Part shown: positions 1 to 64,000 of the stretch, piece after piece | How the letters are laid out: the number at the start of each line of letters is the position of its first letter | How positions within the stretch are numbered: position 1 is the first letter of the stretch | DNA from: a virus | Strand: one strand, 5' to 3' | IMG/VR virus record: IMGVR_UViG_3300025087_000048 | Location: 1 to 64,000 of that record | DNA length: 64,000 nt | Position numbers and translations under genes: made by a program | The notes under the pieces: model-generated | Database searches by the model: none | Told to the model about the DNA's origin: nothing | Seen by the model: only the letters and a program-made list of their open reading frames with translations

Positions 1-2
1 TA

Positions 3-329
3 CTTGACCCCGGGGCCAAGTACACTCTCGTGATCAAAGCCAAAGTGAGCCGTCGAGAACAAGTACAAGGACACGGATTAGGCTCATGCTCATCCCTGAT
101 CTGGTCTGGAAGAGAGATGCGTCTCAAAGACCGAGCAGTTTCTCCAGACCTCACACACAACACCACCTTGAAAATGGCAAAGAAACGGGCACTCGTAGAC
201 AGTTGTCTCAATACAACGGCAGCCGCTGAGTTCTTCACCCAAGATCTTGATGAATATATTGACCAACAAAAAGACCAGGAAGGAGGAGCACAATCCGAAC
301 TGACAAAACCACGATTCATCAAACCCTAA
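3..329 (+). CDS. hypothetical protein, 5' end outside window
   Basis: The frame is open from the first bases of the window to a TAA, giving at least 108 residues. A GTG at position 30 has no Shine-Dalgarno sequence in front of it, so the true start is probably upstream of the window. The C-terminal half is acidic and Gln-rich (residues around EYIDQQKDQEGG). I do not recognise a family. It is the first visible member of the plus-strand block of short genes, followed by a 12-base gap. Confidence 0.5.
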   Translation, partial: LDPGAKYTLVIKAKVSRREQVQGHGLGSCSSLIWSGREMRLKDRAVSPDLTHNTTLKMAKKRALVDSCLNTTAAAEFFTQDLDEYIDQQKDQEGGAQSELTKPRFIKP

Positions 330-341
330 CAAGGATCAAAA

Positions 342-614
342 ATGACAGACCGTGAACAAGCCATAGAACTCATTGAAAAATGGGCTCACGATCTCCTTGA
401 CGCAAAACGGAAAGGTCCCACAGAGACACACCGTTGGTTACTGTGCTGGGATGGGACCGGTGATGGAACACAGGACTGTGCCTGTTGTATCATGCCAAAT
501 CTTGATCCTCAATTCGCTGGATTGTGCGAATGTATCTGTCACGAGCGCATCGCCTCACTGGCAGATCTGCTCATTCGCTACGCTCAACTTCATACACGGA
601 GACAACTCCAATGA
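342..614 (+). CDS. small Cys-rich hypothetical protein
   Basis: Ninety residues starting at ATG with AAGGATC upstream. The middle holds a cysteine cluster (CACC near residue 46, then CECIC near residue 61), compatible with metal binding. The N-terminus looks helical (REQAIELIEKWAHDLL). Its stop overlaps the start of the next gene as ATGA, so the two are probably translationally coupled. No family recognised. Confidence 0.7.
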   Translation: MTDREQAIELIEKWAHDLLDAKRKGPTETHRWLLCWDGTGDGTQDCACCIMPNLDPQFAGLCECICHERIASLADLLIRYAQLHTRRQLQ

Positions 615-913
615 ACACAACACTCCTCATTCTCGATCCTGGAAAACGAGCCTACATCCCCAAGGAGATGGAACACATGGTCCAAGTGGTTGATTTTGAC
701 AAAGTCAATATCATTCTATCAAATAAGTCATTACAAACTCTGGTCATGCGCGCAGGATACGTACTCAAGAATAAGCCTGGGATAAATCAGCACACACTTT
801 CTCAAGGACAAGTACACTCCAGATGTGCCCCAAAGAAGACCCCACCCCGCGATCACTACGGAGCCATCGTTTCTGGGACAACACCATTTCGCATTACCAA
901 GAGACCGAGGTAA
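611..913 (+). CDS. hypothetical protein
   Basis: One hundred residues. The ATG at 611 is chosen because it forms an ATGA overlap with the previous stop; the frame also extends further upstream but without a better start. The first 50 residues look folded (MNTTLLILDPGKRAYIPKEM), and the C-terminus is basic and proline-rich. No recognisable domain; function unknown. Confidence 0.65.
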   Translation: MNTTLLILDPGKRAYIPKEMEHMVQVVDFDKVNIILSNKSLQTLVMRAGYVLKNKPGINQHTLSQGQVHSRCAPKKTPPRDHYGAIVSGTTPFRITKRPR

Positions 914-919
914 CCAACC

Positions 920-1087
920 ATGGGAATCCTGGAAGCTGTCAATTGGGCGATCATTGCCCTCAATGCAATTGGATTGTTACTTTCAATACCTTCTCCGCCT
1001 GCGGAGCACCTAACACCGCCAGTGCAACAGGAGATCAAACATGATTCACTCACGCATGAATCCATGTCGATCCAGAACGCTCCGTAA
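920..1087 (+). CDS. small membrane protein, 55 aa
   Basis: A short gene with GAGG eight bases before ATG. The N-terminal 24 residues form one hydrophobic segment (ILEAVNWAIIALNAIGLLLS), then a polar tail of about 30 residues. This predicts one inner-membrane helix. Its TAA overlaps the next ATG by one base. Function unknown; such single-helix proteins are common in phage accessory regions. Confidence 0.6.
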   Translation: MGILEAVNWAIIALNAIGLLLSIPSPPAEHLTPPVQQEIKHDSLTHESMSIQNAP

Positions 1088-1263
1088 TGAACACCAATAC
1101 ATTACCCCTTGACAATACACTTATCTGCCTGGACTGTGAACAACTCTACCTCCTTTCCATGCTTCCGTGTCCATGCTGTGGAAGCCTGCGAAACTGGCTT
1201 CTTACGAAATGGCTCGAACCTCAACCAGATATAAAGAAAATCGAGGAGGGACGCGATGAGTGA
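1087..1263 (+). CDS. zinc-ribbon mini-protein, 58 aa
   Basis: Starts at an ATG that overlaps the previous TAA. It has two cysteine pairs, CLDC near residue 14 and CPCC near residue 28, a typical treble-clef or zinc-ribbon spacing. The C-terminus encodes the GAGGAGGG ribosome binding site of the following gene and overlaps it by 8 bases. No enzymatic motif; probably a small metal-binding protein. Confidence 0.6.
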   Translation: MNTNTLPLDNTLICLDCEQLYLLSMLPCPCCGSLRNWLLTKWLEPQPDIKKIEEGRDE

Positions 1264-1762
1264 CCGAGCGGACGAGCTAGCGCAGCGACTCGTCAGGGTG
1301 CTGTCGGACGGCGACGGCCATCTCGGGATCGACATCGCCGGCACCTGGTTTGATTGGGACACGTTTGAGTGGATCGGAGCCATTAGGGACGTACAAGATG
1401 TCGCGGATGAACTCGCCGGGAAGCTGGCCACTGCCCTCCGCACCTTCGCCGAGGAGGCAAGCGCCCACTGGAAGCGCGAGGCGGAAAACGGGGCAGCCAT
1501 GCTCGCCGCGATCCACCGGGGGCTTGGGCTGCTCGGGGCAGACGCGGGTGGGATCAGCGCGCAGGACGTGCTTGGCCGCGTAGATCTACTCGCCTCGGAA
1601 GCGAGGCGAGAGGAGCGGGCGGTCATAGAAATTCTGATCCGCATGAGCGAACAGGAGGAATGGCCGAAAAATCTGTGGTTCTCCGGGTTCCTGAGTCGAA
1701 AGGACGCAATTCAGCTCGGCGAGTTGCTCACCGCCATTCAGGCGCGAGGAGAGAAGGGATGA
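1256..1762 (+). CDS. hypothetical helical protein in GC-rich segment
   Basis: One hundred and sixty-eight residues, strong GAGGAGGGA ribosome binding site. It is predicted mainly helical and acidic (DELAQRLVRVLSDGDGH, then DVADELAGKLATALRTF). The region is clearly richer in GC than the genes around it and uses G/C-ending codons, suggesting recent acquisition. The N-terminal Asp-Trp segment (GTWFDWDTFEWIG) is distinctive but I cannot assign it. The stop overlaps the next start (ATGA). Confidence 0.8.
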   Translation: MSDRADELAQRLVRVLSDGDGHLGIDIAGTWFDWDTFEWIGAIRDVQDVADELAGKLATALRTFAEEASAHWKREAENGAAMLAAIHRGLGLLGADAGGISAQDVLGRVDLLASEARREERAVIEILIRMSEQEEWPKNLWFSGFLSRKDAIQLGELLTAIQARGEKG

Positions 1763-1827
1763 AGCCTTCCTGGTGCCACTGCCAAACATGCAGGTGGCGT
1801 CACTGCAAGTGCTGGTGCCACCGATGA
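1759..1827 (+). CDS. 22-aa Cys/His/Trp-rich microprotein
   Basis: A 22-codon reading frame fitted exactly between its neighbours by ATGA overlaps at both ends, which argues for real, coupled translation. Six of the 22 residues are cysteine, with three His and three or four Trp (CHCQTC, then CKCWCH). This could bind zinc or be a toxin-like peptide, or it may only couple translation of the flanking genes. No homology can be judged at this length. Confidence 0.45.
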   Translation: MKPSWCHCQTCRWRHCKCWCHR

Positions 1828-2192
1828 CTCCGCCGACTGACTCCCTCGAGGTCGCGCTGGCGAAGGTGTTGTGCAAAAAATGTGGGCAACCTGCTGTGGC
1901 TCACCCCGCCCGATGCTGCGCTGACACTGCGGCTCCGCATGACTGCGACGACTGGATGCCCTTGACAGATACCCTCGCCACCGCTGTGCGGGAGTGGATG
2001 CGGCAGCAACTTGTTGACCCTGATGTCCTTGCACTTGCGATGTGCCTGGGCGATCCAGACACTTGCCGACTTGGAGACACCGCGTATATCCCGTGCCAAG
2101 GCCATCGAAACGCAGCCAGCTATGTCATGGCCGACGTGGAGCTATGGCTGGGGCTCTCAAAAACCATTCATCCACACATGAAAGGAGAATAA
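1824..2192 (+). CDS. Cys-containing hypothetical protein
   Basis: One hundred and twenty-two residues. The start at 1824 is chosen for the ATGA overlap with the microprotein; a longer frame starting at 1773 would overlap that gene extensively. A CKKC pair with nearby CC and HDC residues (about residues 16-40) suggests zinc binding. The second half looks globular (TATAVREWMRQQLVDPDVLA). GC-rich like its left neighbour. Function unknown. Confidence 0.7.
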   Translation: MTPPTDSLEVALAKVLCKKCGQPAVAHPARCCADTAAPHDCDDWMPLTDTLATAVREWMRQQLVDPDVLALAMCLGDPDTCRLGDTAYIPCQGHRNAASYVMADVELWLGLSKTIHPHMKGE

Positions 2193-2195
2193 CGC

Positions 2196-2411
2196 ATGCA
2201 AAAACATTGGTCCCCAACAAAACTGAAATATGTTCAGAATAAGAAATTAGATAAATTCCTTCAGGAGATTGTAGACGTGTGTCATAAATACGGATACTGC
2301 ATTGAGCATGAGGATTCCCTTGGAAGCTTCATCATCCGCCGTGGAACTAACCATGAATGGTTCATGGAAGCCATGGACAATACACAAGAAAAAAGACAGG
2401 AGAAGAAATAA
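2196..2411 (+). CDS. hypothetical protein, 71 aa
   Basis: Strong AAAGGAGAA ribosome binding site and ATG. Base composition drops back to the AT-richer average here, marking the end of the GC-rich segment. The protein has a charged N-terminus, an HKYGYCIEHED core and a polar Lys-rich C-terminus. No domain recognised. The stop overlaps the next start (TAATG). Confidence 0.7.
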   Translation: MQKHWSPTKLKYVQNKKLDKFLQEIVDVCHKYGYCIEHEDSLGSFIIRRGTNHEWFMEAMDNTQEKRQEKK

Positions 2412-2752
2412 TGATAGCCATTACACTTCCCAAAGTTATTACCTACTGTGATAAGTACAATCCGGCAATGAAGATTGAAACACAAGATGATGCTGATGCC
2501 TACTTTGAAGCATGCGTCCAGCATAATATGCTCCATGGAACGTCCAGAGAAAAAGCTGAAGCCATTGAACGAGAAAACCTTGGATATTACGCCGGATATT
2601 TCAGTGATGAAGTACAACAACGTGTCAACCGTTTATTTCGTACCAGACATCCAATCTTTGGCATGCATCCCCCAACACCAATAGAAGCTCTGAACATAGG
2701 AATCAAACGTGGACGTAAAAGTAAAAGGGAGGCAAAAGAATGCCACCGGTAG
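2411..2752 (+). CDS. hypothetical protein, 113 aa
   Basis: Start at 2411 is favoured by the TAATG overlap and the AGGAGAAG just upstream. The sequence appears helical (AEAIERENLGYYAGYFSDEV), with a basic C-terminal tail (RGRKSKREAKE). That pattern (helical core plus basic tail) is compatible with a small nucleic-acid-associated protein, but nothing more specific can be said. Confidence 0.7.
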   Translation: MIAITLPKVITYCDKYNPAMKIETQDDADAYFEACVQHNMLHGTSREKAEAIERENLGYYAGYFSDEVQQRVNRLFRTRHPIFGMHPPTPIEALNIGIKRGRKSKREAKECHR

Positions 2753-3057
2753 AAGAAACACACGAAACAATTATGAATACTTTGTTTCCTCTGAACTTGG
2801 TGCCCCTTGTTATTACGTTGTTAGATGATGAGTGGCCACCTGTAGCTGAACCAACATTCGTCTTTTGCCCATGTCCTCCCTGTATGGAACAACGCGATGG
2901 AATCACAGATGATAACACCACAAAAGAACTCGTAGAATTAGCCCGCCACGGCAACGAAGAACAGTTTCGTGAACTTGCCGCCTGCCTCATGCCGATTGAA
3001 GACATACAAGAATGCTGGGACGGAGCCCGACAACGATTAAATCTAAACAAAACATAA
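2740..3057 (+). CDS. hypothetical protein, 105 aa
   Basis: GGGAGG ribosome binding site, overlapping the previous gene by 13 bases. It contains a CPCPPC cluster near residue 43 and an acidic helical C-terminal half (ELVELARHGNEEQFRELAA). The cysteine triplet could bind metal. No known family recognised. Confidence 0.7.
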   Translation: MPPVEETHETIMNTLFPLNLVPLVITLLDDEWPPVAEPTFVFCPCPPCMEQRDGITDDNTTKELVELARHGNEEQFRELAACLMPIEDIQECWDGARQRLNLNKT

Positions 3058-3070
3058 TAGGGAGACCACC

Positions 3071-3277
3071 GTGATTCTTTTCGTCGCTCCTCGGTACAAC
3101 CCATCCGTTACAACCATGCTGGCTCAGCACTTTGAAAATCAACCTGGAATTCGCATCATTGAAGACCGTCGCACTAAAGAACGTCGGACAAAACCGCTCA
3201 TGATGGAACGCACACGTCGGCATCTTTCCCGCCGTGGGTCCCTGTGGGCATTCAAGGGAGCCTTTATCAATGATTAA
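3071..3277 (+). CDS. small basic protein, 68 aa
   Basis: GTG start with TAGGGAGA upstream. The N-terminus is beta-like (ILFVAPRYNPSV). The C-terminal half is strongly basic (DRRTKERRTKPL, then RTRRHLSRRGS), suggesting nucleic acid binding. It overlaps the following gene by 8 bases. Function unknown. Confidence 0.65.
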   Translation: MILFVAPRYNPSVTTMLAQHFENQPGIRIIEDRRTKERRTKPLMMERTRRHLSRRGSLWAFKGAFIND

Positions 3278-3491
3278 ATGGGTATGCGTGTATGCAATTG
3301 AAGGAGGCGCATGCTACAGCTATGAATGCACATTATGCAATGAAAAAATATCAGTTAGCAGTGAAAACGTTAGCGATTACCAAAGTTCTTTATTGGTTCA
3401 ACACTTGAACAGAACACATTTCTGTTGCGACCCTACGACGAATGAGCAAGACTGTGCCGAATTTAGTTCTGACAGACAGTCTGAAAAATGA
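3270..3491 (+). CDS. C2H2-like zinc-finger protein, 73 aa
   Basis: ATG at 3270 lies inside the end of the previous gene after AAGGGAG. Residues about 20-52 show CTLC followed by QHLNRTH, a C-x2-C then H-x4-H pattern close to a C2H2 finger, with CC just after. It is probably a small zinc-binding protein, maybe DNA-binding, but bacterial and phage versions are poorly characterised. Overlaps the next gene by ATGA. Confidence 0.65.
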   Translation: MIKWVCVYAIEGGACYSYECTLCNEKISVSSENVSDYQSSLLVQHLNRTHFCCDPTTNEQDCAEFSSDRQSEK

Positions 3492-3706
3492 ATCCGAAAA
3501 TCATCAGTCAAACGGCTGAATACTACCCAAAACAAGATGGAGAGACGTGCACCCTTACGATTGTACTGGTGGAAGGAACGATTGGAGATTATGCCGCCTA
3601 CATCGGTCAGGGTGACCCCGTGTGGGTGGCTCGCTTTGGACAGAAACTACTCTTTGGGGATGCCTGCCGATACTTTCATCTTACTCAAGAGCTCTACCGC
3701 GATTAG
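3488..3706 (+). CDS. hypothetical protein, last plus-strand gene
   Basis: Seventy-two residues with beta-strand-like character (TCTLTIVLVEGTIGDYAAYI). It ends inside the 3' end of the dNMP kinase gene on the other strand, a tail-to-tail overlap of 60 bases. This marks the convergence of the plus-strand block and the long minus-strand module. I see no rho-independent terminator at the junction. Confidence 0.65.
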   Translation: MNPKIISQTAEYYPKQDGETCTLTIVLVEGTIGDYAAYIGQGDPVWVARFGQKLLFGDACRYFHLTQELYRD

Positions 3707-4288
3707 TGCCTGAAACTCTTTCAATGTCCCAGTATTGTGAAGTGTCAAATCCCACATGCCATCCGATGTTGCCAAATGTTCAGAGACATGCGTATGGATC
3801 AACTCAGGTTCACAATGAGCTGGACGCACCGCCCGAATTAATATCCCGCCTTGTTCACGAATCACCGAGCATTCATTTTCGAATCGCACATCTGGAACAA
3901 CTACCCGTACCGATGCTTTGATCTGATGCCACTGTCGAGACCACCGGGTCACCCAGTATCCTGGATCGTCAGCCCGTCGAACATTCGTCCCCATTTCCTG
4001 TAATAAACATCGAACCAGAGGCGTCCGATGACGCCAGACAATTTCTTGTAAGGCTTGTTGCACAGTATCAGGTGGATCAGAAGGATAGATCCAACCAACA
4101 TCAAACAAATGAACAATCAATGTCCCTCGAAACTTCTTAATGACTTCCTGTTTCAACGCATCGGCAAATCCAAGGCGAGTATATCCATGATGTTCGACCA
4201 AGTAAGAGGCCACGACATCCTTCCCTGACCCAGAGGCCCCACCAATGCCAATCAACCGTGGGAGGCTATCATCCCCTTGGTTTATCAC
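3647..4288 (-). CDS. deoxynucleoside monophosphate kinase
   Basis: Transfers phosphate from ATP to dNMPs, supplying dNTP precursors for phage DNA synthesis; cytoplasmic. The P-loop GGASGSGKD is at residues 16-24 and is followed by the family pattern of FADALK, an EMGTNVRR segment and VPDVRFENE (the usual DVRF-NE region of phage dNMP kinases). About 213 residues fits the family. I chose GTG at 4288 because it has AGGAG nine bases upstream; a GTG at 4351 would add 21 residues with a weak binding site. It is the last gene of the minus-strand module. Confidence 0.85.
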   Translation of the reverse strand: MINQGDDSLPRLIGIGGASGSGKDVVASYLVEHHGYTRLGFADALKQEVIKKFRGTLIVHLFDVGWIYPSDPPDTVQQALQEIVWRHRTPLVRCLLQEMGTNVRRADDPGYWVTRWSRQWHQIKASVRVVVPDVRFENECSVIREQGGILIRAVRPAHCEPELIHTHVSEHLATSDGMWDLTLHNTGTLKEFQALIAVELLSKMKVSAGIPKE

Positions 4289-4329
4289 TGATCGTCGCTC
4301 CTGAGCCAACTGTGGCCCGTACAGAGGCG

Positions 4330-4515
4330 CTACGGGATGATCTCCAGGCACTTACTGAGTCCCGTATCTGGAATCAGCAATTCTTGAAACTGTTTCACGA
4401 CCATACTCCGGAATTTCTCACACCCTGCCTTTGTCTGTGTCGTCACCGTAATCACGATTGGCCCACCAAATGATGGGAGTGACAACGTAATAATTAATAT
4501 CCACGCAGCCACCAT
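4330..4515 (-). CDS. small exported or membrane-anchored protein, 61 aa
   Basis: The first 18 residues are a signal-like hydrophobic stretch (AAWILIITLSLPSFGG), followed by a short polar domain with two Cys. It may be a small periplasmic protein. Its ATG overlaps the stop of the collagen-like gene (TAATG), indicating coupling to the structural operon. No lipobox is visible. Function unknown. Confidence 0.6.
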   Translation of the reverse strand: MVAAWILIITLSLPSFGGPIVITVTTQTKAGCEKFRSMVVKQFQELLIPDTGLSKCLEIIP

Positions 4516-5840
4516 TAGGCACGCCCTCGATGCTGATCCATTGTCTTTGCCATCGCAATCAATCGAATGAGATGCTCTGGACTGGCCTGGCTCGGTGCGT
4601 TATTCATCCACTCAAGGATCGGAGCAAACTTCCTCACTGCCTCGGGGCGAACCACGAACTCACCCTCTTTAGCCGTAATCGGAACGGTCTCAAGCTGTGA
4701 CATCCCACGATTTGGAATCATCCCACCACGATGAAACGGCCCCCCAGGATCTCCTGGACCAGAACTCGCATCACCTGCGCCGCCACCCCCACCGCCTGGA
4801 CCTCCGCCCCCAGGCCCATCACCGCCCCCAGAACCCCCACCACCACTCACTCCCACATCCCCAGGAGGGCCACCAGGTTCGCCTGATTGTCCACTCGTCA
4901 CACCTGTTGGCCCAGTGACTCCTGTATCAATTCCCGGAGGTCCCGTTTCTCCTGTTCCTCCATGCTCCGCTTGAACAGCAAGATCATTAAGCGTCGGAGT
5001 TAATCCAATATTCGGATCAACATCTCCCACACTTGAACGTGGAGCCCGAGCAAGCATAGATAATAAATTCAAATTCTGCATTGCATTATACCCACGAACA
5101 CCTCCAATAATTCCGCCCAATCCGGCATTGACAATTCCAGCAAACGGTCCTCCCAACACCGATAACGCCACATTCGCAACGTTGCTTGCAACAGGGCCAA
5201 GACCTAACGCATCAAGTCCTTGTCCTAACGCTCCACCAAAACTAATTCCTCGCCCTGAAAAGTTTGGAGAGACTGAGAACCCGCCGAATCCAAATCCGCC
5301 ACCAGTCCCACCACCTCCGGGCGGTCCGGACGAATCCTCGCCAGTATCCCCTCCAGCTCCAGTTGATGGCCCTGGTTGCGGACCAAATGCACTGGGCGGA
5401 TATGACCCAACAACCCCTGGTGGTGTGCCGGGCGGATACCCAGGTGGAATCGTCCCACCGGGAGGCGGTGCTGTTCCGCCACCAGGAGGTGGAACCACTG
5501 GGGGTTCAATTAGAGACGGCCCTGGATACGGCCAGACAGGGAACTGATTCACATCCCGATTCGGCCAAAACAACTGCGGAGGCGACTGACGATTCCACCC
5601 AGTGACATCAGGTTGTGGAACGGCTGGCGTCAAATTAAACGGATGATACGTCTGACTGCCTGCTGGACCAGATCCTGGCGTCCATAATCCTGGATTCCCA
5701 GGGGCAAAGTCAGGTTGATTTGCACCAGAAACACCCGCAATATTTCTTTGTTCCCACGGTCGTGGACCCGTAGCACGCCGTTGCTGGCGCATTGATCCGG
5801 GCTGTCCAAAGAGACGTCCGACGAAATCAGAATCACCCAT
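4515..5840 (-). CDS. Gly/Pro-rich collagen-like virion protein
   Basis: Four hundred and forty-one residues. The N-terminal 180 residues are Pro/Gly-rich and low in complexity. The centre (about 185-290) contains a small hydrophobic domain with GG-rich turns. Next come Gly-X-Y triplets (GETGPPG, TGPTGV) and long Gly runs. The last 70 residues hold KEGEFVVRPEAVRKFAPILE, like a motif often seen in tail tape-measure and tail-associated proteins. GTAGGAGG ribosome binding site. Likely a virion or tail-tip component; the exact role is inference. Confidence 0.65.
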   Translation of the reverse strand: MGDSDFVGRLFGQPGSMRQQRRATGPRPWEQRNIAGVSGANQPDFAPGNPGLWTPGSGPAGSQTYHPFNLTPAVPQPDVTGWNRQSPPQLFWPNRDVNQFPVWPYPGPSLIEPPVVPPPGGGTAPPPGGTIPPGYPPGTPPGVVGSYPPSAFGPQPGPSTGAGGDTGEDSSGPPGGGGTGGGFGFGGFSVSPNFSGRGISFGGALGQGLDALGLGPVASNVANVALSVLGGPFAGIVNAGLGGIIGGVRGYNAMQNLNLLSMLARAPRSSVGDVDPNIGLTPTLNDLAVQAEHGGTGETGPPGIDTGVTGPTGVTSGQSGEPGGPPGDVGVSGGGGSGGGDGPGGGGPGGGGGGAGDASSGPGDPGGPFHRGGMIPNRGMSQLETVPITAKEGEFVVRPEAVRKFAPILEWMNNAPSQASPEHLIRLIAMAKTMDQHRGRA

Positions 5841-5849
5841 CCCTGCCTC

Positions 5850-6296
5850 CTACAATGCTCGAATAAACGTGTGATTCCCGATCACTGCTAAAACCAATGC
5901 GTCATTCAGCTCACCGGGTACCCCAGGTTTAGCCGCCCATAGTGGTAGTGTACCACCACGAAGAACCTTTGTCAGTTTCACATTCAAATAATGAACAGCC
6001 CCACGAACACGATTCGATCCAGTACACGCATCCTCCCACGCACGAAAACACTCTTGAACAACTCGATCTTGATCATCCAATTTGAATGAAGGAATTCTAT
6101 TCGGATCTCCCGCATTCATTCCGCTAAATTGTTGTTTCCATAATACGGTTCCGGCCATCGTCCCATCACTCATATATTTTAATTTGGTTCGATTTCGCAA
6201 CACCTCGGCGACTCCGACCTTACCTGTATAAGGCTCTCCTCTACTTTCTTGCCAAATAACCAACGTCGCCAATACCTCATCGGTAATCAAGCGCAT
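5850..6296 (-). CDS. SleB/CwlJ-type cell wall hydrolase (endolysin)
   Basis: Hydrolyses peptidoglycan, probably as the lysis enzyme. The 148 residues fit the Hydrolase_2 family: WQESRGEP at residues 15-22 carries the likely catalytic Glu, followed by VGVAEVLRNR and a W-plus-QFSG segment at about 53-59. No signal peptide, so export would need a holin; a single-helix protein lies two genes upstream. GGAG binding site eight bases before ATG. Family confidence is good; the role in lysis is from context. Confidence 0.8.
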   Translation of the reverse strand: MRLITDEVLATLVIWQESRGEPYTGKVGVAEVLRNRTKLKYMSDGTMAGTVLWKQQFSGMNAGDPNRIPSFKLDDQDRVVQECFRAWEDACTGSNRVRGAVHYLNVKLTKVLRGGTLPLWAAKPGVPGELNDALVLAVIGNHTFIRAL

Positions 6297-6510
6297 CAGA
6301 TGTCTCCAATCTATGATTCAAAATACGTAACATTTTTTGATCATCGACACCTGGTAACAAAGTTTTTGGCGGACACATGTCCATAATGCCATCCACTAAC
6401 CGTGTTTGTGTCAAACACATGACACATTCCCACTCATTCCATTGCACGTGTGTTTGCTGCCACTGATCAGCAGTACACACGGGACACTTCAATAACAATG
6501 ATTCGCTCAT
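6277..6510 (-). CDS. zinc-ribbon protein, 77 aa
   Basis: Begins at the ATG that overlaps the stop of the small membrane gene (ATGA). CPVC at residues 9-12 and CVMC at about 29-32 give a two-knuckle zinc ribbon, with a further Cys after. The C-terminus is helical and ends in the lysin ribosome binding region. A longer frame to 6666 exists but would cover the membrane gene. Function unknown. Confidence 0.7.
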   Translation of the reverse strand: MSESLLLKCPVCTADQWQQTHVQWNEWECVMCLTQTRLVDGIMDMCPPKTLLPGVDDQKMLRILNHRLETSDALDYR

Positions 6511-6680
6511 GAACTGATCCCCATAAAGGCACCAAGAGCCGCAAGCAAGCCAATGATAATACCGACACTGAGCCACAGAGCCGCCCCGCTCGTGCCAACA
6601 AAAACCATCCGCCATTTCCCGGGCCCTGATATCGTTAACGAGGACCGACGCTCCTGTCCGTCCCACTCACTACGAGGCAT
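6507..6680 (-). CDS. small single-helix membrane protein, holin candidate
   Basis: Fifty-seven residues, joined to both neighbours by ATGA overlaps (stop at 6507, start at 6680). The N-terminus WDGQERRS resembles the DG-ERR start seen in several small phage membrane proteins. One long hydrophobic helix follows (ALWLSVGIIIGLLAALGAFM). Lying beside a SleB-type lysin, it could be a holin or pinholin. The function is inferred from topology and position only. Confidence 0.6.
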   Translation of the reverse strand: MPRSEWDGQERRSSLTISGPGKWRMVFVGTSGAALWLSVGIIIGLLAALGAFMGISS

Positions 6681-8899
6681 CAGACCACGACTCCGTTAAC
6701 CCTGATCCTGAGTCCAGGGCGCGTCACGATGTCCACGTCCGGTGGCTCCACAGGGGGCGGTGGAGGTGGGGGCGGTGCGGGTGTCCCAATCGCCGACCCG
6801 ACCGAGCAGTGCCGCAGATACTCACGCAGCGCGGGAACGTCAGCTCCCATATCCGTCCCCGTTCCGAACCCATTCGCTGCGAGCGCCGAGAACTCGACGT
6901 CTGACAGAACAGCGAGCTCCGCAGCTACCGGCCCGCCGAGCTGGTCCTGACATGCCGCACCACGCAGCGAGTAGATTGCAGGCCGCGACCCGAAATGCCA
7001 AAGCCCGTGCCCGCGAAGGTACAACGGCATATTCGGAACGATGTCACTCGGTTGCCTCTTCGTAACCCGAAACAGTGCCTCCGCTCCCGTGCAGTTGCCC
7101 CAGATCGACCCATCGTTCCCGATAGCGACCGCTGACAGATACGGAACCGCCATCAGCTTGTCAAGCGGGCCATTGGTAAGCTGCCGATCCTGCCACGCCA
7201 GACCCTCTGGGAAGAACGCACCCTTGTACTCTCCAGTCGCTGAAAATCGGTAGTTCTGCTGCTGCCCCCAGAACGCCACAAAGATGTCGCCCTTCGGGCC
7301 GACCACCCCGTGCACGTCCACGGCGAGCCCCGGGTTCCGCGTGTTCGCGTCGGCCTTCACCGTCGCAAGCGTCTTGACCGTCCCGGCCATGAGGTCGGTC
7401 TTCCGGATGGCAAACGTGTACCGCTCGACCGTGATGAGCGCCGTTTTATCCTCGTCCGCCCAGTCGATGGCCTCGGGGCGCACATAGGAGCACACGCCGA
7501 ACGGCCCGTCCTTGAGGTACTTGGCACGGAGCGCCGCAAGCGCGGCGGGCCCGGCTTCCTGGGTGCTCGACACGTCGTCGTCTGCCCGCACGCCGAGCTC
7601 GGCGTTGGTGGGATTGACGATGCTCTTGACCACCGTCTCGACGGGTCCCTCGCCCTCGGCTCCGTCCTGCGCATTGATTTTGCGGAGAGAGTTGTTCTCG
7701 CGGTCGGTCACGTAGAGGTCGCACGACAGCCCGTCCCTGTACTCGGGATGAACCGTCTTCATCACCACGCCCCATGGCTGGTTGAAGAGGGCGAGGTGTC
7801 GAGGCCCGTCCCGGTGGCCCGCCTCCTTCGTGCGCGAGCCGGCGTAGGTGCGGGCTGTCCATGGGCGGGTCCGGTCAGCGGGGTCCTCGATCGCGTAGAA
7901 CACCCTGTGGTTCAACGTGTCGCCGCCGTACCAGTCGTCACCCCACCGAGGGCATTGGATAACCGACCACGGCTTGTTGAGCCCCGCAGGCCCGTCCAAC
8001 CACATCCCGACCTGCTCGTAGTGCGCCTCATGCCACGCGGAGTACTTCGCCCACCAATCCGAGTCCACAGTGTCGTGGTACGGCATCAGGCGGTCGGCCT
8101 TCAGCCGGCGACCGAGGACAGTCGTCACGTGCCCGGAAAGATCCACGCGTAGAATGCGCCCGCCCACGTTGCAGCCGACGAAGCTGTTGTCCCTCCGATC
8201 GACGACGGCTTGCCACACGTAGCCGATGTTCCCTACATTCCGCGAGCCATCTTTGAACCCAGGCACGATGCTCCCCGCCTTGTCGAACCAGGCGTAAACC
8301 TGGCGCGGCTTGACACAAACGTATCCACCAGGCGTGTCGGTAAACCTCGCAAGTGAGTCTTTCGGGACCGCCATTGCCATACGCTCGACCCACAGCGATG
8401 ACGTAGGAAGGCGTGTCGCGTAAGGCGTCCCAGCACGTGGGATGAGCGGGTCGGGGCGCGGGCCGACGCCTGGCGTGTAACGAACCTTGACCCCGCCAAC
8501 AGAGCAGACGTTGTTCCGCAAGGCATAATTCGTAGGCCCGGTCCAGATATCCTGCTCGCCTACGACGGGCCCGCCACCGTTATCCACCGTGACCTCGATG
8601 CCCTCCGCGACGTGTTGACCGAGCAGGTCCTCGCATGAGAGCCAGTGTGAACCAGGCGAGACGGTGCGCCAGTCACACGCCGCACGCCACACCCCAGCCG
8701 TGCTCGAGATCCAGGCGGTAATCGGTGTGCCGTCAAGGGTGAACCGGACGTCCGCTGTCACGGCCATCGGCCCACCCCCGATCGTGTTGGCGCGCACTTC
8801 GATGGAGTTCAGCCCGCCGACGCGCAAGAAGTACGTGTTGCGCCGGTATGACTGATTCTCGCTCTGGGCGTTCGGATTCCGGAAGACAAGTTGAGCCAT
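6680..8899 (-). CDS. NHL/beta-propeller-like virion protein, GC-rich
   Basis: Seven hundred and thirty-nine residues, probably a tail spike or surface-exposed protein. The N-terminal 120 residues look like an Ig-type or attachment domain. The central part has repeated propeller-like strands, including FNQPWGVVMK followed by DLYVTDRENNSLRKI, a typical NHL blade. Near the end a Pro run (APPPPPPPPVEPP) links to a short C-terminal tail. The gene is strongly GC-rich and uses G/C-ending codons, unlike the genes on both sides, which suggests horizontal acquisition. No enzyme motif was found. Confidence 0.7.
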   Translation of the reverse strand: MAQLVFRNPNAQSENQSYRRNTYFLRVGGLNSIEVRANTIGGGPMAVTADVRFTLDGTPITAWISSTAGVWRAACDWRTVSPGSHWLSCEDLLGQHVAEGIEVTVDNGGGPVVGEQDIWTGPTNYALRNNVCSVGGVKVRYTPGVGPRPDPLIPRAGTPYATRLPTSSLWVERMAMAVPKDSLARFTDTPGGYVCVKPRQVYAWFDKAGSIVPGFKDGSRNVGNIGYVWQAVVDRRDNSFVGCNVGGRILRVDLSGHVTTVLGRRLKADRLMPYHDTVDSDWWAKYSAWHEAHYEQVGMWLDGPAGLNKPWSVIQCPRWGDDWYGGDTLNHRVFYAIEDPADRTRPWTARTYAGSRTKEAGHRDGPRHLALFNQPWGVVMKTVHPEYRDGLSCDLYVTDRENNSLRKINAQDGAEGEGPVETVVKSIVNPTNAELGVRADDDVSSTQEAGPAALAALRAKYLKDGPFGVCSYVRPEAIDWADEDKTALITVERYTFAIRKTDLMAGTVKTLATVKADANTRNPGLAVDVHGVVGPKGDIFVAFWGQQQNYRFSATGEYKGAFFPEGLAWQDRQLTNGPLDKLMAVPYLSAVAIGNDGSIWGNCTGAEALFRVTKRQPSDIVPNMPLYLRGHGLWHFGSRPAIYSLRGAACQDQLGGPVAAELAVLSDVEFSALAANGFGTGTDMGADVPALREYLRHCSVGSAIGTPAPPPPPPPPVEPPDVDIVTRPGLRIRVNGVVV

Positions 8900-8928
8900 C
8901 GTGGTTACCTATTCCCGGCCCTCCCAAG

Positions 8929-9369
8929 TCATGGTGCCAGTCCCCGATGGGGTCGTTGGGGTTGAAGCCCCTGCGACTGCTGCTCCCCAATAACATTCAA
9001 CCCTCGAAGTTTCAAACTCAATAAGCCAAGTCCTGATATCTGCTTACGTGTATCCTCATCGAGACGCCAATACAGCGTGACGAGCATCTGCCGCTGTTCA
9101 TCTGTTGGCAATGCATTATTGAAGGTCTGCAATTTCAACTCGTTAAACATGCGCTCATTGTTTGTTTTCATCGTGTCTCGATCGTCGGCAACCCGCTTTG
9201 AGATGCCTGCCTGCGCCGTACGTGCCATGCCCCATTCTTCAATATTTCGCCACACTAACCACGTTTGTCCCACCAGTACCACCAAGATCATGCAAAAAAC
9301 CAGAGTGGACCACTTCATGGCTGGAACACGAAACCGAGAACCATTAATCGGCTGTTCGTTCTCTGCCAT
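8929..9369 (-). CDS. N-terminal membrane-anchored protein
   Basis: One hundred and forty-six residues. GAGGG lies eight bases before the ATG at 9369, so this is preferred over ATGs five and fifteen bases upstream. A transmembrane helix at about residues 21-41 (LVFCMILVVLVGQTWLVW) precedes a charged, helical, probably periplasmic domain. This topology is compatible with an i-spanin or a virion membrane protein, but it is not diagnostic. Confidence 0.65.
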   Translation of the reverse strand: MAENEQPINGSRFRVPAMKWSTLVFCMILVVLVGQTWLVWRNIEEWGMARTAQAGISKRVADDRDTMKTNNERMFNELKLQTFNNALPTDEQRQMLVTLYWRLDEDTRKQISGLGLLSLKLRGLNVIGEQQSQGLQPQRPHRGLAP

Positions 9370-9586
9370 ATGCATATCCCTCACGTAGCATCATTGCAAA
9401 ACACGAAGGGCACCGACGCTCTGTTTTGACTTTGGACGCATGCTTATCCCCCCCTGGAGTTGGAATATATCGAAACATCCAGCCCTTTGGATGCCACGAA
9501 GACATGGTCTCACATTGTCCACAGGGCGCTTTTCGCGTTGTCCCCGCATGATACTCCTGCCATTCCACCCTTATAACTTGGCTCAC
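9344..9586 (-). CDS. zinc-finger protein, 80 aa
   Basis: GTG at 9586 overlaps the upstream stop (GTGA) and has GAGGTG five bases before it. Two Cys pairs, CGQC and CPSC, about 36 residues apart, indicate a zinc ribbon. The middle is aromatic and basic. No family recognised; it belongs to the set of zinc-ribbon mini-proteins scattered across this genome. Confidence 0.65.
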   Translation of the reverse strand: MSQVIRVEWQEYHAGTTRKAPCGQCETMSSWHPKGWMFRYIPTPGGDKHASKVKTERRCPSCFAMMLREGYAYGRERTAD

Positions 9587-12500
9587 GGGTTCACCTCGCT
9601 GGCTAACGTGGCCCACAGAGATGGAGGCGGACCAAACGCATATTCCGAAGTCCGTAACCCGACCGGCATCCGGGTCACCTGCCCTGGAGGCATCACACGC
9701 CGCATCTTGGCATTGCGAATCGCCTGCTGCCCAATATCATAGACGGGCCCAGGAAGAACATCCTTGTACCGTTCATTAAACTTTTCCATCTCCTGCATCG
9801 CTTCAACATGTCGGCCAACCGCAAGAAACTCTGCGGCTTTCCGCCGTGCTGCGCCCAAGTCCTGTTCCATCCCGGTCACCCTCTCGGCAGTATAGCGTTC
9901 CCGTTCACGGAACGCCGGAGGCATCCCAGCCGCCTGAAGCATGATCTGCTGCAAATCCACGGCATTTTTCGAAAGCATCCCGCCATCTGATGGCTGCAAT
10001 CCAAATGCTTCACTCATATCGAGTGCTTGACGAAACTGTCCATCATTCTGAACAAGCCGTAACGCTGTCATAATTCGGTTGAGTTGCACCCCACCCGGAA
10101 GAGACTGTGCGATCAACCCAGCTCGTTCCTGAGGAGACAGCGGACGGCCCGCCGTACTCATGTCAAATCCACGACCAGCTGATTTTCCCCACCCAAGTCC
10201 GAGCAACCCTTGAACATGCCCGAACGAAGGCCCTGGCAAATAGAACATCCACGAGTTTAAATCCTCGGCTCCAATTGTCCCGAGTCCCAATTGATGCTGC
10301 AATGAAACCCCGAACACCAATTCCGGAAGCCCAGGAACTGTCATCGCTCGCTTCCAGATGGACCGTGTCGCTTCTTCTTCCCCCCACTGTCCAAGCGGGA
10401 GCCCAGCTCCACCAGCCAGAATCAACGAGGGAACCCAGAATTTGATAAACGGTAATGTCCGATTCCACTCGCCCTTTGTCGCCCCTTGCTGAGCCTCTTC
10501 AAAGAGCCGGAGCATAAAATGGGTCTGGTTCAATCTGAATGTCTGAAACTGGCCAACCGTCCGCCAGATATCACCTCGAAACTTTGGAACCATATTCGCC
10601 CGTGAATGAATAAACTGTGTCTCATTCATCACCTTCCGGGCAAACTCAGTCAACTCACGTGGATCAACAATCCCCTGCGCTTCCCCTTCGCGCAATCCCG
10701 CGAGAAACGCATGCGTCTTATTTCCACGTTCCGATGCAGAGAACATCTTCCCGCTGACCCGCACCAACTTATCCCAAAACTTCCCGGCCCCTGTTGATTC
10801 GATAGATTCCTCAATCCCAAGTTTCCGCAGAACGTCAGCTTCAATATTCAATCCAGCTTTCTGTACCAGAGCCATTCGCTCAGGATTCCGTGTATCCGTT
10901 AGAGCCTGGAAAAATGCTGATGGACGGACCACGGCAAACGTATTCAATCGCTGCAATGTATTAACAAACGGCGACAGAATGGAGAACCCAATCGTGCGAA
11001 CAAACTGGACTTCTCGCATTCGTCGCCAGAATTCCGACGTTGGTTTTCCGGATGCCCCAAGCCAGTAGTTCACATGCTCAGCCATATACTGCTTGATTGC
11101 AGGGTCCTTGATCTCTGCAAGCGCAGCCTTTAATTCTGGCATAATTTCACGCACAGCCACATGACGACCATATTGCGTCGCATAGAGCTTCAACGTTTCC
11201 GCAAACGGAATATTCTGAGGATAATCCTCCGGCGTCATGATAGATCGACGTCGCGTCGAAACCGGAGCACGCGCCCGAATTAAGTCCTCAATAGGAACGG
11301 GCTGGTACCCAGTCCCTCGTTCGATCTGAAGTTCACCAGACGCCACAACACGTAACTTATCCCGATACACTGGAAGATAATTTGTCATCCGCTGCTCTGG
11401 ACGAATTACCCCGTCAGCAACGTACCTGGTAAACACTCGATCCATCACATCACGCAATTTCGAGACAGATTCCCCCACTGCCTCGGGGGCCTCTCGCTGC
11501 AACATTGAATAAAACTCCTCCTCCGGGCGCAACATATTTTGATAGAAAATTCGACTCACCTTTTTCATTGTCTCAGGAGCCCACTTCATTGCCCCTGGTA
11601 TCTCGTTAAAAAATGATTCCACAACACGAGCCTGTGTCCCATCCGCTCGTGTCAGCAAATTGATGATTCTCTCTCCCGCTGTTCCAGCAACAACCCAGCT
11701 CACAGGCAACCACCCTCGCTGCCCGAGTGCTTGAACAATCTTCGAGTTTGAGTACCCAGACGCCCGAAGCACAGGTGTCTCAGACGCAAGACGACCAGAC
11801 CCACCAGAAATTGGAGGAAGATTGGTAATCTCAGGGAATGGCACATCATTGGCGACTCGCACCGCCCGACTCACCGACGAAGGAAGGGTTTGACCCCTTC
11901 CACTTCGCAGAATTGAATATCCAGACTCAAGAACCTCAGGTCGCACAATATCTGGATTCACCAATGGATTCGCCACTGGGGTTACTCCAGGAGGGAACGT
12001 CGGAGATTCAAATGGTCCTTTCAATGCCTTCAGCACGCGCCCAGGTCCAGCCAACGCCCGCCCAACCAGACGTTGCCGTTCTGACTCTGTCACCCCGTAT
12101 CGAAGTGCGAGATTGAGCGGAGCTGGAACCGATCCAGGAGTCGGAGGATTCCATGGAGTTGGCGCAACAGGTAACCCCTTCCGACTCAGTAATTCTCCAA
12201 GTAACGAACGCGCTTCAGCCGCAGCCAAGTTCGTTGACATTCCCATTGACTTCAAAAACATTGACACCTGTTCATCAGACATCTGACCCACCATCGTACG
12301 AACGGCTTCATTCGAAATCATGGGGGCTTTTGCAATCCCGACCCGCTCGAGCATCTGCTCCGCTTGACTGACCCCTCCGCCACCCCGCCCGAAGGGGAGT
12401 TGCGTTTGTCCAACCGCAGGTCCCTTGCCAAACACCTTTGAATAATCCTGTGCCGTTGGACCAAATACTGCCAGCGGATCTCCCGCCGTTGAAACTCCCG

Positions 12501-13485
12501 CTTGCACTTGACGCAATGCAAGATCCTCAGGACCACCAAGGGCCGGTGGTTTCAAAGACATCCCCCGTGCCAATTCCCCTGATTGTCCAAACTGTCGAAG
12601 GGCCTCGAGATCAGCAGCCTCTGGAGGGACACTCGCTTGCACCCGGCGCAACGCGGCAAGATCATCCTCCTGGATTGGACCAGTCGGAGGATGCACCGCA
12701 CCTGACCGTCGCTCCAGATAATCTATTCGATTCTGAAGGGTCCGCTTGTAGAGCTGCCAATCCTTCTTAATCCGCTTATTCGGCGCATTCGCAATCTGCG
12801 CCGTCACATCCGCCATCTCTAAACGAATTGCACGCAATGCCTCTGTTGCCGTTTTAGAAGAATCCTGAATCAACTGTTCCGTTGCCCCAATAACCCCAGG
12901 TGCTGGGGATAAAATATCTGTAGCCCGTGTTCCGGCTGTTCCAGCCGCTCCCCGCCATTTCACCCCGGCAATGCGAGCCCCAGCTGCGCCAAGCCCTGCC
13001 CCCAGAAGCGTCTGTATGACTGTTCCTGGTAGGGTACGAGCCTCTGGCTCCACAAGTTCCGGCAGCGTGGCTCCTGCGGCCCCTGAGAGGGCATAGGTAC
13101 TCAGCCGACCAGCATCAGAAAGGGCTTTTGGCAGGGCTCCGAACCCCGGCTTCAACATCGTGGTTGCAGCCGCCCCTGGTCGCACTCCAGCCGCAAGCAG
13201 TTTCGGGAAGATAGCCCCTGCCCCAGCCACCCCCATCCCTGCGGCACGAGTCAGCGGAGTAAACCCAACTCCCATCCCGGCAAGACTTGACAGAGTTTCT
13301 GGCCACCCCCCGGGGCCAGCTTCCTCATACGGGCGTAGCCCCAAGGGTTTGTCAAGACCAAATGAAACACCAGATGAAAACCCGCGAGCAATCTGCTGCC
13401 ATGTCGAAGCCCCTGGAGGGGCCGTCGGAACCTGCCCCGGCAAGGGACCAAACACTGCGAGATAATCATCCTGATCAAGAAGCAT
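9583..13485 (-). CDS. giant internal virion (ejection-type) protein, 1300 aa
   Basis: At 1300 residues this is the longest protein in the window. It lies directly after a 676-residue structural protein and next to tail genes, as ejection proteins do in podoviruses. The N-terminus has hydrophobic Gly/Ala-rich segments (about residues 65-185). Residues 190-500 are helical with Pro-rich linkers. The C-terminal third contains QFQTFRLNQTHFMLRLFEEA, which resembles segments of large polyvalent virion proteins. I see no clear lysozyme or transglycosylase signature. Likely packaged in the head and ejected with DNA; inferred from size and position. Confidence 0.65.
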   Translation of the reverse strand: MLLDQDDYLAVFGPLPGQVPTAPPGASTWQQIARGFSSGVSFGLDKPLGLRPYEEAGPGGWPETLSSLAGMGVGFTPLTRAAGMGVAGAGAIFPKLLAAGVRPGAAATTMLKPGFGALPKALSDAGRLSTYALSGAAGATLPELVEPEARTLPGTVIQTLLGAGLGAAGARIAGVKWRGAAGTAGTRATDILSPAPGVIGATEQLIQDSSKTATEALRAIRLEMADVTAQIANAPNKRIKKDWQLYKRTLQNRIDYLERRSGAVHPPTGPIQEDDLAALRRVQASVPPEAADLEALRQFGQSGELARGMSLKPPALGGPEDLALRQVQAGVSTAGDPLAVFGPTAQDYSKVFGKGPAVGQTQLPFGRGGGGVSQAEQMLERVGIAKAPMISNEAVRTMVGQMSDEQVSMFLKSMGMSTNLAAAEARSLLGELLSRKGLPVAPTPWNPPTPGSVPAPLNLALRYGVTESERQRLVGRALAGPGRVLKALKGPFESPTFPPGVTPVANPLVNPDIVRPEVLESGYSILRSGRGQTLPSSVSRAVRVANDVPFPEITNLPPISGGSGRLASETPVLRASGYSNSKIVQALGQRGWLPVSWVVAGTAGERIINLLTRADGTQARVVESFFNEIPGAMKWAPETMKKVSRIFYQNMLRPEEEFYSMLQREAPEAVGESVSKLRDVMDRVFTRYVADGVIRPEQRMTNYLPVYRDKLRVVASGELQIERGTGYQPVPIEDLIRARAPVSTRRRSIMTPEDYPQNIPFAETLKLYATQYGRHVAVREIMPELKAALAEIKDPAIKQYMAEHVNYWLGASGKPTSEFWRRMREVQFVRTIGFSILSPFVNTLQRLNTFAVVRPSAFFQALTDTRNPERMALVQKAGLNIEADVLRKLGIEESIESTGAGKFWDKLVRVSGKMFSASERGNKTHAFLAGLREGEAQGIVDPRELTEFARKVMNETQFIHSRANMVPKFRGDIWRTVGQFQTFRLNQTHFMLRLFEEAQQGATKGEWNRTLPFIKFWVPSLILAGGAGLPLGQWGEEEATRSIWKRAMTVPGLPELVFGVSLQHQLGLGTIGAEDLNSWMFYLPGPSFGHVQGLLGLGWGKSAGRGFDMSTAGRPLSPQERAGLIAQSLPGGVQLNRIMTALRLVQNDGQFRQALDMSEAFGLQPSDGGMLSKNAVDLQQIMLQAAGMPPAFRERERYTAERVTGMEQDLGAARRKAAEFLAVGRHVEAMQEMEKFNERYKDVLPGPVYDIGQQAIRNAKMRRVMPPGQVTRMPVGLRTSEYAFGPPPSLWATLASEVNP

Positions 13486-13486
13486 C

Positions 13487-15517
13487 TTACGGACCCATCG
13501 CCCCTACGGGAGCCGGAGGAGTCAACGAACGTGCCGCAATCGTCGCATCCACTTGCGCCTTTCGCCGTAAAAGCTCTTGATTCATTCTCATCAGCACATC
13601 CCGCTGCTGATTCGGACGTAACTGCTGCCACGTTTTTCCTCGATATGCAGGAACCGCCACCATCACTTCATCCCGAATCGTGTTCACCTGTTCTGGTGAC
13701 GGAGATGGTGGCCCTTGATACGGCAGAGGTTCAGTCTGTTCCCATGGAGCGAGCGTCGGACTGAGACGCCCACGTTCGCTCATCACTGGTTCTTTTGAAA
13801 ACCTCGGACCTCCCTGCTGAACTTCCGTGCTCTTCCCCTCTACCCTGGGGGGTTGAATCGACGCCTGTACTTGCCGCTTCGCCTCAGCAATCATCGTCAA
13901 CGCCTGCTGCTTCACTTGTGGTCCATATTCATATGATGTCGGATCATCTAATCCTGGCTTGCTATTAAGACGTTGTTCCATAATCGCAAGACGCTGCAAC
14001 TTTGTCGCAGGAGGCTCGTTTAATTGCATGACATCAGCAATATTCCGCCCAAGTCCCCGGATATCAAGGGTCGCCAATGTCCCAGGCAGATACTTTTGAA
14101 AGTGCCCACGCTTTGCTATTTCATACGTATTTCGTAACTCCTGATACCGTTGTTCGGCGGGGAGCAGCACGTTCTTTTTATACACATCAGACACTTCGCC
14201 TTCCGTCGTCGCAGTCGGAGAAACCTTCCAACCCGCTGCCTGAGTAATGGCAGCCTTATCTTGCGCCATTGTCCACACTTGCTGCGCCTGTGCCAAATCA
14301 TCCGATGTCGATGCCACTAAACGCCACGACTGTTCCTGTTCCGCAAGATTCTGCCGCCATCGCTGATCTGTCGTCTGCGCTTTTATTTGCTCCTGTTTCT
14401 GCTGGAACTCCATCGCCTTCTCTTGGAACGTATCAACTTCACGCCGAACCATCGGCCAATATTCTTTGGCTTGCATCGCCTGATATGTTGCAACACTCAG
14501 AGGTTTCCACGCGGCTTTTGAATCTGCATACACAGGAAAATCGTTCATCAGCAACCCCACCGCGACCATATTTTCCGCATTCGCAAGGATCTCTGGACTC
14601 AGCGGCTGACCAACATCGGCAAGCCCTCGTAATGCCGATGTGAATTTACGCATATTCACACCCTGAGCATCTCCGCGCTTCTCAAACGCATCGAGTGCAC
14701 GATGATTCGTGGCAATCTGATCCTTTTCTTTTTCCTTTGCCACGAGCAAAGCACTGAGAGTTTGGCGATCCGTTGCCGGATCATCAAACAACGGAAGACC
14801 CTTCTCCTCTGCCATCTTCCGTGCCGACACACGAAATCGCTGATCTATAGACATAGCCTGCATCAATCGTGTTGTGTCTGGATTCATGTCTCCAATAAGT
14901 GACATCAGTACCTTCGATGCTTCGTCATCCAGAGGATTTGCGGCAACACGCTCCATCGCTTGCAGCCCAATTTGAGTCCGCTGTCGTTGTCGAACGCCTT
15001 CCGTCTCGGCCCGCTGCCGCGCATACTGCGCCATCATTGGCCCAGGCGTGGCTCCAGTTGCCCCACGGAAATATACCTCACGTTGCTTTGGTGACATCGC
15101 CATCAGCGTCTGAGCCGACGTCTCCGCAGGCTTCGCCAACTCAGTTGCCTGTTGTGTAAACGAAATCGGCAACGTCGCCCGCTCCGGCAATGTTGGAGCC
15201 CCCTGAGCCTCGCCCATCGCCCACGGCACATTCGGTTCCGAATATGGAACTTCACTCCCCTTTGGCATCTGCTGTTGGGACGCGGCGCGTTGCGCCATCC
15301 ACGTCATCAAATCCTGATTCTCTTTTTTCTGCTGCAACCCGCCATACATCTGACCAAATCCAGAAAGCGCATTCCGAATATCAATGGTTGACCGTTGCGG
15401 ACCGTACAACGTATTCCGAGTATGCGTAATGTTCGGCGCAAGCAACCCTGCGATTTGCAGAGCCAGAGCGGGGTCCTGCCATGCCTTCTGTGCAACTGAC
15501 GTATCGAATTCACTCAT
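13487..15517 (-). CDS. large helical internal virion protein, 676 aa
   Basis: Predominantly helical and Gln/Ala-rich, with long amphipathic stretches (for example KAMEFQQKQEQIKAQTTDQR) and no membrane segment. Proline-rich C-terminus. GTGAGGA ribosome binding site before ATG. It sits one base upstream of the 1300-residue protein, so the two are probably made together and may be a pair of internal/ejection proteins. No named family recognised. Confidence 0.6.
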   Translation of the reverse strand: MSEFDTSVAQKAWQDPALALQIAGLLAPNITHTRNTLYGPQRSTIDIRNALSGFGQMYGGLQQKKENQDLMTWMAQRAASQQQMPKGSEVPYSEPNVPWAMGEAQGAPTLPERATLPISFTQQATELAKPAETSAQTLMAMSPKQREVYFRGATGATPGPMMAQYARQRAETEGVRQRQRTQIGLQAMERVAANPLDDEASKVLMSLIGDMNPDTTRLMQAMSIDQRFRVSARKMAEEKGLPLFDDPATDRQTLSALLVAKEKEKDQIATNHRALDAFEKRGDAQGVNMRKFTSALRGLADVGQPLSPEILANAENMVAVGLLMNDFPVYADSKAAWKPLSVATYQAMQAKEYWPMVRREVDTFQEKAMEFQQKQEQIKAQTTDQRWRQNLAEQEQSWRLVASTSDDLAQAQQVWTMAQDKAAITQAAGWKVSPTATTEGEVSDVYKKNVLLPAEQRYQELRNTYEIAKRGHFQKYLPGTLATLDIRGLGRNIADVMQLNEPPATKLQRLAIMEQRLNSKPGLDDPTSYEYGPQVKQQALTMIAEAKRQVQASIQPPRVEGKSTEVQQGGPRFSKEPVMSERGRLSPTLAPWEQTEPLPYQGPPSPSPEQVNTIRDEVMVAVPAYRGKTWQQLRPNQQRDVLMRMNQELLRRKAQVDATIAARSLTPPAPVGAMGP

Positions 15518-15532
15518 GCATGAATCCTCACG

Positions 15533-15778
15533 TTAAAACTGTCGATCAGATCCTGACTGTTTCTGTTGCATCACCTTTAACAATTCAACCATGGCAGGAG
15601 ACACGCCACCAGACAACCCGCTATCCTGCAACACTGACCCACCCATCGCCGGAGAACCACCGCCTGACTGAAACATATCCGGTGACATTGCCGGAGCTCC
15701 AGTGGACGGATTCTTCTTCAAATATTGCGCAAGCAATAGAGCAAGCGTCCCGTACGTCCCAGCGTTACCTTCACCCAT
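15533..15778 (-). CDS. small structural-module protein, 81 aa
   Basis: GAGGGG binding site, start overlapping the previous gene by eight bases. Short helical N-terminus (YGTLALLLAQYLKKN), Gly/Ser/Met-rich middle and a helical Gln-rich end. It fits the pattern of small virion accessory proteins in this cluster. No specific function assigned. Confidence 0.6.
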   Translation of the reverse strand: MGEGNAGTYGTLALLLAQYLKKNPSTGAPAMSPDMFQSGGGSPAMGGSVLQDSGLSGGVSPAMVELLKVMQQKQSGSDRQF

Positions 15779-16349
15779 TTACCCCTCCGGAAGATTGACC
15801 GGACAGAGCGAGATACCCGGGGAACCGAGCTGCAAGCAACTGTGAAATCTGCTCAGCCGACGATGGCCTTGAATATGCCCCAGGTGGCCCAAGCAAGTAT
15901 CGAGATCCTCCACGCTGAGGAGGTGGAGCCCCCACAGATGGTAAATTTGGAAGCGGACGCATCTGCTGAGCCTGCCGTTCAGCCCGTCCCTCCGCAACAT
16001 TCTTTGCCACAGCCTGCGACGCATAATCAAACCCAGTCGAACTCGAACGAGGAGCCCCCTTTGCCAACGTCTCTTTCTCAGACTTTGATACAGAAAGAGG
16101 CTCTCCAAATTCCCCGTACGGCGTCTGTTTCACCGATTCCTGTGACTGCAATGCCTGCGTAAATGCGTCCTGACGTTGTGGACGCATTCCATATTCCAAC
16201 ATCGCCGCTGCCACAGGAGCTGCACTGCCGATCGCCCGTGGACCACCAGCCAGTGAATTCACAACCCCCATCCAACGCATCGCAGCATCCGGATTCTCCG
16301 ACACGTACGATCCTAATGCCGCTGGCATCCCTTGAATTGTCTCTCCCAT
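15771..16349 (-). CDS. hypothetical virion-module protein, 192 aa
   Basis: ATG at 16349 has GGGGAA ten bases upstream and lies inside the end of the preceding gene; a GTG at 16373 is a weaker alternative. The N-terminal third is small-residue-rich and hydrophobic (GPRAIGSAAPVAAAMLEYG). The rest is Pro/Arg/Gln-rich with PLPNLPSVGAPPPQRGG. Probably an internal or head-tail protein, given its neighbours. Confidence 0.55.
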   Translation of the reverse strand: MGETIQGMPAALGSYVSENPDAAMRWMGVVNSLAGGPRAIGSAAPVAAAMLEYGMRPQRQDAFTQALQSQESVKQTPYGEFGEPLSVSKSEKETLAKGAPRSSSTGFDYASQAVAKNVAEGRAERQAQQMRPLPNLPSVGAPPPQRGGSRYLLGPPGAYSRPSSAEQISQLLAARFPGYLALSGQSSGGVNG

Positions 16350-16354
16350 AATTT

Positions 16355-17503
16355 TTATTTCCCCAGTGACCATCCACCACCAGAGACATCACGTTCTGTC
16401 GTCACTTGCGACGGCACATTCGATGATTGTGCAAACGACCCAAAGGGATTCACAAACCCAAGTGCCATTTCTCGATTTCTCAAATATGCGTCCATCAATG
16501 ATTGATTTTGTGCCAATTCAATTTGCCGTTGCTGATTTCCGGCGGTCATCATCTCGTTAATACTTTGAATAGGACGTTGCCCTTCCTGAAATCCAATTTG
16601 CCTCAACTCAGGCACCATCGACACCGTCGCCTGAAGCTGCCGCATCTGCGCCTCAGTCTGAAGAGCCTGCTCATTCTGACCCAAGGACATGTACGTATCC
16701 CGTAAATTCTGGAGCGCACGAAGTTGCTGATCCAACGCCGCCGTCCCACCCGACAAAAGCGCATTCCCGGCCCCTGCTTGAAGCCCCCCCTGCTGAATAC
16801 CCCCCTGAAGGAGTGCCTGACCCGCCTGCTGAGACTGCTGCAATCCCTGCATATACAACGGAGTCAACGCATTGGCGTACGTTCGACCCACTTCTTCCGG
16901 AAGAAATCCAGATTGAGCCAATCCGGCTTTTGCTGCCGCATTCTGCACTTGCGGAAGGATCTGCCCTTCAATCTCGCGCAACGCATTCTGAACAGCCGGG
17001 GACGTTCCAAATGCATCTGGAGACGTAAACTGTGTCAGAGCATTCGCCCCCGCATATGTCATCGGCCCAGGGGCCATCGCCGATTGCAACCCTGCCACAC
17101 CAGACTGAGCAAAAGGCAACAGACTTTGACCCTGTTGAGCAATCTGACCCGCCGTAGAAAGACCACCGGACATCCACGGACTCACCTGGACCTGCGTTCC
17201 CGCCGCTCCTGGCAACGCCGACGCATATGCCCCAGCCGTCTGTTCCGATGGTGGAGTTGGAATTCCGTAATATCCACGATTGGCAATCTGCTGCGATGCA
17301 AACATTTCCAAAGGTGATTGTCCGGGTATTGTCAATCCCGCCCCGCCAGTAAAATTGCCTAACCATAAATTCGGATCATCAAGCGTCCCACGAGCAATCT
17401 CACCAACCCGCTGAACATACGGCTGCAACTCAGGGATTACACGCGCCCCACCTCCACCCGTCGTATTGACAACTGTCCGCTCGGTATCATCCCCGCCCAT
17501 CAT
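16355..17503 (-). CDS. helical Gln/Ala-rich virion protein, 382 aa
   Basis: ATG at 17503 overlaps the previous stop (ATGA) after an AAGGAGG site. After a Gly-rich start the protein is strongly helical and rich in Gln, Ala and Leu (QSGVAGLQSAMAPGP; NAAAKAGLAQSGF; GGTAALDQQLRALQNL). This is typical of podovirus internal core proteins that form helical bundles. Likely virion component; no enzymatic motifs. Confidence 0.6.
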   Translation of the reverse strand: MMGGDDTERTVVNTTGGGGARVIPELQPYVQRVGEIARGTLDDPNLWLGNFTGGAGLTIPGQSPLEMFASQQIANRGYYGIPTPPSEQTAGAYASALPGAAGTQVQVSPWMSGGLSTAGQIAQQGQSLLPFAQSGVAGLQSAMAPGPMTYAGANALTQFTSPDAFGTSPAVQNALREIEGQILPQVQNAAAKAGLAQSGFLPEEVGRTYANALTPLYMQGLQQSQQAGQALLQGGIQQGGLQAGAGNALLSGGTAALDQQLRALQNLRDTYMSLGQNEQALQTEAQMRQLQATVSMVPELRQIGFQEGQRPIQSINEMMTAGNQQRQIELAQNQSLMDAYLRNREMALGFVNPFGSFAQSSNVPSQVTTERDVSGGGWSLGK

Positions 17504-18519
17504 TTTCCTCCTTGGGAGGCTCGCATGCTTGGAGGAACAGGACCCTGGTACCCTTGTGAACGAGGCGTCGTCGTAAACGGCGTCGCCCCCGCATAACCAG
17601 AATAACCTTGCCAATTGCCCTGCTGCGGGGGCGACTGTTGCCCCAAGGAATCATAACCATACGACGCTACGCCTTGTGACGGACCACTGCCAGATGGCGT
17701 AATTCCTGTACCAGTTCCAAGCCGTTGTAGCGTTGGCTGACGAGATTGACCTTGAGGTCCAGCCCCCTCGACCCAGCCGTATCCTGCCGGTGCCGGATAT
17801 GGGGGCTGAGGATTCGTGCCGTACCCCGGCAGGAATCCTTGAAGGCTCTGCCCACCCCCCTGCGCCAGCGCCTGAAGTTGCTGCGCGGTCATCGGCAAGC
17901 CGCCAGCGTTGCGGCCCGGCTGGCCCATCGCGTCATACTGCTGGCCGGCCTGCTGGGGCTGGTCGCCGCTCGGCGCGGAGAGATACCCGCCGCCGGAGCC
18001 GGGCACCGCAGGCCAGGTCTGCCGTGTAGGCGCTGCCGGTTCTTGCCTTATATTCTGAAAATAAGGGGTAGAACCAATAGTGTTTGGCGGATTCGGTGTC
18101 CCGGTTGACCTGTATAATCCAGTGCTCTCATCAAAATCTGTAGACCCGCCGGGTGCACCTATAGAATCTCTGGGCACACTCGATGGAGCCACACCAAATA
18201 CCCGCCGGCCAATCTTGGGATCTTGATACCACGTTCGGCCCCAAACATCTGGCCCCGGAGGAGGCGATCCTCTCATCCCAAACGCGTTGATGAATCCAGG
18301 AAGAACCCCTTGATTTGTTGTACCACCGGGCCCGCTGAACGGAGCGATACCGGTCGTCGGCGTACCCATATTGGGCGCAACACGTGGCTGTTGATTCCAG
18401 TACATCGGATTCGATGGCTGTCCTTGTACCCGAGCCTCTTTACCAGCCGAAGAAGGCCACCCAGATCGGTATGCTTGACTCAAATACGGTGCTAGTGCCG
18501 ACCCGAGTTGCCCACTCAT
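17500..18519 (-). CDS. Pro/Gly/Gln-rich structural protein
   Basis: ATG at 18519 is six bases after GGGAGGA and is chosen over two nearer upstream ATGs. The 339 residues are almost entirely low complexity: Pro, Gly, Gln, Ser and Tyr (GGGQSLQGFLPGYGTNPQP; QSPPQQGNWQGYSGYAG). It is likely disordered. The part encoding about residues 160-210 is noticeably GC-richer. Such proteins occur as phage head or tail linkers; the exact role is unknown. Confidence 0.55.
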   Translation of the reverse strand: MSGQLGSALAPYLSQAYRSGWPSSAGKEARVQGQPSNPMYWNQQPRVAPNMGTPTTGIAPFSGPGGTTNQGVLPGFINAFGMRGSPPPGPDVWGRTWYQDPKIGRRVFGVAPSSVPRDSIGAPGGSTDFDESTGLYRSTGTPNPPNTIGSTPYFQNIRQEPAAPTRQTWPAVPGSGGGYLSAPSGDQPQQAGQQYDAMGQPGRNAGGLPMTAQQLQALAQGGGQSLQGFLPGYGTNPQPPYPAPAGYGWVEGAGPQGQSRQPTLQRLGTGTGITPSGSGPSQGVASYGYDSLGQQSPPQQGNWQGYSGYAGATPFTTTPRSQGYQGPVPPSMRASQGGK

Positions 18520-18567
18520 GTACATTCCTCCCTGCGTGAACATCGCCCCGACATTATCCTAACACAA

Positions 18568-19032
18568 TCACTCCTTTGGCAGCGAGAACTTCATCAATGT
18601 TTTATGCTGTGTAAACCCCCACCGCCTCGCCATCGCCTGAGACGACCGATGTGTCACCATCACGAGCCGTGATAATCCCAATGATTTTGTCCATTGTTTC
18701 ACCAATTCAAAACCTTGTTCCGCAGTTTTACGCAAGTCAACCCCTTTATCCGCTTCGACTTGACGAATCAATACATACCGATGCTGCGGAATCTCAATGG
18801 GCTCTGGGGTCGCCAGCATATGCCCAACCAATTCACGTTGATCTTTCACGGCAATCCATAATCCAAGACGATAATCGCCCATCATGAACCAGAGGCGAAC
18901 CAAATCTTGTGCCTCTTGTGGCAATGTCTCCGTATCCATTTTTGTACAAAACGCACCAACCCGATGAAGCACGTAGGGCATCCACGCCCACGCAAGGGGC
19001 ACCTCTCGATGCATGTGAATAATTTCAATCAT
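18568..19032 (-). CDS. GNAT-like acetyltransferase fold protein
   Basis: One hundred and fifty-four residues with the layout of a GNAT: an RLGLWIAVKDQRELVGHML core strand pair, a central region, then GLSRLVMVTHRSSQAMARRWGF, matching the usual second half (residue-by-residue comparison with a profile is needed). T7-like and related podoviruses carry a similar small protein beside the internal virion genes, so it may be virion-associated rather than metabolic. The acetyl-CoA loop (Q/RxxGxG/A) is not clearly preserved, so catalytic activity is doubtful. Confidence 0.6.
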   Translation of the reverse strand: MIEIIHMHREVPLAWAWMPYVLHRVGAFCTKMDTETLPQEAQDLVRLWFMMGDYRLGLWIAVKDQRELVGHMLATPEPIEIPQHRYVLIRQVEADKGVDLRKTAEQGFELVKQWTKSLGLSRLVMVTHRSSQAMARRWGFTQHKTLMKFSLPKE

Positions 19033-19033
19033 A

Positions 19034-19441
19034 TCAACGCAGCAAACACAAATCGAGAAGGTGGCCAGACGGCACGGCTGGAGAAAACGTAAATTGTATC
19101 CCGGTAGTTGTCCTCGTCTGCTTCGTCATGACCATTCCGGTTGATACGTTTGGACTATACAAGATCATATACGACGCATCCGGCTCAATATTTGCAAAGG
19201 ACCACCAAATAGACGTCTGATTCCCGATCCCGAGTGACCCGTACGTAAAATTCTGAGATATGACACCACTGCTCGATAACCCATGAACCCCCAGCATTCC
19301 TTGAGCATTCGTGACAACTCGTGTAATAAACGTGTTAATAGATTGATCAAGCGCGCCTAAGTATTTAATAATATCTGCAATATCGGACCCTGGGCCCAGG
19401 CGTGGAGGCGTCTGGGGTCGAAGTGGAACGCCTGTAAGCAT
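19034..19441 (-). CDS. tail/head-associated hypothetical protein, 135 aa
   Basis: ATG at 19441 overlaps the stop of the stabilization-like protein (TAATG), after GAGAGGG. The N-terminus is Pro-rich, followed by one helix (IIKYLGALDQSINTFITRVV) and a beta-rich C-terminal half rich in Ser/Thr/Gly. This is typical of small tail proteins. No family recognised; position supports a tail role. Confidence 0.6.
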   Translation of the reverse strand: MLTGVPLRPQTPPRLGPGSDIADIIKYLGALDQSINTFITRVVTNAQGMLGVHGLSSSGVISQNFTYGSLGIGNQTSIWWSFANIEPDASYMILYSPNVSTGMVMTKQTRTTTGIQFTFSPAVPSGHLLDLCLLR

Positions 19442-20994
19442 TATCCCTCTCCACGAGGATACACATACAGCACTCCACCCCTGTAATGGTGGTTCCCCAT
19501 TGCAAACGGTATTCGATGTCGGACGCACACAAACCGGGCTTGCTGGTCATAGTATGTTGCACGCAATTTATCTGACGATGTCAAAAAAACAGACTGCGGA
19601 CTTGCTGTTGTTCCCTCATCCGAAGAGAGCGTATCGGATTTTACCAAGATAATCTCAGTTGTTAACCCGGTACCCTCCCCCTTAAAATATGATTCGATCG
19701 CGTCAATTCGCGTATTCTCGCCGGGTCCAGCAATCTGACGCCATGGCAAATCCCATATCGCCTCGTAACTATGTCCGTCATCCCCTCTCCCAGATCCAAA
19801 ATTATAGACTTGACCATTCACTCCGCCCGTGAGCACCGCCGGACGACCACGCATTAACATGCTATCCCACGTCGGATATGGCAGCTTATCCCACGGAGTT
19901 GGAAGATCATCCCATGTTAATACTGTAGTAATACGCCACGAAAACGACGCGCTTAATCTCAGTCCGTAATAATGCAACGTAGAAAATGCGCCAGGCACAT
20001 CGTCATACGGAAGTCGATAAGTAATCCCAACAGAAGGAGTCCCAGATGAACCAGACTCCCAAAACCACCAGATTTCACGATTTAACGGATCGTACACCCC
20101 ATGCGTTCGACCCCGGTTAAGCCAATACATATCCGATTGAATCAGACGTTTTATTGCCCCACCAATTGCAATACTTCTATCGCCGTCAAATTTATAAACA
20201 TCACCATCTTGTCCAATATAATAATGCACATTCTCAGCCGCAACAACACTAGCAGGAGACACTGGGCCTGATTGGTTCCCACGAAGTTCAAAAACAAATG
20301 GAAACAATCCACCAGTTCCAATTCCAACCCATTGCGACCAATCCTTGTACACTGCAAAAACTTGAGGGTTCAAGGATCTCACAGCCACAATGCCATCCTT
20401 TGCATCCGGCAGATTCACCTCACGAGTCGATGACCACGCTGTCGTATCTTGGAACCCACTAATCCACAGAGAAGAAGATTGTCGCGTTCCGCCAACAGTA
20501 ACATTTCCGAGCACCACACGTTCAAAAGCGACCGTTACATCCTTTGCAATTGGCGGAGACCCAGCAAGTGCAGCAAAATTACCTGTGCCGGTATACACTT
20601 GAGGAGCGTCTTTATCATTTACAGCAATAACTCGCGTCGAGTTCGCAAATGGAAATGCCACAAACCGTACTTGGTTATCAAGACCACCTGTTAGTGCAGA
20701 CCCCGTGATGTCTGACCACGATGTTGTATACAAGTGAAACCCGTTTGTCGTCCCAATAAGCAGTCGTTCTGTCTGTGTGTGATCCTCGTAAAACAATCCA
20801 CCCAGTACAGAATTCACAGATGGAACTGTTGATGAAACTCTGATTTGACCTGGACGAACAAGAATCTCACCATCACGACACAACACATTTTTTCCACCAG
20901 CAAGAAATCCATCTGGGATCATGTGCTTCGGAAGATCAGCTCGCATGCCTCGAGTTGGAGGATCAAGCGGAATACGAACACTCCCTCGTGGCAT
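19441..20994 (-). CDS. tail stabilization/tubular-B-like protein
   Basis: Five hundred and seventeen residues, all beta. It resembles the stabilization proteins of P22-like phages and T7 tail tubular protein B in size and style: an early GGKNVLCRDGEILVRPG segment (typical near the N-terminus of these proteins), then repeated propeller-like blades (YYIGQDGDVYKFDG; GVYDPLNREIWWFW). It would form the distal tail nozzle and close the portal channel after packaging. A tail-adaptor-like gene lies 1.6 kb upstream, supporting the assignment. Confidence 0.75.
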   Translation of the reverse strand: MPRGSVRIPLDPPTRGMRADLPKHMIPDGFLAGGKNVLCRDGEILVRPGQIRVSSTVPSVNSVLGGLFYEDHTQTERLLIGTTNGFHLYTTSWSDITGSALTGGLDNQVRFVAFPFANSTRVIAVNDKDAPQVYTGTGNFAALAGSPPIAKDVTVAFERVVLGNVTVGGTRQSSSLWISGFQDTTAWSSTREVNLPDAKDGIVAVRSLNPQVFAVYKDWSQWVGIGTGGLFPFVFELRGNQSGPVSPASVVAAENVHYYIGQDGDVYKFDGDRSIAIGGAIKRLIQSDMYWLNRGRTHGVYDPLNREIWWFWESGSSGTPSVGITYRLPYDDVPGAFSTLHYYGLRLSASFSWRITTVLTWDDLPTPWDKLPYPTWDSMLMRGRPAVLTGGVNGQVYNFGSGRGDDGHSYEAIWDLPWRQIAGPGENTRIDAIESYFKGEGTGLTTEIILVKSDTLSSDEGTTASPQSVFLTSSDKLRATYYDQQARFVCVRHRIPFAMGNHHYRGGVLYVYPRGEG

Positions 20995-20997
20995 CGC

Positions 20998-21930
20998 CTA
21001 CGACCGTGTTGCCTTAATCGTCAACGTCGCCAGAAGCGTGGTTGATACAGAATCAACGTTATAGCGAAGAATATCCCCTGCTGTAATTAACGTCGTCCAT
21101 CCGGTCAGCGTAGAATCCTGGGCCTTAATTGCGTTTGTCAACGTCGGCTTTGCTGATGCCGTGATCGACTGCCACGTCCCACCTGGAAAATTTGCATATG
21201 TTGTTTTGTAGATATCAACCACAAGACTTCCGGTTGGGTACCCAACAAGCGTAATTTGATTGATTGTCGCTGCAAAATCAATCGGAAGATCCAACTTGAT
21301 ACCCGTTGAAACGACACTCCCACCACCATCGAAAACAGCAACAATATCAGAAATTGAAAGGTTTGCCGAAAGACTCTGAACCAATGGGTCAGCCCAGACG
21401 AGATCCGCATTTGACCCAGCAGTCTGTAAGAATAACCCAGAAACTCCTGGGTCAATACCTGACCACCCAGCTGAATTCCGATGAAGAAGACTCCCACGAC
21501 GTTCACCCGGAACCGTTAATTTTGTCGCATCGAGCATTCCTGTTGGCGTTGTCACATCGACAGAATTTACTCCGGCTCGTAATTGCCCACCAAGACGGAA
21601 CATGTGTGACGGCATGACAACTCCAGTTGCCATAAATTGCATAATAGTATTGCTTGCTACCTGCAATTCCATCGAAGTATACAACGCGGACATCTTGAAA
21701 ATACCAGAGGGACCACCGAGCACATATGTCGGAAGATACGCCGGGCTCTGCGACACCGTCACAATCCCAGCCGCAGTGATCGCAAATGCCGCCGCAGTCA
21801 CCGCTGTATTATCCGGAACCCCAAACACATCAACAATGTACTGTTTCAAAGAGCGAAATTCGTTATCTCCAAGAGAAGGGGCATCCGACCCTGCTGGGGT
21901 TGCCGCATTTACCGTCTGAGGGAGTGAAAT
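20998..21930 (-). CDS. tail-fibre-like protein, start codon unclear (possible ATT)
   Basis: The part from the TTG at 21849 encodes 283 residues, but the frame stays open upstream. It reads ATPAGSDAPSLGDNEFRSLK, a motif very often found at the N-terminus of phage tail fibres, so the true start must be further upstream. No ATG, GTG or TTG occurs there; the best candidate is ATT at 21930, eight bases after AGGAG. Just upstream the frame runs into the HNH gene, whose insertion may have removed the normal start. The rest is beta-rich (ITLVGYPTGSLVVDIY). Confidence 0.65.
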   Translation of the reverse strand: MSLPQTVNAATPAGSDAPSLGDNEFRSLKQYIVDVFGVPDNTAVTAAAFAITAAGIVTVSQSPAYLPTYVLGGPSGIFKMSALYTSMELQVASNTIMQFMATGVVMPSHMFRLGGQLRAGVNSVDVTTPTGMLDATKLTVPGERRGSLLHRNSAGWSGIDPGVSGLFLQTAGSNADLVWADPLVQSLSANLSISDIVAVFDGGGSVVSTGIKLDLPIDFAATINQITLVGYPTGSLVVDIYKTTYANFPGGTWQSITASAKPTLTNAIKAQDSTLTGWTTLITAGDILRYNVDSVSTTLLATLTIKATRS

Positions 21931-21941
21931 CGCCCTATCTC

Positions 21942-22541
21942 CTACGTTCCCGCAATTTCCATTGCGGTTTTATTCGCCTTTATCCGATTACATTGAGCAC
22001 AAGCTAACGCAAGATTAGACCCCGATGATCCTCCTCCACGACTTCTTGGAATCATATGATCAAGCACAAATGTTAAAATATCAAGAGTTTGATGACAGTA
22101 GTAACAACACCCTTCTTGAAACCACCACAATCGTCTAATTGTGTAGCCAATTTCTCCACTGACATGCCCTTTTCTATACCAAGCAGTCGCAGCACGTAAT
22201 CTTCTGCCAGCACGAACCCACTCTGGATGTTTCGCCAGCCAGCCAGCAGTACGTCGAATCTCTCTACCTTTATTCGTATAATACCGTACATGCTCTTTCA
22301 TACGAAGTTCTTCTCTATGTGTATCCGCGTAGCGTTTCCACGACAAAGCTAAGCGACCTGACGTACTCCTATTACGTCTCCAACGAGTCACATCAAGCGG
22401 ATGTTTCTTTTCCCATTCCCGGGTATATTGTGCTTGACACAAACGACAATATGTTCGCAATTGTGCCACCCTACCCAAACGAAATCCAAATTCAAGTTCT
22501 GACTTCTCAACCTTACAACGTGGGCATATTTTCATTAACAT
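21942..22541 (-). CDS. free-standing HNH endonuclease
   Basis: One hundred and ninety-nine residues. An N-terminal zinc knuckle (CPRC, then CRLC) is followed by a basic helical middle. The C-terminal HNH region has CYYC, then VLDHMIPRSRGG and ALACAQCNRIK, giving the His, Asn and metal-binding Cys of the family. It would nick or cut DNA as a homing enzyme. It lies between two tail genes and its stop directly abuts the frame of the tail-fibre gene. No intron-like sequence flanks it, so it is free-standing. Confidence 0.9.
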   Translation of the reverse strand: MLMKICPRCKVEKSELEFGFRLGRVAQLRTYCRLCQAQYTREWEKKHPLDVTRWRRNRSTSGRLALSWKRYADTHREELRMKEHVRYYTNKGREIRRTAGWLAKHPEWVRAGRRLRAATAWYRKGHVSGEIGYTIRRLWWFQEGCCYYCHQTLDILTFVLDHMIPRSRGGGSSGSNLALACAQCNRIKANKTAMEIAGT

Positions 22542-22555
22542 ATTAATACCCCACC

Positions 22556-23455
22556 TTACAGATTAATACTATCTCTTGACAAATAGAAATCATCTCCACG
22601 CTCACCACTTCTCACGGAATCCCGTACATGCTGCACCACACTAAACCGTGACAAATCATCGGCCTTTGCCCCATCTAACGCTTCTACGTACCTCTGATGA
22701 AACCGATCTGCCAGTGCAAGCCACGCCGCATCCCCTGTTTTCCCATGAAGAAAGAACGCTGCCGATTCTCCAGACTTCCACACCAGTACGTCAGACCGAT
22801 ACAACGGAATAGACGCATCAGCTGACAACTCATTATTCATCAGATATTCAATACGAATCGCAGTGGCTGCGGAAGGCACTGGCCAAAACTCGATCTGATA
22901 CACTCCGCTACTCGTCTGTGCATCCAGCCCACGAATACTGAAGACATCAGGCTGAGACGCTGTCGTACTTCGGTACGGGTCAATACGATCAATATCCGTA
23001 AGCGACCACTCAGAGAGCTTTGTGTCTAACGTCACATTCAGATGTCGCCCAAAATTAGATGGCAGAACATAAATATGCTGAAAGATTGTATACGTGGACC
23101 CAGCCGCAGCATCCGAAGGAAGTGCCGCTTCTAATTCAATCCCAAGCGCACTAGTAAACGATGCAATTTGATGATAAAATTGATTCGATCCGATCCGCAT
23201 CCACCGCCCAACCATCGCGGAAGTAAACGTCGTTCCAACCCCAGTCACCGTGGTCCCTGACGTGGACACGCTGCCCGTAGAGTACGGAGCAACCAGATTG
23301 ACAATCGTCTCTTTCTTCCGCCGTGACCACGCGTTATCCTCCAAAATCGTGACATGCTCAGCCTGAACAATGGCAAGAATATCCCCATCGGAGATCATTG
23401 AGTTTGACGCTACCAGGTTTTTCACCTGAGATACTATCGTTACCCTCGTCGCCAT
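22556..23455 (-). CDS. tail adaptor / head-tail connector-like protein
   Basis: Two hundred and ninety-nine residues, GGGAGG ribosome binding site. N-terminal helix-rich segment (NLVASNSMISDGDILAIVQ), then beta strands around residues 55-110 (STGSVSTSGTTVTGVGTTF, a pattern typical of phage head-tail connector and adaptor proteins) and a helical C-terminus. Location between tail genes suggests the ring joining portal and tail nozzle (P22 gp4 or T7 gp11-like role). Assignment by style and position, not by a diagnostic motif. Confidence 0.6.
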   Translation of the reverse strand: MATRVTIVSQVKNLVASNSMISDGDILAIVQAEHVTILEDNAWSRRKKETIVNLVAPYSTGSVSTSGTTVTGVGTTFTSAMVGRWMRIGSNQFYHQIASFTSALGIELEAALPSDAAAGSTYTIFQHIYVLPSNFGRHLNVTLDTKLSEWSLTDIDRIDPYRSTTASQPDVFSIRGLDAQTSSGVYQIEFWPVPSAATAIRIEYLMNNELSADASIPLYRSDVLVWKSGESAAFFLHGKTGDAAWLALADRFHQRYVEALDGAKADDLSRFSVVQHVRDSVRSGERGDDFYLSRDSINL

Positions 23456-23543
23456 GCTGCCTCCCAGATCAACGATCGTAACAGCAGGGCTACCTACCCA
23501 TTACTCGCTCCCCGATCGTCGCTCCATGCCACGCCCTTGGCCC

Positions 23544-24991
23544 TCACGGGGCCGCTGGAACACGACGCTGCACCCTGCTGTCTTGGGTATTTGTCCCAGA
23601 TCCCATTGAATGTTCAAAATTCTCAGCACCAGACAAATGATCCCCGCTAAACCGTTTCGGATACGGAATCCCCAATTTCGTACGAACATCATCCTCGATT
23701 TCATCACGCAATGCAACCAAATCTGTCTTACTCAGATCTGGAGTCCACACATGGCTAATATATTCTTTTGGCTTCCCTTTGTAAAAGGCAAACTCGGTAG
23801 CGTAATTAATCTCCTCAAAGTACAATGTCGCACCATTTTCCTGCAAAACCTGGCTCTTCCGCACGTACTGACACACTCGATGTCCATTGGACGTCTCTGG
23901 TAACACCTGACGCTCTTCCCACAGAGGCGTACCCGGATAAACCGTAATAACGGTTACATCAAAATCATCTGGACGTGCCCACAAGAGCCAATCCTTCAAG
24001 TTCTGTGCAGACTCATGCGTCTCCCCAGGATGCCCCAGGGATGTAAACGCTTTACTCCTCATTCCGTGTTTCCGCACAAGATCTACATATTTCTTATTTA
24101 TTTCCCGTGTTGTCTGCTTCTGAATCACACCAAGAATACGATCATCTCCCGCCTCCACACCAGTACAAATATCCACAAACCCAGCCTCAGCCATAGCTTC
24201 TGCTTGCTGATCTGTAAAAAGATTCGCCTTCACAAACGCCCGAAACTTCATCCCCAATGGCTTGATCTTCTGACAGAATTCCAGAAGAGGCTCATTCAAA
24301 AGATTTATTTCATCGTCAAACGCCATCACCGCACGAATTCCGTATACCTCCACAAGATGTTCCATCTCAGCAACCACATCGTCCACTGACCGAGTACGTA
24401 CACGTCGATAATACGGATTCGTCCTTCCACAACAAAATAGGCAACCAAAAGGACATCCCTGAGACAACATCATGGACGTCCCCTTCAACCCACGCAGCGA
24501 ATATTGATACGAATTCAAATCAATCAGATGCCGAGCAGGCCACGCCCATTGAACCAAACCCTTCTGTGTCCCACTCGCTTCATCCAAGACAGCAGGCGCA
24601 TCTGGTTCAATAGCCGAAAGAATCGCCTTCTCCCCGTCCCCTCGAATCACACAGTCAAACATCGAGCAAGATTCCGGCATCACTGTGGCATGCGGACCTC
24701 CAAGCAGCACACGCTTGTCAGGCTGATGCTGACGAATCCGCTGAAGCAAGGCTACTACTGTTGGAAACTGCGGTGTCGTCGCCGTAATACCATATGTATC
24801 CCATCCCCAACTTAAATACGGCTGAAGATCCTCCAAGGGAGCCACAGATCCAGCCAGATCCACAACCCGAACATCATGACCAGACTGCTCAAGAATAGCC
24901 GCTACCTGCAATAATCCAAGTGGAGGGAAAACCCTATCATCAAGAAGCGTCAAAGGAACGGTGAAGGTGGATTAATAAGACAAACATTCAT
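23544..24991 (-). CDS. B12-binding-type radical SAM protein, frameshifted near its start
   Basis: Family members combine a cobalamin-binding domain with a radical SAM core and carry out methylations or ring rearrangements. Here FPPLGLLQVAAILEQ and LLGGPHA mark the B12-type domain, and CPFGCLFC (C167, C171, C174 counted from a TTG at 24953) binds the [4Fe-4S] cluster. The expected N-terminus, MNVCLINPPSPFL, is encoded from ATG 24991 but stops at TGA 24950-24952 in another frame. The body continues one base out of frame as TLLDDRVFPPLG. Either a one-base deletion or an 8-bp insertion explains it. The body could be started at the TTG, giving 469 residues. Substrate unknown. Confidence 0.75.
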
Positions 24992-25000
24992 CGTTCCGGA

Positions 25001-25135
25001 TCACCCCCTCGACGGCTGATGATCGCAAAATCCATCAGCAATGTTCCACTTTCGATCCAAACGTGGAACAGCTAAAGAAGACAATGTTACCGCTAATAAG
25101 AAAGGACTTGGCGGATTTATTAAGCATATGTTCAT
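25001..25135 (-). pseudogene. truncated duplicate N-terminus of a B12 radical SAM gene
   Basis: A 44-codon frame begins MNICLINPPSPFLL and then turns into unrelated sequence ending at TGA. The first 13 residues match the start of the next gene (MNVCLINPPSPFL) except for one conservative change. Their DNA differs at many codon third positions, so this is an old or separately acquired paralogue and not a recent copy. It starts four bases after the preceding stop, where an intact gene would be expected. Probably the relic of a deleted or recombined radical SAM gene. Confidence 0.6.
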
Positions 25136-25138
25136 AAT

Positions 25139-25339
25139 CTATCTACGCCTCGGCCTAAAAATAGGAATAAAAGAATCAGCAGCACTCACTCCACCACCAC
25201 CAGCCATCACATACATAAAATCAGTTTGCGCCCAATCCTCAGTTCCCACAGTCCCATCAGGCAAAGGCCACAACCCCCGCCATGGACAGGCAGGAGCAAT
25301 TGCCGATGCACGCTTCTCCCGCGTATCTAAATCTGCCAC
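25139..25339 (-). CDS. small tail-module protein, 66 aa
   Basis: GTG start overlapping the upstream TAG. The layout (MADLDTREKRASAI, then PWRGLWPLPDGTVG, then a Gly/Ala stretch) resembles a small protein often seen next to tail genes in siphophages and podophages. Function unknown. Its composition is intermediate between the GC-rich island to the right and the backbone to the left. Confidence 0.6.
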   Translation of the reverse strand: MADLDTREKRASAIAPACPWRGLWPLPDGTVGTEDWAQTDFMYVMAGGGGVSAADSFIPIFRPRRR

Positions 25340-26013
25340 TACGGACCTGCCCCCACCTCACCCTTGGTAAACGTCGTGGCATTATCCGACACAGTTGCTT
25401 TCTGATCCACAGTCAAGGCATCATCGCCAAATAAACTGTACTGCGTCGCGGTCTGCGTGCTCGTGTTGCGCCACGCCTTGTAGAGATAGGCAAGCATCTT
25501 GCGGAGCGTCTGCGTAGCCGCCGGAGCTTCCTGACCCACTTCAGCATAGGTGTCCACGTTCAGCGCATCCACTACTTCGCTTTGCACTTCCGCGTCCCAG
25601 CTTGCATTCCACGGGATAGCCGTCAATCCGGCGCCGAGCGCACCGATCACGGCGGTGTCCACGAGGATCGCCTGCACCACTTCGTACAGCGTCGAGGCCG
25701 CCGCCCGCACAACGAATGAGCCCACGAATCCCGCCGGGTTGACGCTGCTGATCGTGAGCGTGCAGAAGACCGCGTACTCGCCCTCGGCGTAGCCCGTCGT
25801 GTCGATGGCGATCTCATGGAGGCCGTCCGAGTAGTTCGCATGCGTGAGGAGCGTGGGCGTCCCGCTCGCGGTGGGTGCGGCACCCGATGCGGCACCCGCC
25901 AGTCGCACGTCGTAGAGGGGCGTGGCGCCGTCTCCCGCACTCCCAGCCGTCGTGTTCGCGGCGAACCAGAAGTAGACCGTCCCTCCGACCGCGACTTCCT
26001 TGGGGGCGCTCAT
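25339..26013 (-). CDS. GC-rich tail/fibre-type structural protein
   Basis: Two hundred and twenty-four residues, GAGGAGCC site before ATG. The first 105 residues are an Ig/jelly-roll-like beta domain (GGTVYFWFAANTTAGSAG; YAVFCTLTISSVNP). Residues 130-175 hold WDAEVQSEVVDALNVDTYAE, a phrase found in tail proteins of several GC-rich phages. The end is a short helical Thr/Asp-rich tail. Likely a fibre or baseplate component. Part of the GC-rich island. Confidence 0.65.
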   Translation of the reverse strand: MSAPKEVAVGGTVYFWFAANTTAGSAGDGATPLYDVRLAGAASGAAPTASGTPTLLTHANYSDGLHEIAIDTTGYAEGEYAVFCTLTISSVNPAGFVGSFVVRAAASTLYEVVQAILVDTAVIGALGAGLTAIPWNASWDAEVQSEVVDALNVDTYAEVGQEAPAATQTLRKMLAYLYKAWRNTSTQTATQYSLFGDDALTVDQKATVSDNATTFTKGEVGAGP

Positions 26014-27443
26014 AGGGTGGCTCCTCGGAACTCAGGCCGAGCACTCGACAACTCATTGCTGTAGGCGCCGCCGGGGACAAGAGATTGTCGAGGACTTGAA
26101 TTCGCACCACTGATACTCAATTTCGGGCAGGCATACACGGTGTACGACGCCTTCGCCAGCCCCACTCGGCACCGGTAGTACCCCTTCTCCTGCGGCGTCT
26201 GCGTCGTCACGAGCTTCTGCCTATTCGGATTGGTCAAGCCGGTCGTCGTCCACGTCTCGGTGCTCGCCGCCTGATCCGCTGGCGTGGCGAGGATGTCCGC
26301 CGCCCTGTCATTGGCAAAGAGGCTCAGCGGGAAGCCGCTCGTCCCGAGGTACTCGGTTTCCAACCACACCTCGTCGTCCTGGAGATTCGTCACGCTGTCG
26401 TGGAGGATCTCGCAGGTCACGGTCTGGCTACTCCCAACCGCCTCGTTCCAGATCACCATCTCCGGGCCACACAGCGGCGCGTAGAACTTGCTGTTGGCGC
26501 TGCTGACGTGCTTGTGGCTGAGGCCGGTAGTTCCGTCGGATGCTCCACTAGTGCGGATCAGCGTGGTCTCAGAATAGGAGTCACCTTCGTACTGGTGGCG
26601 CTGCATCCGGTAATTCGTGTCGCCGGAGTCGCAGTTGTCCAGAAGGATTGAACCGCCTGGGCCGGGCACGGCTCCACTGACCAGCGAGACAGAGGCGCCA
26701 AGTTTACATTGCAAGAACGAGATGAGTGCGGTCATCTGCATAGCGGCGGGATTTACCAGATTCTTGCCAGACCCTGACGCACTTAAATCGACGCCCACGA
26801 CTCGAACAATTCCGCCGAGATCGCTACCGAAGAGCGACGTAGGAATTGACCCCGTGCCATCCAGGGACCCACCCCGCCAAGAGAAGCTGACGCGAGTGGC
26901 CGAAATCACCTGACCAACTGCGGCAAACTTGACTGTACAGTTAATCCAGTTAATCGTGTGAAGGGTGAGTGTCCCTGCCGCTGTGCCATAGAGAAGAAGC
27001 TTTGCCCCGCTTGCGGTTGTGGCGACCACGAACTTGCAGGAGTCGTATGTCTGTACCTCGTTCGCGGCACTATTCCCGGTCAAGACGAGATCGGTGGTGT
27101 TTATAGTGCCCTCTGTGAACGTGATCCCGTAGCAAATCAGAGAGCCCTTGATGGTCATGCTGAAAGCACCCGTCACCGTCACCGTCGCCGTCGTCGCCAG
27201 CGCGGTTGGGGGCTCCGCTGCGTCGTTGCCACAAAGGATTTCGACGGGTGCTGCCGCCGTCCCTGCGGAGGTCAACGTCATTGCTGACGCTTGCGTTTCT
27301 GCGTGGGCCTGGCTGACCCAGATCCGCTCCCCTGCGGCCGCGACCGCAAGCGCGCCAGCGAGTGTCGCTTTCGCAAGTGCCCATGTCAAACCAGAATCGG
27401 CGTCGCTTCCATCCGTTGATCGGACGTAGTATGGGCCGGCCAT
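26010..27443 (-). CDS. beta-helix-type tail spike candidate
   Basis: Four hundred and seventy-seven residues. YYVRSTDGSDADSGLTWALA at the start is the usual opening of right-handed beta-helix (pectate-lyase-like) proteins. Many short beta segments with Asn/Cys turns follow (ICYGITFTEGTINTTDL; INWINCTVKFAAVG). These proteins often bind or degrade surface polysaccharides as tail spikes. No catalytic residues can be assigned. It overlaps the next gene by ATGA and lies in the GC-rich island. Confidence 0.7.
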   Translation of the reverse strand: MAGPYYVRSTDGSDADSGLTWALAKATLAGALAVAAAGERIWVSQAHAETQASAMTLTSAGTAAAPVEILCGNDAAEPPTALATTATVTVTGAFSMTIKGSLICYGITFTEGTINTTDLVLTGNSAANEVQTYDSCKFVVATTASGAKLLLYGTAAGTLTLHTINWINCTVKFAAVGQVISATRVSFSWRGGSLDGTGSIPTSLFGSDLGGIVRVVGVDLSASGSGKNLVNPAAMQMTALISFLQCKLGASVSLVSGAVPGPGGSILLDNCDSGDTNYRMQRHQYEGDSYSETTLIRTSGASDGTTGLSHKHVSSANSKFYAPLCGPEMVIWNEAVGSSQTVTCEILHDSVTNLQDDEVWLETEYLGTSGFPLSLFANDRAADILATPADQAASTETWTTTGLTNPNRQKLVTTQTPQEKGYYRCRVGLAKASYTVYACPKLSISGANSSPRQSLVPGGAYSNELSSARPEFRGATL

Positions 27444-27444
27444 G

Positions 27445-27678
27445 CTACTCGCCCACCGTCGCGCGGATGCGGTTCACGGTCGTCATCATATCGTCCAGCC
27501 GAGCGCGGAGCGCCGCCGTCTGGGCATCCGTCAAGCCGAAGAGGGCCTTGAGTTGCGCGTCCGTCAGCACCGCGAAGAAGCGAGCGATCTGGAGGGCCTC
27601 CAAGCGGGAGGCGTCCCGGAACCGCTCTCGGAGGCGCTGGGCCAGTTGCCCACGCGTCGAGTGGTTAAAGGTCGGCAC
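27445..27678 (-). CDS. small helical tail-module protein
   Basis: Start uncertain: GTG at 27678 gives 77 residues (PTFNHSTRGQLAQRLRERFR), and TTG at 27684 is possible; a longer frame to 27765 would overlap the upstream gene heavily. The C-terminal half is a helical pair (ALFGLTDAQTAALRARLDDM). Small proteins with this LTDAQ-style helix are common beside phage tail fibres. Role unknown. Confidence 0.6.
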   Translation of the reverse strand: MPTFNHSTRGQLAQRLRERFRDASRLEALQIARFFAVLTDAQLKALFGLTDAQTAALRARLDDMMTTVNRIRATVGE

Positions 27679-28006
27679 GGTCAACTGGTCCCTGCCCCGC
27701 GAGTCGCCGAGCCTTGCGCTCGTGATATGCCTCGTAGGCGGTGCCGACGAGCCCCGCGAGTCCAAGCTGAACGGCGCTACAGTGGGTCTCGCACAGCTCC
27801 CGCTCTGACTCTGTCATCGTGGCGATTCCCCATTTCGCGTCCGCGTCACGGAGTTTGGCTTGCCATGCGTTCGGAGACGCCGTACAGCCGCGGCGATGCC
27901 ACCGCCCGTCCACGCGGAGTTCGCCGAAGCTGACGAGCGCGCTCGACAGGCGCAGCATGCGGCTGAACACGGCGTCGTACTCATCCCAGGTCGGTTGTAT
28001 TGTCAT
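27665..28006 (-). CDS. hypothetical protein, 113 aa
   Basis: ATG overlaps the preceding stop (ATGA). It contains a WHRRGCTASPNAWQAKLRDA segment and a C-terminal helix with ETHC. No known domain. It belongs to a set of four short, overlapping, GC-rich genes (25.3-28.2 kb) that look co-inherited. Confidence 0.6.
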   Translation of the reverse strand: MTIQPTWDEYDAVFSRMLRLSSALVSFGELRVDGRWHRRGCTASPNAWQAKLRDADAKWGIATMTESERELCETHCSAVQLGLAGLVGTAYEAYHERKARRLAGQGPVDRADL

Positions 28007-28230
28007 AGCTCTGCTCCCAAGACTTCGGCTTCGTTCGCGGCAATCTCCGCTTCGGTTAGCTGCGCCTCGATTCGGGCGGCAGAGGCCGCGAGATCCACCA
28101 CCTGCCCCGCCTCAGCCATGTAGACGATCTCGTGGACCACGCCCATTTGGTCGATGTGCTGCTCGCGGACCCAGCGGCGCCCGTCGATCTGGCGGGAATC
28201 CTCGGCGATGCGGGAGGAGACGATTGCCAT
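28003..28230 (-). CDS. small tail-module protein, 75 aa
   Basis: Starts MAIVSSRIAEDSRQIDGRRW, then REQHIDQMG, a pattern of small proteins seen next to tail genes in many phages. It ends with an acidic Ala-rich helix. GC-rich. The 121 bases upstream (28231-28351) hold only two tiny frames of 27 and 12 codons with overlapping stops and starts, which I cannot confirm as genes. Confidence 0.6.
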   Translation of the reverse strand: MAIVSSRIAEDSRQIDGRRWVREQHIDQMGVVHEIVYMAEAGQVVDLAASAARIEAQLTEAEIAANEAEVLGAEL

Positions 28231-28351
28231 CTACGTCCCCGCCAAAGCGCCGAGCCCGACGCGCGGCATCAGCGCACCGTCGCCAGGAGGAGGGAGACGT
28301 CCACGTTCGACACGCCCGCGCTGGCCAAGAGACCGCGTGGGGAAGGGCACA

Positions 28352-28969
28352 TCAGAGCGCGCCCACCCGGCGACGCATCTCCGCAATTTCAGCCGCCAGT
28401 ACATCTCTTGTACTTGTTAATACGGACAATTCCTTCTTAAATGTATCAAACTTTATCTTATGCTCATCAGCAAGTACCCGCACTTTATCCACCGCTTCCT
28501 TCTCTTTATTTTCCAATATAATAATCGCCTGAGTCACACGCTCACGCACCACAGCAATATCACCCTCAGCTTGACGCTGTTCATCCGCAAGTTTCTGCCC
28601 AAACTTCGCAATCTCCGCCGACACTTCCAACTGTTTTGTATTGACCTCTAACGCAAGTGCGTTTTTCTGAGCGATAACATCTTGAGCATACTGCAACACA
28701 TCTCTATCCAAATCACCTCTTCTCTGTGTATATTCTGCCTCTAAATTACTCATTCGTGCTTCGTGATCGCGTAACAACTTATCCACACGAGCTTGTATCG
28801 TAGGAATTTCAGCAAGTAGCAATTTCTTTTGTCTATCTGCTTCATTCGCCGCCTGCTGTTTTTCAGCAAAAGATAGCAGTAACGCATCCAATCGCTCAAA
28901 TGCCCGAAAATGATTGCGCATCTGCTGAGCTGCATCCAACGCCTCATTCAATGACATCTCATCAGCCAT
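28352..28969 (-). CDS. coiled-coil protein, 205 aa
   Basis: GGGGGAGTG binding site. Nearly the entire protein is a charged heptad-type coiled coil (ARVDKLLRDHEARMSNLEAE; IAKFGQKLADEQRQAEGDI). No membrane segment. It could be a tail-fibre trimer stalk, a scaffold or a linker. The last roughly 15 codons lie in the GC-rich island, so the composition border falls inside the 3' end of this gene. Confidence 0.7.
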   Translation of the reverse strand: MADEMSLNEALDAAQQMRNHFRAFERLDALLLSFAEKQQAANEADRQKKLLLAEIPTIQARVDKLLRDHEARMSNLEAEYTQRRGDLDRDVLQYAQDVIAQKNALALEVNTKQLEVSAEIAKFGQKLADEQRQAEGDIAVVRERVTQAIIILENKEKEAVDKVRVLADEHKIKFDTFKKELSVLTSTRDVLAAEIAEMRRRVGAL

Positions 28970-28980
28970 GACACTCCCCC

Positions 28981-29364
28981 TTACGCATTCGCCACTGAAA
29001 TATCATACGCAGTCGGAGTTGATACAAGCATCTTCACCGTCAAGCTTGTCGTCCCGTCAGCTCCACTCGCCAATGGACGAACCACGTAGGTATTCTCCAG
29101 AACCTGTTCAATCTTTGCCACTGTAATTGTCAATGCGTTCCCTTGTGGATCAGCCAACGTCGCATACGTCGGGGCCGAGGAATCATTGCTCCCCTGAACA
29201 GTCACTGTTGCCCCGCCAAATGTCCCGTACACTTGAATAGACTTATCAGCAAACATCGGACAGACAAACGGAGTCCCATCAAGATTTGCTGCAACCAGGG
29301 GGGTCCACGTCACAACCTTGACACCACCTATTAAGTTTTCAACCGTGTACCCTACGGTAGCCAT
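28981..29364 (-). CDS. decoration-like beta protein, 127 aa
   Basis: GGGGGGAG site. All-beta, Gly/Thr-rich sequence (GGATVTVQGSNDSSAPTYAT), like small Ig-type capsid decoration or head-surface proteins. It precedes a pair of duplicated small proteins that may also be surface components. Function inferred from fold style. Confidence 0.6.
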   Translation of the reverse strand: MATVGYTVENLIGGVKVVTWTPLVAANLDGTPFVCPMFADKSIQVYGTFGGATVTVQGSNDSSAPTYATLADPQGNALTITVAKIEQVLENTYVVRPLASGADGTTSLTVKMLVSTPTAYDISVANA

Positions 29365-29377
29365 ACCTGCTCCCCCC

Positions 29378-29716
29378 TCAATTCAAAAAAGCTTGGACGA
29401 AGACTCCATCGTCACTTCCAGTAGCCCCTTCAGCCGCAGTCGTCGCAAACATCGAACACCGATTCGTAAAATACAACCCAGGCTCGTTAAAATCAATAAA
29501 TTGAAACCCAGATGTCGCAGCAACCGGAATAACAAACATTGGACGTGTCGTCCCAATTGTCACAGAAGCGATCGGAGCATCAAACACTTGGATAAATGCT
29601 GCCGCACCAGTCGTATTCACAACAAGAATTTTAGCAATATGGCAAACCCCATTCGATACATTTGCCCCGTTATCGTCTAAGTTCCGCACATGAACTGACG
29701 TAATTCCCTGTGACAT
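29378..29716 (-). CDS. small beta virion protein, copy A of tandem pair
   Basis: One hundred and twelve residues, GAGGGT site. It aligns along its full length without gaps to the next gene upstream (both start MSQ and end VF-QAFLN). Shared blocks include NGVCHIAKIL versus NGICHIAKIL and the identical GFQFIDFNEPGLYFT. The copies differ at many positions, so the duplication is not recent. Likely a decoration, fibre or head protein present in two variants. Confidence 0.7.
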   Translation of the reverse strand: MSQGITSVHVRNLDDNGANVSNGVCHIAKILVVNTTGAAAFIQVFDAPIASVTIGTTRPMFVIPVAATSGFQFIDFNEPGLYFTNRCSMFATTAAEGATGSDDGVFVQAFLN

Positions 29717-29724
29717 AGCACCCT

Positions 29725-30063
29725 CTAATTCAAAAATGCTTGGAGAAAAACTCCAGCACCACTCCCCGTATTCCCCTCAGCGGTTGTTGTAGAGAACGCA
29801 GAAAAACGAGACGTAAAATACAAACCAGGTTCGTTAAAATCAATGAATTGGAAACCCGTCGTCGCTGCCAAGGCAATCACAAACAATGGGCGAGTTGTTC
29901 CGAGGGTGACACTCGTGGCAGGCGAATCAAACACCTGAATAAATGCAGCAGCAGCTGACGTGTTCAACGCCAGAATCTTCGCAATGTGGCAGATACCGTT
30001 TGAGATATTCTGCCCCGTATCATTCAAATTCCGAGCATGCGTACTAGAAATAGCTTGGGACAT
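29725..30063 (-). CDS. small beta virion protein, copy B of tandem pair
   Basis: Same length as copy A and collinear with it; GAGGGGGGAG site. Main differences are in the first 20 residues and at about residues 85-100, the positions expected to be exposed. The pair sits directly after the sugar cassette in transcription order, making it a possible target of glycosylation, which is speculation based on position. Confidence 0.7.
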   Translation of the reverse strand: MSQAISSTHARNLNDTGQNISNGICHIAKILALNTSAAAAFIQVFDSPATSVTLGTTRPLFVIALAATTGFQFIDFNEPGLYFTSRFSAFSTTTAEGNTGSGAGVFLQAFLN

Positions 30064-30085
30064 ACGACTCCCCCCTCACACTAAT

Positions 30086-31075
30086 CTACTGAGATTTGCC
30101 CGCAGAGTCAATAGATCCACCCCCAACTTGTTGCTCAATCCACTGATATGTTGGCACAAGTCCATCATACAACTTCGTACTCGGTTCCCAACCAAGAAGT
30201 TTCTGAATTAACGTATTATCACTATTCCGCCCACGCACACCCTGCGGGCGAGCAAGATCATACTGCTTATATATCCGCTTGCCAGCAATTTTACATATCA
30301 TATCAATTAACTTATTCACCGAAACTACCTCAGTAGACCCAAGATTTAATGGTTGGTGTATATCAGACTGCATAATGCGATAAATCCCCTCTACACAGTC
30401 ATCAACATAACAATACGATCGCGCCTGTGCGCCATCTCCCCACACCTCAATGGTCCCCCCATCGGGGGCCATAGCGATCTTGCGGCACAGAGCCGCTGGG
30501 GCCTTCTCACGGCCTCCCTGGTAGGTTCCGAGCGTGCCATAAATGTTGTGAAAACGAGCAATACGAGTTGACAGCTTCTTATCTTCCCAATAATACTTAC
30601 ACAGTTCCTCTGCAAACAATTTCTCCCACCCATATGCTGGCTCAGGATTCGCCGGATATGCTTCCCATTCAGCCAACGGTTTTGCTCCAACCCACCCCTG
30701 CCGTTCAACTGGGTACACGCATGCGCTAGACGAATAAAAGAACCGTCGTACCCCGACATCAGCCGATGCCTCTAGCATATTCGAATCAATCAACACGTTA
30801 TTGCGAGCAACATCCGCATGCACTGACGTAATATACCCGATCCCGCCCATGTCAGCTGCAAGATGGTACACTTCGTCAATATCTCGTACAGCCTCATCGC
30901 AAGCCGACACCTGACGCAAATCCAATGTCAAGAACTCATGAGCAGCTGATAGCTCATACTCAGGCAACTTCACATCAACACCACGCACATGATATCCACC
31001 ACGAACAAGATATTTCACAAGGTGATGCCCTAGGAATCCGCCCGCACCTGTCACTAACGCATTTATTTTGCTCAT
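30086..31075 (-). CDS. GDP-mannose 3,5-epimerase-like SDR enzyme
   Basis: An extended short-chain dehydrogenase making an activated sugar, most like GDP-mannose 3,5-epimerase (GDP-mannose to GDP-L-galactose). Signs: NAD loop GAGGFLG (residues 10-16), the family phrase AADMGGIGYI, catalytic Ser at 115-117, YGWEK with Y148 and K152, RFHNIYG, GGREKAPAALCRK and VWGDGAQARSYCYVDD. The 329 residues are close to family length (a little shorter than plant enzymes). Cytoplasmic. Overlaps the dehydrogenase-like gene by ATGA. Substrate inferred from family. Confidence 0.8.
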   Translation of the reverse strand: MSKINALVTGAGGFLGHHLVKYLVRGGYHVRGVDVKLPEYELSAAHEFLTLDLRQVSACDEAVRDIDEVYHLAADMGGIGYITSVHADVARNNVLIDSNMLEASADVGVRRFFYSSSACVYPVERQGWVGAKPLAEWEAYPANPEPAYGWEKLFAEELCKYYWEDKKLSTRIARFHNIYGTLGTYQGGREKAPAALCRKIAMAPDGGTIEVWGDGAQARSYCYVDDCVEGIYRIMQSDIHQPLNLGSTEVVSVNKLIDMICKIAGKRIYKQYDLARPQGVRGRNSDNTLIQKLLGWEPSTKLYDGLVPTYQWIEQQVGGGSIDSAGKSQ

Positions 31076-32322
31076 CGCACAACCCCCCCAAGACGAAGCA
31101 CAGGCGCTGTTACTTCAAGCTTCGCCTCACCGTACATCAGATTGTCAAACTCCGGCCACGCCGTCGCAATAATAAACACGTCTGCCTTATCTAATACGTC
31201 AGAGAGCCCCAGCGGAGTCTCGCACGACACCCCTGACACAATGGAACCGCCCATCGGATCATACCCAAGCACGGGCCATCCGCGACCAATACATGCATCG
31301 ACGATTGCCATGCCCTGAGACAGTGTCGTGTCGGCAGCCCCTGGGTTATACACAAGACCAAGAACTCCAATTACAGGCTTTTTCCGCGCACTACTGAGTT
31401 TTATATGCGTCTCAATCCAACCCAGCGTCGAAGTAATCACTCGCTGTCTAGACAGTCCATGCCCCAGCTTTGCACTCACAGCCATCGGCGATGACCCCAG
31501 CGAGCACCACACATCAAGGTCACGAGGCAAGCAAGGTCCCGCTGGACTCCAACCAGGTTTCAAATATGCAGACCCAATACGCGCATCCCCACCTACAGCT
31601 TCAAGAACCTTCTCAGACGACGCTCCAACGGCACGACACATCTCAGCAATCTCGTTTGCCCAAGCAATACGTGATGACAACGACACATTGATTGCCAATT
31701 TTGCCACCGCAATACTCAGAGGATCACCCACAACTTCACGAACATTCACCTGATGAACACCCGACCAACCCCACAACTCTCTCAGAACCTCCAACCCCGC
31801 TGACGTATTCATCCCAAAAAGACCCACCGTCGGATACGCCAAATCCTCAATCACATGCCCAAGCCGAATTAACGGCGGGTTATACAGCACTTCAGGCCCA
31901 GTACACACTTTCGTCACCGTACGAGGATCGAGCGTAGACCCAACAATGACCCACCCGGACCACCCAGATATGTTGATCTGATCCAGAACCGATTTGACAT
32001 ACTCCGCTGAAAGCCCAGAACCACGTTTTGGAGTTGGAACAATGACGTATGCGTACGCTCGATCAGAAACAAGTCCTTTTGATATCCCTGGATGATACAA
32101 CGCCTCATCAAGCGTTCTTACGTATTTGATTGACCCGAGCCATTCAGCAACACCAGGTTCCCAAGGAAGCGGATTTTCCCCTTGAGATAGCCGTGACAAC
32201 AACTCTGAATCCACATCATACCCGATCACTTGATGCCCAAGACGAGCAAAATAGCAGGCAGTAGGAAGTCCGACACGCCCTAATCCGATCACAGCAACAT
32301 TCACGGTTCGCTGTCCGGCCAT
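31072..32322 (-). CDS. UDP-sugar/GDP-mannose dehydrogenase-like enzyme
   Basis: These enzymes oxidise nucleotide sugars to uronic acids with two NAD+. Residues 13-18 GLGRVG form the NAD site; AKLAINVSLSSRIAWANE holds the conserved Lys208 and Asn212; SPAGPCLPRD contains the catalytic Cys264; the C-terminal GVLGLVYNPGAADTTLS matches the third domain. Some usual residues are altered (Gly-Gly before Cys and Lys after it are replaced), so specificity may differ. ATG at 32322 has GGGAGAG at good spacing. A uronic acid or related sugar is the likely product. Confidence 0.75.
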   Translation of the reverse strand: MAGQRTVNVAVIGLGRVGLPTACYFARLGHQVIGYDVDSELLSRLSQGENPLPWEPGVAEWLGSIKYVRTLDEALYHPGISKGLVSDRAYAYVIVPTPKRGSGLSAEYVKSVLDQINISGWSGWVIVGSTLDPRTVTKVCTGPEVLYNPPLIRLGHVIEDLAYPTVGLFGMNTSAGLEVLRELWGWSGVHQVNVREVVGDPLSIAVAKLAINVSLSSRIAWANEIAEMCRAVGASSEKVLEAVGGDARIGSAYLKPGWSPAGPCLPRDLDVWCSLGSSPMAVSAKLGHGLSRQRVITSTLGWIETHIKLSSARKKPVIGVLGLVYNPGAADTTLSQGMAIVDACIGRGWPVLGYDPMGGSIVSGVSCETPLGLSDVLDKADVFIIATAWPEFDNLMYGEAKLEVTAPVLRLGGVVR

Positions 32323-33371
32323 ATTTCTCTCCCATTCCAATATGTAAAATTGTCAACATCGTTAATTGGAACTGACGCCGTCGTTCTCCATCCGGTCAAC
32401 AACTCTGATAACTCATCCATTGACCACGGATTCAATGCTCGAGGGGACCCACCCGCTTGCATCTCTGCCTTCCGACGTTCCACGTACGCCAATCCATCGG
32501 GCCAACTCCAACGTCCCTCCAACCGAATTGGCTTTGACGATCCAAAAGGCAGCGCAGGATCAATCATATGCGGATCGAGATAGCACACCGATACCTCAGG
32601 AGCCCACCATAATTCAACATGTGCCGCTAACAAACGATATTGTAAGTCAATATCCAGCGGACCCCGCCCCCGTTCCAACCGTTCATCTAACCCGTTGAGC
32701 TCCCACATCACATCACGACACACCGAATCATTCTTAATATGGAGCCACCCATCTCCAAGACCAGACCCACCCGTTCGCCTCAACTCTGTCATGCGAAGAT
32801 CCTGATGGCGTACTGGCAATCCCATCAAATGCGGCAGCCACGCAGATTGAAATCTCCCAGCCTTCATTGGGTACATCTCATCCAAAATCTCCCCGCGTGC
32901 CACCGGGCTCTCTTCCGTACATTCGAATCCTGCTTCCCACTTTCGCACCACCGCCTCAAAATCATACGGCTGCTTGAGAACAAGTTCAGGAATCGGGACA
33001 AACCGGTAGCTCCCCGCCACGTACCGCCGCTGCCCGTCCAACGCCTTCAGGTGCCCCTCAATCCATCCTGGCGGGGTATACATCCAATCAGCCAAGAAGA
33101 TCACCACACGCCCTCGAGCCAACGCAATTGCAGTATTCCAAGCTGACGCGAAAGACACCCATTTCCCATTCCGCCGATGTTCAGGAACATGAAGCAACGG
33201 CACATCATAACCCCACGCCATCTCCTGTACTTCTTTATGTCTCTTCTCGTACCGACGGTCAACCAAAATAACTTCAAAATCTTTGAACGTCTGATCTCTC
33301 ATCCCAGCCAAAAGAACATCAATTCCGCCCGGCCTGAACACAGTAGACAATACGGACACTTCAGGCGTCAT
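32301..33371 (-). CDS. family 2-type glycosyltransferase
   Basis: About 356 residues from the ATG at 33371, which overlaps the HNH stop (ATGA). N-terminal GT-A features: VSVLSTVFRPGGIDVLLAGM, DFEVILVD, and ASAWNTAIALARGRVVIFLADW, the last containing the DxD-like acidic pair region. It would transfer a sugar from a nucleotide donor, probably to a glycan or protein. Similar in N-terminal layout to the gene at 37257-38273, so the two may be paralogues. Confidence 0.75.
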   Translation of the reverse strand: MTPEVSVLSTVFRPGGIDVLLAGMRDQTFKDFEVILVDRRYEKRHKEVQEMAWGYDVPLLHVPEHRRNGKWVSFASAWNTAIALARGRVVIFLADWMYTPPGWIEGHLKALDGQRRYVAGSYRFVPIPELVLKQPYDFEAVVRKWEAGFECTEESPVARGEILDEMYPMKAGRFQSAWLPHLMGLPVRHQDLRMTELRRTGGSGLGDGWLHIKNDSVCRDVMWELNGLDERLERGRGPLDIDLQYRLLAAHVELWWAPEVSVCYLDPHMIDPALPFGSSKPIRLEGRWSWPDGLAYVERRKAEMQAGGSPRALNPWSMDELSELLTGWRTTASVPINDVDNFTYWNGREIWPDSEP

Positions 33372-33877
33372 ACAGACACCAAATACGACCAAGATCGTCC
33401 CCTACGAACGTCACGAATAGCAGAATCAGACACTCCAAAACGACGACCTAACACTGGTGCAGACTCATTACTCATTCTTATTTCCAAAACACGCGCTTCT
33501 GTCAATTTAGTCCAACCCAACCGCTCACCTCTTCGCCACGAATGGTCAATTAACCCCAAAGCATTTGCATGTTTCATATTTTCGGAGCGAGTAACATACT
33601 CCAAGTTAGAAACAAAATTGTTAGTTTTAACCCCATCTAAATGGTTAACCTCATACCCATCCGGCCTTGGTCCAATAAACGCTTCTGCAACAACTCGATG
33701 AACAAGCATCAAATTTGTCACTCCTGGACGTCTAAGGCGAATACATAAGTACCCACCTGGGTGTTTCCACACTCTCATCATATGTACACGCCCTTTAATT
33801 CTGAACACATCCCCCAAATTAGATACCAAATATTGCTGCTCGTAACCAACAACAGGACGCCAATCAAGTTCAAGCAT
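33368..33877 (-). CDS. NUMOD4/HNH homing endonuclease
   Basis: One hundred and sixty-nine residues. N-terminal NUMOD4-like module (WRPVVGYEQQYLVSNLGDVF), then an HNH core with MLVHRVVAEAFIGP, EVNHLDGVKTNN and NLEYVTRSENMKH (His and Asn positions of HNH_3 enzymes). The C-terminal part (VLEIRMSNESAPVLGRRFGV) is a DNA-binding helix-turn-helix like NUMOD1. It is wedged between two genes of the sugar cassette, overlapping both by a few bases, so it inserted without breaking the operon. Confidence 0.9.
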   Translation of the reverse strand: MLELDWRPVVGYEQQYLVSNLGDVFRIKGRVHMMRVWKHPGGYLCIRLRRPGVTNLMLVHRVVAEAFIGPRPDGYEVNHLDGVKTNNFVSNLEYVTRSENMKHANALGLIDHSWRRGERLGWTKLTEARVLEIRMSNESAPVLGRRFGVSDSAIRDVRRGRSWSYLVSV

Positions 33878-34433
33878 GCCTAACCCCGGTCACATGCATT
33901 TCCCATTTATTATACCAACCGCCATGCACAATATTAGAAAAACCAGCAAATTCTAACTCAGTTTTAAACGAATCAAAATTATACAACCATTTATGATATC
34001 CAAATCCATTTTCATTATTAGGCCCATGAAACAAACATGAAAGCCACCCTTCAAACAATCCATCCTCTCGTAACCGTTCAAGAATAAAATCACCATCCCC
34101 TATCATCACAATAATTTGCCCACCAGTATCAAGAATACGATAACATTCACGAAGAATTTTTCGAGCTGCATCCCGTGATAAATGCTGTAAAGAATGAATT
34201 GCCTTTACACACTGTGCATGCCCATCATGAAACGGAAGATCTTCCTGTTCCAAATCGCACACAATATCCACATTTGGCCCAGCAGATATATCAACATTCG
34301 GATGATAGACATCCTCTGCCGGACCCCCACCAATCTCCACCCACCGAGAGATCCCACACTGCTCGCACAGAGGTCCATACCCCCCTGATGGCGGAGGAGG
34401 CCCATGGGACTGCCACCGCGTAATATCCACCAT
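33870..34433 (-). CDS. SAM-dependent methyltransferase
   Basis: One hundred and eighty-seven residues; ATG at 34433 overlaps the previous stop (TGATG). WVEIGGGPAE is the SAM-binding motif I, VDIVCDLEQEDLPFHDG motif II and post-motif region, and HSLQHLSRDAARKILRECY motif IV and following helix. A short CEQC precedes. Next to a radical SAM enzyme and glycosyltransferases, it may O- or N-methylate a sugar or a peptide, but the substrate is unknown. Confidence 0.75.
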   Translation of the reverse strand: MVDITRWQSHGPPPPSGGYGPLCEQCGISRWVEIGGGPAEDVYHPNVDISAGPNVDIVCDLEQEDLPFHDGHAQCVKAIHSLQHLSRDAARKILRECYRILDTGGQIIVMIGDGDFILERLREDGLFEGWLSCLFHGPNNENGFGYHKWLYNFDSFKTELEFAGFSNIVHGGWYNKWEMHVTGVRHA

Positions 34434-37264
34434 CAGACCACCTCGACAGGTTTCTGAAGCAACCGCTTCCTGGCGTACCACACGGCCTGCTTTGCAAACT
34501 CCTCCAGATTTCCGCCAAACTCATCAGCCGTTCTCACTAACACACGATCCCAAGCAAGCCGTAACAACACATCCACCAAATCCGGCCATTGAAGCCGAAG
34601 TAATAAATTCATCTCTTCGTAAAATCTGGAACTCTTCTGTGAAGCAATATTCAAATATGTAAATTCCTCAGTTGGCCAGATAATATTCCCATACCGAAGA
34701 TCAACCTCACCCCACTGGCCTCCGTCCAACCCGCGTTTCACAATCGCGATCGTTCGCCTATATTCCTCAGCCAATAATGTCGCGGGTCGTCGAGATGCCA
34801 CCTGCAAAAGCCACTCATAAAACTCCCGGTATGACACACCTTGAACATCATGCAAATACATCGCAACTTCCCGGAGTAACCCAAACCCATGAAATGTCTG
34901 AACTGCCCACGAGAACATATACGCCTGCACCCAATCCGCTTCCGGCATCGTTGCGGTCTCAATACATAGGAGACAGGTTTCTTGAATTCCATCCTGATTC
35001 GGAGTCGAGTGCTGTTGCAACAGCGGAGACTGAATCACACGCATTCCATGCTTCTTCTGATACTCGAGATCGCCCATCTCTGCATTCGGAAGAACTGCCA
35101 ACAAATAAATATTCAGTCCCTCATGTTGCCCAGCCTTTAATAGCTGCTCAATCCCCCTGGTAAACGAGTCGTATGTCTCCCCTGGCAAACCAAGAATTAA
35201 CTCCGTGTATGTAGGAATTCCCTCCTGACGATATGTCCCCAACAATGATTTGAAGTTCTCGATCTTAATATTACTCCGCTTGATCTCCTGTAACGTATGT
35301 GCGTCAAGGCTCTGAAAACTCAATGTGGTCCCCTTACTCATTCCTGCCTGGTGGACCACACTAGAGATATCAAGAACTTTCTGATTACTGTTCTTTGCGT
35401 ATGCCGCCCGAAATTGCCGTGGATAGCCATATTTTTCTTTCGCAGCAACCATTTCCTTTGTCAATTCAAGATCACGTGGAAGCAATCCAAAATTCGCATC
35501 ACAATTATAAAGTAGTTCAATTTCGTGCTGACCCATCCACTCAAATTCACGAACAAGACGTTCATCATCAAACGCTCGTATCTTCGTAAGGACCGCAGAA
35601 CCCCAATCACAATTGTGGCTTTCCAACCCGAAAACACTATAAATTGGAGTATCTTCTACTTCTAAATTAAAAACATACCCAGAAAAATCGGCATCACTTA
35701 CGGACGTCACATACGCCCACAAGTTTATTGGTAACTTTTCCGGAAACCGCCCAGCAAATTCTATCCGATAGGATTCATGCACATTAACATCTCGCCCGCA
35801 AATTCTAGGAACAAGCAATTTACGTTTAGAAACACCAGCACAAATACCAAGCAGACTCAGCAAAACCTGAAGTTGAGTAGCAAGAGTCAACGACACAGTC
35901 GAAGCAATACAGCGACCTTGAGAATTCTTCTTATCAATACTGAAACACCCATCTCCATCGAAATAGCCGCGAATAAACGCATGTATCAATTCCGACGAAA
36001 CACTAAACCACGCGTACGGAATCTTTTTCCTTAACGATCCAGAACCGAACAACTTAGAAAACAAACGAGCATACACCGAACTACAAACATAAATTTGCAT
36101 GCCTGTATCAGTTTCAGATACGATCGGTTCGACACCTAAGCACAACCTAACCAGTTGGCATGTTTCAGTAATTAAATCAGTCTCGTGTTTCCCAAACGTC
36201 CATCCTACAACACCAGAATTTGGCCGAGTTTTTGAAAAAGAAACATGTCCTTCCGCAACATACAACCCGCACAAACGCATAAACAAGTTATTCATAATTA
36301 CATAACGTGGCACTTTCACTTTGCCACGCTTGAATTTAACAAACATACCATCTACACACAACGCATCTAAATAGTTACATAGATCTAAAATCTCCACGCC
36401 CGCTCTCTGTGTATCCGGCACAGATACACGAATACGATCTCCTACAGTAATTTCACCAGCAGAAATCCATCCGCGCTGCGTCAACCATTCATGATTAGGC
36501 GTACACTGTATCAAAGGACGCCCTACAACTTTCACTCGTTTAATCACCCCGGAGTACCGCCGCTCATACCTATGCAGAATCTGCTTCAATCCAGTATGCG
36601 TCCAAACTTGTTCGCCTACTTTATCCAAAACAACTTCAGAAATAGGCACAGACCCAGCGTCTGTCATAATAACTGCATCACCTGTCAAACAAAAACTGCA
36701 AGAATAGACACATCCCCTATGCGTCTCTTGACTAGCATTATGATTATAGTCCGCTTCAAGCATCATGTCGAACACACCGGTCACATACGGAGATGGCAAA
36801 ATAGAAAGATCAGCAATTCGTGAACCAGATCGGTGAACCAAGGTTTCTGCCTTCAACCCACTACAACGAACCAGTAAAATCTCAGAAAACGCGATTTCTC
36901 CCTCATGATGAACAACAACGTCCACATAATCCGGGATATCACGACGTAATGCCACTGACTTTGGAACATGCGGACCACCAAACACGATCAAACAGTCCGG
37001 ATACGATTCACGAACTTTCTGTGCAAGAACCTTGTTAAACTCCCAGTTCCAAATATAACATGAAAACCCGACAACATCCGGATTTTCCATTCGTTCCACA
37101 ATCGCATCAGAACGCTCTCGAAGATAAATCAACTCTTTGAAACAGTATTCTTTGTTTACCCAATCAAGTGACTGACAGTATGCTTGAATCAATCCGACGG
37201 AATACGGAAGAAACACGTTATCCCCGAACCGATTATTCACTTGAACCAAATACACGTTACGCAT
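34433..37264 (-). CDS. B12-binding-type radical SAM enzyme, interrupted by an intein
   Basis: The 943-residue precursor would splice to 583 residues. N-terminal cobalamin-type domain (about residues 1-150, with IVFGGPHVPKS), then a radical SAM domain whose cluster motif reads RGCVYSCSF and is completed only after splicing: Cys185, Cys189 and the residue after the intein. Following parts show FSCYIWNWEF and ELILGLPGETYDSF, typical of the family. The gene sits in the sugar cassette between a glycosyltransferase and a methyltransferase. It could do cobalamin-dependent methylation or a radical rearrangement on a sugar or peptide; substrate unknown. ATG at 37264 is chosen because MRNVYLVQVNN is the normal domain start. 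Confidence 0.85.
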   Translation of the reverse strand: MRNVYLVQVNNRFGDNVFLPYSVGLIQAYCQSLDWVNKEYCFKELIYLRERSDAIVERMENPDVVGFSCYIWNWEFNKVLAQKVRESYPDCLIVFGGPHVPKSVALRRDIPDYVDVVVHHEGEIAFSEILLVRCSGLKAETLVHRSGSRIADLSILPSPYVTGVFDMMLEADYNHNASQETHRGCVYSCSFCLTGDAVIMTDAGSVPISEVVLDKVGEQVWTHTGLKQILHRYERRYSGVIKRVKVVGRPLIQCTPNHEWLTQRGWISAGEITVGDRIRVSVPDTQRAGVEILDLCNYLDALCVDGMFVKFKRGKVKVPRYVIMNNLFMRLCGLYVAEGHVSFSKTRPNSGVVGWTFGKHETDLITETCQLVRLCLGVEPIVSETDTGMQIYVCSSVYARLFSKLFGSGSLRKKIPYAWFSVSSELIHAFIRGYFDGDGCFSIDKKNSQGRCIASTVSLTLATQLQVLLSLLGICAGVSKRKLLVPRICGRDVNVHESYRIEFAGRFPEKLPINLWAYVTSVSDADFSGYVFNLEVEDTPIYSVFGLESHNCDWGSAVLTKIRAFDDERLVREFEWMGQHEIELLYNCDANFGLLPRDLELTKEMVAAKEKYGYPRQFRAAYAKNSNQKVLDISSVVHQAGMSKGTTLSFQSLDAHTLQEIKRSNIKIENFKSLLGTYRQEGIPTYTELILGLPGETYDSFTRGIEQLLKAGQHEGLNIYLLAVLPNAEMGDLEYQKKHGMRVIQSPLLQQHSTPNQDGIQETCLLCIETATMPEADWVQAYMFSWAVQTFHGFGLLREVAMYLHDVQGVSYREFYEWLLQVASRRPATLLAEEYRRTIAIVKRGLDGGQWGEVDLRYGNIIWPTEEFTYLNIASQKSSRFYEEMNLLLRLQWPDLVDVLLRLAWDRVLVRTADEFGGNLEEFAKQAVWYARKRLLQKPVEVV
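35612..36691 (-). mobile_element. LAGLIDADG intein in radical SAM gene, 360 aa
   Basis: Begins with Cys (CLTGDAVIMT) and ends SHN before Cys+1. Block B shows CTPNHEWL (T-x2-H). Endonuclease motifs LCGLYVAEGHV and FIRGYFDGDGCFS are the two LAGLIDADG helices, each with the acidic residue. The C-terminal block reads VFNLEVEDTPIYSVFGLESHN in its last part (His-Asn end). The intein sits exactly at the third Cys of the radical SAM cluster motif, so the protein has no functional iron-sulfur site until splicing. Confidence 0.92.
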
Positions 37265-38273
37265 ACCACGCCCACTCTGGTTTTTGCCCCACAAGATGCC
37301 CTGCATTGCCGCTCACAATCCTGGACGCATCATGCTCACACGCCAAAAACCTCGGGAGCGACGCTTCAGGTGTACTTCTCCACACTGAATGCGGGAAGTA
37401 ATGCCGAGGATTCACAATCTCAACAGTTGCCACCGGATCAAGAAGCATCCATGCAGCTCCAGAACGACTCAGACGAAGACCCATATCCGAATCATCATAA
37501 CAATGACCGATCCACGACTCGTCAAACCCGTTCACTTCACGTCCCCGCTCAGCCCCCATCCCTTCATTTTTCGCATGAAACGCAGTCGGAGGAACATCTC
37601 CACTCACAAGTCCATTCAATTTTGGATCAGCACGGAAAAAATACGGATCTTCATCCAAAGTCAGAACTTGCTCAGGATACTTAATCGGCGGATCAAAGAT
37701 CGTGTACATCCATTTATCGTAAACCCCGTCCTGTATCGCGTCAGCAAACTCTTGTCCAGCCTGTGCTGAATATTGGTAGGTTGCTCCCTGCACTGGTTTC
37801 ACCACACAGTCCACTGTGGCTGCTCCGTATACCCAATGTGCCCGAATTGGTGCATACGCTGGAAGATCATATGCCAGAGTCGGAGGATACCGGTATCGGT
37901 GCGCTCCCATCCCGGCCTTCTTCTTCTCGGTGTACTCCCAGACCCCCCAGTGTTCCCGTAAGCATGCTTCTGGGAAAAACGAGTAATCCACCCCCCACAC
38001 AATCAGTTCCCCGGATGCCTTCGCAATCGCCGTATTCCTAGCGGCCGGAACTGAATCCAATGGGAATATCCGATCCTTCGGGGGTGTATGAACCACCCGA
38101 ATACTCGCATCAAAAAAGGCATCCGCCACTTGTTCGGCCCGGCGATGGTACAATGCATCAACGAGTACCACCTCGAAATCATCAAAGATCTGACGAGTCA
38201 ACCCAGCTAAAAGAACATCAAGACCGCCTGGCCGCACAGTCACAATACACAAACTTAACCTGGGTGCCCCCAT
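37257..38273 (-). CDS. family 2-type glycosyltransferase
   Basis: Three hundred and thirty-eight residues, start overlapping the upstream stop (TAATG). SLCIVTVRPGGLDVLLAGL and DFEVVLVDAL form the GT-A nucleotide fold; SVPAARNTAIAKASGELIVW holds the typical ARN-x-G pattern, followed by an acidic VDYSFF in the DxD place. Later DSDMGLRLSRSGAAW fits the usual acceptor-side Asp. It shares the PGGxDVLLAG phrase with the 33371 gene, suggesting paralogy. Donor and acceptor unknown. Confidence 0.75.
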   Translation of the reverse strand: MGAPRLSLCIVTVRPGGLDVLLAGLTRQIFDDFEVVLVDALYHRRAEQVADAFFDASIRVVHTPPKDRIFPLDSVPAARNTAIAKASGELIVWGVDYSFFPEACLREHWGVWEYTEKKKAGMGAHRYRYPPTLAYDLPAYAPIRAHWVYGAATVDCVVKPVQGATYQYSAQAGQEFADAIQDGVYDKWMYTIFDPPIKYPEQVLTLDEDPYFFRADPKLNGLVSGDVPPTAFHAKNEGMGAERGREVNGFDESWIGHCYDDSDMGLRLSRSGAAWMLLDPVATVEIVNPRHYFPHSVWRSTPEASLPRFLACEHDASRIVSGNAGHLVGQKPEWAWYA

Positions 38274-38488
38274 TACCGAACATCTGCCAATTGCATATGA
38301 ACCAAACGAGATGTTAACACCAGCTCTGGTTCCTCATGAACCCCCTCAACAACACATGCACACACGTCTGAAAATACCTGCCGCACTGTCCCTGTCCATG
38401 ACGACACACCCCTCGGACCCCAGCCTGACTTCACAAACACAACATCTCCAACATTAATCACTCGGAGATCCTGACTTGCATGTGGCAT
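38273..38488 (-). CDS. small SH3-like hypothetical protein
   Basis: Seventy-one residues, AAAGGGGTGA site. VINVGDVVFVKSGWGPRG then TGTVRQVFSD looks like a small SH3/KOW-type barrel, a common RNA- or protein-binding fold, but the match is weak. It lies between an SDR enzyme and a glycosyltransferase in the sugar cassette. Confidence 0.55.
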   Translation of the reverse strand: MPHASQDLRVINVGDVVFVKSGWGPRGVSSWTGTVRQVFSDVCACVVEGVHEEPELVLTSRLVHMQLADVR

Positions 38489-38500
38489 ACGTCACCCCTT

Positions 38501-39553
38501 TCAGTTTTTACCAGTGTACAACTCACGAAGCACCGCCTCCTCGGACTTTACCCACGTGCACATGTCCTTCACTCCAGCCTGGATCGTCACCGTTGGATGC
38601 CACTGCATCCCCACCATTCGCTCAATATTCGATACATACACTTTATTGTCCTGTGGCCTCCAATCTCCGTACACGATCACTGGTTTCATTCTCAACTCAT
38701 CGGCAATCAACGCAAGTGCTTCGACCAATGACGTAGCGTTCCGCACTCCACCACCGAGATTGAATAATTCGCCCTTGTACACATCAGCCACCTCGAACAA
38801 CCGATCAAACGCAGTACACACATCCAGCACATGCAACATATCTCGCACCTGGAACCCGTCGCCCTTGATCTCAATAGGCAACCCCAGGAGCGTTGCAATA
38901 CAGAACCACCCGAGCCATCCCTGTGCGGATCGTCCAAATTGCCGTGGACCATACATCCCGGATGGCACGACAATCACAATTGGCATGTCATACATCGCCG
39001 CATAACAACGGCTGTAATATAATCCAGCTATCTTCGACGCCCCGTACGGCTCCTTCGCATCCGTATAAAATGGAAACTGCTCCGATGGACCGTGCCGATT
39101 CCCGACCCACCGATATCGAGATCCATTCAACTCGACAGGCCACCCGGTCACGTCGTATACCTTGTTCGATGCTAAATACAACACCTTTGCCTTCGGAGCA
39201 GCGTGTCGAAGTTCGTCCAGAAGCGTAAATGTACCAATAACATTCGATGAAAAATCAACTTCAGGAGCTTCCATTGATACATTGACACTTGACTGTGCTG
39301 CGGCATGTACAACACGATCAATCCCATCAAATTGCTTCAATGCACTTTGCACCACTTCTGGTAACGCAACATTTCCGTGAACAATTCGCAAAAACGGAGA
39401 CGTCGCATATTTCCTAAGCCACTCTTCGTTATACTTACACGATCTCCCACGAGTATACCCATCAAGCACAACAACCTGATATCCATGTTCCAGGCAATGT
39501 TTTGCATAGTTACTCCCGACCAACCCTAGACCGCCCGTAATTAACACTCGCAT
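38501..39553 (-). CDS. CDP-paratose 2-epimerase-like SDR enzyme
   Basis: About 350 residues from ATG 39553, preceded by CAGGAGA. NAD loop GGLGLVG (residues 7-13); SNKVYD around residues 129-134, typical of tyvelose/paratose epimerases; EPYGASK with Y170 and K174; then YGPRQFGRSAQGWLGWFCIA and KGDGFQVRDMLHV, a close match to the CDP-paratose 2-epimerase consensus. It would interconvert a 3,6-dideoxyhexose or a related activated sugar. Family assignment is good; the actual sugar is inferred. Confidence 0.8.
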   Translation of the reverse strand: MRVLITGGLGLVGSNYAKHCLEHGYQVVVLDGYTRGRSCKYNEEWLRKYATSPFLRIVHGNVALPEVVQSALKQFDGIDRVVHAAAQSSVNVSMEAPEVDFSSNVIGTFTLLDELRHAAPKAKVLYLASNKVYDVTGWPVELNGSRYRWVGNRHGPSEQFPFYTDAKEPYGASKIAGLYYSRCYAAMYDMPIVIVVPSGMYGPRQFGRSAQGWLGWFCIATLLGLPIEIKGDGFQVRDMLHVLDVCTAFDRLFEVADVYKGELFNLGGGVRNATSLVEALALIADELRMKPVIVYGDWRPQDNKVYVSNIERMVGMQWHPTVTIQAGVKDMCTWVKSEEAVLRELYTGKN

Positions 39554-39567
39554 GGATAATCTCCTGT

Positions 39568-39744
39568 TTAATTCAAACACGTACGCTGTGAATCCAGATC
39601 TCCCATCTGAAGTAACGCTCCCTGTAGCAAATACATTTCCCCGTCCGGCACGAACGGACAACACACCACCTCCACGTTCCCCATCTTTCCGACACTCTTA
39701 TGGTCAAGCTGACAAATCGGACACCAGACACAAACCTTATTCAT
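39568..39744 (-). CDS. zinc-ribbon mini-protein, 58 aa
   Basis: ATG at 39744 overlaps the glycosyltransferase stop (ATGA). CVWCPIC at residues 5-11 and CC at about 29-30 suggest one zinc site. A frame to 39798 is longer but would run into the upstream gene. Function unknown. Confidence 0.6.
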   Translation of the reverse strand: MNKVCVWCPICQLDHKSVGKMGNVEVVCCPFVPDGEMYLLQGALLQMGDLDSQRTCLN

Positions 39745-40847
39745 GTTGGAAGCCTGCGCTGAATCATCTCCTCCCACTGACGAGCCACCACATCCCACTG
39801 ATACTGCTGGGCAAACGCACGAACCTGTTCACGAGCATTATCAATCGACTCCGGATGCTGAAACGCCTGAAGAACAGTCTCAATATAACTATCCGTCCAT
39901 TTACGTGTTTCTCCGCGAGGAACAACCAAAGCCCCACTCTCTCCATAAATCTCTCCGAGCGCATCCGCATCAGTAATCACTGGAACCACACCAGCGGCAC
40001 ACGCTTCCAATACAGCAACTCCAAACCCCTCAGTAAAACGAACTGGATCACATGGATACAGCATCACATCAGCCTGCAACAACTCCTCTGCCAGTACGTG
40101 AGGAGCAACTGCCCCGTGAACAAACACACCATGTCCCTTCAACTCGTTCAATCGTCGTACAATAAACTTAGCCCGTTGCCCGATCTCGGAATTCAACAAG
40201 ATCGCACTATCGAGCCATTTTTGAATTTCATAAAATATATGAAGTTCCGCGTCCGGATACGCCAAATGGATCTCGGCCCACATTGCTAACACCCAGTGCA
40301 ATCCTCGATCCGGAGATGACAAATAAACACATCGTCTCTTCTTACGAGGTCTCACCGCTAAAAACCGATCCACATCAACTCCATTCGGGAGAATCTCCAC
40401 TCGCTCCATACTTGTCGGATGCCCATCTTCTTTCCACAAGTGATCCCGATGGGCCTGTGAAACTGAAACATAGACATCGACAAAGTTCTCAAACCCGTGC
40501 GTTGACAACATCCAATCATTAATCTGAATACTCAACACCCGCAACGTCTTCGACCCAAGATCTCGAAGAAAATCTGCGGTCAACCACGAAATCACGACAT
40601 CAGCCCCATCAGTTCTTCGCAATCGAGGCCACGCTCTCCGCACATCCAACACTTCCACCCCGTCAAAGAATCCTGGTTGATCTGTCGGCATATAGCACAC
40701 CACACGGTAACCACTCTTGGCCTGAGCCTTAGCCAGATACAACATGGTCTGTTCCGACCCGGTCACCCCTCGACCACCAGATACAAGATCTGAGTAGCTC
40801 AATGGGCCGTGGGCCGTTTCGAGCAAACAATGCACCAATGTTTTCAT
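39741..40847 (-). CDS. GT-B (family 4-type) glycosyltransferase
   Basis: Three hundred and sixty-eight residues from ATG 40847, overlapping the upstream stop. N-terminal acceptor domain has GGRGVTGSEQTMLYLAKA, a typical Gly-rich loop. C-terminal donor domain shows SMERVEILPNGVDVDRF and TEGFGVAVLEACAAGVVPV, the EGFGxxxLEA signature of family 4. Probably uses an NDP-sugar made by the cassette. Cytoplasmic or membrane-associated; acceptor unknown. Confidence 0.85.
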   Translation of the reverse strand: MKTLVHCLLETAHGPLSYSDLVSGGRGVTGSEQTMLYLAKAQAKSGYRVVCYMPTDQPGFFDGVEVLDVRRAWPRLRRTDGADVVISWLTADFLRDLGSKTLRVLSIQINDWMLSTHGFENFVDVYVSVSQAHRDHLWKEDGHPTSMERVEILPNGVDVDRFLAVRPRKKRRCVYLSSPDRGLHWVLAMWAEIHLAYPDAELHIFYEIQKWLDSAILLNSEIGQRAKFIVRRLNELKGHGVFVHGAVAPHVLAEELLQADVMLYPCDPVRFTEGFGVAVLEACAAGVVPVITDADALGEIYGESGALVVPRGETRKWTDSYIETVLQAFQHPESIDNAREQVRAFAQQYQWDVVARQWEEMIQRRLPT

Positions 40848-43717
40848 GCTAATCTCCCAATAAATAGCCGTTCCCAGTACGCAGCACAATCATCCCAGGA
40901 TGTATTCCGACGCGTCCACTCCATCATGGTCTGACGCCCAGCCTGCGTCTGAGCCGCTTCACACACCGCTTCAACAAAATGTGCATCATCCACCTTCCAC
41001 CCGAACACTACGGATTGACCAAGAGCCCCCATCGGGAACACCACAGGCCATGCCCCGCACGCTTGCGCCAGATAACTCGAGATACAATTTTCTTCTTTCC
41101 ACGTACTCGGGTAACACCAAACCCCTGATTTCAAAAGTTCCTTATACAGTTCTGGCTGCCCAATCCGCCCACGCCACGTCACTCCTGGCAACGTCTGGAC
41201 CAACGACATCACGCGCTCCTTGAATGCCGCCCCTTCTGGTGTCGCGGTCACCCCCATTTTATCCGCTGAATCCCACCCGTAATAACAGTGGAGCTCCGCC
41301 TGAGGAAGTTGCTTCACAATCGTCGGCCAATACCGCTCGAGCAATACATTCAATCCACGAAACGGTGTACTCACATACACCATGCGCATAGGATTTCTCT
41401 GTTTCTCAACCTCATCCTCATCTTCACACGGATTAATATCATGCGGATCAATCCCATTTCGCCCTGAATATATTTTAGAAATCCCAGAATATAAACTAGC
41501 GTGATAATCTGAAATACACCAAATCGCATCGACCCACTGGGATGCCATCTCCACCCGTTGACGATCAATCGAATCATGCAACCACAGCCCCCGCCACCCA
41601 GCTTCCAATGGGCGAACCTGATTCACAAAGATCTCTGGATGCCTCCAGCCGAGGAGAATCTCAGTCGGGACATACTCAGATACGGGTTTGTAGGAGATCT
41701 CGCCGTACAAGTCAACGTCGGCCCCCACAAAGCCACTCCCATACACCGTCACCGCATGCCCCCGGCGGGCAAACGCCCGACTCAACCGGATCACCGCCTC
41801 TTCGCTCCCCCCAATCCCTTTCCCAAGGGATTCAGGACCCCACACTTCTGGTGACAGAGGGCACACAATGGCAATTGTTCGACTTCGCACCGAACTCATG
41901 GGAAGTGGAACCATCAAGGCAAGGTCACCAGCATCAGCCGGAGCTCCGCCCAACACAGCTGGCATTCGCACCGTTCCCATGACTTGACGGAACGTGTCAA
42001 CTGAATACGCACGTAACCGTGCCGTCTCGAACCTTGGAGGAGCCAAACCCTTGGACGACGGCCCATTTGGCACCAACGCAAAAACATATCCACCCGGATT
42101 CACCACTTGATATGCCCGTTTTACAACTTCGTCCGGGTACTTCACCCGTTCCAAACAACTCCACAGCACCACCGCGTCATAGTGACCGACAATCTGATCA
42201 ACTCGTTCAATCCGCACCGCCTTCAACCCGTATTCTTTGTAAAGAACACTTGTTTCAAGAGGCCCTCCAATCTGAAGCAGCGACTGAATCTCAGGAGCTT
42301 GCGATATATGATCAAAGATATACTTCACCGATGGATCATCCCACGTGTCTTCAAATTGACGAAGCTGCGCCTTAGGGATCTCCCCACGAGACGCAGCACC
42401 ACACACGGCTCCAGCAATACGTATCCATTTTTTGATTTCCGCACAATCACGAAGAACTGGACTGGATCGAGCAATAATTAATCCTGCCGTTTCCGCATCA
42501 TCATGCCGAAGGAAAAACTCCGCAGCATCTGAAATGGCCTGCTGCCCGCGACGAAGATTCAATGCAACGGACAACGTATCCACATTATGCCGATGCGCCG
42601 TATCTTCAGGAACACGGCACAACGCCGTCTCTGACTCGTCCAATGCCTCCTGGAGCTGCCCAACTTCCATCAATGCCCGAACATAGTCCCCCACCCAGCC
42701 CACGGACTCATGGAGCGGGTTAATCGCAAACGGCGTCTCTGGAATCTCAGCCCGTTTGGCCATGGCTCCGTAATAGATACATGAATTCCAATCAGACTTC
42801 TTCGCATGCGTTTCAAGCAATCCTGCATACGCATCCCGCCATGTCGGACGAAGCGCCACAGCCTGTAAATCGTATCCAACAGATCGATCCAAATCCCCCT
42901 TGAACCGATACAGATCCCCCAAAAAATGTAACGCAAGATATTTTTCATCTGACACTGTAGCTTTTGGCAGGTACTTCTCAAACGCAGACACCGCCGCATC
43001 AAACTCCTGATGATGCGCATGCTCTAATCCAAGATAAAATAAGATCCTCTCATCATATTTTTCATACGGAACCTTCAACAAAATATCCAAATTTCGACGA
43101 CTTGGCACCGCTCGCTTTCGCACATGACGACGATGCACCACTTTCATATGCGTATATTTTCCCAGCCGATGGCCTGCCGATGGAATTGCTTCATGCACGG
43201 GATACATCCACCGCCAATTCGGATCATTACGAACCAACCGCTCACGATGTTGCGTCGTAACACACCGAAGCCCCAACTGCTGAATCAACTCCTGCGGGAT
43301 CAATTGCCCTGCACGAATTAACGGATCAATCTGCTCAGTCAACAGCTTCTCGCCAACCCCATCAAACGCATACAAATATTCCAGCACCGCGCCATCTAAA
43401 TTCTGTTCAATACACTTCTGCAACATATCCTCAAGATATTCACGACCGACCAGCACGTCATCGTCGTCGAGCCAAAAACAATATTCAGTTGTCAATTTAG
43501 AAAATGATTCATTTCGGGCTGCTGAGAAATCATCAATCCACGGGAAGGAAGACACTTCAGCACCAAACGCTTTTGCCACTTCAATCGTATTATCAGTTGA
43601 ACCAGTATCTACCACCACAACCTGATCAAATAATCTATGCACTGAACGAAGACACTGCTCCAACGTCTCAGCACAATTTTTCACAATCATAGCAAGACCT
43701 ACAGAGCCTTTTCGCAT
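40844..43717 (-). CDS. four-part glycosyltransferase fusion: GT2, TPR, methyltransferase-like and GT4
   Basis: Nine hundred and fifty-seven residues from ATG 43717. Residues 1-100 are a GT2 domain (AMIVKNCAETLEQCLRS, VVDTGSTDN at 35-43, WLDDDD at 82-87). About 200-430 are TPR-like helical repeats (FYLGLEHAHHQEFDAAVSAF). About 480-600 look like a degenerate methyltransferase fold, with YDAVVLWSCLERVKYPDE. From about 640 a GT-B domain follows (GIGGSEEAVIRLSRAFARRG; VYVSTPFRGLNVLL; WKEENCISSYLAQACG). Such fusions process several steps on one acceptor, as in polysaccharide or flagellin/virion glycosylation. The acceptor is unknown. Confidence 0.8.
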   Translation of the reverse strand: MRKGSVGLAMIVKNCAETLEQCLRSVHRLFDQVVVVDTGSTDNTIEVAKAFGAEVSSFPWIDDFSAARNESFSKLTTEYCFWLDDDDVLVGREYLEDMLQKCIEQNLDGAVLEYLYAFDGVGEKLLTEQIDPLIRAGQLIPQELIQQLGLRCVTTQHRERLVRNDPNWRWMYPVHEAIPSAGHRLGKYTHMKVVHRRHVRKRAVPSRRNLDILLKVPYEKYDERILFYLGLEHAHHQEFDAAVSAFEKYLPKATVSDEKYLALHFLGDLYRFKGDLDRSVGYDLQAVALRPTWRDAYAGLLETHAKKSDWNSCIYYGAMAKRAEIPETPFAINPLHESVGWVGDYVRALMEVGQLQEALDESETALCRVPEDTAHRHNVDTLSVALNLRRGQQAISDAAEFFLRHDDAETAGLIIARSSPVLRDCAEIKKWIRIAGAVCGAASRGEIPKAQLRQFEDTWDDPSVKYIFDHISQAPEIQSLLQIGGPLETSVLYKEYGLKAVRIERVDQIVGHYDAVVLWSCLERVKYPDEVVKRAYQVVNPGGYVFALVPNGPSSKGLAPPRFETARLRAYSVDTFRQVMGTVRMPAVLGGAPADAGDLALMVPLPMSSVRSRTIAIVCPLSPEVWGPESLGKGIGGSEEAVIRLSRAFARRGHAVTVYGSGFVGADVDLYGEISYKPVSEYVPTEILLGWRHPEIFVNQVRPLEAGWRGLWLHDSIDRQRVEMASQWVDAIWCISDYHASLYSGISKIYSGRNGIDPHDINPCEDEDEVEKQRNPMRMVYVSTPFRGLNVLLERYWPTIVKQLPQAELHCYYGWDSADKMGVTATPEGAAFKERVMSLVQTLPGVTWRGRIGQPELYKELLKSGVWCYPSTWKEENCISSYLAQACGAWPVVFPMGALGQSVVFGWKVDDAHFVEAVCEAAQTQAGRQTMMEWTRRNTSWDDCAAYWERLFIGRLA

Positions 43718-43733
43718 ATTGACTCTACCCCCG

Positions 43734-44027
43734 CTATGCCGTTGTACGCTCCCACCGCACTGCAACTTCCTGAAGAACAGTTTGTTTGACAAGGCAATGT
43801 CCAAGCAGATCCAACCAGAGACACTCAGAATCCCATAAACGGCGAGTCAGAAAATCATAGGCATCATCTCGAATCAGTTGCAGTTCTTGTTGCGTTTGTA
43901 TGTCCGTAACCTCGTGAACCTCTAAGTCACTCAACGCCTGCCGAACCACACGAACAGCAATCAATACGGGAAAATCAAATCCTTGAAGATCATCTCCACC
44001 CCAGACCGCTCTCATCGAAGTGCTCAT
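43734..44027 (-). CDS. hypothetical acidic helical protein, about 97 aa
   Basis: Start uncertain: ATG 44027 or ATG 44015; no strong binding site. Helical (FPVLIAVRVVRQALSDLEVH; LIRDDAYDFLTRRLWDSE). It lies between the big glycosyltransferase and a LamG-like gene. No family recognised. It may be a small accessory of either the sugar cassette or the virion genes. Confidence 0.6.
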   Translation of the reverse strand: MSTSMRAVWGGDDLQGFDFPVLIAVRVVRQALSDLEVHEVTDIQTQQELQLIRDDAYDFLTRRLWDSECLWLDLLGHCLVKQTVLQEVAVRWERTTA

Positions 44028-44041
44028 GAACCCACGATAAC

Positions 44042-44053
44042 CCAACCGGTTGG
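44042..44053. repeat. 12-bp perfect palindrome CCAACCGGTTGG
   Basis: A perfect palindrome of six base pairs with no loop, 15 bases upstream of the predicted start of the hypothetical gene and in the gap after the LamG-like gene. It could be an operator or a chance restriction-type site. No second copy was noticed nearby. Confidence 0.3.
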
Positions 44054-44096
44054 ACTATGCAAGCACTTTTTTCAGATCACGGACGTAAAAACTCAA

Positions 44097-44909
44097 TTAT
44101 AAGATAAGTCCCTTATTAGAACCACCACCACCAAAGAAATAATACGGATTATTATACAATTTCAAAGCAAGAGTATTCCCCGACGGAATGAACTCATTAA
44201 ACTGGTACCAGTATTCAAAATCAGCAGTCGGAGCATCAATAGTAACACCCAAGGTAATCGGCAAAGCACCGGGACTCGAACTATTAATCTCCGTAGCTTT
44301 ACTTGACACCAGTACGCCATTATCCCAAATTGCCATTCCAGTTGCCGAATCAGCACCAGTCCCGTCGCTCCATGACACCATGATCGCATGCCACTCATTA
44401 ATTAACGTTGACCCAGCAGTCCCATCGAGGAAATCAGCACCCGGAGATGCTTCCGTGGCGGATATCCGTTGACCCAGATTCAGCGAGATGACATCATTAC
44501 TAGGAAAAGCTACCTCTGGAGCCTGAATCGAAAACATTGATAGGGGGTTACCAGCAGACTCATTATTCGTCATAATCAATGTGGGGGTTTGCACCAACAC
44601 CCGTTGCGCCCACGCGATTGTACGTCGGTGCCGATCCATCGCGAGAAACGACGTTTCGGACACCTGGACAGACCTCGCCCCTGTCGTCCCTCCCCCGTTC
44701 ATGTTCACTCCGTACGATTGCCATGTTGTCTGCCCAGTTGCACCAGCGTTGAAAGTCGTTGCGTCCCCTGGAAGTCGCGTCACATATTCTAAAGTCGTCG
44801 TAGGATCTTCACCTTGAATTAACGGGCAACATCCAACTAACGACGCTGGTGCTACACGCCAATTAATAAGCGCCTGCGGATTTGGTTTTGGAGATAGCGT
44901 ATATGCCAT
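44097..44909 (-). CDS. LamG/concanavalin-like tail or surface protein
   Basis: Two hundred and seventy residues, AGGGGATT site. Beta-sandwich character, with WHAIMVSWSDGTGADSATGM followed by AIWDNGVLVSSKATE, the usual middle strands of LamG-type lectin domains in phages. It ends LKLYNNPYYFFGGGG, a phrase like the end of many such phage proteins. Likely binds cell-surface or glycan structures, or decorates the virion. It lies just beyond a terminator from the capsid genes. Confidence 0.7.
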   Translation of the reverse strand: MAYTLSPKPNPQALINWRVAPASLVGCCPLIQGEDPTTTLEYVTRLPGDATTFNAGATGQTTWQSYGVNMNGGGTTGARSVQVSETSFLAMDRHRRTIAWAQRVLVQTPTLIMTNNESAGNPLSMFSIQAPEVAFPSNDVISLNLGQRISATEASPGADFLDGTAGSTLINEWHAIMVSWSDGTGADSATGMAIWDNGVLVSSKATEINSSSPGALPITLGVTIDAPTADFEYWYQFNEFIPSGNTLALKLYNNPYYFFGGGGSNKGLIL

Positions 44910-44925
44910 GTTAATCCCCTAACAA

Positions 44926-44966
44926 AGAAAAGGCCCGACTGAGAACCACATATTCCCAGCCGAGCC
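44926..44966 (-). terminator. rho-independent terminator
   Basis: On the minus strand GGCTCGGCTG (44966-44957) pairs with CAGTCGGGCC (44941-44932): ten pairs with two G-T wobbles and a 15-base loop, followed by TTTTCTTTG. It lies after the second small duplicated gene and would end or attenuate transcription from the head genes before the LamG-like gene. Confidence 0.8.
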
Positions 44967-44987
44967 TATCGTAACACACATCGCCGA

Positions 44988-45260
44988 TCAATACCCGTAC
45001 GCGATTGCCTTCCCCTCCAACGCGGCACCCTCCAGAACAAAGGTCACCACCCCTCGACGACTCACTGGAGATGAAATCGTCACCCCCCACTGAGTCCCAC
45101 CAGCCGCCGTACTCGGCGTAAACATAAAATGTTCGATGATCGCAAGCCCTGGAGTCCAAGTCTCGCCATCGCCAACTGATGTCAGATCTGCCTTCACACC
45201 ACGCATGTTTCCCTCGATAAAATCCAATCGAGTTCCAGCTGTCTCAGCAACTTCTGCCAT
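44988..45260 (-). CDS. small beta protein, copy A of second tandem pair
   Basis: Ninety residues, AGGAGG site. It is collinear with the next gene upstream: ETAGTR-DF near the start, VKADLTSV, TWTPGL-IIE, TQWG-T and a shared AYGY ending. Probably a head or decoration protein, as it follows the coat protein module and has a similar size to known small capsid proteins. Function not certain. Confidence 0.7.
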   Translation of the reverse strand: MAEVAETAGTRLDFIEGNMRGVKADLTSVGDGETWTPGLAIIEHFMFTPSTAAGGTQWGVTISSPVSRRGVVTFVLEGAALEGKAIAYGY

Positions 45261-45273
45261 TGCATCCTCCTAC

Positions 45274-45546
45274 TTAATACCCGTACGCCATGGCAATTCC
45301 CGCCAACGTCCCAGACTCAATGGCAAACGTGACGACAGCTTGCCTCGTTGCCGGAGCTGACACTGTCGCACCCCACTGTGTCGTTGCCCCAGCCGTCGTT
45401 GGAGTAAACACAAAACTCTCGATAATAGACAACCCAGGCGTCCACGTATCCGCATCATCAACGGACGTCAGATCCGCCTTCACGGCCCGCAGATTTCCCA
45501 CAACAAAGTCACGCCGAGTCCCCGCTGTTTCTGCCGCTGCCGCCAT
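45274..45546 (-). CDS. small beta protein, copy B of second tandem pair
   Basis: Same length as copy A and clearly homologous along its whole length, with identity broken by many substitutions. Sequence such as VVTFAIESGTLAGIAMAYGY is beta-like. AAAGGGGG site. It lies downstream of a 16-bp inverted repeat that occupies the gap to the next gene. Confidence 0.7.
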   Translation of the reverse strand: MAAAAETAGTRRDFVVGNLRAVKADLTSVDDADTWTPGLSIIESFVFTPTTAGATTQWGATVSAPATRQAVVTFAIESGTLAGIAMAYGY

Positions 45547-45576
45547 ACCAGCATCCCCCTTTCGTCGTCATCGACT

Positions 45577-45636
45577 GTGTGGTGGCCGGAGGATAACTCG
45601 ACCCCATCCAACGTCCTGGCCCTCCGGCCACCACAC
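45577..45636. repeat. 16-bp perfect inverted repeat with 28-base loop
   Basis: GTGTGGTGGCCGGAGG at 45577-45592 is repeated in inverse orientation at 45621-45636. The loop is about 28 bases and no T-run follows the stem on the minus strand, so it is not a classic terminator. It sits in a gap between two head-module genes and could act as an mRNA stability element, an attenuator or a protein-binding site. Confidence 0.75.
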
Positions 45637-45646
45637 GCAACACCGA

Positions 45647-46108
45647 CTACAATTGACTGATGAAAACAGCCGACCCAGCAGACAGCCCGGTCTGAATCGC
45701 AATCGCAGCCGCATTGAAGTGCGACGTATTGCGAATACTCAGAACACCCGTGTTTGCACTCGGGCCAAGACCCGCGCCAGCCGCATCCGCCGTCACCACC
45801 CGACCCGTTGCCGGACCGTAGATGGTCACCCAGCCGAAGTTCAACGCGGCCAGAGTCGTCTCAGCGATGCCGAAGAACATATCCGTCGCGCCGCTGGACG
45901 CCTGTACCTGCATCCCCATCAATGCCGCCGTCGTCACGGACGAATCCATCTTCAGAGCTTCACCAGCCGGAATCAAGGCACTCGCCTTCACATACCGCAA
46001 CACCTTGCCCGCTTCAAACCGCCACACACCAAGCTCTTCCTGTTGCGTGGTATCATTGGCAGTGATTTTTGTTTTGAACGGCCCAGTATTCAAATACGGC
46101 CCACTCAC
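45647..46108 (-). CDS. head decoration-like protein, 153 aa
   Basis: GTG start with AAAGGATT upstream. Beta-rich, Gly/Ala/Thr-rich sequence typical of capsid decoration proteins: RYVKASALIPAGEALKMD, then FGWVTIYGPATGRVVTA. It lies two genes downstream of the coat gene, with a homing endonuclease in between, the usual location for such proteins. Likely on the capsid surface. Confidence 0.65.
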   Translation of the reverse strand: MSGPYLNTGPFKTKITANDTTQQEELGVWRFEAGKVLRYVKASALIPAGEALKMDSSVTTAALMGMQVQASSGATDMFFGIAETTLAALNFGWVTIYGPATGRVVTADAAGAGLGPSANTGVLSIRNTSHFNAAAIAIQTGLSAGSAVFISQL

Positions 46109-46126
46109 GGCAATCCTTTCGCGTAC

Positions 46127-46759
46127 TTACAGTACGCCACTAGAGGTGGTTCCCATGGCCGGGTGGGGATTCATTTCTCGCTCTCGGTCGGCCCCTACCA
46201 CACCCTCTAGCGGAGACCCAACTGAGCCAAGGACAACCCGAGAGGGCTCAGACAGAGTCGGTTCCACTACGTCGCCATGGCCAATTCCACGACGATTCAA
46301 CTTTTTTACACCCATCAAAATAGATAAAATTTCTTTATCTGTAACCATCGGTACTGTAGTTTTATACCCAGCCCCCAAAGAAATTGCACGACGTCGTGCA
46401 ATCAACCGAATAAGCAAATCTGCGTGAGCGCGTTTCGTTACAAGATATGGCTGGACCGAGCTAATAAATCGCTCAATTTGCTCCTTGCCCTTAACTTCTA
46501 GCCACCACGCTGGCTTACATCTTGGATTTGGCTGCTGATAATATTGCACAAAATACTTTACCCCGATCGTATCCAAAATTGAACTAGTCTCTAAGATCAT
46601 CGCCTCGTCGGTATTAGACAAAATAAATCTAATCACCAAGCTTGAGTACGCAGATCCCCCTCGACGCGTACGCACACTCTGGCTTAAACGGGCTTGAAAA
46701 GAACCTTCCCCGTCAACTATCCCAGCAAGCCAGCCGAGACGACAATCCAGAGACTTCAT
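46127..46759 (-). CDS. free-standing LAGLIDADG homing endonuclease
   Basis: Two hundred and ten residues; GGGGTGGTGA site. LGWLAGIVDGEGSF at residues 8-21 is the LAGLIDADG helix with the catalytic acid, and a second copy of the fold follows (RFILSNTDEAMILE, then ERFISSVQPYLVTKRAHAD). It has no intein ends and no intron-like flanks, so it is free-standing. It lies between the coat and decoration genes, a typical homing insertion beside conserved head genes. Confidence 0.88.
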   Translation of the reverse strand: MKSLDCRLGWLAGIVDGEGSFQARLSQSVRTRRGGSAYSSLVIRFILSNTDEAMILETSSILDTIGVKYFVQYYQQPNPRCKPAWWLEVKGKEQIERFISSVQPYLVTKRAHADLLIRLIARRRAISLGAGYKTTVPMVTDKEILSILMGVKKLNRRGIGHGDVVEPTLSEPSRVVLGSVGSPLEGVVGADREREMNPHPAMGTTSSGVL

Positions 46760-46781
46760 GTCACCACCCCTATTATTTATT

Positions 46782-47753
46782 TTACGATAAACCGGTCATG
46801 CGACACTGCAACCTTGGAGCTTGAATGACAAGCTGACCTGCAAAAAGGATCTGACCCAGCAATGCATCCTGGTTCGTAGGCTTCTGGAATCCAGTAAACT
46901 GGAAATCTCGATCCTTATGGATGAGCAGCTTGATAAAGTCCGTATTCAGCTGCCACAAATTCCCTGACGCACAGTGGCTATCCACCACCACCGCAGCGCC
47001 ATTGAAGTTGATCGCAGAGAACCCAACACGCGCAAGGTCATCAAACCCAGGCCCAGACGGGGTCCGCTGAGAGGGCTGAGACCGCTCCCAGAACCTATCC
47101 CAGAGGGCCTGCGTGGTCACGATCAGATCAGGCCGATGGGGCTGAATCGTCGCACTCCCCATCCCGGTATTCACCAACGCCAAAGACAGCGCCCCACCCG
47201 TCGTATTCAGATTCCCCTGAACAGCAGTTGCCTGAACCGATCCATCGTTCCGGCTGATCCCGCCGTAGGTCGCCACGTTCGTCCCGCTGTCAATCCCGGC
47301 GATCAGACCCTGAATCGCCTTATTGGCGTTCCCAGTACCGTCGAGATACGCATCCGTCCCGAGCAGATCAGCCAGAGTGATCCGGGCCGTCTCCATCTCG
47401 GCTTCAACCAGATCAAGAATCTTGGTCCCTGACCCGGAAGTCTTCAGAATTGTCCGCCCATCCACCGTCAGATTGACATAATACTGTGCCCAGTCGAACT
47501 GCAATACCGTCTTGGTCGGGCGACGGCTGATATCAAACGTATCCAGACCAGAGTATGACCCTGCATTCAGCTTGTCATACAAGATCGGCTGCCGAATCAG
47601 ATCTCCCCCATCGAGGATCGCCCGCTCCTTGGACGCCAGTCGGACCCACATCGCATTGCTATTGAAAAACAGATCAATAAGCCCTGGCAGATATGAGTCA
47701 ACAGCACTGGCTGCCACATCGGCAAGCTGTCGGCTATCAGTAGGAAGCGCCAT
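46782..47753 (-). CDS. major capsid protein
   Basis: Three hundred and twenty-three residues, GAGGAGG site. Located after the scaffold and portal genes in the order usual for phage heads. It has the style of coat proteins of the HK97-fold group: LADVAASAVDSYLPGLIDLF near the start, GDLIRQPILYDKLN, ADLLGTDAYLDGTG, PDLIVTTQALWDRFWE and QILFAGQLVIQAPR. Assignment rests on gene order and general similarity. It assembles into the icosahedral shell. Confidence 0.8.
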   Translation of the reverse strand: MALPTDSRQLADVAASAVDSYLPGLIDLFFNSNAMWVRLASKERAILDGGDLIRQPILYDKLNAGSYSGLDTFDISRRPTKTVLQFDWAQYYVNLTVDGRTILKTSGSGTKILDLVEAEMETARITLADLLGTDAYLDGTGNANKAIQGLIAGIDSGTNVATYGGISRNDGSVQATAVQGNLNTTGGALSLALVNTGMGSATIQPHRPDLIVTTQALWDRFWERSQPSQRTPSGPGFDDLARVGFSAINFNGAAVVVDSHCASGNLWQLNTDFIKLLIHKDRDFQFTGFQKPTNQDALLGQILFAGQLVIQAPRLQCRMTGLS

Positions 47754-47790
47754 GTCTCATCATCCTCCTCGCAGGGGCGATCATCCGACG

Positions 47791-48720
47791 CTATTCGTTA
47801 AACAACGACGGACCAAACTTCTTCGCAAGTGCATTCGCCGCCTGCTGTCTCAGTGTTCCAAATCCCGCCTTGTTCCCTAAAGAAATAGGAACCTTATAGA
47901 CGGGGGCTCCACCAGCCTGCGCGGGAGCCGCCTCGAGCTTTTTATTTGCAACCTCCTGCTCAAAATCCTTCTTCCCCTGCTCGTACGCCGCCTTCTTTGC
48001 CGTCTCCAACTGTGACCCAAAAGACGACGCCTGAAGCAGTTGCTCTCCAAGAGCGATCGGGTCCATCTGCCCACCAATCGCTTTCGCCGCTTGCTCCATA
48101 ACAAGATCCACATTGAACGACGGATCTTGGGCCTTCCGCTCCAACGCCTTCCTCAAGAGCGACAGATGATTCGTCAAGTACGTCTGGTACCACTGTTCCT
48201 TATTCGCCAACGTTGTGTTCATCGCCTGAGCAAACTGATTTAGCGTCTGATTCAAATTCTGAGCAAACTCCTGTCCCATCATCTGACGAAACTTCCCAAA
48301 CTGTTCCGCCACCGGGAGCCCTTCATACTCTTCAAATGTATTCCGCGTCTGTTGGGTCGGCTGCTCCGTCGCCTGCCGAACCTGCTGCCGACCCTGTCCA
48401 GTAAGCTTCGCCCGCAACACCGCCTCAACATCATCACCCCAGAGGGGCTGTACCGTCTGCCACCACTCGTTCCACCGCTGTGCCTGTGTCTGAGCTTCGT
48501 CATACTTCTTTTGCAAATCCCCGTGCTGCTGCGTCCACTTCCCATGTTCAGACTGAAGGGACTCATACGCTTTCCCAAGATCGTCAACTGAACCGTACTC
48601 TTTCCCGCCAAACTTCAGCGGCTGACCTGACGGCGCACCTGCACCGTTCGACACCGATGTTCCCGTCGATGCCGCCGCTGTCCCTGTTCCACCAACTCCG
48701 GTAACCGATTCATCCGCCAT
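47791..48720 (-). CDS. scaffolding protein
   Basis: Three hundred and nine residues from ATG 48720 after GAGGGAGACAGG. Acidic and Gly/Ala-rich N-terminus, then a long Gln-rich helical region (ALERKAQDPSFNVDLVMEQA) and a basic C-terminus near GFGTLRQQAANALAKKFGPS, which is the usual coat-binding end of scaffolds. Position directly upstream of the coat gene supports it. It would guide capsid assembly and then leave the head. Confidence 0.75.
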   Translation of the reverse strand: MADESVTGVGGTGTAAASTGTSVSNGAGAPSGQPLKFGGKEYGSVDDLGKAYESLQSEHGKWTQQHGDLQKKYDEAQTQAQRWNEWWQTVQPLWGDDVEAVLRAKLTGQGRQQVRQATEQPTQQTRNTFEEYEGLPVAEQFGKFRQMMGQEFAQNLNQTLNQFAQAMNTTLANKEQWYQTYLTNHLSLLRKALERKAQDPSFNVDLVMEQAAKAIGGQMDPIALGEQLLQASSFGSQLETAKKAAYEQGKKDFEQEVANKKLEAAPAQAGGAPVYKVPISLGNKAGFGTLRQQAANALAKKFGPSLFNE

Positions 48721-48795
48721 GATATTCCTGTCTCCCTCAGAAGTTCCCGTTACGGTCCCCAGTTCCCTGGGCATAACGAGTTCTGGTTCGATATA

Positions 48796-49161
48796 TTACA
48801 TTCCTGGCATCATTCCCGGGGGCATCCCCGGAGGCATCCCGCCGCCAGCCGACGGGCCACCCATCATCGAACCACCACCGGCCCCTGGAGGCTGTGAGGC
48901 ACCCGGTCCGCCGGGTGGTCCCTCGAGCAGCACACGCAGAGCCTCGCTCGCAATCATTCCAACGCGAGGGTCCGATTTTGATACTTCCCGAAGCAATTGC
49001 ACAATCTGTGACATTTTCTCCTGAGTCGTATCTGGCGGTGGTGACTTCTGTCCAAGCATCATCGCCAGCATTGACATCGGCGACGCACTGTCTGGCGTCA
49101 CCCCCTGAGAAGCCGTCAATCCTGGAACAGGAGGAGCAAATCCCACAGGAGTTTGCGGCAT
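48796..49161 (-). CDS. Pro/Gly/Met-rich head accessory protein
   Basis: One hundred and twenty-one residues from ATG 49161 (GAGGAATGT upstream). A helix (KMSQIVQLLREVSKSDPRVG) is flanked by Pro/Gly/Met-rich tails (PGMPPGMMPGM). Its C-terminal style matches the gene at 49759-50190, which may be a distant paralogue. Probably a small head or connector component; no known family. Confidence 0.55.
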   Translation of the reverse strand: MPQTPVGFAPPVPGLTASQGVTPDSASPMSMLAMMLGQKSPPPDTTQEKMSQIVQLLREVSKSDPRVGMIASEALRVLLEGPPGGPGASQPPGAGGGSMMGGPSAGGGMPPGMPPGMMPGM

Positions 49162-49162
49162 G

Positions 49163-49360
49163 TTACATTCCTCGTCCAGACTTGAGACCACGCTTACCAA
49201 TCGAGAACGTCTTCGTTCCAAGAGACTTGTCCGCCTTATACAAAGACTTCGGACTCCCGACAAACCCACCACCAGCCCCACCTGGTGACGCAGATCCCTT
49301 GATCACAGACGACTTCCCGCCACCCTTGCTGCCCATCACCGCCTTGACCCCCTCACCCAT
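49163..49360 (-). CDS. small basic Gly/Lys/Ser-rich protein
   Basis: Sixty-five residues, GGGGGAAT site. Low complexity, rich in Gly, Lys and Ser (VMGSKGGGKSSVIKGSASPG). GSKGGGKS superficially resembles a P-loop, but the protein is too short for an NTPase. Likely a packaged or DNA-binding head peptide; this is inference. Confidence 0.55.
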   Translation of the reverse strand: MGEGVKAVMGSKGGGKSSVIKGSASPGGAGGGFVGSPKSLYKADKSLGTKTFSIGKRGLKSGRGM

Positions 49361-49377
49361 ATATTCCCCCTATTCAG

Positions 49378-49581
49378 CTAGACACGCCGTTGATAGACCC
49401 GTGCTGTCTTCCGATCTCGAGTCGGAGAGAATACACGAGCCGCGCGCTTCGGCCCCAATGACCGAGCATCTCCACAATCCCGATGACCTTCCATGTCCGT
49501 ATAGTCACCAGACGAATCACGAATCCCTTGTGCCTTCTCGGTCGATTCGCGCGCTGGCCCCATTGAAGACATCGCCTTCAT
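49378..49581 (-). CDS. small basic protein, 67 aa
   Basis: Starts at an ATG that overlaps the stop of the 38-residue gene upstream (ATGA). Rich in Arg, Ser and Asp (GPKRAARVFSPTRDRKTARV). No hydrophobic core is evident, so it is probably disordered or nucleic-acid-binding. Function unknown. Confidence 0.55.
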   Translation of the reverse strand: MKAMSSMGPARESTEKAQGIRDSSGDYTDMEGHRDCGDARSLGPKRAARVFSPTRDRKTARVYQRRV

Positions 49582-49694
49582 GACATTTTCCTTGAACCAG
49601 TAGGCAACTTTGGCGTCATCTTCTTTTTATTCGCCGTAGCGTAAAAATTACTTTTGCCCTTCTTCGACCCGTACCGAGCCACCATTGATCGCAT
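49578..49694 (-). CDS. 38-aa highly basic microprotein
   Basis: A CGAGGAGATAA site lies in front of ATG 49694, and the stop overlaps the next start, so coupled expression is likely. The sequence is Lys/Arg-rich (RYGSKKGKSNFYATANKKKM). It shares the short, basic, low-complexity style of its two neighbours. It may be a DNA-condensing head peptide; not provable from sequence. Confidence 0.55.
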   Translation of the reverse strand: MRSMVARYGSKKGKSNFYATANKKKMTPKLPTGSRKMS

Positions 49695-49758
49695 GACTTT
49701 ATCTCCTCGCCCCTTGAAGTACGCATTAACTGGAATTGTTTTTCTCCATTAGACACAG

Positions 49759-50190
49759 TTACATCGCCCCTGGAACACTCGGCGGACGCAACTGCCGCAC
49801 CATCTGATCCGGACTTGGCATCCCCGTCTGCCCTGGCATCCCCACAGGAACACCCTGTTGAGACAATTCATCATTGGAACGATGCGGTTTTGACACAAAC
49901 TTGCCACTCTTTTCAAGAGCTTCCCTCAATCCCATCCCAGCAAAAAGAAGAACCGCAGCCGGATTCAACTGCTTCGTCTGCGGGTCCATCAGCAGAAGAG
50001 ACACACGCTGAAATAAATCTAAATCAGATCCACCGTCTGGACCACCTTGCATCAGTCCAGGAACTTGACTACCTGGAGGACCACCAGCTCCGGGCGCTCC
50101 ACCCATCGGAGGACCTTGCATCACTGGGGGCGTCGCCCCCCTATTCAAAAATCCAGGAACACTTGAAAATGGCGACGGAGCAAGCGGCAT
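49759..50190 (-). CDS. Pro/Gly-rich head accessory protein
   Basis: One hundred and forty-three residues; ATG 50190 has GGAGG five bases upstream. The N-terminal third is Pro/Gly-rich (MGGAPGAGGPPGSQVPGL), then a short helical domain (LNPAAVLLFAGMGLREALEK) and a Pro-rich C-terminus (PSPDQMVRQLRPPSVPG). It lies just downstream of the portal. Role unknown. Confidence 0.55.
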   Translation of the reverse strand: MPLAPSPFSSVPGFLNRGATPPVMQGPPMGGAPGAGGPPGSQVPGLMQGGPDGGSDLDLFQRVSLLLMDPQTKQLNPAAVLLFAGMGLREALEKSGKFVSKPHRSNDELSQQGVPVGMPGQTGMPSPDQMVRQLRPPSVPGAM

Positions 50191-50265
50191 ATTATCCTCC
50201 AACTAATCAATCACACACTTACAACTCGTGGTCAATAGTTGCACCATAAGACCACCTATTTATTT

Positions 50266-51939
50266 TTAACGCCGCCCACTTTTTCCTTTCGGCGGAGGCG
50301 GTTGAGGCAACTTTGCTAGTTCTTCCAACCCCTCCTGAATCAGCTCATCCGGGTCTCCAAGATCTGCTTCGCCAAGAATTCGACGCACGCTTGGAGCCAC
50401 CCCAGTCGCTGCTCGCAACTGAAGAGCTGCCATCACACGCTGAATGCGTGTACTCGCAAGAGAACTTCCAGGCGTCACCAAAAACTTAAAATCACGATAC
50501 ATCCGAGACCGCTCCTCCGCTGGACGCGCATTCCCCTCGTCATCCTGAAGCAACTTTTGCCGTTCAAACGTATACGAAACCCACTCGTGACTTGGGCCTT
50601 GCTGAAAGAGAATACGATCTGATGTATAATATTGAAAAATACGAGAAATAATCTTCTGCCCGACACGCCCCAACAACGATTCAAACCGACGAGCAACAGA
50701 ACGAATCAGCACCTGACGAGAACTCTGCAATCCCTCTAACCCGGCTCCAGGTCCTGATTCTCCACGAGACCCAGACGGGTCCATATTCCCGGTCAACAAA
50801 TCGCACAACTGCATGAGAGATTGAATCGCCGTTGGAGTCCCAGGATCAGCAGGAATCGGAGCTTGATATTCAAACTGACGATTAGGCTTTTTCCGTACAA
50901 TCAGTCCAGCATCATTGTCAAGTTTATCCCACTGATCTGGATCGAGTGCATCTGCATCGGCGATCACACGGAAGTTACTTCCAAGCAACAGATTTTTAAT
51001 CCACGAATCTCCCATCCGATTGATTGCTTCTTGAAGCCTCTTCAGATCTTGAACCTCACCAATTCCCCATGGATGATCAAAATCAACATCCCACTCAAAC
51101 ATATCAATAGGCCATTCGCCATCCCAGTTTTTATTTGCTTCATCCACAAGAATCAAATTACCAGCTCGTGTGACATGTCGCCCACCAGGAAACAGAAGAT
51201 CACCCTCCGTGTTTATTTGTGGATCATTAATCCAGTAATCCCGCAATTCTGCCCGTGGAATCGGCCCTGATTTTCTCGACGCTCCAGGGTGATACGGACG
51301 AGGCAACATTGCAAGTGCCGCCGAGATCAACGACGTTTTATTCTTCTCAACATAGGAACTCAATCGCTCGTCCGGTTGTACCAACGCACCACGCCCCGGA
51401 AATCGTTTTCTGATTTCAGCCAACGATGTCGGTGTATCAATTCGAAGATATTGTGCATGTCGTAAATCCGCCCCAGAGGATACACCCGGGTCAATTTGAA
51501 CACGACGAGGGTCAATAAACGAAAGAACAATATCATCCTGAATCGGATCGTACATTGTCGAAATAAACCCAGGACCGATCGTCATCGCAAATAAACACAT
51601 TCGATAGAACACATCGTCCGTTTCATTCCGATCAAAAATAGCACGTGTTGCGTTGTACAGCACCGATGCCGCTTTTGTCAATTCTAGCTTCTGTGCGCTG
51701 ATACGAATTTGCGGCTTCATCTCAGTCACCGCACTGATTTTTCGTTTCACTTGATTCTTGATAATATTAACCAAGAAGTATGGAGCCCGTTTAATCTTCC
51801 ACTGATCCCCCTGCACCTGCCGAATATTCTCCTCCCATGGGCGAGCGATCTCCCGCTTCGCAGACTCGGATTCGCTATCCAACGCATCCAGAAACCGAAT
51901 CAGCGTCAGCTCTTCGCCCTTCGGAGGAAGACTTGCCAT
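50266..51939 (-). CDS. portal protein
   Basis: Five hundred and fifty-seven residues; ATG 51939 overlaps the previous stop (TAATG). It has the usual features of P22-like portals: RPWEENIRQVQGDQWK near the start, VNIIKNQVKRKISAVTEMKP, an Asp/Pro-rich IDPRRVQIDPGVS, and the clip/stem helices in KRLQEAINRMGDSWIKNLL. The dodecameric ring forms the DNA channel, docks terminase and later the tail adaptor. It lies next to TerL and upstream of scaffold and coat, as expected. Confidence 0.85.
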   Translation of the reverse strand: MASLPPKGEELTLIRFLDALDSESESAKREIARPWEENIRQVQGDQWKIKRAPYFLVNIIKNQVKRKISAVTEMKPQIRISAQKLELTKAASVLYNATRAIFDRNETDDVFYRMCLFAMTIGPGFISTMYDPIQDDIVLSFIDPRRVQIDPGVSSGADLRHAQYLRIDTPTSLAEIRKRFPGRGALVQPDERLSSYVEKNKTSLISAALAMLPRPYHPGASRKSGPIPRAELRDYWINDPQINTEGDLLFPGGRHVTRAGNLILVDEANKNWDGEWPIDMFEWDVDFDHPWGIGEVQDLKRLQEAINRMGDSWIKNLLLGSNFRVIADADALDPDQWDKLDNDAGLIVRKKPNRQFEYQAPIPADPGTPTAIQSLMQLCDLLTGNMDPSGSRGESGPGAGLEGLQSSRQVLIRSVARRFESLLGRVGQKIISRIFQYYTSDRILFQQGPSHEWVSYTFERQKLLQDDEGNARPAEERSRMYRDFKFLVTPGSSLASTRIQRVMAALQLRAATGVAPSVRRILGEADLGDPDELIQEGLEELAKLPQPPPPKGKSGRR

Positions 51940-52430
51940 TAGACCCCTTTCGCAGCACCAAGCCCAGTCGGGCAATCAGACGTATGTCCAAACGCCGCCA
52001 GCTTGTTAAAGTGGCACGGAGCACAACAATACTTTGCCTGTGCGAATCGTGATCTAAACATCCCGCCACATGTCCCGCACGGACGTTCCTCATTCGGTTT
52101 CTTCCCCGCTTCCCATGCCGCCAGCAAAAACGGAGAAAAGAGCTCCGACCGATCGGACACAATCATGACATATCCAAGAAACATTTGCCATAATGGCACT
52201 TGCATAGCCTCTTTCGCTTCACGAATCAGCATCTGCGTGTCTTCTGGAAGATACGGAATAAGAATTTCAGCCGCCTTCTCAGGGTCATCCTCCATCACAA
52301 AAACAGAACCAGGCTCGTTAGGCAGAAAATCCATTTCCACATTCGGAGGAACATTCAATTCCAACGTAGGTGGTCCCTGTTCCACAGTTGCACCAGATCC
52401 AAATCGACGACCAATCTTCGGCACTGCCAT
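51939..52430 (-). CDS. head-module protein with C-terminal zinc ribbon
   Basis: One hundred and sixty-three residues; ATG 52430 has AAAGGGG upstream. The N-terminal two thirds look like a helical adaptor (AAEILIPYLPEDTQMLIREA). The C-terminus has CGTC and CCAPC, a zinc ribbon. It lies between TerL and the portal, where small packaging factors often lie. Role in packaging is speculative. Confidence 0.6.
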   Translation of the reverse strand: MAVPKIGRRFGSGATVEQGPPTLELNVPPNVEMDFLPNEPGSVFVMEDDPEKAAEILIPYLPEDTQMLIREAKEAMQVPLWQMFLGYVMIVSDRSELFSPFLLAAWEAGKKPNEERPCGTCGGMFRSRFAQAKYCCAPCHFNKLAAFGHTSDCPTGLGAAKGV

Positions 52431-52441
52431 ACATTCCCCTT

Positions 52442-55315
52442 TCATTCCCAAGGTTCATCTTCTCGCCCACCAACCATCCTACGGAATGTTCTATCACATT
52501 CCCAAGGTTCAGGCTCCCGCTTCTCTGCCCCACCAGATACGGTATCGCGTGACACTAACTTCTGAAGCCCATAATATTTCTCAAAACATTCATCATCTGA
52601 TGTCAAAAGAGCAATCATCCACGCAATCGCTCGATCATCATGATGTCCAGCAACAGCCCCCCATTCGTTCGGACCCTTCTGCACGAACATTTCCAATTCA
52701 CGCAGGAGTGATTCACTGGCGATGTGGACCCGGCCATTCACCATCTCATGAGATGCAAACCCAACGAGCCACGGCTTCGATTTAGAATTCGTCTCCCAGC
52801 CCGTTTTTCGAGAATAGCGAGGCACCACCTCATCCCTATACCTCCAGACGTAATTATTTGAATAGCCCATCTTACTTAGTTGTTGATTTGTCCCACCGCC
52901 AATCCCATTTGTTTCAACTGCAATCTGTGCAGTGTTATAATATTTCCCTAACCAGTACAACACGTTTGCGAGTTCAAACGGATCAACAGCCCGTGATGTC
53001 CACTCAGCCACCTGCTTATTCGATCCCCGCTGCAACACGCACGCGACCGACGAATCCAAATCCTCTTCCATCGAATCATCTCGACCTTGGCCCATCGCCA
53101 CATCTATGCCAATGTCATATGCCTTCCCCTGTTCTGGCTCATCCCAGATCCACAGTTTACCTTGTGGCGCATCAAGAATCCGTGGACCCGAATGCACCTC
53201 AGCCATTCGCATCGGGGGACGCACTCCATGCCGAAGCTCCCGCAACGATTTCGCAGGAAATACCTGTGCCCCAGGGGTCACCCACGCATCTTCAACCGTA
53301 TTATGCGTAAGAATTCCATTGGTATCATGAAGATGGTCAGGAGCAACACGAAAATCGTACACATCCACACACCCGGCCGATGTAACAGACTTTACTCGAT
53401 CGCTTAACACATGACGTAAACGAACCTTTCCAGAAGGATATGCACGACGCCCATTTTGTTTACGTGCCGAAACAAATCCGATCTTCTCGTGAAATAAAGT
53501 TGCTTCAGACGCCGATAAATAAAGCATCGTTTTATACCCAAGAGACCCATCAATATACGGACGGCTCTGTCTTTCTCGTCGCAACCGCCCCTTAATTCCA
53601 AACGCAAGCAATAATAATTGAATATCACGACAGAACTGCTCCCCCTTTGAACAAAAAACAACTTTCGCCTGACGATTTCCAGCGTAACCGTCACTTTCAA
53701 ACAAAGCGGATAAAAATCTGCGAACACAGGGCTGCGGACTCCGAAAGATAGCCTCCGGAACACGAACCACTCGATGCCACAAACCCTTCCCAGAATACTG
53801 TTCGGCGATTTCAAATTGAGATAACAGGTGTATCCAATCGCGTGTAAACGATCGTACGCCAATAGCCCCCTGCAACCGATGTCGTCGTGTAATTGATGGT
53901 CGAGTACCCCGCGACGTTAAATAACCAGATGCAACAATACCAACCACACGTTCTATATCTTCAACCACATCCATATCTCGACTATCAGAAGCAATCTCGA
54001 CACAGTGCCCATCAAAACTTCCATCTCCCAGATAATACCCAAGAAATGCAGATAATTCTTCTGTTACCAACACGCTACTCTGTACACCAGGAGAAGAAAT
54101 CCAACGATGAACAAACATAGATTCAGACAAGCGAGGGGGTTCTAACGTAAGAACCATATCTTCCAACAGATCTTTTGCTTCAATAAACGCATCACCAACA
54201 ACAAATGGATGATTGGGAGTACATTGAACACGATACCCATCTTTAGTTTCCACAAGAACAGTCTCATGTACCCCTTGTGGCAACCACTCCTTTACTACAC
54301 GAGACCCAGAAAGTTCTGAAACTCCTTGTGCTTGATCAATCCGAATCAAGCCAAGATTCGTTCCGACTCGAGTATCTCCGGACACACACAAAGGAAAACT
54401 TTGCCGAAACAGATCCCAATCGTTCCCCATTTCACCGAGCTTTTCCCGCATCCATTTGATATGTCCAGGATTCAACCCGAATTCCGCTACGATATGGCGC
54501 TCATTCGCTGAAAACTCGATGGACTCACCCACGTTCAATGGCATACAATATTCAGGCTGAAGGAACCATGGGACAAAGGTAAATTCAAACGCGGTATCTC
54601 CACGCATGGATGCTTCACAAAAATCTCGATACCACGTCCCTGCCATTTCAGCAGAAGACTCCATGATAATAATCGTCCCAGGAACCCGATGGACTGCCGG
54701 GATGACCCCGTCAAGCACAAACGCCGGATCAGGGAACCGGGCACATTCTGACAAATGAGCAACCTGCCAATTCGCACCTATAGCTATGTTTTTCTTGTGG
54801 GCAGACTCCACCACAATTCTCGATCGTAACCCTGGATCATGTTTACGCGTTGCCTGGGAGGGATTGGCAAACACCAGTTCCCGTTTGGTAATATACCGAC
54901 CCACTGGGCGAATATCATCATCCAGATGGTCATAAAATGTCCGTGAAATCTCGAAGAGCGTCCGTGCCCGTTCAGCTTGATCAGCCAGCACCAACGCGTT
55001 CACATGAGGCCAAAGCATTGTCCGCCATGCAACCAACGATTCGGCCAACGTGCTGGCCCCAACCTGGCGAGCTTTCAACCAAACACATCGCGCAAACCCT
55101 CGAGCTTCAAATTGGCGCTCAATAGATTCAAGAAGTGGGATTTGGCACGGCCAGAAGTTAAACGGGTTATCCCCAATTCTTAACTGCTCCGATGCGAACG
55201 CCCGGAAATCCCGACGGTACCGGACAATCTTCTGTGCCGATTGCTGTGCTTCGCCAAGCACGACCCCCGTATCAACCGTCCGAGTCAAGGTAACCGGTAT
55301 CTCCGCTTCCGACAT
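52442..55315 (-). CDS. terL: terminase large subunit, interrupted by an intein
   Basis: Packages phage DNA with ATP and cuts the concatemer. The precursor has 957 residues and splices to about 594. Walker A WLKARQVGAST is at residues 79-89 and Walker B GTIIIMESS at 213-221. The C-terminal nuclease domain begins YDIGIDVAMG and has AVETNGIGGG and AGHHDDRAIAWM, giving the catalytic Asp set. The intein lies between the ATPase and nuclease domains, after QSFPL, rejoining it to TVEDAWVTPG. ATG 55315 is used; an upstream in-frame ATG at 55327 is possible. Overlaps the 70-residue zinc-ribbon gene. Confidence 0.92.
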   Translation of the reverse strand: MSEAEIPVTLTRTVDTGVVLGEAQQSAQKIVRYRRDFRAFASEQLRIGDNPFNFWPCQIPLLESIERQFEARGFARCVWLKARQVGASTLAESLVAWRTMLWPHVNALVLADQAERARTLFEISRTFYDHLDDDIRPVGRYITKRELVFANPSQATRKHDPGLRSRIVVESAHKKNIAIGANWQVAHLSECARFPDPAFVLDGVIPAVHRVPGTIIIMESSAEMAGTWYRDFCEASMRGDTAFEFTFVPWFLQPEYCMPLNVGESIEFSANERHIVAEFGLNPGHIKWMREKLGEMGNDWDLFRQSFPLCVSGDTRVGTNLGLIRIDQAQGVSELSGSRVVKEWLPQGVHETVLVETKDGYRVQCTPNHPFVVGDAFIEAKDLLEDMVLTLEPPRLSESMFVHRWISSPGVQSSVLVTEELSAFLGYYLGDGSFDGHCVEIASDSRDMDVVEDIERVVGIVASGYLTSRGTRPSITRRHRLQGAIGVRSFTRDWIHLLSQFEIAEQYSGKGLWHRVVRVPEAIFRSPQPCVRRFLSALFESDGYAGNRQAKVVFCSKGEQFCRDIQLLLLAFGIKGRLRRERQSRPYIDGSLGYKTMLYLSASEATLFHEKIGFVSARKQNGRRAYPSGKVRLRHVLSDRVKSVTSAGCVDVYDFRVAPDHLHDTNGILTHNTVEDAWVTPGAQVFPAKSLRELRHGVRPPMRMAEVHSGPRILDAPQGKLWIWDEPEQGKAYDIGIDVAMGQGRDDSMEEDLDSSVACVLQRGSNKQVAEWTSRAVDPFELANVLYWLGKYYNTAQIAVETNGIGGGTNQQLSKMGYSNNYVWRYRDEVVPRYSRKTGWETNSKSKPWLVGFASHEMVNGRVHIASESLLRELEMFVQKGPNEWGAVAGHHDDRAIAWMIALLTSDDECFEKYYGLQKLVSRDTVSGGAEKREPEPWECDRTFRRMVGGREDEPWE
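53300..54388 (-). mobile_element. LAGLIDADG intein in terminase gene, 363 aa
   Basis: Begins with Cys in CVSGDTRVGT and ends GILTHN before Thr+1. Block B reads VQCTPNHPFVV (T-x2-H). The two LAGLIDADG helices are FLGYYLGDGSF and RRFLSALFESDGYAG. The block before the end contains VDVYDFRVAPDHLHDTNG. All splice residues (Cys1, His-Asn, Thr+1) are present, so it should be active. The DNA of this insert is relatively AT-rich. Confidence 0.93.
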
Positions 55316-55497
55316 TGCCCAGAACAAAACCTTGTATATTGCCCTGTCGCATTCGCTGCAATATCATGTCCGCATACCTCACACACACGCCCGGACCCAG
55401 CGAATTTATACCCGCGCGGCACGTCCCTCCCAGGCACACGTTCAACCCGTTCACGTCCCGTCAAACCCAACTGCTGTCGTCTCCGCGCTTCACCCAT
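55285..55497 (-). CDS. zinc-ribbon DNA-binding-like protein, 70 aa
   Basis: ATG with GAGGTCG before it; overlaps the previous gene by 8 bases and TerL by about 31. The basic start MGEARRRQQLGLTGRER is followed by CEVCG, an aromatic stretch and FCSGQCRKRRYRLP, a four-Cys zinc site with a basic tail. It could bind DNA near the packaging machinery. Role inferred. Confidence 0.65.
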   Translation of the reverse strand: MGEARRRQQLGLTGRERVERVPGRDVPRGYKFAGSGRVCEVCGHDIAANATGQYTRFCSGQCRKRRYRLP

Positions 55498-55711
55498 GTT
55501 CGACCTCTTCCTCGTCTTCTAACCAACGCGGAGGCAAAACAACATGTGTCCCGCCTTCCTGCAACCGCGCTTCGGCCGTTGGTCCGAGCTGACGAAACAC
55601 GGTTTCGAGACGATTCACACGACGCTGCAATTTCACAAAGTTCACTACAGCAAATACAATAAGGTATACATACGATATTATAAAGAGAACCAGTAAAACG
55701 TTATTTCCCAT
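55490..55711 (-). CDS. small membrane protein with coiled-coil tail
   Basis: Seventy-three residues from ATG 55711 with AAAGGATC upstream. One transmembrane helix (VLLVLFIISYVYLIVFAVVN) then FVKLQRRVNRLETVFRQL, a short coiled coil, and an acidic C-terminus. Such a topology could suit an i-spanin; a lipoprotein (o-spanin candidate) lies three genes upstream. The match is only topological. Confidence 0.6.
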   Translation of the reverse strand: MGNNVLLVLFIISYVYLIVFAVVNFVKLQRRVNRLETVFRQLGPTAEARLQEGGTHVVLPPRWLEDEEEVEHG

Positions 55712-55910
55712 GTTCAAAGATCCTTTCCCATCCCGATCTAAATAGTTTTGAAGTAAAACGGATCTGCGAATAACTCTTCCACGTCCGTGACCCTACCTGA
55801 GCCTCCCGAGGTCGTACCTGTCCGTACTCTCGGACTTCACGAGCCACATCGTCCTTGTATTCCAAAGCCCGCCGTTCTAGCACACGATCTAAATGGGCAG
55901 ACTTTGCCAT
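55701..55910 (-). CDS. hypothetical basic protein, 69 aa
   Basis: ATG overlaps the upstream stop (TGATG). Charged and helical (LDRVLERRALEYKDDVAREV) with a Trp/Arg-rich end. No domain recognised. It lies between the putative small terminase-like protein and a membrane protein. Confidence 0.6.
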   Translation of the reverse strand: MAKSAHLDRVLERRALEYKDDVAREVREYGQVRPREAQVGSRTWKSYSQIRFTSKLFRSGWERIFEHGK

Positions 55911-56146
55911 CAGCCCTGCTCCTCGATCCCCGCCACCAATTTCAACACATCGGCCGTCGTCGGACGCCCCCCGCCACGCTTCCGTATCATGGTCTTTCCT
56001 TCTCCGAGGATATACTTGGCCAACAATTCAGATACCTTGATTTGATCCTGGGGCTCCGACTTGTCTGACCCCATCATCGTCACCCAAAACTCAGTCAGCA
56101 TCACACGAAGATCCTCTTTCGTGACCTCCTGCTCCTCTGTCGTCAA
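55910..56146 (-). CDS. terminase small subunit-like candidate, 78 aa
   Basis: Contains IKVSELLAKYILGEGKT, which resembles the ELLAK(Y/H) segment of small terminases, in the right place upstream of TerL. At 78 residues it is shorter than usual and lacks a clear helix-turn-helix, so this is a weak proposal. TCCTC-like binding region; overlaps the upstream gene by ATGA. Confidence 0.45.
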   Translation of the reverse strand: MTTEEQEVTKEDLRVMLTEFWVTMMGSDKSEPQDQIKVSELLAKYILGEGKTMIRKRGGGRPTTADVLKLVAGIEEQG

Positions 56147-56595
56147 ACCGGGATCACCTCCACCCCCTGCTTCTGTTCCTTCTCACGTGTATCATCAAAC
56201 TGTGCCTGACGCACTGCGGCGATTACTTCAGAAAGAAGCACTTCCCAAATATCCTGATGCAAAAGAATCCCCTCCCCGGACGGCTTTCCAAACTTGTACT
56301 TCCTCAAATCGAAATAACACCCGCGAGACCATTGAATCTTTGAAAATCTATATTCTGTCTCCCGATGCTGAAAATATAAATTCGGATGCTTAATCCGACA
56401 AATGATCTCTTTACATCGCTCAAAGAATTCATAATCCATACGGCCTTTTGGCCACGTACCGCCAGCTGTTCGTTTCTTTGGGTACCGTTTGCCAGGGCTA
56501 AACTCAATCGGGGACATCGGCCGTAGCACACGAACCTTCGAATCCAATGCAAACGACCGACGAACCTCCGTCGGTCGCTTAATTTCAAACCCCAT
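56143..56595 (-). CDS. hypothetical protein, 150 aa
   Basis: ATG overlaps the lipoprotein stop (TAATG). It contains basic stretches (PGKRYPKKRTAGGTWPKG), a CKEIICRIKHPNLYFQHRE segment and an acidic/Gln-rich end. It may bind nucleic acid. I do not recognise a family. Confidence 0.6.
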   Translation of the reverse strand: MGFEIKRPTEVRRSFALDSKVRVLRPMSPIEFSPGKRYPKKRTAGGTWPKGRMDYEFFERCKEIICRIKHPNLYFQHRETEYRFSKIQWSRGCYFDLRKYKFGKPSGEGILLHQDIWEVLLSEVIAAVRQAQFDDTREKEQKQGVEVIPV

Positions 56596-56891
56596 TACTT
56601 CGACTCCACCTCAGTCCTGCACTCTTTCGGAGACCCACCCAATGCCAGACATGCTGCTTTTAACTCACGCTCGAGTCCAAGACCCCACTGCACCATCGTT
56701 TTTAGATCAGGCTCCCAGAGGTTCACACAGCGCCCACGTTGCCCGTTGACCACTTGGCAATCTATGACGTCAGGCTGGACGGTCAACGTCGGTCGTGGGG
56801 GAATCTGGGGCCTGTAGGGTGCCATTGAGACGCTAGGTGCAGCACAGGCTGTCAACAGCATTATGCTAAAACACAGAACCACAAGTTTCAT
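56595..56891 (-). CDS. lipoprotein, o-spanin candidate
   Basis: Ninety-eight residues, GGAGGGGG site. The signal sequence ends in a lipobox, LLTAC, with Cys at residue 16, then a Pro-rich segment (APYRPQIPPRPTLTVQP) and a short Cys-containing domain. Small Pro-rich lipoproteins of this kind act as outer-membrane spanins in phages of Gram-negative hosts. It is therefore strong evidence for a Gram-negative host. A partner i-spanin is not proven. Confidence 0.75.
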   Translation of the reverse strand: MKLVVLCFSIMLLTACAAPSVSMAPYRPQIPPRPTLTVQPDVIDCQVVNGQRGRCVNLWEPDLKTMVQWGLGLERELKAACLALGGSPKECRTEVESK

Positions 56892-56923
56892 ACATCCCCC
56901 TCCACAATACCAACAACAGCATA

Positions 56924-58801
56924 CTACAGTTCGACGGTCACATCAGGTTCCCATGTTGCCGATCCCCTCCCGTCTTTCCTTGGTCCGTATCTCCGATATT
57001 TCACAACCGGAACAATTTTAATCAATGGAGCCCCAAGACTCGCTGGGCTCAAGAGCCGTTGTTCCACATAATTTCCCATGGGAATCTGCCCCTGCTTCGC
57101 CCCCTCGACATATGATTTTGAAAACCCGCCACATCCGACCATGTACACCTTCCGATGAACCAGATCAGGAGAACCGAACCCGTGCCACCGTGGCATAATC
57201 CGATTCACCGGAGCTGCCGCCTGTTTCGTCATATGTCCAAGAAGAAACACATCAGCATCCCAGTAGGGGAGAAGATTTTCAATCTTATTCAACGGTGCCG
57301 ACATTTTCATCCCGCCTCCGCACCCGTGATGGACAAAAAGAACAATAGAAAATCGAGATCCGTTACTGCGAAATACGAGACGAATATATGCACAGGTCCC
57401 TAAAAACTTCGCATCGAGCATCTGACATAATCGCATGTCGGTCGTATCACCCGTACGCAATTGCGCCCAATGATGCCCATGGCATAACCCAAGCCAACGA
57501 CCCTTCGTTGGTTTCAAATAATCCTCATATAATTCATGCACAAGTTCAAGTGCCGCGTCATCCACCACATCTTCGGCCGAATTTCCAGTAAATGATGTTT
57601 GCCCTTCATAACAGCCCATCCACGTACCTGTGTCAGTCACCGGACACCACACAGTCTCATGAGCCACAATCCTCTCAACAGATCGAGCCCACGCCTGCCC
57701 ATGCACCCAACGCAATGCGCTTGATCGTGTTCCAGTTCTCGTTATTCCATCAACGTCAATAGACCGGTGCCTAGTGGGCACTCCCAGAAGAGCACAAAGA
57801 GCATAAAACAAATCAAGACGAAGTGGGTCCTTCTGAGTAAACTGCCACCCCCCATGATCTGATCCTCGACCTTTAGAAAATTCCCGATGCCCCTCCGCGT
57901 GCAACATCGCATCCAGCATCGCCCGACGAGCCTCAACAGACAAACACATCGAAATTCGTGGGATATCACCCTCAACAGATGCCCCAGCTCGTGCGAATAA
58001 CCCACGAATTTCAGGAGCAGAAAATCCCCATCGAATCCACGTTCCCTTACCAGCCCCATATCCTGTCTGTTCATTCTCTGTTTCTGCAACTTTGAGCCAA
58101 GGCAACCGAGCAAGCAACCGACGAATATCCTCCACGTATTTTCTTTTCGTTTGAGATAAGTACGTAGTCCAGCACTCTGGAAATTTCACATGACCATCTG
58201 TTAATATCCACCCCAGCAACGCTGCTTCATCAGGAGATAGATCAGCATCTCCACTCTCATCGCACACCCCCGCAGTAACAATTCTATGTATTCCTTGACG
58301 AAGAGCGTATGTGGGCATCATACTCTGGTGTCCATCAATATGCTGAACAACCCAGCGATGATTATCTGTAACTCGCCACGACCACCCTCTTGCTTTTACA
58401 TTGACAACAGGAGCATGCTCCCACGTCACAACTTTACGAAGAGGGGTCCACACAGCCTTCCGCGTTACCAAATCGTACCCCAGAATATCTTCACCTATGA
58501 GAAGTTGTGAATAAAATTTCCACCCAAACTTAGTCAAAATTCTTGTATCAACAGATACACAATCGTACAATGCCGCCGCTTTGAATCGCTGTCTATTGCT
58601 CGGAGACATAAAATCTGTGTAATCCCCAAGACCAACAAACCACGCACCCAACTTCATACACTTGTCAATATGACGTTTAAGAATATCCCCAGCAGTTGAT
58701 CCACGCTTTCCTGACCACTGAATATCCCCGATAGGCGCAATCACGATCGGCTGATGATTTCGCCTTGAGGACCACGTAATATTATGAGTGGCCAGTTCCA
58801 C
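56924..58801 (-). CDS. metallophosphoesterase, interrupted by an intein
   Basis: Precursor of 625 residues, about 298 after splicing. Calcineurin-like phosphoesterase motifs are GDIQWSG (near residue 25), GLGDYTDF (57-64), GLCHGHHW, FVHHGCGGG and LLGHMT in order, giving the usual metal-binding Asp and His residues. GTG at 58801 has AGGAG 13 bases upstream. It may cleave phosphodiesters or phosphomonoesters in host or viral nucleic acid; substrate not known. The intein splits the protein after AAALYD and rejoins it at SAEDVVDD. Confidence 0.85.
   Translation of the reverse strand: MELATHNITWSSRRNHQPIVIAPIGDIQWSGKRGSTAGDILKRHIDKCMKLGAWFVGLGDYTDFMSPSNRQRFKAAALYDCVSVDTRILTKFGWKFYSQLLIGEDILGYDLVTRKAVWTPLRKVVTWEHAPVVNVKARGWSWRVTDNHRWVVQHIDGHQSMMPTYALRQGIHRIVTAGVCDESGDADLSPDEAALLGWILTDGHVKFPECWTTYLSQTKRKYVEDIRRLLARLPWLKVAETENEQTGYGAGKGTWIRWGFSAPEIRGLFARAGASVEGDIPRISMCLSVEARRAMLDAMLHAEGHREFSKGRGSDHGGWQFTQKDPLRLDLFYALCALLGVPTRHRSIDVDGITRTGTRSSALRWVHGQAWARSVERIVAHETVWCPVTDTGTWMGCYEGQTSFTGNSAEDVVDDAALELVHELYEDYLKPTKGRWLGLCHGHHWAQLRTGDTTDMRLCQMLDAKFLGTCAYIRLVFRSNGSRFSIVLFVHHGCGGGMKMSAPLNKIENLLPYWDADVFLLGHMTKQAAAPVNRIMPRWHGFGSPDLVHRKVYMVGCGGFSKSYVEGAKQGQIPMGNYVEQRLLSPASLGAPLIKIVPVVKYRRYGPRKDGRGSATWEPDVTVEL
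57581..58561 (-). mobile_element. LAGLIDADG intein in phosphoesterase gene, 327 aa
   Basis: Starts with Cys81 (CVSVDTRILT) and ends at Asn407 in QTSFTGN before Ser+1. Block B is VTDNHRWVV (T-x2-H). LAGLIDADG helices are ALLGWILTDGHV and MLDAMLHAEGHRE. The penultimate residue is Gly instead of the usual His, a variant known in some inteins that can still splice. The last part also contains GTWMGCYEG. Splicing competence is likely but less certain than for the other two. Confidence 0.85.
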
Positions 58802-60760
58802 TTAACTTGGTGACTCCTGTTGATCTGACAGAGCCGTCGCTCCAGCCCCCAGTCCAATTGCTGACGGAGCAAACTGCCACAGAGGCTGACCCTTCGTCAG
58901 TATATCCTTCCGCATCTGCGGCGTAATTGGCAGATAGTGAATTTGAGCCATATTTGCACTCCTGGATGCTTGCTCTTTCAAGTAGGTGATTGCCTGTTTA
59001 ATCTCCTTAAATGCTTCCTGCTTTGTCTTATACGGCCGCTCCAAAAACCGGAACACACGCAATACCGACTGATGATCTAATCCTGTATGCTCTAATTCTT
59101 TACGAAAAGTTGTTTCCATTCGTACCACATACCCGGAACGTTGCTCACTCCGTGTCAACGGACGACCTTTTGCTTCCGCATATTGTGGAAATAATGTTGC
59201 AATCGCCTTCCCTTCTCGTCCACTGTCAGAAAGCACATAATACGCATCTTCATAACCTGGCAATTGGCCCCGATCAAACATATGGGCTTCCGTTACATTT
59301 TTCAGCGCCAACTTCGAAGGGTCTACCATAAATTCTCCAGACGTAGAAATATCACGATCCTGAACCTTCACCCCCCACTTCTTCGCATAATTATTTGCAG
59401 TATTCGGCAATATTTCATCGTAGAACCTCCGCATCCCCTTCCCACCCAGCTGAATCTCTTCCCCCTCAAGCAGCCCCACATTTCCAACACCACGAAAGAG
59501 CACCCGTGGATTCGTTGCCTCAAGCTTATTGACCCCCTCACCAGCAAGAATCTTCTTTGCCGCGGATGCCCCAACCCACGATGAAAGATCCTTCGGATCT
59601 ATTCCGCCAAACTCCTGACCTTGTGCGTACAAAGCGTACCCATTTGGCGTCTTCTCCCAACGTAATGTTCCAACTCGTTCGGATAATGATGCATATCGCC
59701 TCAACTGCTGATCGCCAGTGGTCCACCCGATGCCATCATACCCACGAGCCACCGCATCATTCAGCATTTTCTTGATTGACAACTCAGGCCATGATTTCTC
59801 GAAGGGACCAACAGGAAGCGCCCCGCCAAATTCAGGCCGATATGCCTTTGACAATTGTGCAAGTCGTTCCATTGCGTTCACGTATTGATCGTATAAATTT
59901 TTATAAACATCCCCGTATTTTCTGTCCCATTCAGGATCATTAAGAGACAGCCGTGAATATGCGCTTGCATGCTCTACTTCACGCATTTTAGAAAATAGCG
60001 TCTTCACATCCTTTCCCAATTTAGTTTTAGCCTCTTCCAATTTAATCTTTTCCTCTGCAACACGTGGCCCAATCTCCCGTGGAATGTATCCCATCCCACC
60101 TTCTTCTTTCATTGCTCGTGCCTTCTGATGCCAGTCAGACTGAATCTCTTCGCCAAACAACACCTTCTCCCCAGTGGGAAGCTGCCGATCCGTCGTCCGC
60201 ATATGAAATACCGTATTCGAAGAATAATGCCCCTCCACATCTTGGAGATAGGGTTGAACAATCTTTGGATATTGCTCCTGAATTTGTTCTTTCCCGATAC
60301 GCACTGGAATCTCCCGATATGCTTTCCCCCCGGGCAGTTGATAATCGGGATTTTGAAACAATGCACTTGGCAAACTCCTATGTTCAACAACGCGTTCCGG
60401 TTCAAAAAGAACAGCACGTTCACCTGTCGCGGATATCGGACCTTCCTGTATGATTCGCGGATGTTCCAATTTTGCCAGCCGGGGCGTTGCCTCCAAGGAC
60501 GGAGATCGTTCCTGGACATACCTCAGTACATCCGGTTTCATATATTGCTGTTTCGGATCGAGAAACCGTGAGAGTCCAATCCACTCTGCTTCAGCAGGCT
60601 TCGCCCCTTGGGCAATTCCGAGCACCTGTTGGCCAGAGGCCCGCTGTGGCATCTTCTCTGTGAGCAACTGTGCTAATTTCGAAAAGAACCCTCCACCTTC
60701 CCTTTCGAATATCCCAGGGACTTGCTGCGTCCAAAATGGACGAAAAGACGGCACTGGCAT
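58802..60760 (-). CDS. large polyvalent-type protein, 652 aa
   Basis: Resembles the large polyvalent protein-associated domains of phages and mobile elements: GEEIQSDWHQKARAMKEEGG near residue 205, then ELSIKKMLNDAVARGYDGIGW with TTGDQQLRRYASLSE, and later RRFYDEILPNTANNYAKKWG. These long proteins are often virion-packaged and delivered into the cell. GGGAG site before ATG. Next to other structural genes, an internal or delivered effector role is plausible. Biochemical activity unknown. Confidence 0.7.
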   Translation of the reverse strand: MPVPSFRPFWTQQVPGIFEREGGGFFSKLAQLLTEKMPQRASGQQVLGIAQGAKPAEAEWIGLSRFLDPKQQYMKPDVLRYVQERSPSLEATPRLAKLEHPRIIQEGPISATGERAVLFEPERVVEHRSLPSALFQNPDYQLPGGKAYREIPVRIGKEQIQEQYPKIVQPYLQDVEGHYSSNTVFHMRTTDRQLPTGEKVLFGEEIQSDWHQKARAMKEEGGMGYIPREIGPRVAEEKIKLEEAKTKLGKDVKTLFSKMREVEHASAYSRLSLNDPEWDRKYGDVYKNLYDQYVNAMERLAQLSKAYRPEFGGALPVGPFEKSWPELSIKKMLNDAVARGYDGIGWTTGDQQLRRYASLSERVGTLRWEKTPNGYALYAQGQEFGGIDPKDLSSWVGASAAKKILAGEGVNKLEATNPRVLFRGVGNVGLLEGEEIQLGGKGMRRFYDEILPNTANNYAKKWGVKVQDRDISTSGEFMVDPSKLALKNVTEAHMFDRGQLPGYEDAYYVLSDSGREGKAIATLFPQYAEAKGRPLTRSEQRSGYVVRMETTFRKELEHTGLDHQSVLRVFRFLERPYKTKQEAFKEIKQAITYLKEQASRSANMAQIHYLPITPQMRKDILTKGQPLWQFAPSAIGLGAGATALSDQQESPS

Positions 60761-60987
60761 TATCGAATCTCCCGCACCATCAAAATGCTACTCAAATACC
60801 GTGGCTCCTGCACACGCATCCCACTCCGTTCAAAATACACATATCCAAAATATTCCAATTCCTCCGGAGTCAGCATCCCGTGTGATCCACGGGTGTTCGC
60901 CCACCTGAATTCCCGGCTGTAGGGCCTCTGGACGCCTCCAGGTACGGACTTCTCCGCCTGGGCAATGCCCGGATACCCCTCGATCAT
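60760..60987 (-). CDS. hypothetical protein, 75 aa
   Basis: ATG 60987 lies one base after the upstream stop; an upstream GTG is possible. Contains YSREFRWANTRGSHGMLTPE and a strand (YFGYVYFERSGMRVQEPRYL). Its stop overlaps the next start (TAATG). No family recognised. Confidence 0.55.
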   Translation of the reverse strand: MIEGYPGIAQAEKSVPGGVQRPYSREFRWANTRGSHGMLTPEELEYFGYVYFERSGMRVQEPRYLSSILMVREIR

Positions 60988-60988
60988 G

Positions 60989-61795
60989 TTAGGACCCACG
61001 CTGAGACCCTCGGCGGGACATGAGATTCAATTCTCGAGCAAATGAGGCCAGACGCTCTGGATGCTGTGACTGTGTTTTCCACGCTGAAAGATAGAGCAGC
61101 GGATCGTTCATCGCCTCCCGGAGCATCTGACGGGACTGATATTCGGTCATCATTTCGGACAAGGCCCGCCAGATCGGTTCCTGCGGGCGATACATCCCGT
61201 ACATCTGTTGCAGATCAGGGAACTCTGTCACCGCATGTTGAATTTGTTCCAATGATTGGTCCATGGGCATCCCAGCGTTCACCACTTGCTGTGGGGACAT
61301 CGACCCTGGAATCCCCGAGGGGAACCGTTGCGTCGCCAAATCGGCATGTCGCCCTTCGTGTAATAACGTCCCAGACGCTTCTAAATCATCCTGAGACAAC
61401 CGACGCATTGACGGGCGATCCAACCCCAGATGGAGTGATCTCCCTTTCGTGGCAATATCCGGACGAGAGAGGCGCATGAGATCCATGGCCTCATATTCAC
61501 TGGGACGAAGCTTTTTCATCGGGAGGGATTCAACCGTTCCCATAAACCCTCGAGCACTGAATTCAGGGGCTTGCGGGCGGAGGAACACTGGCGTCGCAGC
61601 CTGTTCAATCCGCCCCGCCATCTCCGGAGCAAGATTGAACAGTTTTCGCTTGAGGAGCGCCCCTCCGCGACCGACTGGAATGAGCGCGGCAAGGACGGCA
61701 GGAACGAGAAGGGCAGCCAACTGAGCAAGGGGATCAGTCTGTTGTCGTGGGGCCGGAGCCTCACCCTGCTGATCCCCCTGGTCAAATTGAGCCAT
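60989..61795 (-). CDS. putative zincin-like metalloprotease/virion protein
   Basis: Two hundred and sixty-eight residues. LLHEGRHA at residues 144-151 contains HExxH, the zinc-binding and catalytic motif of metalloproteases, in a helix as expected. A downstream ALSEMMTEYQSRQML segment supplies Glu residues for a third ligand. The N-terminus (residues 25-50) is hydrophobic (LAALLVPAVLAALIPVG). It may be a phage-encoded protease, or the motif may be coincidental. Role unknown. Confidence 0.6.
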   Translation of the reverse strand: MAQFDQGDQQGEAPAPRQQTDPLAQLAALLVPAVLAALIPVGRGGALLKRKLFNLAPEMAGRIEQAATPVFLRPQAPEFSARGFMGTVESLPMKKLRPSEYEAMDLMRLSRPDIATKGRSLHLGLDRPSMRRLSQDDLEASGTLLHEGRHADLATQRFPSGIPGSMSPQQVVNAGMPMDQSLEQIQHAVTEFPDLQQMYGMYRPQEPIWRALSEMMTEYQSRQMLREAMNDPLLYLSAWKTQSQHPERLASFARELNLMSRRGSQRGS

Positions 61796-61836
61796 GCTAA
61801 AACATACTCAAGAGGCAGTCTACCACAGAGCAAACA

Positions 61837-61980
61837 TCACGACTCCCACTTGATGGGACCACGCGTATGCTGGCCCGGATGGCCCTGAGCCCGCTGGCAC
61901 TGATACTCAATCGCCGTTTTTCCCTCTGCTCGTTCTACCGTCGATGCCTGACACCGCGTTTCCTTTCGAGGTCGAGTCAT
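61837..61980 (-). CDS. 47-aa Cys/His microprotein
   Basis: A GGAGGTGA site is optimally placed before ATG 61980. Contains C..C..H..H spacing (RCQASTVERAEGK, then YQCQRAQGHPGQHT), a plausible mini zinc-binding site. It is short but has an excellent ribosome binding site and lies alone in its gap. Function unknown. Confidence 0.6.
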   Translation of the reverse strand: MTRPRKETRCQASTVERAEGKTAIEYQCQRAQGHPGQHTRGPIKWES

Positions 61981-61994
61981 GTTGTCACCTCCTT

Positions 61995-62480
61995 TTAGAA
62001 ATATTTGATTGATCCATCACTGAGAAGATACGTTCCTGATGCGGCATTTTGAAGCTGTCCCAAAGACCAGTTCACCTGCCCTTGACCCTGGGGTGTTGCT
62101 GTTCCCAATCCAGTGAATGACCCGATAATGCTCCCCCCGACATTTGATGTTGAGAACGTGCCGAGCGAATGACTAGAACCGTAACGAATATTCAATCCGA
62201 GCGTCTCCAGTTTTTGTGGAGTAATCGGACTAATCTGATCTGCTTTCTTGTTTTTCTCATGGCGTTCTTTGATCTTGTCAAGGTGTCCTGCACGTAAATC
62301 ATCCAGATCCCGCTTGATCAGTTGGGCTGTTTCCACCGCCTCTTTCCGTGTTTTTTCTGCTTTATGCAACGCTTCCAGAGCCTGTTTCACCAATACTTTT
62401 ACTTCATCCACCCGATCTTTCTTCAGAGCTTTGACGGCTTCTCGATAGGCTTCCTGATTGTCCTTCGCTGACATTTCCAT
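61995..62480 (-). CDS. coiled-coil protein, 161 aa
   Basis: ATG 62480 is preferred over an upstream ATG because GAAAGGGG lies before it. Residues 1-80 are a highly charged coiled coil (VKVLVKQALEALHKAEKT; DLDDLRAGHLDKIKERHE). The C-terminal half is Gly/Ser/Thr-rich and beta-like (GSIIGSFTGLGTATPQGQG). Could be a trimeric fibre or head protein. No specific family recognised. Confidence 0.65.
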   Translation of the reverse strand: MEMSAKDNQEAYREAVKALKKDRVDEVKVLVKQALEALHKAEKTRKEAVETAQLIKRDLDDLRAGHLDKIKERHEKNKKADQISPITPQKLETLGLNIRYGSSHSLGTFSTSNVGGSIIGSFTGLGTATPQGQGQVNWSLGQLQNAASGTYLLSDGSIKYF

Positions 62481-62528
62481 CTTCGCCCCTTTCCCACGCA
62501 TTATGGGAGGCGTGGACTTCGATTTATG

Positions 62529-62605
62529 TGGTCAGGGTAGGAGGCTTTGATCCTCCGACCCCCGCGCCCCAGACGCGGTGCGCTCCCAGGCTGCGCCATA
62601 CCCTG
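62529..62605 (-). tRNA. tRNA-Pro (anticodon UGG)
   Basis: Full cloverleaf on the minus strand. Acceptor CAGGGTA/TACCCTG, D stem GCGC/GCGC, anticodon stem CCGCG/CGCGG with loop TCTGGGG (anticodon TGG, reading CCA and CCN), T stem GGAGG/CCTCC, A discriminator and encoded CCA. The T loop is ATCAAAG rather than TTCRANY, a minor deviation. Phages often carry tRNAs to compensate for differences in codon use. Confidence 0.92.
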
Positions 62606-62617
62606 ATCCAACATGGG

Positions 62618-62649
62618 CCTATAGAAACACATGAAAACGAATAAGTCAA
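62618..62649 (-). promoter_or_regulatory. possible promoter upstream of tRNA-Pro
   Basis: TTGACT (62649-62644) and TATAGG (62623-62618) on the minus strand, 20 bases apart, slightly wider than the 17-base optimum. A start about 8 bases beyond would fall just before the tRNA. Weak match, offered only as a candidate. Confidence 0.3.
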
Positions 62650-62686
62650 GGAATTTTTCCACGGGATCTACAGGGCAATAATACAG

Positions 62687-63127
62687 TTAAATACCGCCTC
62701 GATCCAACGTACCAATATCCAGCACGGCATGCAACAATTCATGCCAGTAGACTTCCCACTGTCGTTGTTTTGTCAAGCTCTTGTCGATGTAAATCGTTCG
62801 TTCTGTATCTACCCACGCACCAGCAGAAGCTCTGCGTATATGCTTATACATGTAGTTTCTACTTGAGTTCTTACTTGCTGTAGCCCAAAGGGCTACATGG
62901 TTGTTGCCTATAACAACTCTGTTTCTGTTTATACTTGTTGGGGCCCGTAGGGCCCCTGCATGTTGTTTTTGCTTGCTGTTGTTCAGAAGACGAGCTTTGC
63001 TCTTGCTTCTTTGAAGAGCTTTTGATTCGTTTGTAATACTTGCTAATTCCGTGGGTGTTACAAGCTTTACGTGTAGTACATAGCCTCTGCCTATGTTCTT
63101 TCTCTTGGGAAGCTTATGGTATTTCAT
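62687..63127 (-). CDS. HExxH metallopeptidase-like protein with in-frame hairpin insertion
   Basis: One hundred and forty-six residues. WHELLHAVLDIG near the C-terminus has the HExxH motif (His129, Glu130, His133). Flanking sequence before it, GAWVDTERTIYIDKSL, is typical of small phage zincins. Between about residues 30 and 102 the sequence is an unusual run of Lys, Ser, Asn, Arg and Gln, encoded by a string of perfect DNA hairpins. Compact relatives would be about 70 residues shorter, so this looks like an insertion that kept the frame. The gene overlaps its upstream neighbour. Confidence 0.65.
   Translation of the reverse strand: MKYHKLPKRKNIGRGYVLHVKLVTPTELASITNESKALQRSKSKARLLNNSKQKQHAGALRAPTSINRNRVVIGNNHVALWATASKNSSRNYMYKHIRRASAGAWVDTERTIYIDKSLTKQRQWEVYWHELLHAVLDIGTLDRGGI
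62823..63016. repeat. cluster of perfect small hairpins
   Basis: In about 194 bases I find eight hairpins, each with perfect stems and loops of 3-6 bases. In plus-strand order: GCAGA/TCTGC, GTATA/TATAC, GTAG/CTAC, TGTAGCCC/GGGCTACA (62879-62897), GTTGTT/AACAAC (62900-62917), GGGGCCC/GGGCCCC (62940-62956), GAGC/GCTC and CTTC/GAAG. Linkers are T-rich with repeated ACTTG or TTGCT. Further weaker inverted repeats follow to about 63.1 kb (ACATAG/CTATGT). This resembles palindromic elements inserted in genes of some bacteria. Confidence 0.7.
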
Positions 63128-63434
63128 ATGTGTTTTGCTCCTGTTCTTGCTTTGTTTTAGATTCTAGTTCTTGTATATAATATGTATGTATATTGCCTTG
63201 CCCTACTTGTATTCTACTGTTTTGCTGCTGTAGATATTCATATACTTGTATACGAGCTCTATCCCCCGGGCAATATTTCATCTCAATGACCTGTTCAAGA
63301 CTTTGATTTGGTACTACTCGACCCTCAATCGGCGTGGTGAAGAGGGCAAAGGCCGTGCACACCAGCCAGGCAGCACCCCCGAATATGCCACTGTGCGGCC
63401 CACAAATGCCCCAGGATCGACGTTTCCACCCCAT
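63114..63434 (-). CDS. membrane/exported protein, 106 aa
   Basis: GGGAGATAGC site before ATG. The N-terminus is a hydrophobic segment (GIFGGAAWLVCTAFALF), then a linker, then a Lys/Gln-rich region that resembles the hairpin-encoded stretch of the next gene (ELESKTKQEQEQNTYE). It could be an inner-membrane protein with a periplasmic tail. Overlaps the next gene by 14 bases. Confidence 0.55.
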   Translation of the reverse strand: MGWKRRSWGICGPHSGIFGGAAWLVCTAFALFTTPIEGRVVPNQSLEQVIEMKYCPGDRARIQVYEYLQQQNSRIQVGQGNIHTYYIQELESKTKQEQEQNTYEIP

Positions 63435-63490
63435 CCCGCTATCTCCCTATTGCCAGCCTGTCGATCGTTGATCCTGGAGGCTCCTGGAGA

Positions 63491-63583
63491 TTATCCCGAT
63501 CTCCCAAGGATGAACCCAATATACCAGCAGATTCCACCGGCAATCAAAATTATGGCAGCCATGCCTTGGAAGGTGCAGAGCAT
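63491..63583 (-). CDS. 30-aa single-helix membrane peptide
   Basis: ATG after a GTACGAGCT stretch; only a weak ribosome binding site. The core is one hydrophobic helix (MAAIILIAGGICWYIGFILG). It occupies the gap between two genes where nothing else is coded. Could be a small lysis or regulatory peptide, or chance. Confidence 0.35.
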   Translation of the reverse strand: MLCTFQGMAAIILIAGGICWYIGFILGRSG

Positions 63584-63607
63584 AGCTCGTACATACGCGC
63601 GTTGTTA

Positions 63608-64000
63608 TTACGAGTCAATAGTGGCAGTTCTTACGGTTGTATCCTGCGCTGAATATTCATGGGGGCAACGGCCATGGAGATGTCGTGGTCCAGTATCTTT
63701 GGCCTTATGGCAGTTAAAACATAGGATCTGGAATCCATCTGGATATTGATGTTGCTTGAGCCAGCGTCCAATATGTTGGCGGACCATCCAAGATGTTCGA
63801 CGGTGTTCCCCACCCCCACCTTTGATATGGTCAAACGTTAAAAATACAGGTTCTGTTTCGCCACAGCAAACGCATTGTCCACCATAGATTTGAAGTGTTT
63901 CAAGTTTTATTGTCCAATCCGTGGATGGTTTTCCTCCTTGACGTTTATATCGTGCCTCGTTTTGTGCATCACATAGTCGGCAATAGGCTCGAAATCCAGC
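63608..64000 (-). CDS. HNH endonuclease, 5' end outside window
   Basis: The frame is open from the right edge to the TAA at 63608, giving at least 130 residues. CRLCDAQNEARYK, CVCCGE, LTFDHIKGGGGEHRR and LCFNCHKAK in that order make a zinc-stabilised HNH nuclease, like those often found in phage packaging or homing contexts. The start is upstream of the window. It would be the first gene in this transcription direction seen here. Confidence 0.85.
   Translation of the reverse strand, partial: AGFRAYCRLCDAQNEARYKRQGGKPSTDWTIKLETLQIYGGQCVCCGETEPVFLTFDHIKGGGGEHRRTSWMVRQHIGRWLKQHQYPDGFQILCFNCHKAKDTGPRHLHGRCPHEYSAQDTTVRTATIDS

Follow-up and report, generated by a model that had tools for sequence, protein, structure and literature searches.

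The tail-fibre/collar-like virion gene of the viral record IMGVR_UViG_3300025087_000048 lies next to an HNH endonuclease gene and has no conventional start codon at the head of its frame, which raises the question of whether it has lost its start and where its translation begins. In the window (the whole stretch of DNA analysed, 64,000 nucleotides), the minus-strand ORF is open from 21969, after an upstream stop codon at 21972-21970, to a stop at 20998. The first-pass annotation had found no standard start codon before TTG 21849, and inspection of the frame agrees: ATG, GTG, TTG and CTG are all absent between the upstream stop and this TTG, which is the first ATG, GTG or TTG in the frame, and the only near-cognate triplets in that interval are AGG 21936, ATT 21930 and ACG 21915. 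Upstream of TTG 21849 the frame encodes ISLPQTVNAATPAGSDAPSLGDNEFRS, including a conserved TPAGSD..GD..R..K region. The C-terminal part of the protein matches phrog_35197 (E 3.6e-27) and phrog_10330, labelled 'virion structural protein'; a single-sequence AlphaFold model of the protein was unusable (mean pLDDT 31.9).

The position of the start was assessed against IMGVR_UViG_3300045118_000170 (L006), a relative without the HNH gene that was found in IMG/VR by the tail N-terminus. Its gene order is adaptor, small genes, fibre gene, one further ORF and then a nozzle-like gene encoding 517 aa, as does its homologue in the window; because its adaptor and nozzle proteins match those of the window (30% and 29% identical, respectively), synteny is confirmed. 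Three small genes occupy the adaptor-to-fibre interval of L006 where the window has the HNH gene; one of them looks lipoprotein-like by eye. The L006 fibre gene starts with GTG at 4004 and its protein, which begins MALPNSVNAATPAGSD... / MALPNSVNAATPAGSDSP..., aligns without gaps to ISLPQTVNAATPAGSD... in the window, the GTG falling on ATT 21930. The 28 codons from the start have a BLOSUM62 score of 89, and when the 27 codons after the start were shuffled 20,000 times, no shuffle scored as well; the typical fibre N-terminus that had been proposed upstream of TTG 21849 is thus real homology. Similarity to L006 sets in exactly at ATT 21930, the 13 codons upstream of it in the same register giving a score of -16 and no similarity, and TTG 21849, 27 codons into the conserved region, corresponds to a TTC (Phe) codon in L006. 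On these observations, the start with the best support is ATT 21930, and TTG 21849 lies inside the coding sequence. We consider it likely that the tail gene is intact and begins at AUU 21930, its ancestral start position, rather than having lost its start. Support for this reading is computational throughout, with one informative relative for the start position (L006) plus a looser LUZ24-type match.

The looser match comes from LUZ24-type Pseudomonas phages, whose tail-collar gene encodes the N-terminus NPTGSDLKS.GDDH.RLIK and starts shortly before the GSD motif. In these podoviruses (LUZ24 gp57, NV1 gp53, Rembedalsseter CDS0073), as in the window, GSD..S.GD...R.IK lies near the start and the collar/fibre gene is directly upstream of a nozzle-type gene, whereas their genes start with ATG and AAAGGAGG and have different C-terminal domains. 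A relative of the nozzle-like protein in Paracoccus phage KLEP18-1 is labelled 'noozle' (nozzle).

The sequence before ATT 21930 (..CGTAGGAG-ATAGGGCG-ATT) contains a Shine-Dalgarno (SD) motif, AGGAG, whose initial AG also forms the end of the HNH stop codon TAG (21944-21942), 11 nt from the ATT. Among AGG 21936, ATT 21930 and ACG 21915, the ATT has the best anti-SD pairing; a pairing this strong also precedes 7.3% of random positions, which makes the site modest, supportive and non-decisive evidence. The choice of ATT 21930 as the start candidate made in the first-pass annotation is upheld both by this motif and by the aligned GTG of L006. That annotation had left several routes open, and an unusual start, coupling to the HNH gene, or both, is the likely one (Table 1).

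Table 1. Coordinates of the tail gene start and its surroundings in the window
Feature	Position	Strand	Details
Nozzle-like virion protein gene, downstream of tail gene	19441..20994	-	517 aa; phrog_3287 E 3.1e-30
Tail-fibre/collar-like virion gene, read from ATT	20998..21930	-	310 codons + stop; ISLPQTVNAATPAGSDAPSLGDNEFRSLK...; ungapped alignment with L006 gene
TTG, first conventional start codon in tail frame	21847..21849	-	Judged an internal Leu codon
Proposed AUU start codon	21928..21930	-	Aligns with GTG 4004 of L006; predicted unpaired, probability 0.95
Shine-Dalgarno AGGAG	21939..21943	-	8-nt spacer to ATT; anti-SD duplex -7.3 kcal/mol
Free-standing HNH endonuclease gene	21942..22541	-	199 aa; CxxC...CxxC N-terminus, C-terminal HNH domain; Pfam HNH E 5.2e-11
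Predicted hairpin sequestering HNH Shine-Dalgarno (GGTGGGG, 22555-22549) with HNH coding sequence	22507..22566	-	z = -3.0
Head-tail adaptor (SU10-adaptor-like) gene, upstream of HNH gene	22556..23455	-	Pfam SU10_adaptor E 8.3e-5, below curated cut-off

The HNH domain sits in its own ORF between conserved genes and is missing from the same interval of L006. The Pfam families HNH, HNH_5 and HNH_4 all score above cut-off, and the protein matches the endonuclease VII PHROG phrog_1035 (E 4.6e-26); we infer a homing-type endonuclease with homing activity. Because no intron family was detected and only 25 nt of non-coding sequence surround the ORF (14 nt upstream, 11 nt downstream), the gene is regarded as free-standing. 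Its start codon is ATG 22541, preceded at 7 nt by GGTGGGG, and a hairpin is predicted to hide this motif (SD unpaired probability 0.14); when 24 gene starts across the window are compared, its z is the lowest, and two to three of 200 shuffles were as stable, a moderate test of a single prediction. Hairpins hiding a ribosome binding site are known for T4 I-TevI, T4 segB and Aeh1 mobE (PMC2988022), of which the intron-borne I-TevI is comparable for hairpin control only. The window gene resembles T4-type free-standing homing endonucleases (segB, mobE) in its compact insertion beside a virion or essential gene and in having its SD in a hairpin, but differs in being an HNH protein with a CxxC N-terminus, classed as homing-type by its sequence.

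The main rival to an AUU start is a shared base error: the gene would naturally begin with ATG (or GTG) at 21930, and the ATT would reflect a minority allele or a mistake in assembly or consensus calling; we judge this unlikely. One base separates ATG from ATT, and an error at 21928 common to both contigs that carry the gene would suffice. The tail gene stretch is 100% identical in the second contig, IMGVR_UViG_3300002223_000008, where ATT is also read; this is the only other contig with the gene, and it may not be independent, as it differs from the window by 1 base in 8.9 kb. The out-of-frame 5' end of a radical-SAM gene on the same contig (23544-24953) could likewise mean sequence errors, or gene decay. 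However, assembling a 94-kb contig requires a depth at which few substitution errors would be expected, which counts against an error. IMG/VR was searched with the tail N-terminus, the whole tail protein, the HNH protein and, as an exact pattern, 17 bases of the start region. The near-identical contig was the sole match, apart from L006 with the N-terminus; neither a near relative whose tail gene has a different start codon nor a close endonuclease-free allele was found in this collection. No relative was found in a GTDB genome scan, and nozzle or adaptor relatives (L010-L023, L035-L038) had no fibre gene with the N-terminal motif in the stretches examined.

In a further alternative, the tail gene lost its original start codon and ribosome binding site when the HNH gene inserted, and ATT is an accidental substitute; this concerns the origin of the arrangement and is compatible with AUU initiation. 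The HNH gene is directly upstream and the AGGAG overlaps its stop codon, but the start position is the same as in the HNH-free L006, and the HNH SD is predicted to pair with the coding sequence of its own gene; we give this scenario little credence. The same pairing suggests that the ribosome binding site in front of HNH is that gene's own and not one acquired from its neighbour, contrary to the earlier proposal that the HNH gene carries the site expected for the tail gene. Comparison with a relative lacking the HNH gene, the check suggested at the outset, favours an unusual start and speaks against a start displaced by homing, since L006 has GTG at the ATT position. HNH insertion did not move the tail start, and could at most have altered the codon at the same position.

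It is very unlikely that the tail gene starts at TTG 21849 and that the conserved stretch upstream is untranslated. No conventional start precedes this TTG in the frame and gene callers would pick it, but the 27 residues upstream are conserved with the L006 protein, whose translation from GTG includes them; L006 has a Phe codon in place of the TTG; and no SD lies at a usable distance, the only nearby GGAG being spaced by about 19 nt. We attach even less probability to an HNH-tail fusion produced by -1 ribosomal frameshifting: the tail frame is indeed -1 relative to HNH, with an overlap at 21969-21942, but the overlap contains no X XXY YYZ slippery heptamer, on which ground a frameshift supplying the tail start was rejected, and L006 has a free-standing fibre protein starting at the ATT position. 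Least credible is an HNH gene lying within an intron whose splicing gives the tail frame an upstream ATG, for although HNH genes occur in introns of phage structural genes such as the ICP1 tape measure gene (PMC10448857), no Rfam intron family matched locally at E up to 5 or, with gathering scores as the threshold, anywhere in the window, the flanking non-coding sequence leaves too little room for an intron core beyond the ORF, and the L006 start already coincides with ATT; a group I or II intron around the HNH ORF was rejected accordingly.

The window holds other mobile or irregular elements. The large terminase ORF (52442-55327, minus strand) probably contains an intein with a LAGLIDADG domain (Pfam Intein_splicing E 4.2e-6, below cut-off; LAGLIDADG_3 E 4.6e-15). 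An intein with a LAGLIDADG domain also appears to be present in a B12-binding/radical-SAM ORF (34433-37306, minus strand), a kind of gene in which phage inteins are not usually found. Another free-standing HNH endonuclease gene (33368-33877, minus strand) encodes NUMOD4 and HNH_3 domains and, added to the other elements in the window, brings the endonuclease elements of this phage to at least four. The other B12-binding radical-SAM gene (24991-23544, minus strand) has a broken 5' end: ATG 24991 gives MNVCLINPPSPFL, followed by TGA 24952, and the remainder (LLDDRVFPPLG...) is in the -1 frame. The context of this stop is CTT TGA C, the same as that of the prfB +1 site; a +1 shift would not reach the frame of the gene. 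A second, diverged start (MNICLINPPSPFLL...) lies just upstream (25135-25001, minus strand). Two ORFs at 25339-27443 (minus strand) have 60-64% GC and a GC3 of 0.71-0.77, compared with about 48% GC in neighbouring genes, and were probably acquired recently.

For the AUU start favoured here, the AGGAG overlapping the HNH stop codon would position the 30S subunit at AUU 21930, and the codon would be used either directly or through reinitiation by ribosomes that have just finished translating the HNH gene 11 nt upstream. The AUU would be read by initiator tRNA-fMet, making fMet the first residue of the tail protein, but inefficiently and under IF3 control, and for this reason the level of tail protein is probably reduced. 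An inefficient start codon is unexpected in a virion protein gene, which counts against the AUU reading. The HNH gene would be an ordinary free-standing homing-type endonuclease gene that fills a slot of variable content between adaptor and fibre genes.

Starts at AUU are rare, and few have been documented. Reportedly, Hecht et al. made measurements across all 64 codons. The infC gene of Escherichia coli has an AUU start under IF3 control (PMC5472188), and in Staphylococcus aureus ribosome profiling identified an AUU start with a strong SD in cvfC1, with about 10% of the reporter expression of AUG (PMC13009471); as cited in the latter paper, a 'second chromosomal example' dates from 2002. Like these bacterial genes, the tail gene has a normally spaced SD in front of an AUU at which the protein would actually begin; unlike them, it is a virion gene of a phage, follows a gene for a homing-type endonuclease and is known from sequence alone. 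A limited literature search returned no phage virion gene with an AUU start. Gene callers that accept only ATG, GTG and TTG misplace or miss such starts, and in this case would trim 27 conserved residues from the tail protein; the comparison of start positions with relatives provides a concrete case of a corrected annotation. The case also points to a link, open to testing, between a gene for a homing endonuclease and translation of the adjacent gene. Selection may have kept the AUU, which follows the HNH gene and has a reinitiation site in that gene's stop codon, as a means of tying the level of a virion protein to HNH translation and host IF3, a suggestion that we regard as unlikely; if it is true, homing-endonuclease expression and virion assembly would be linked in this phage.
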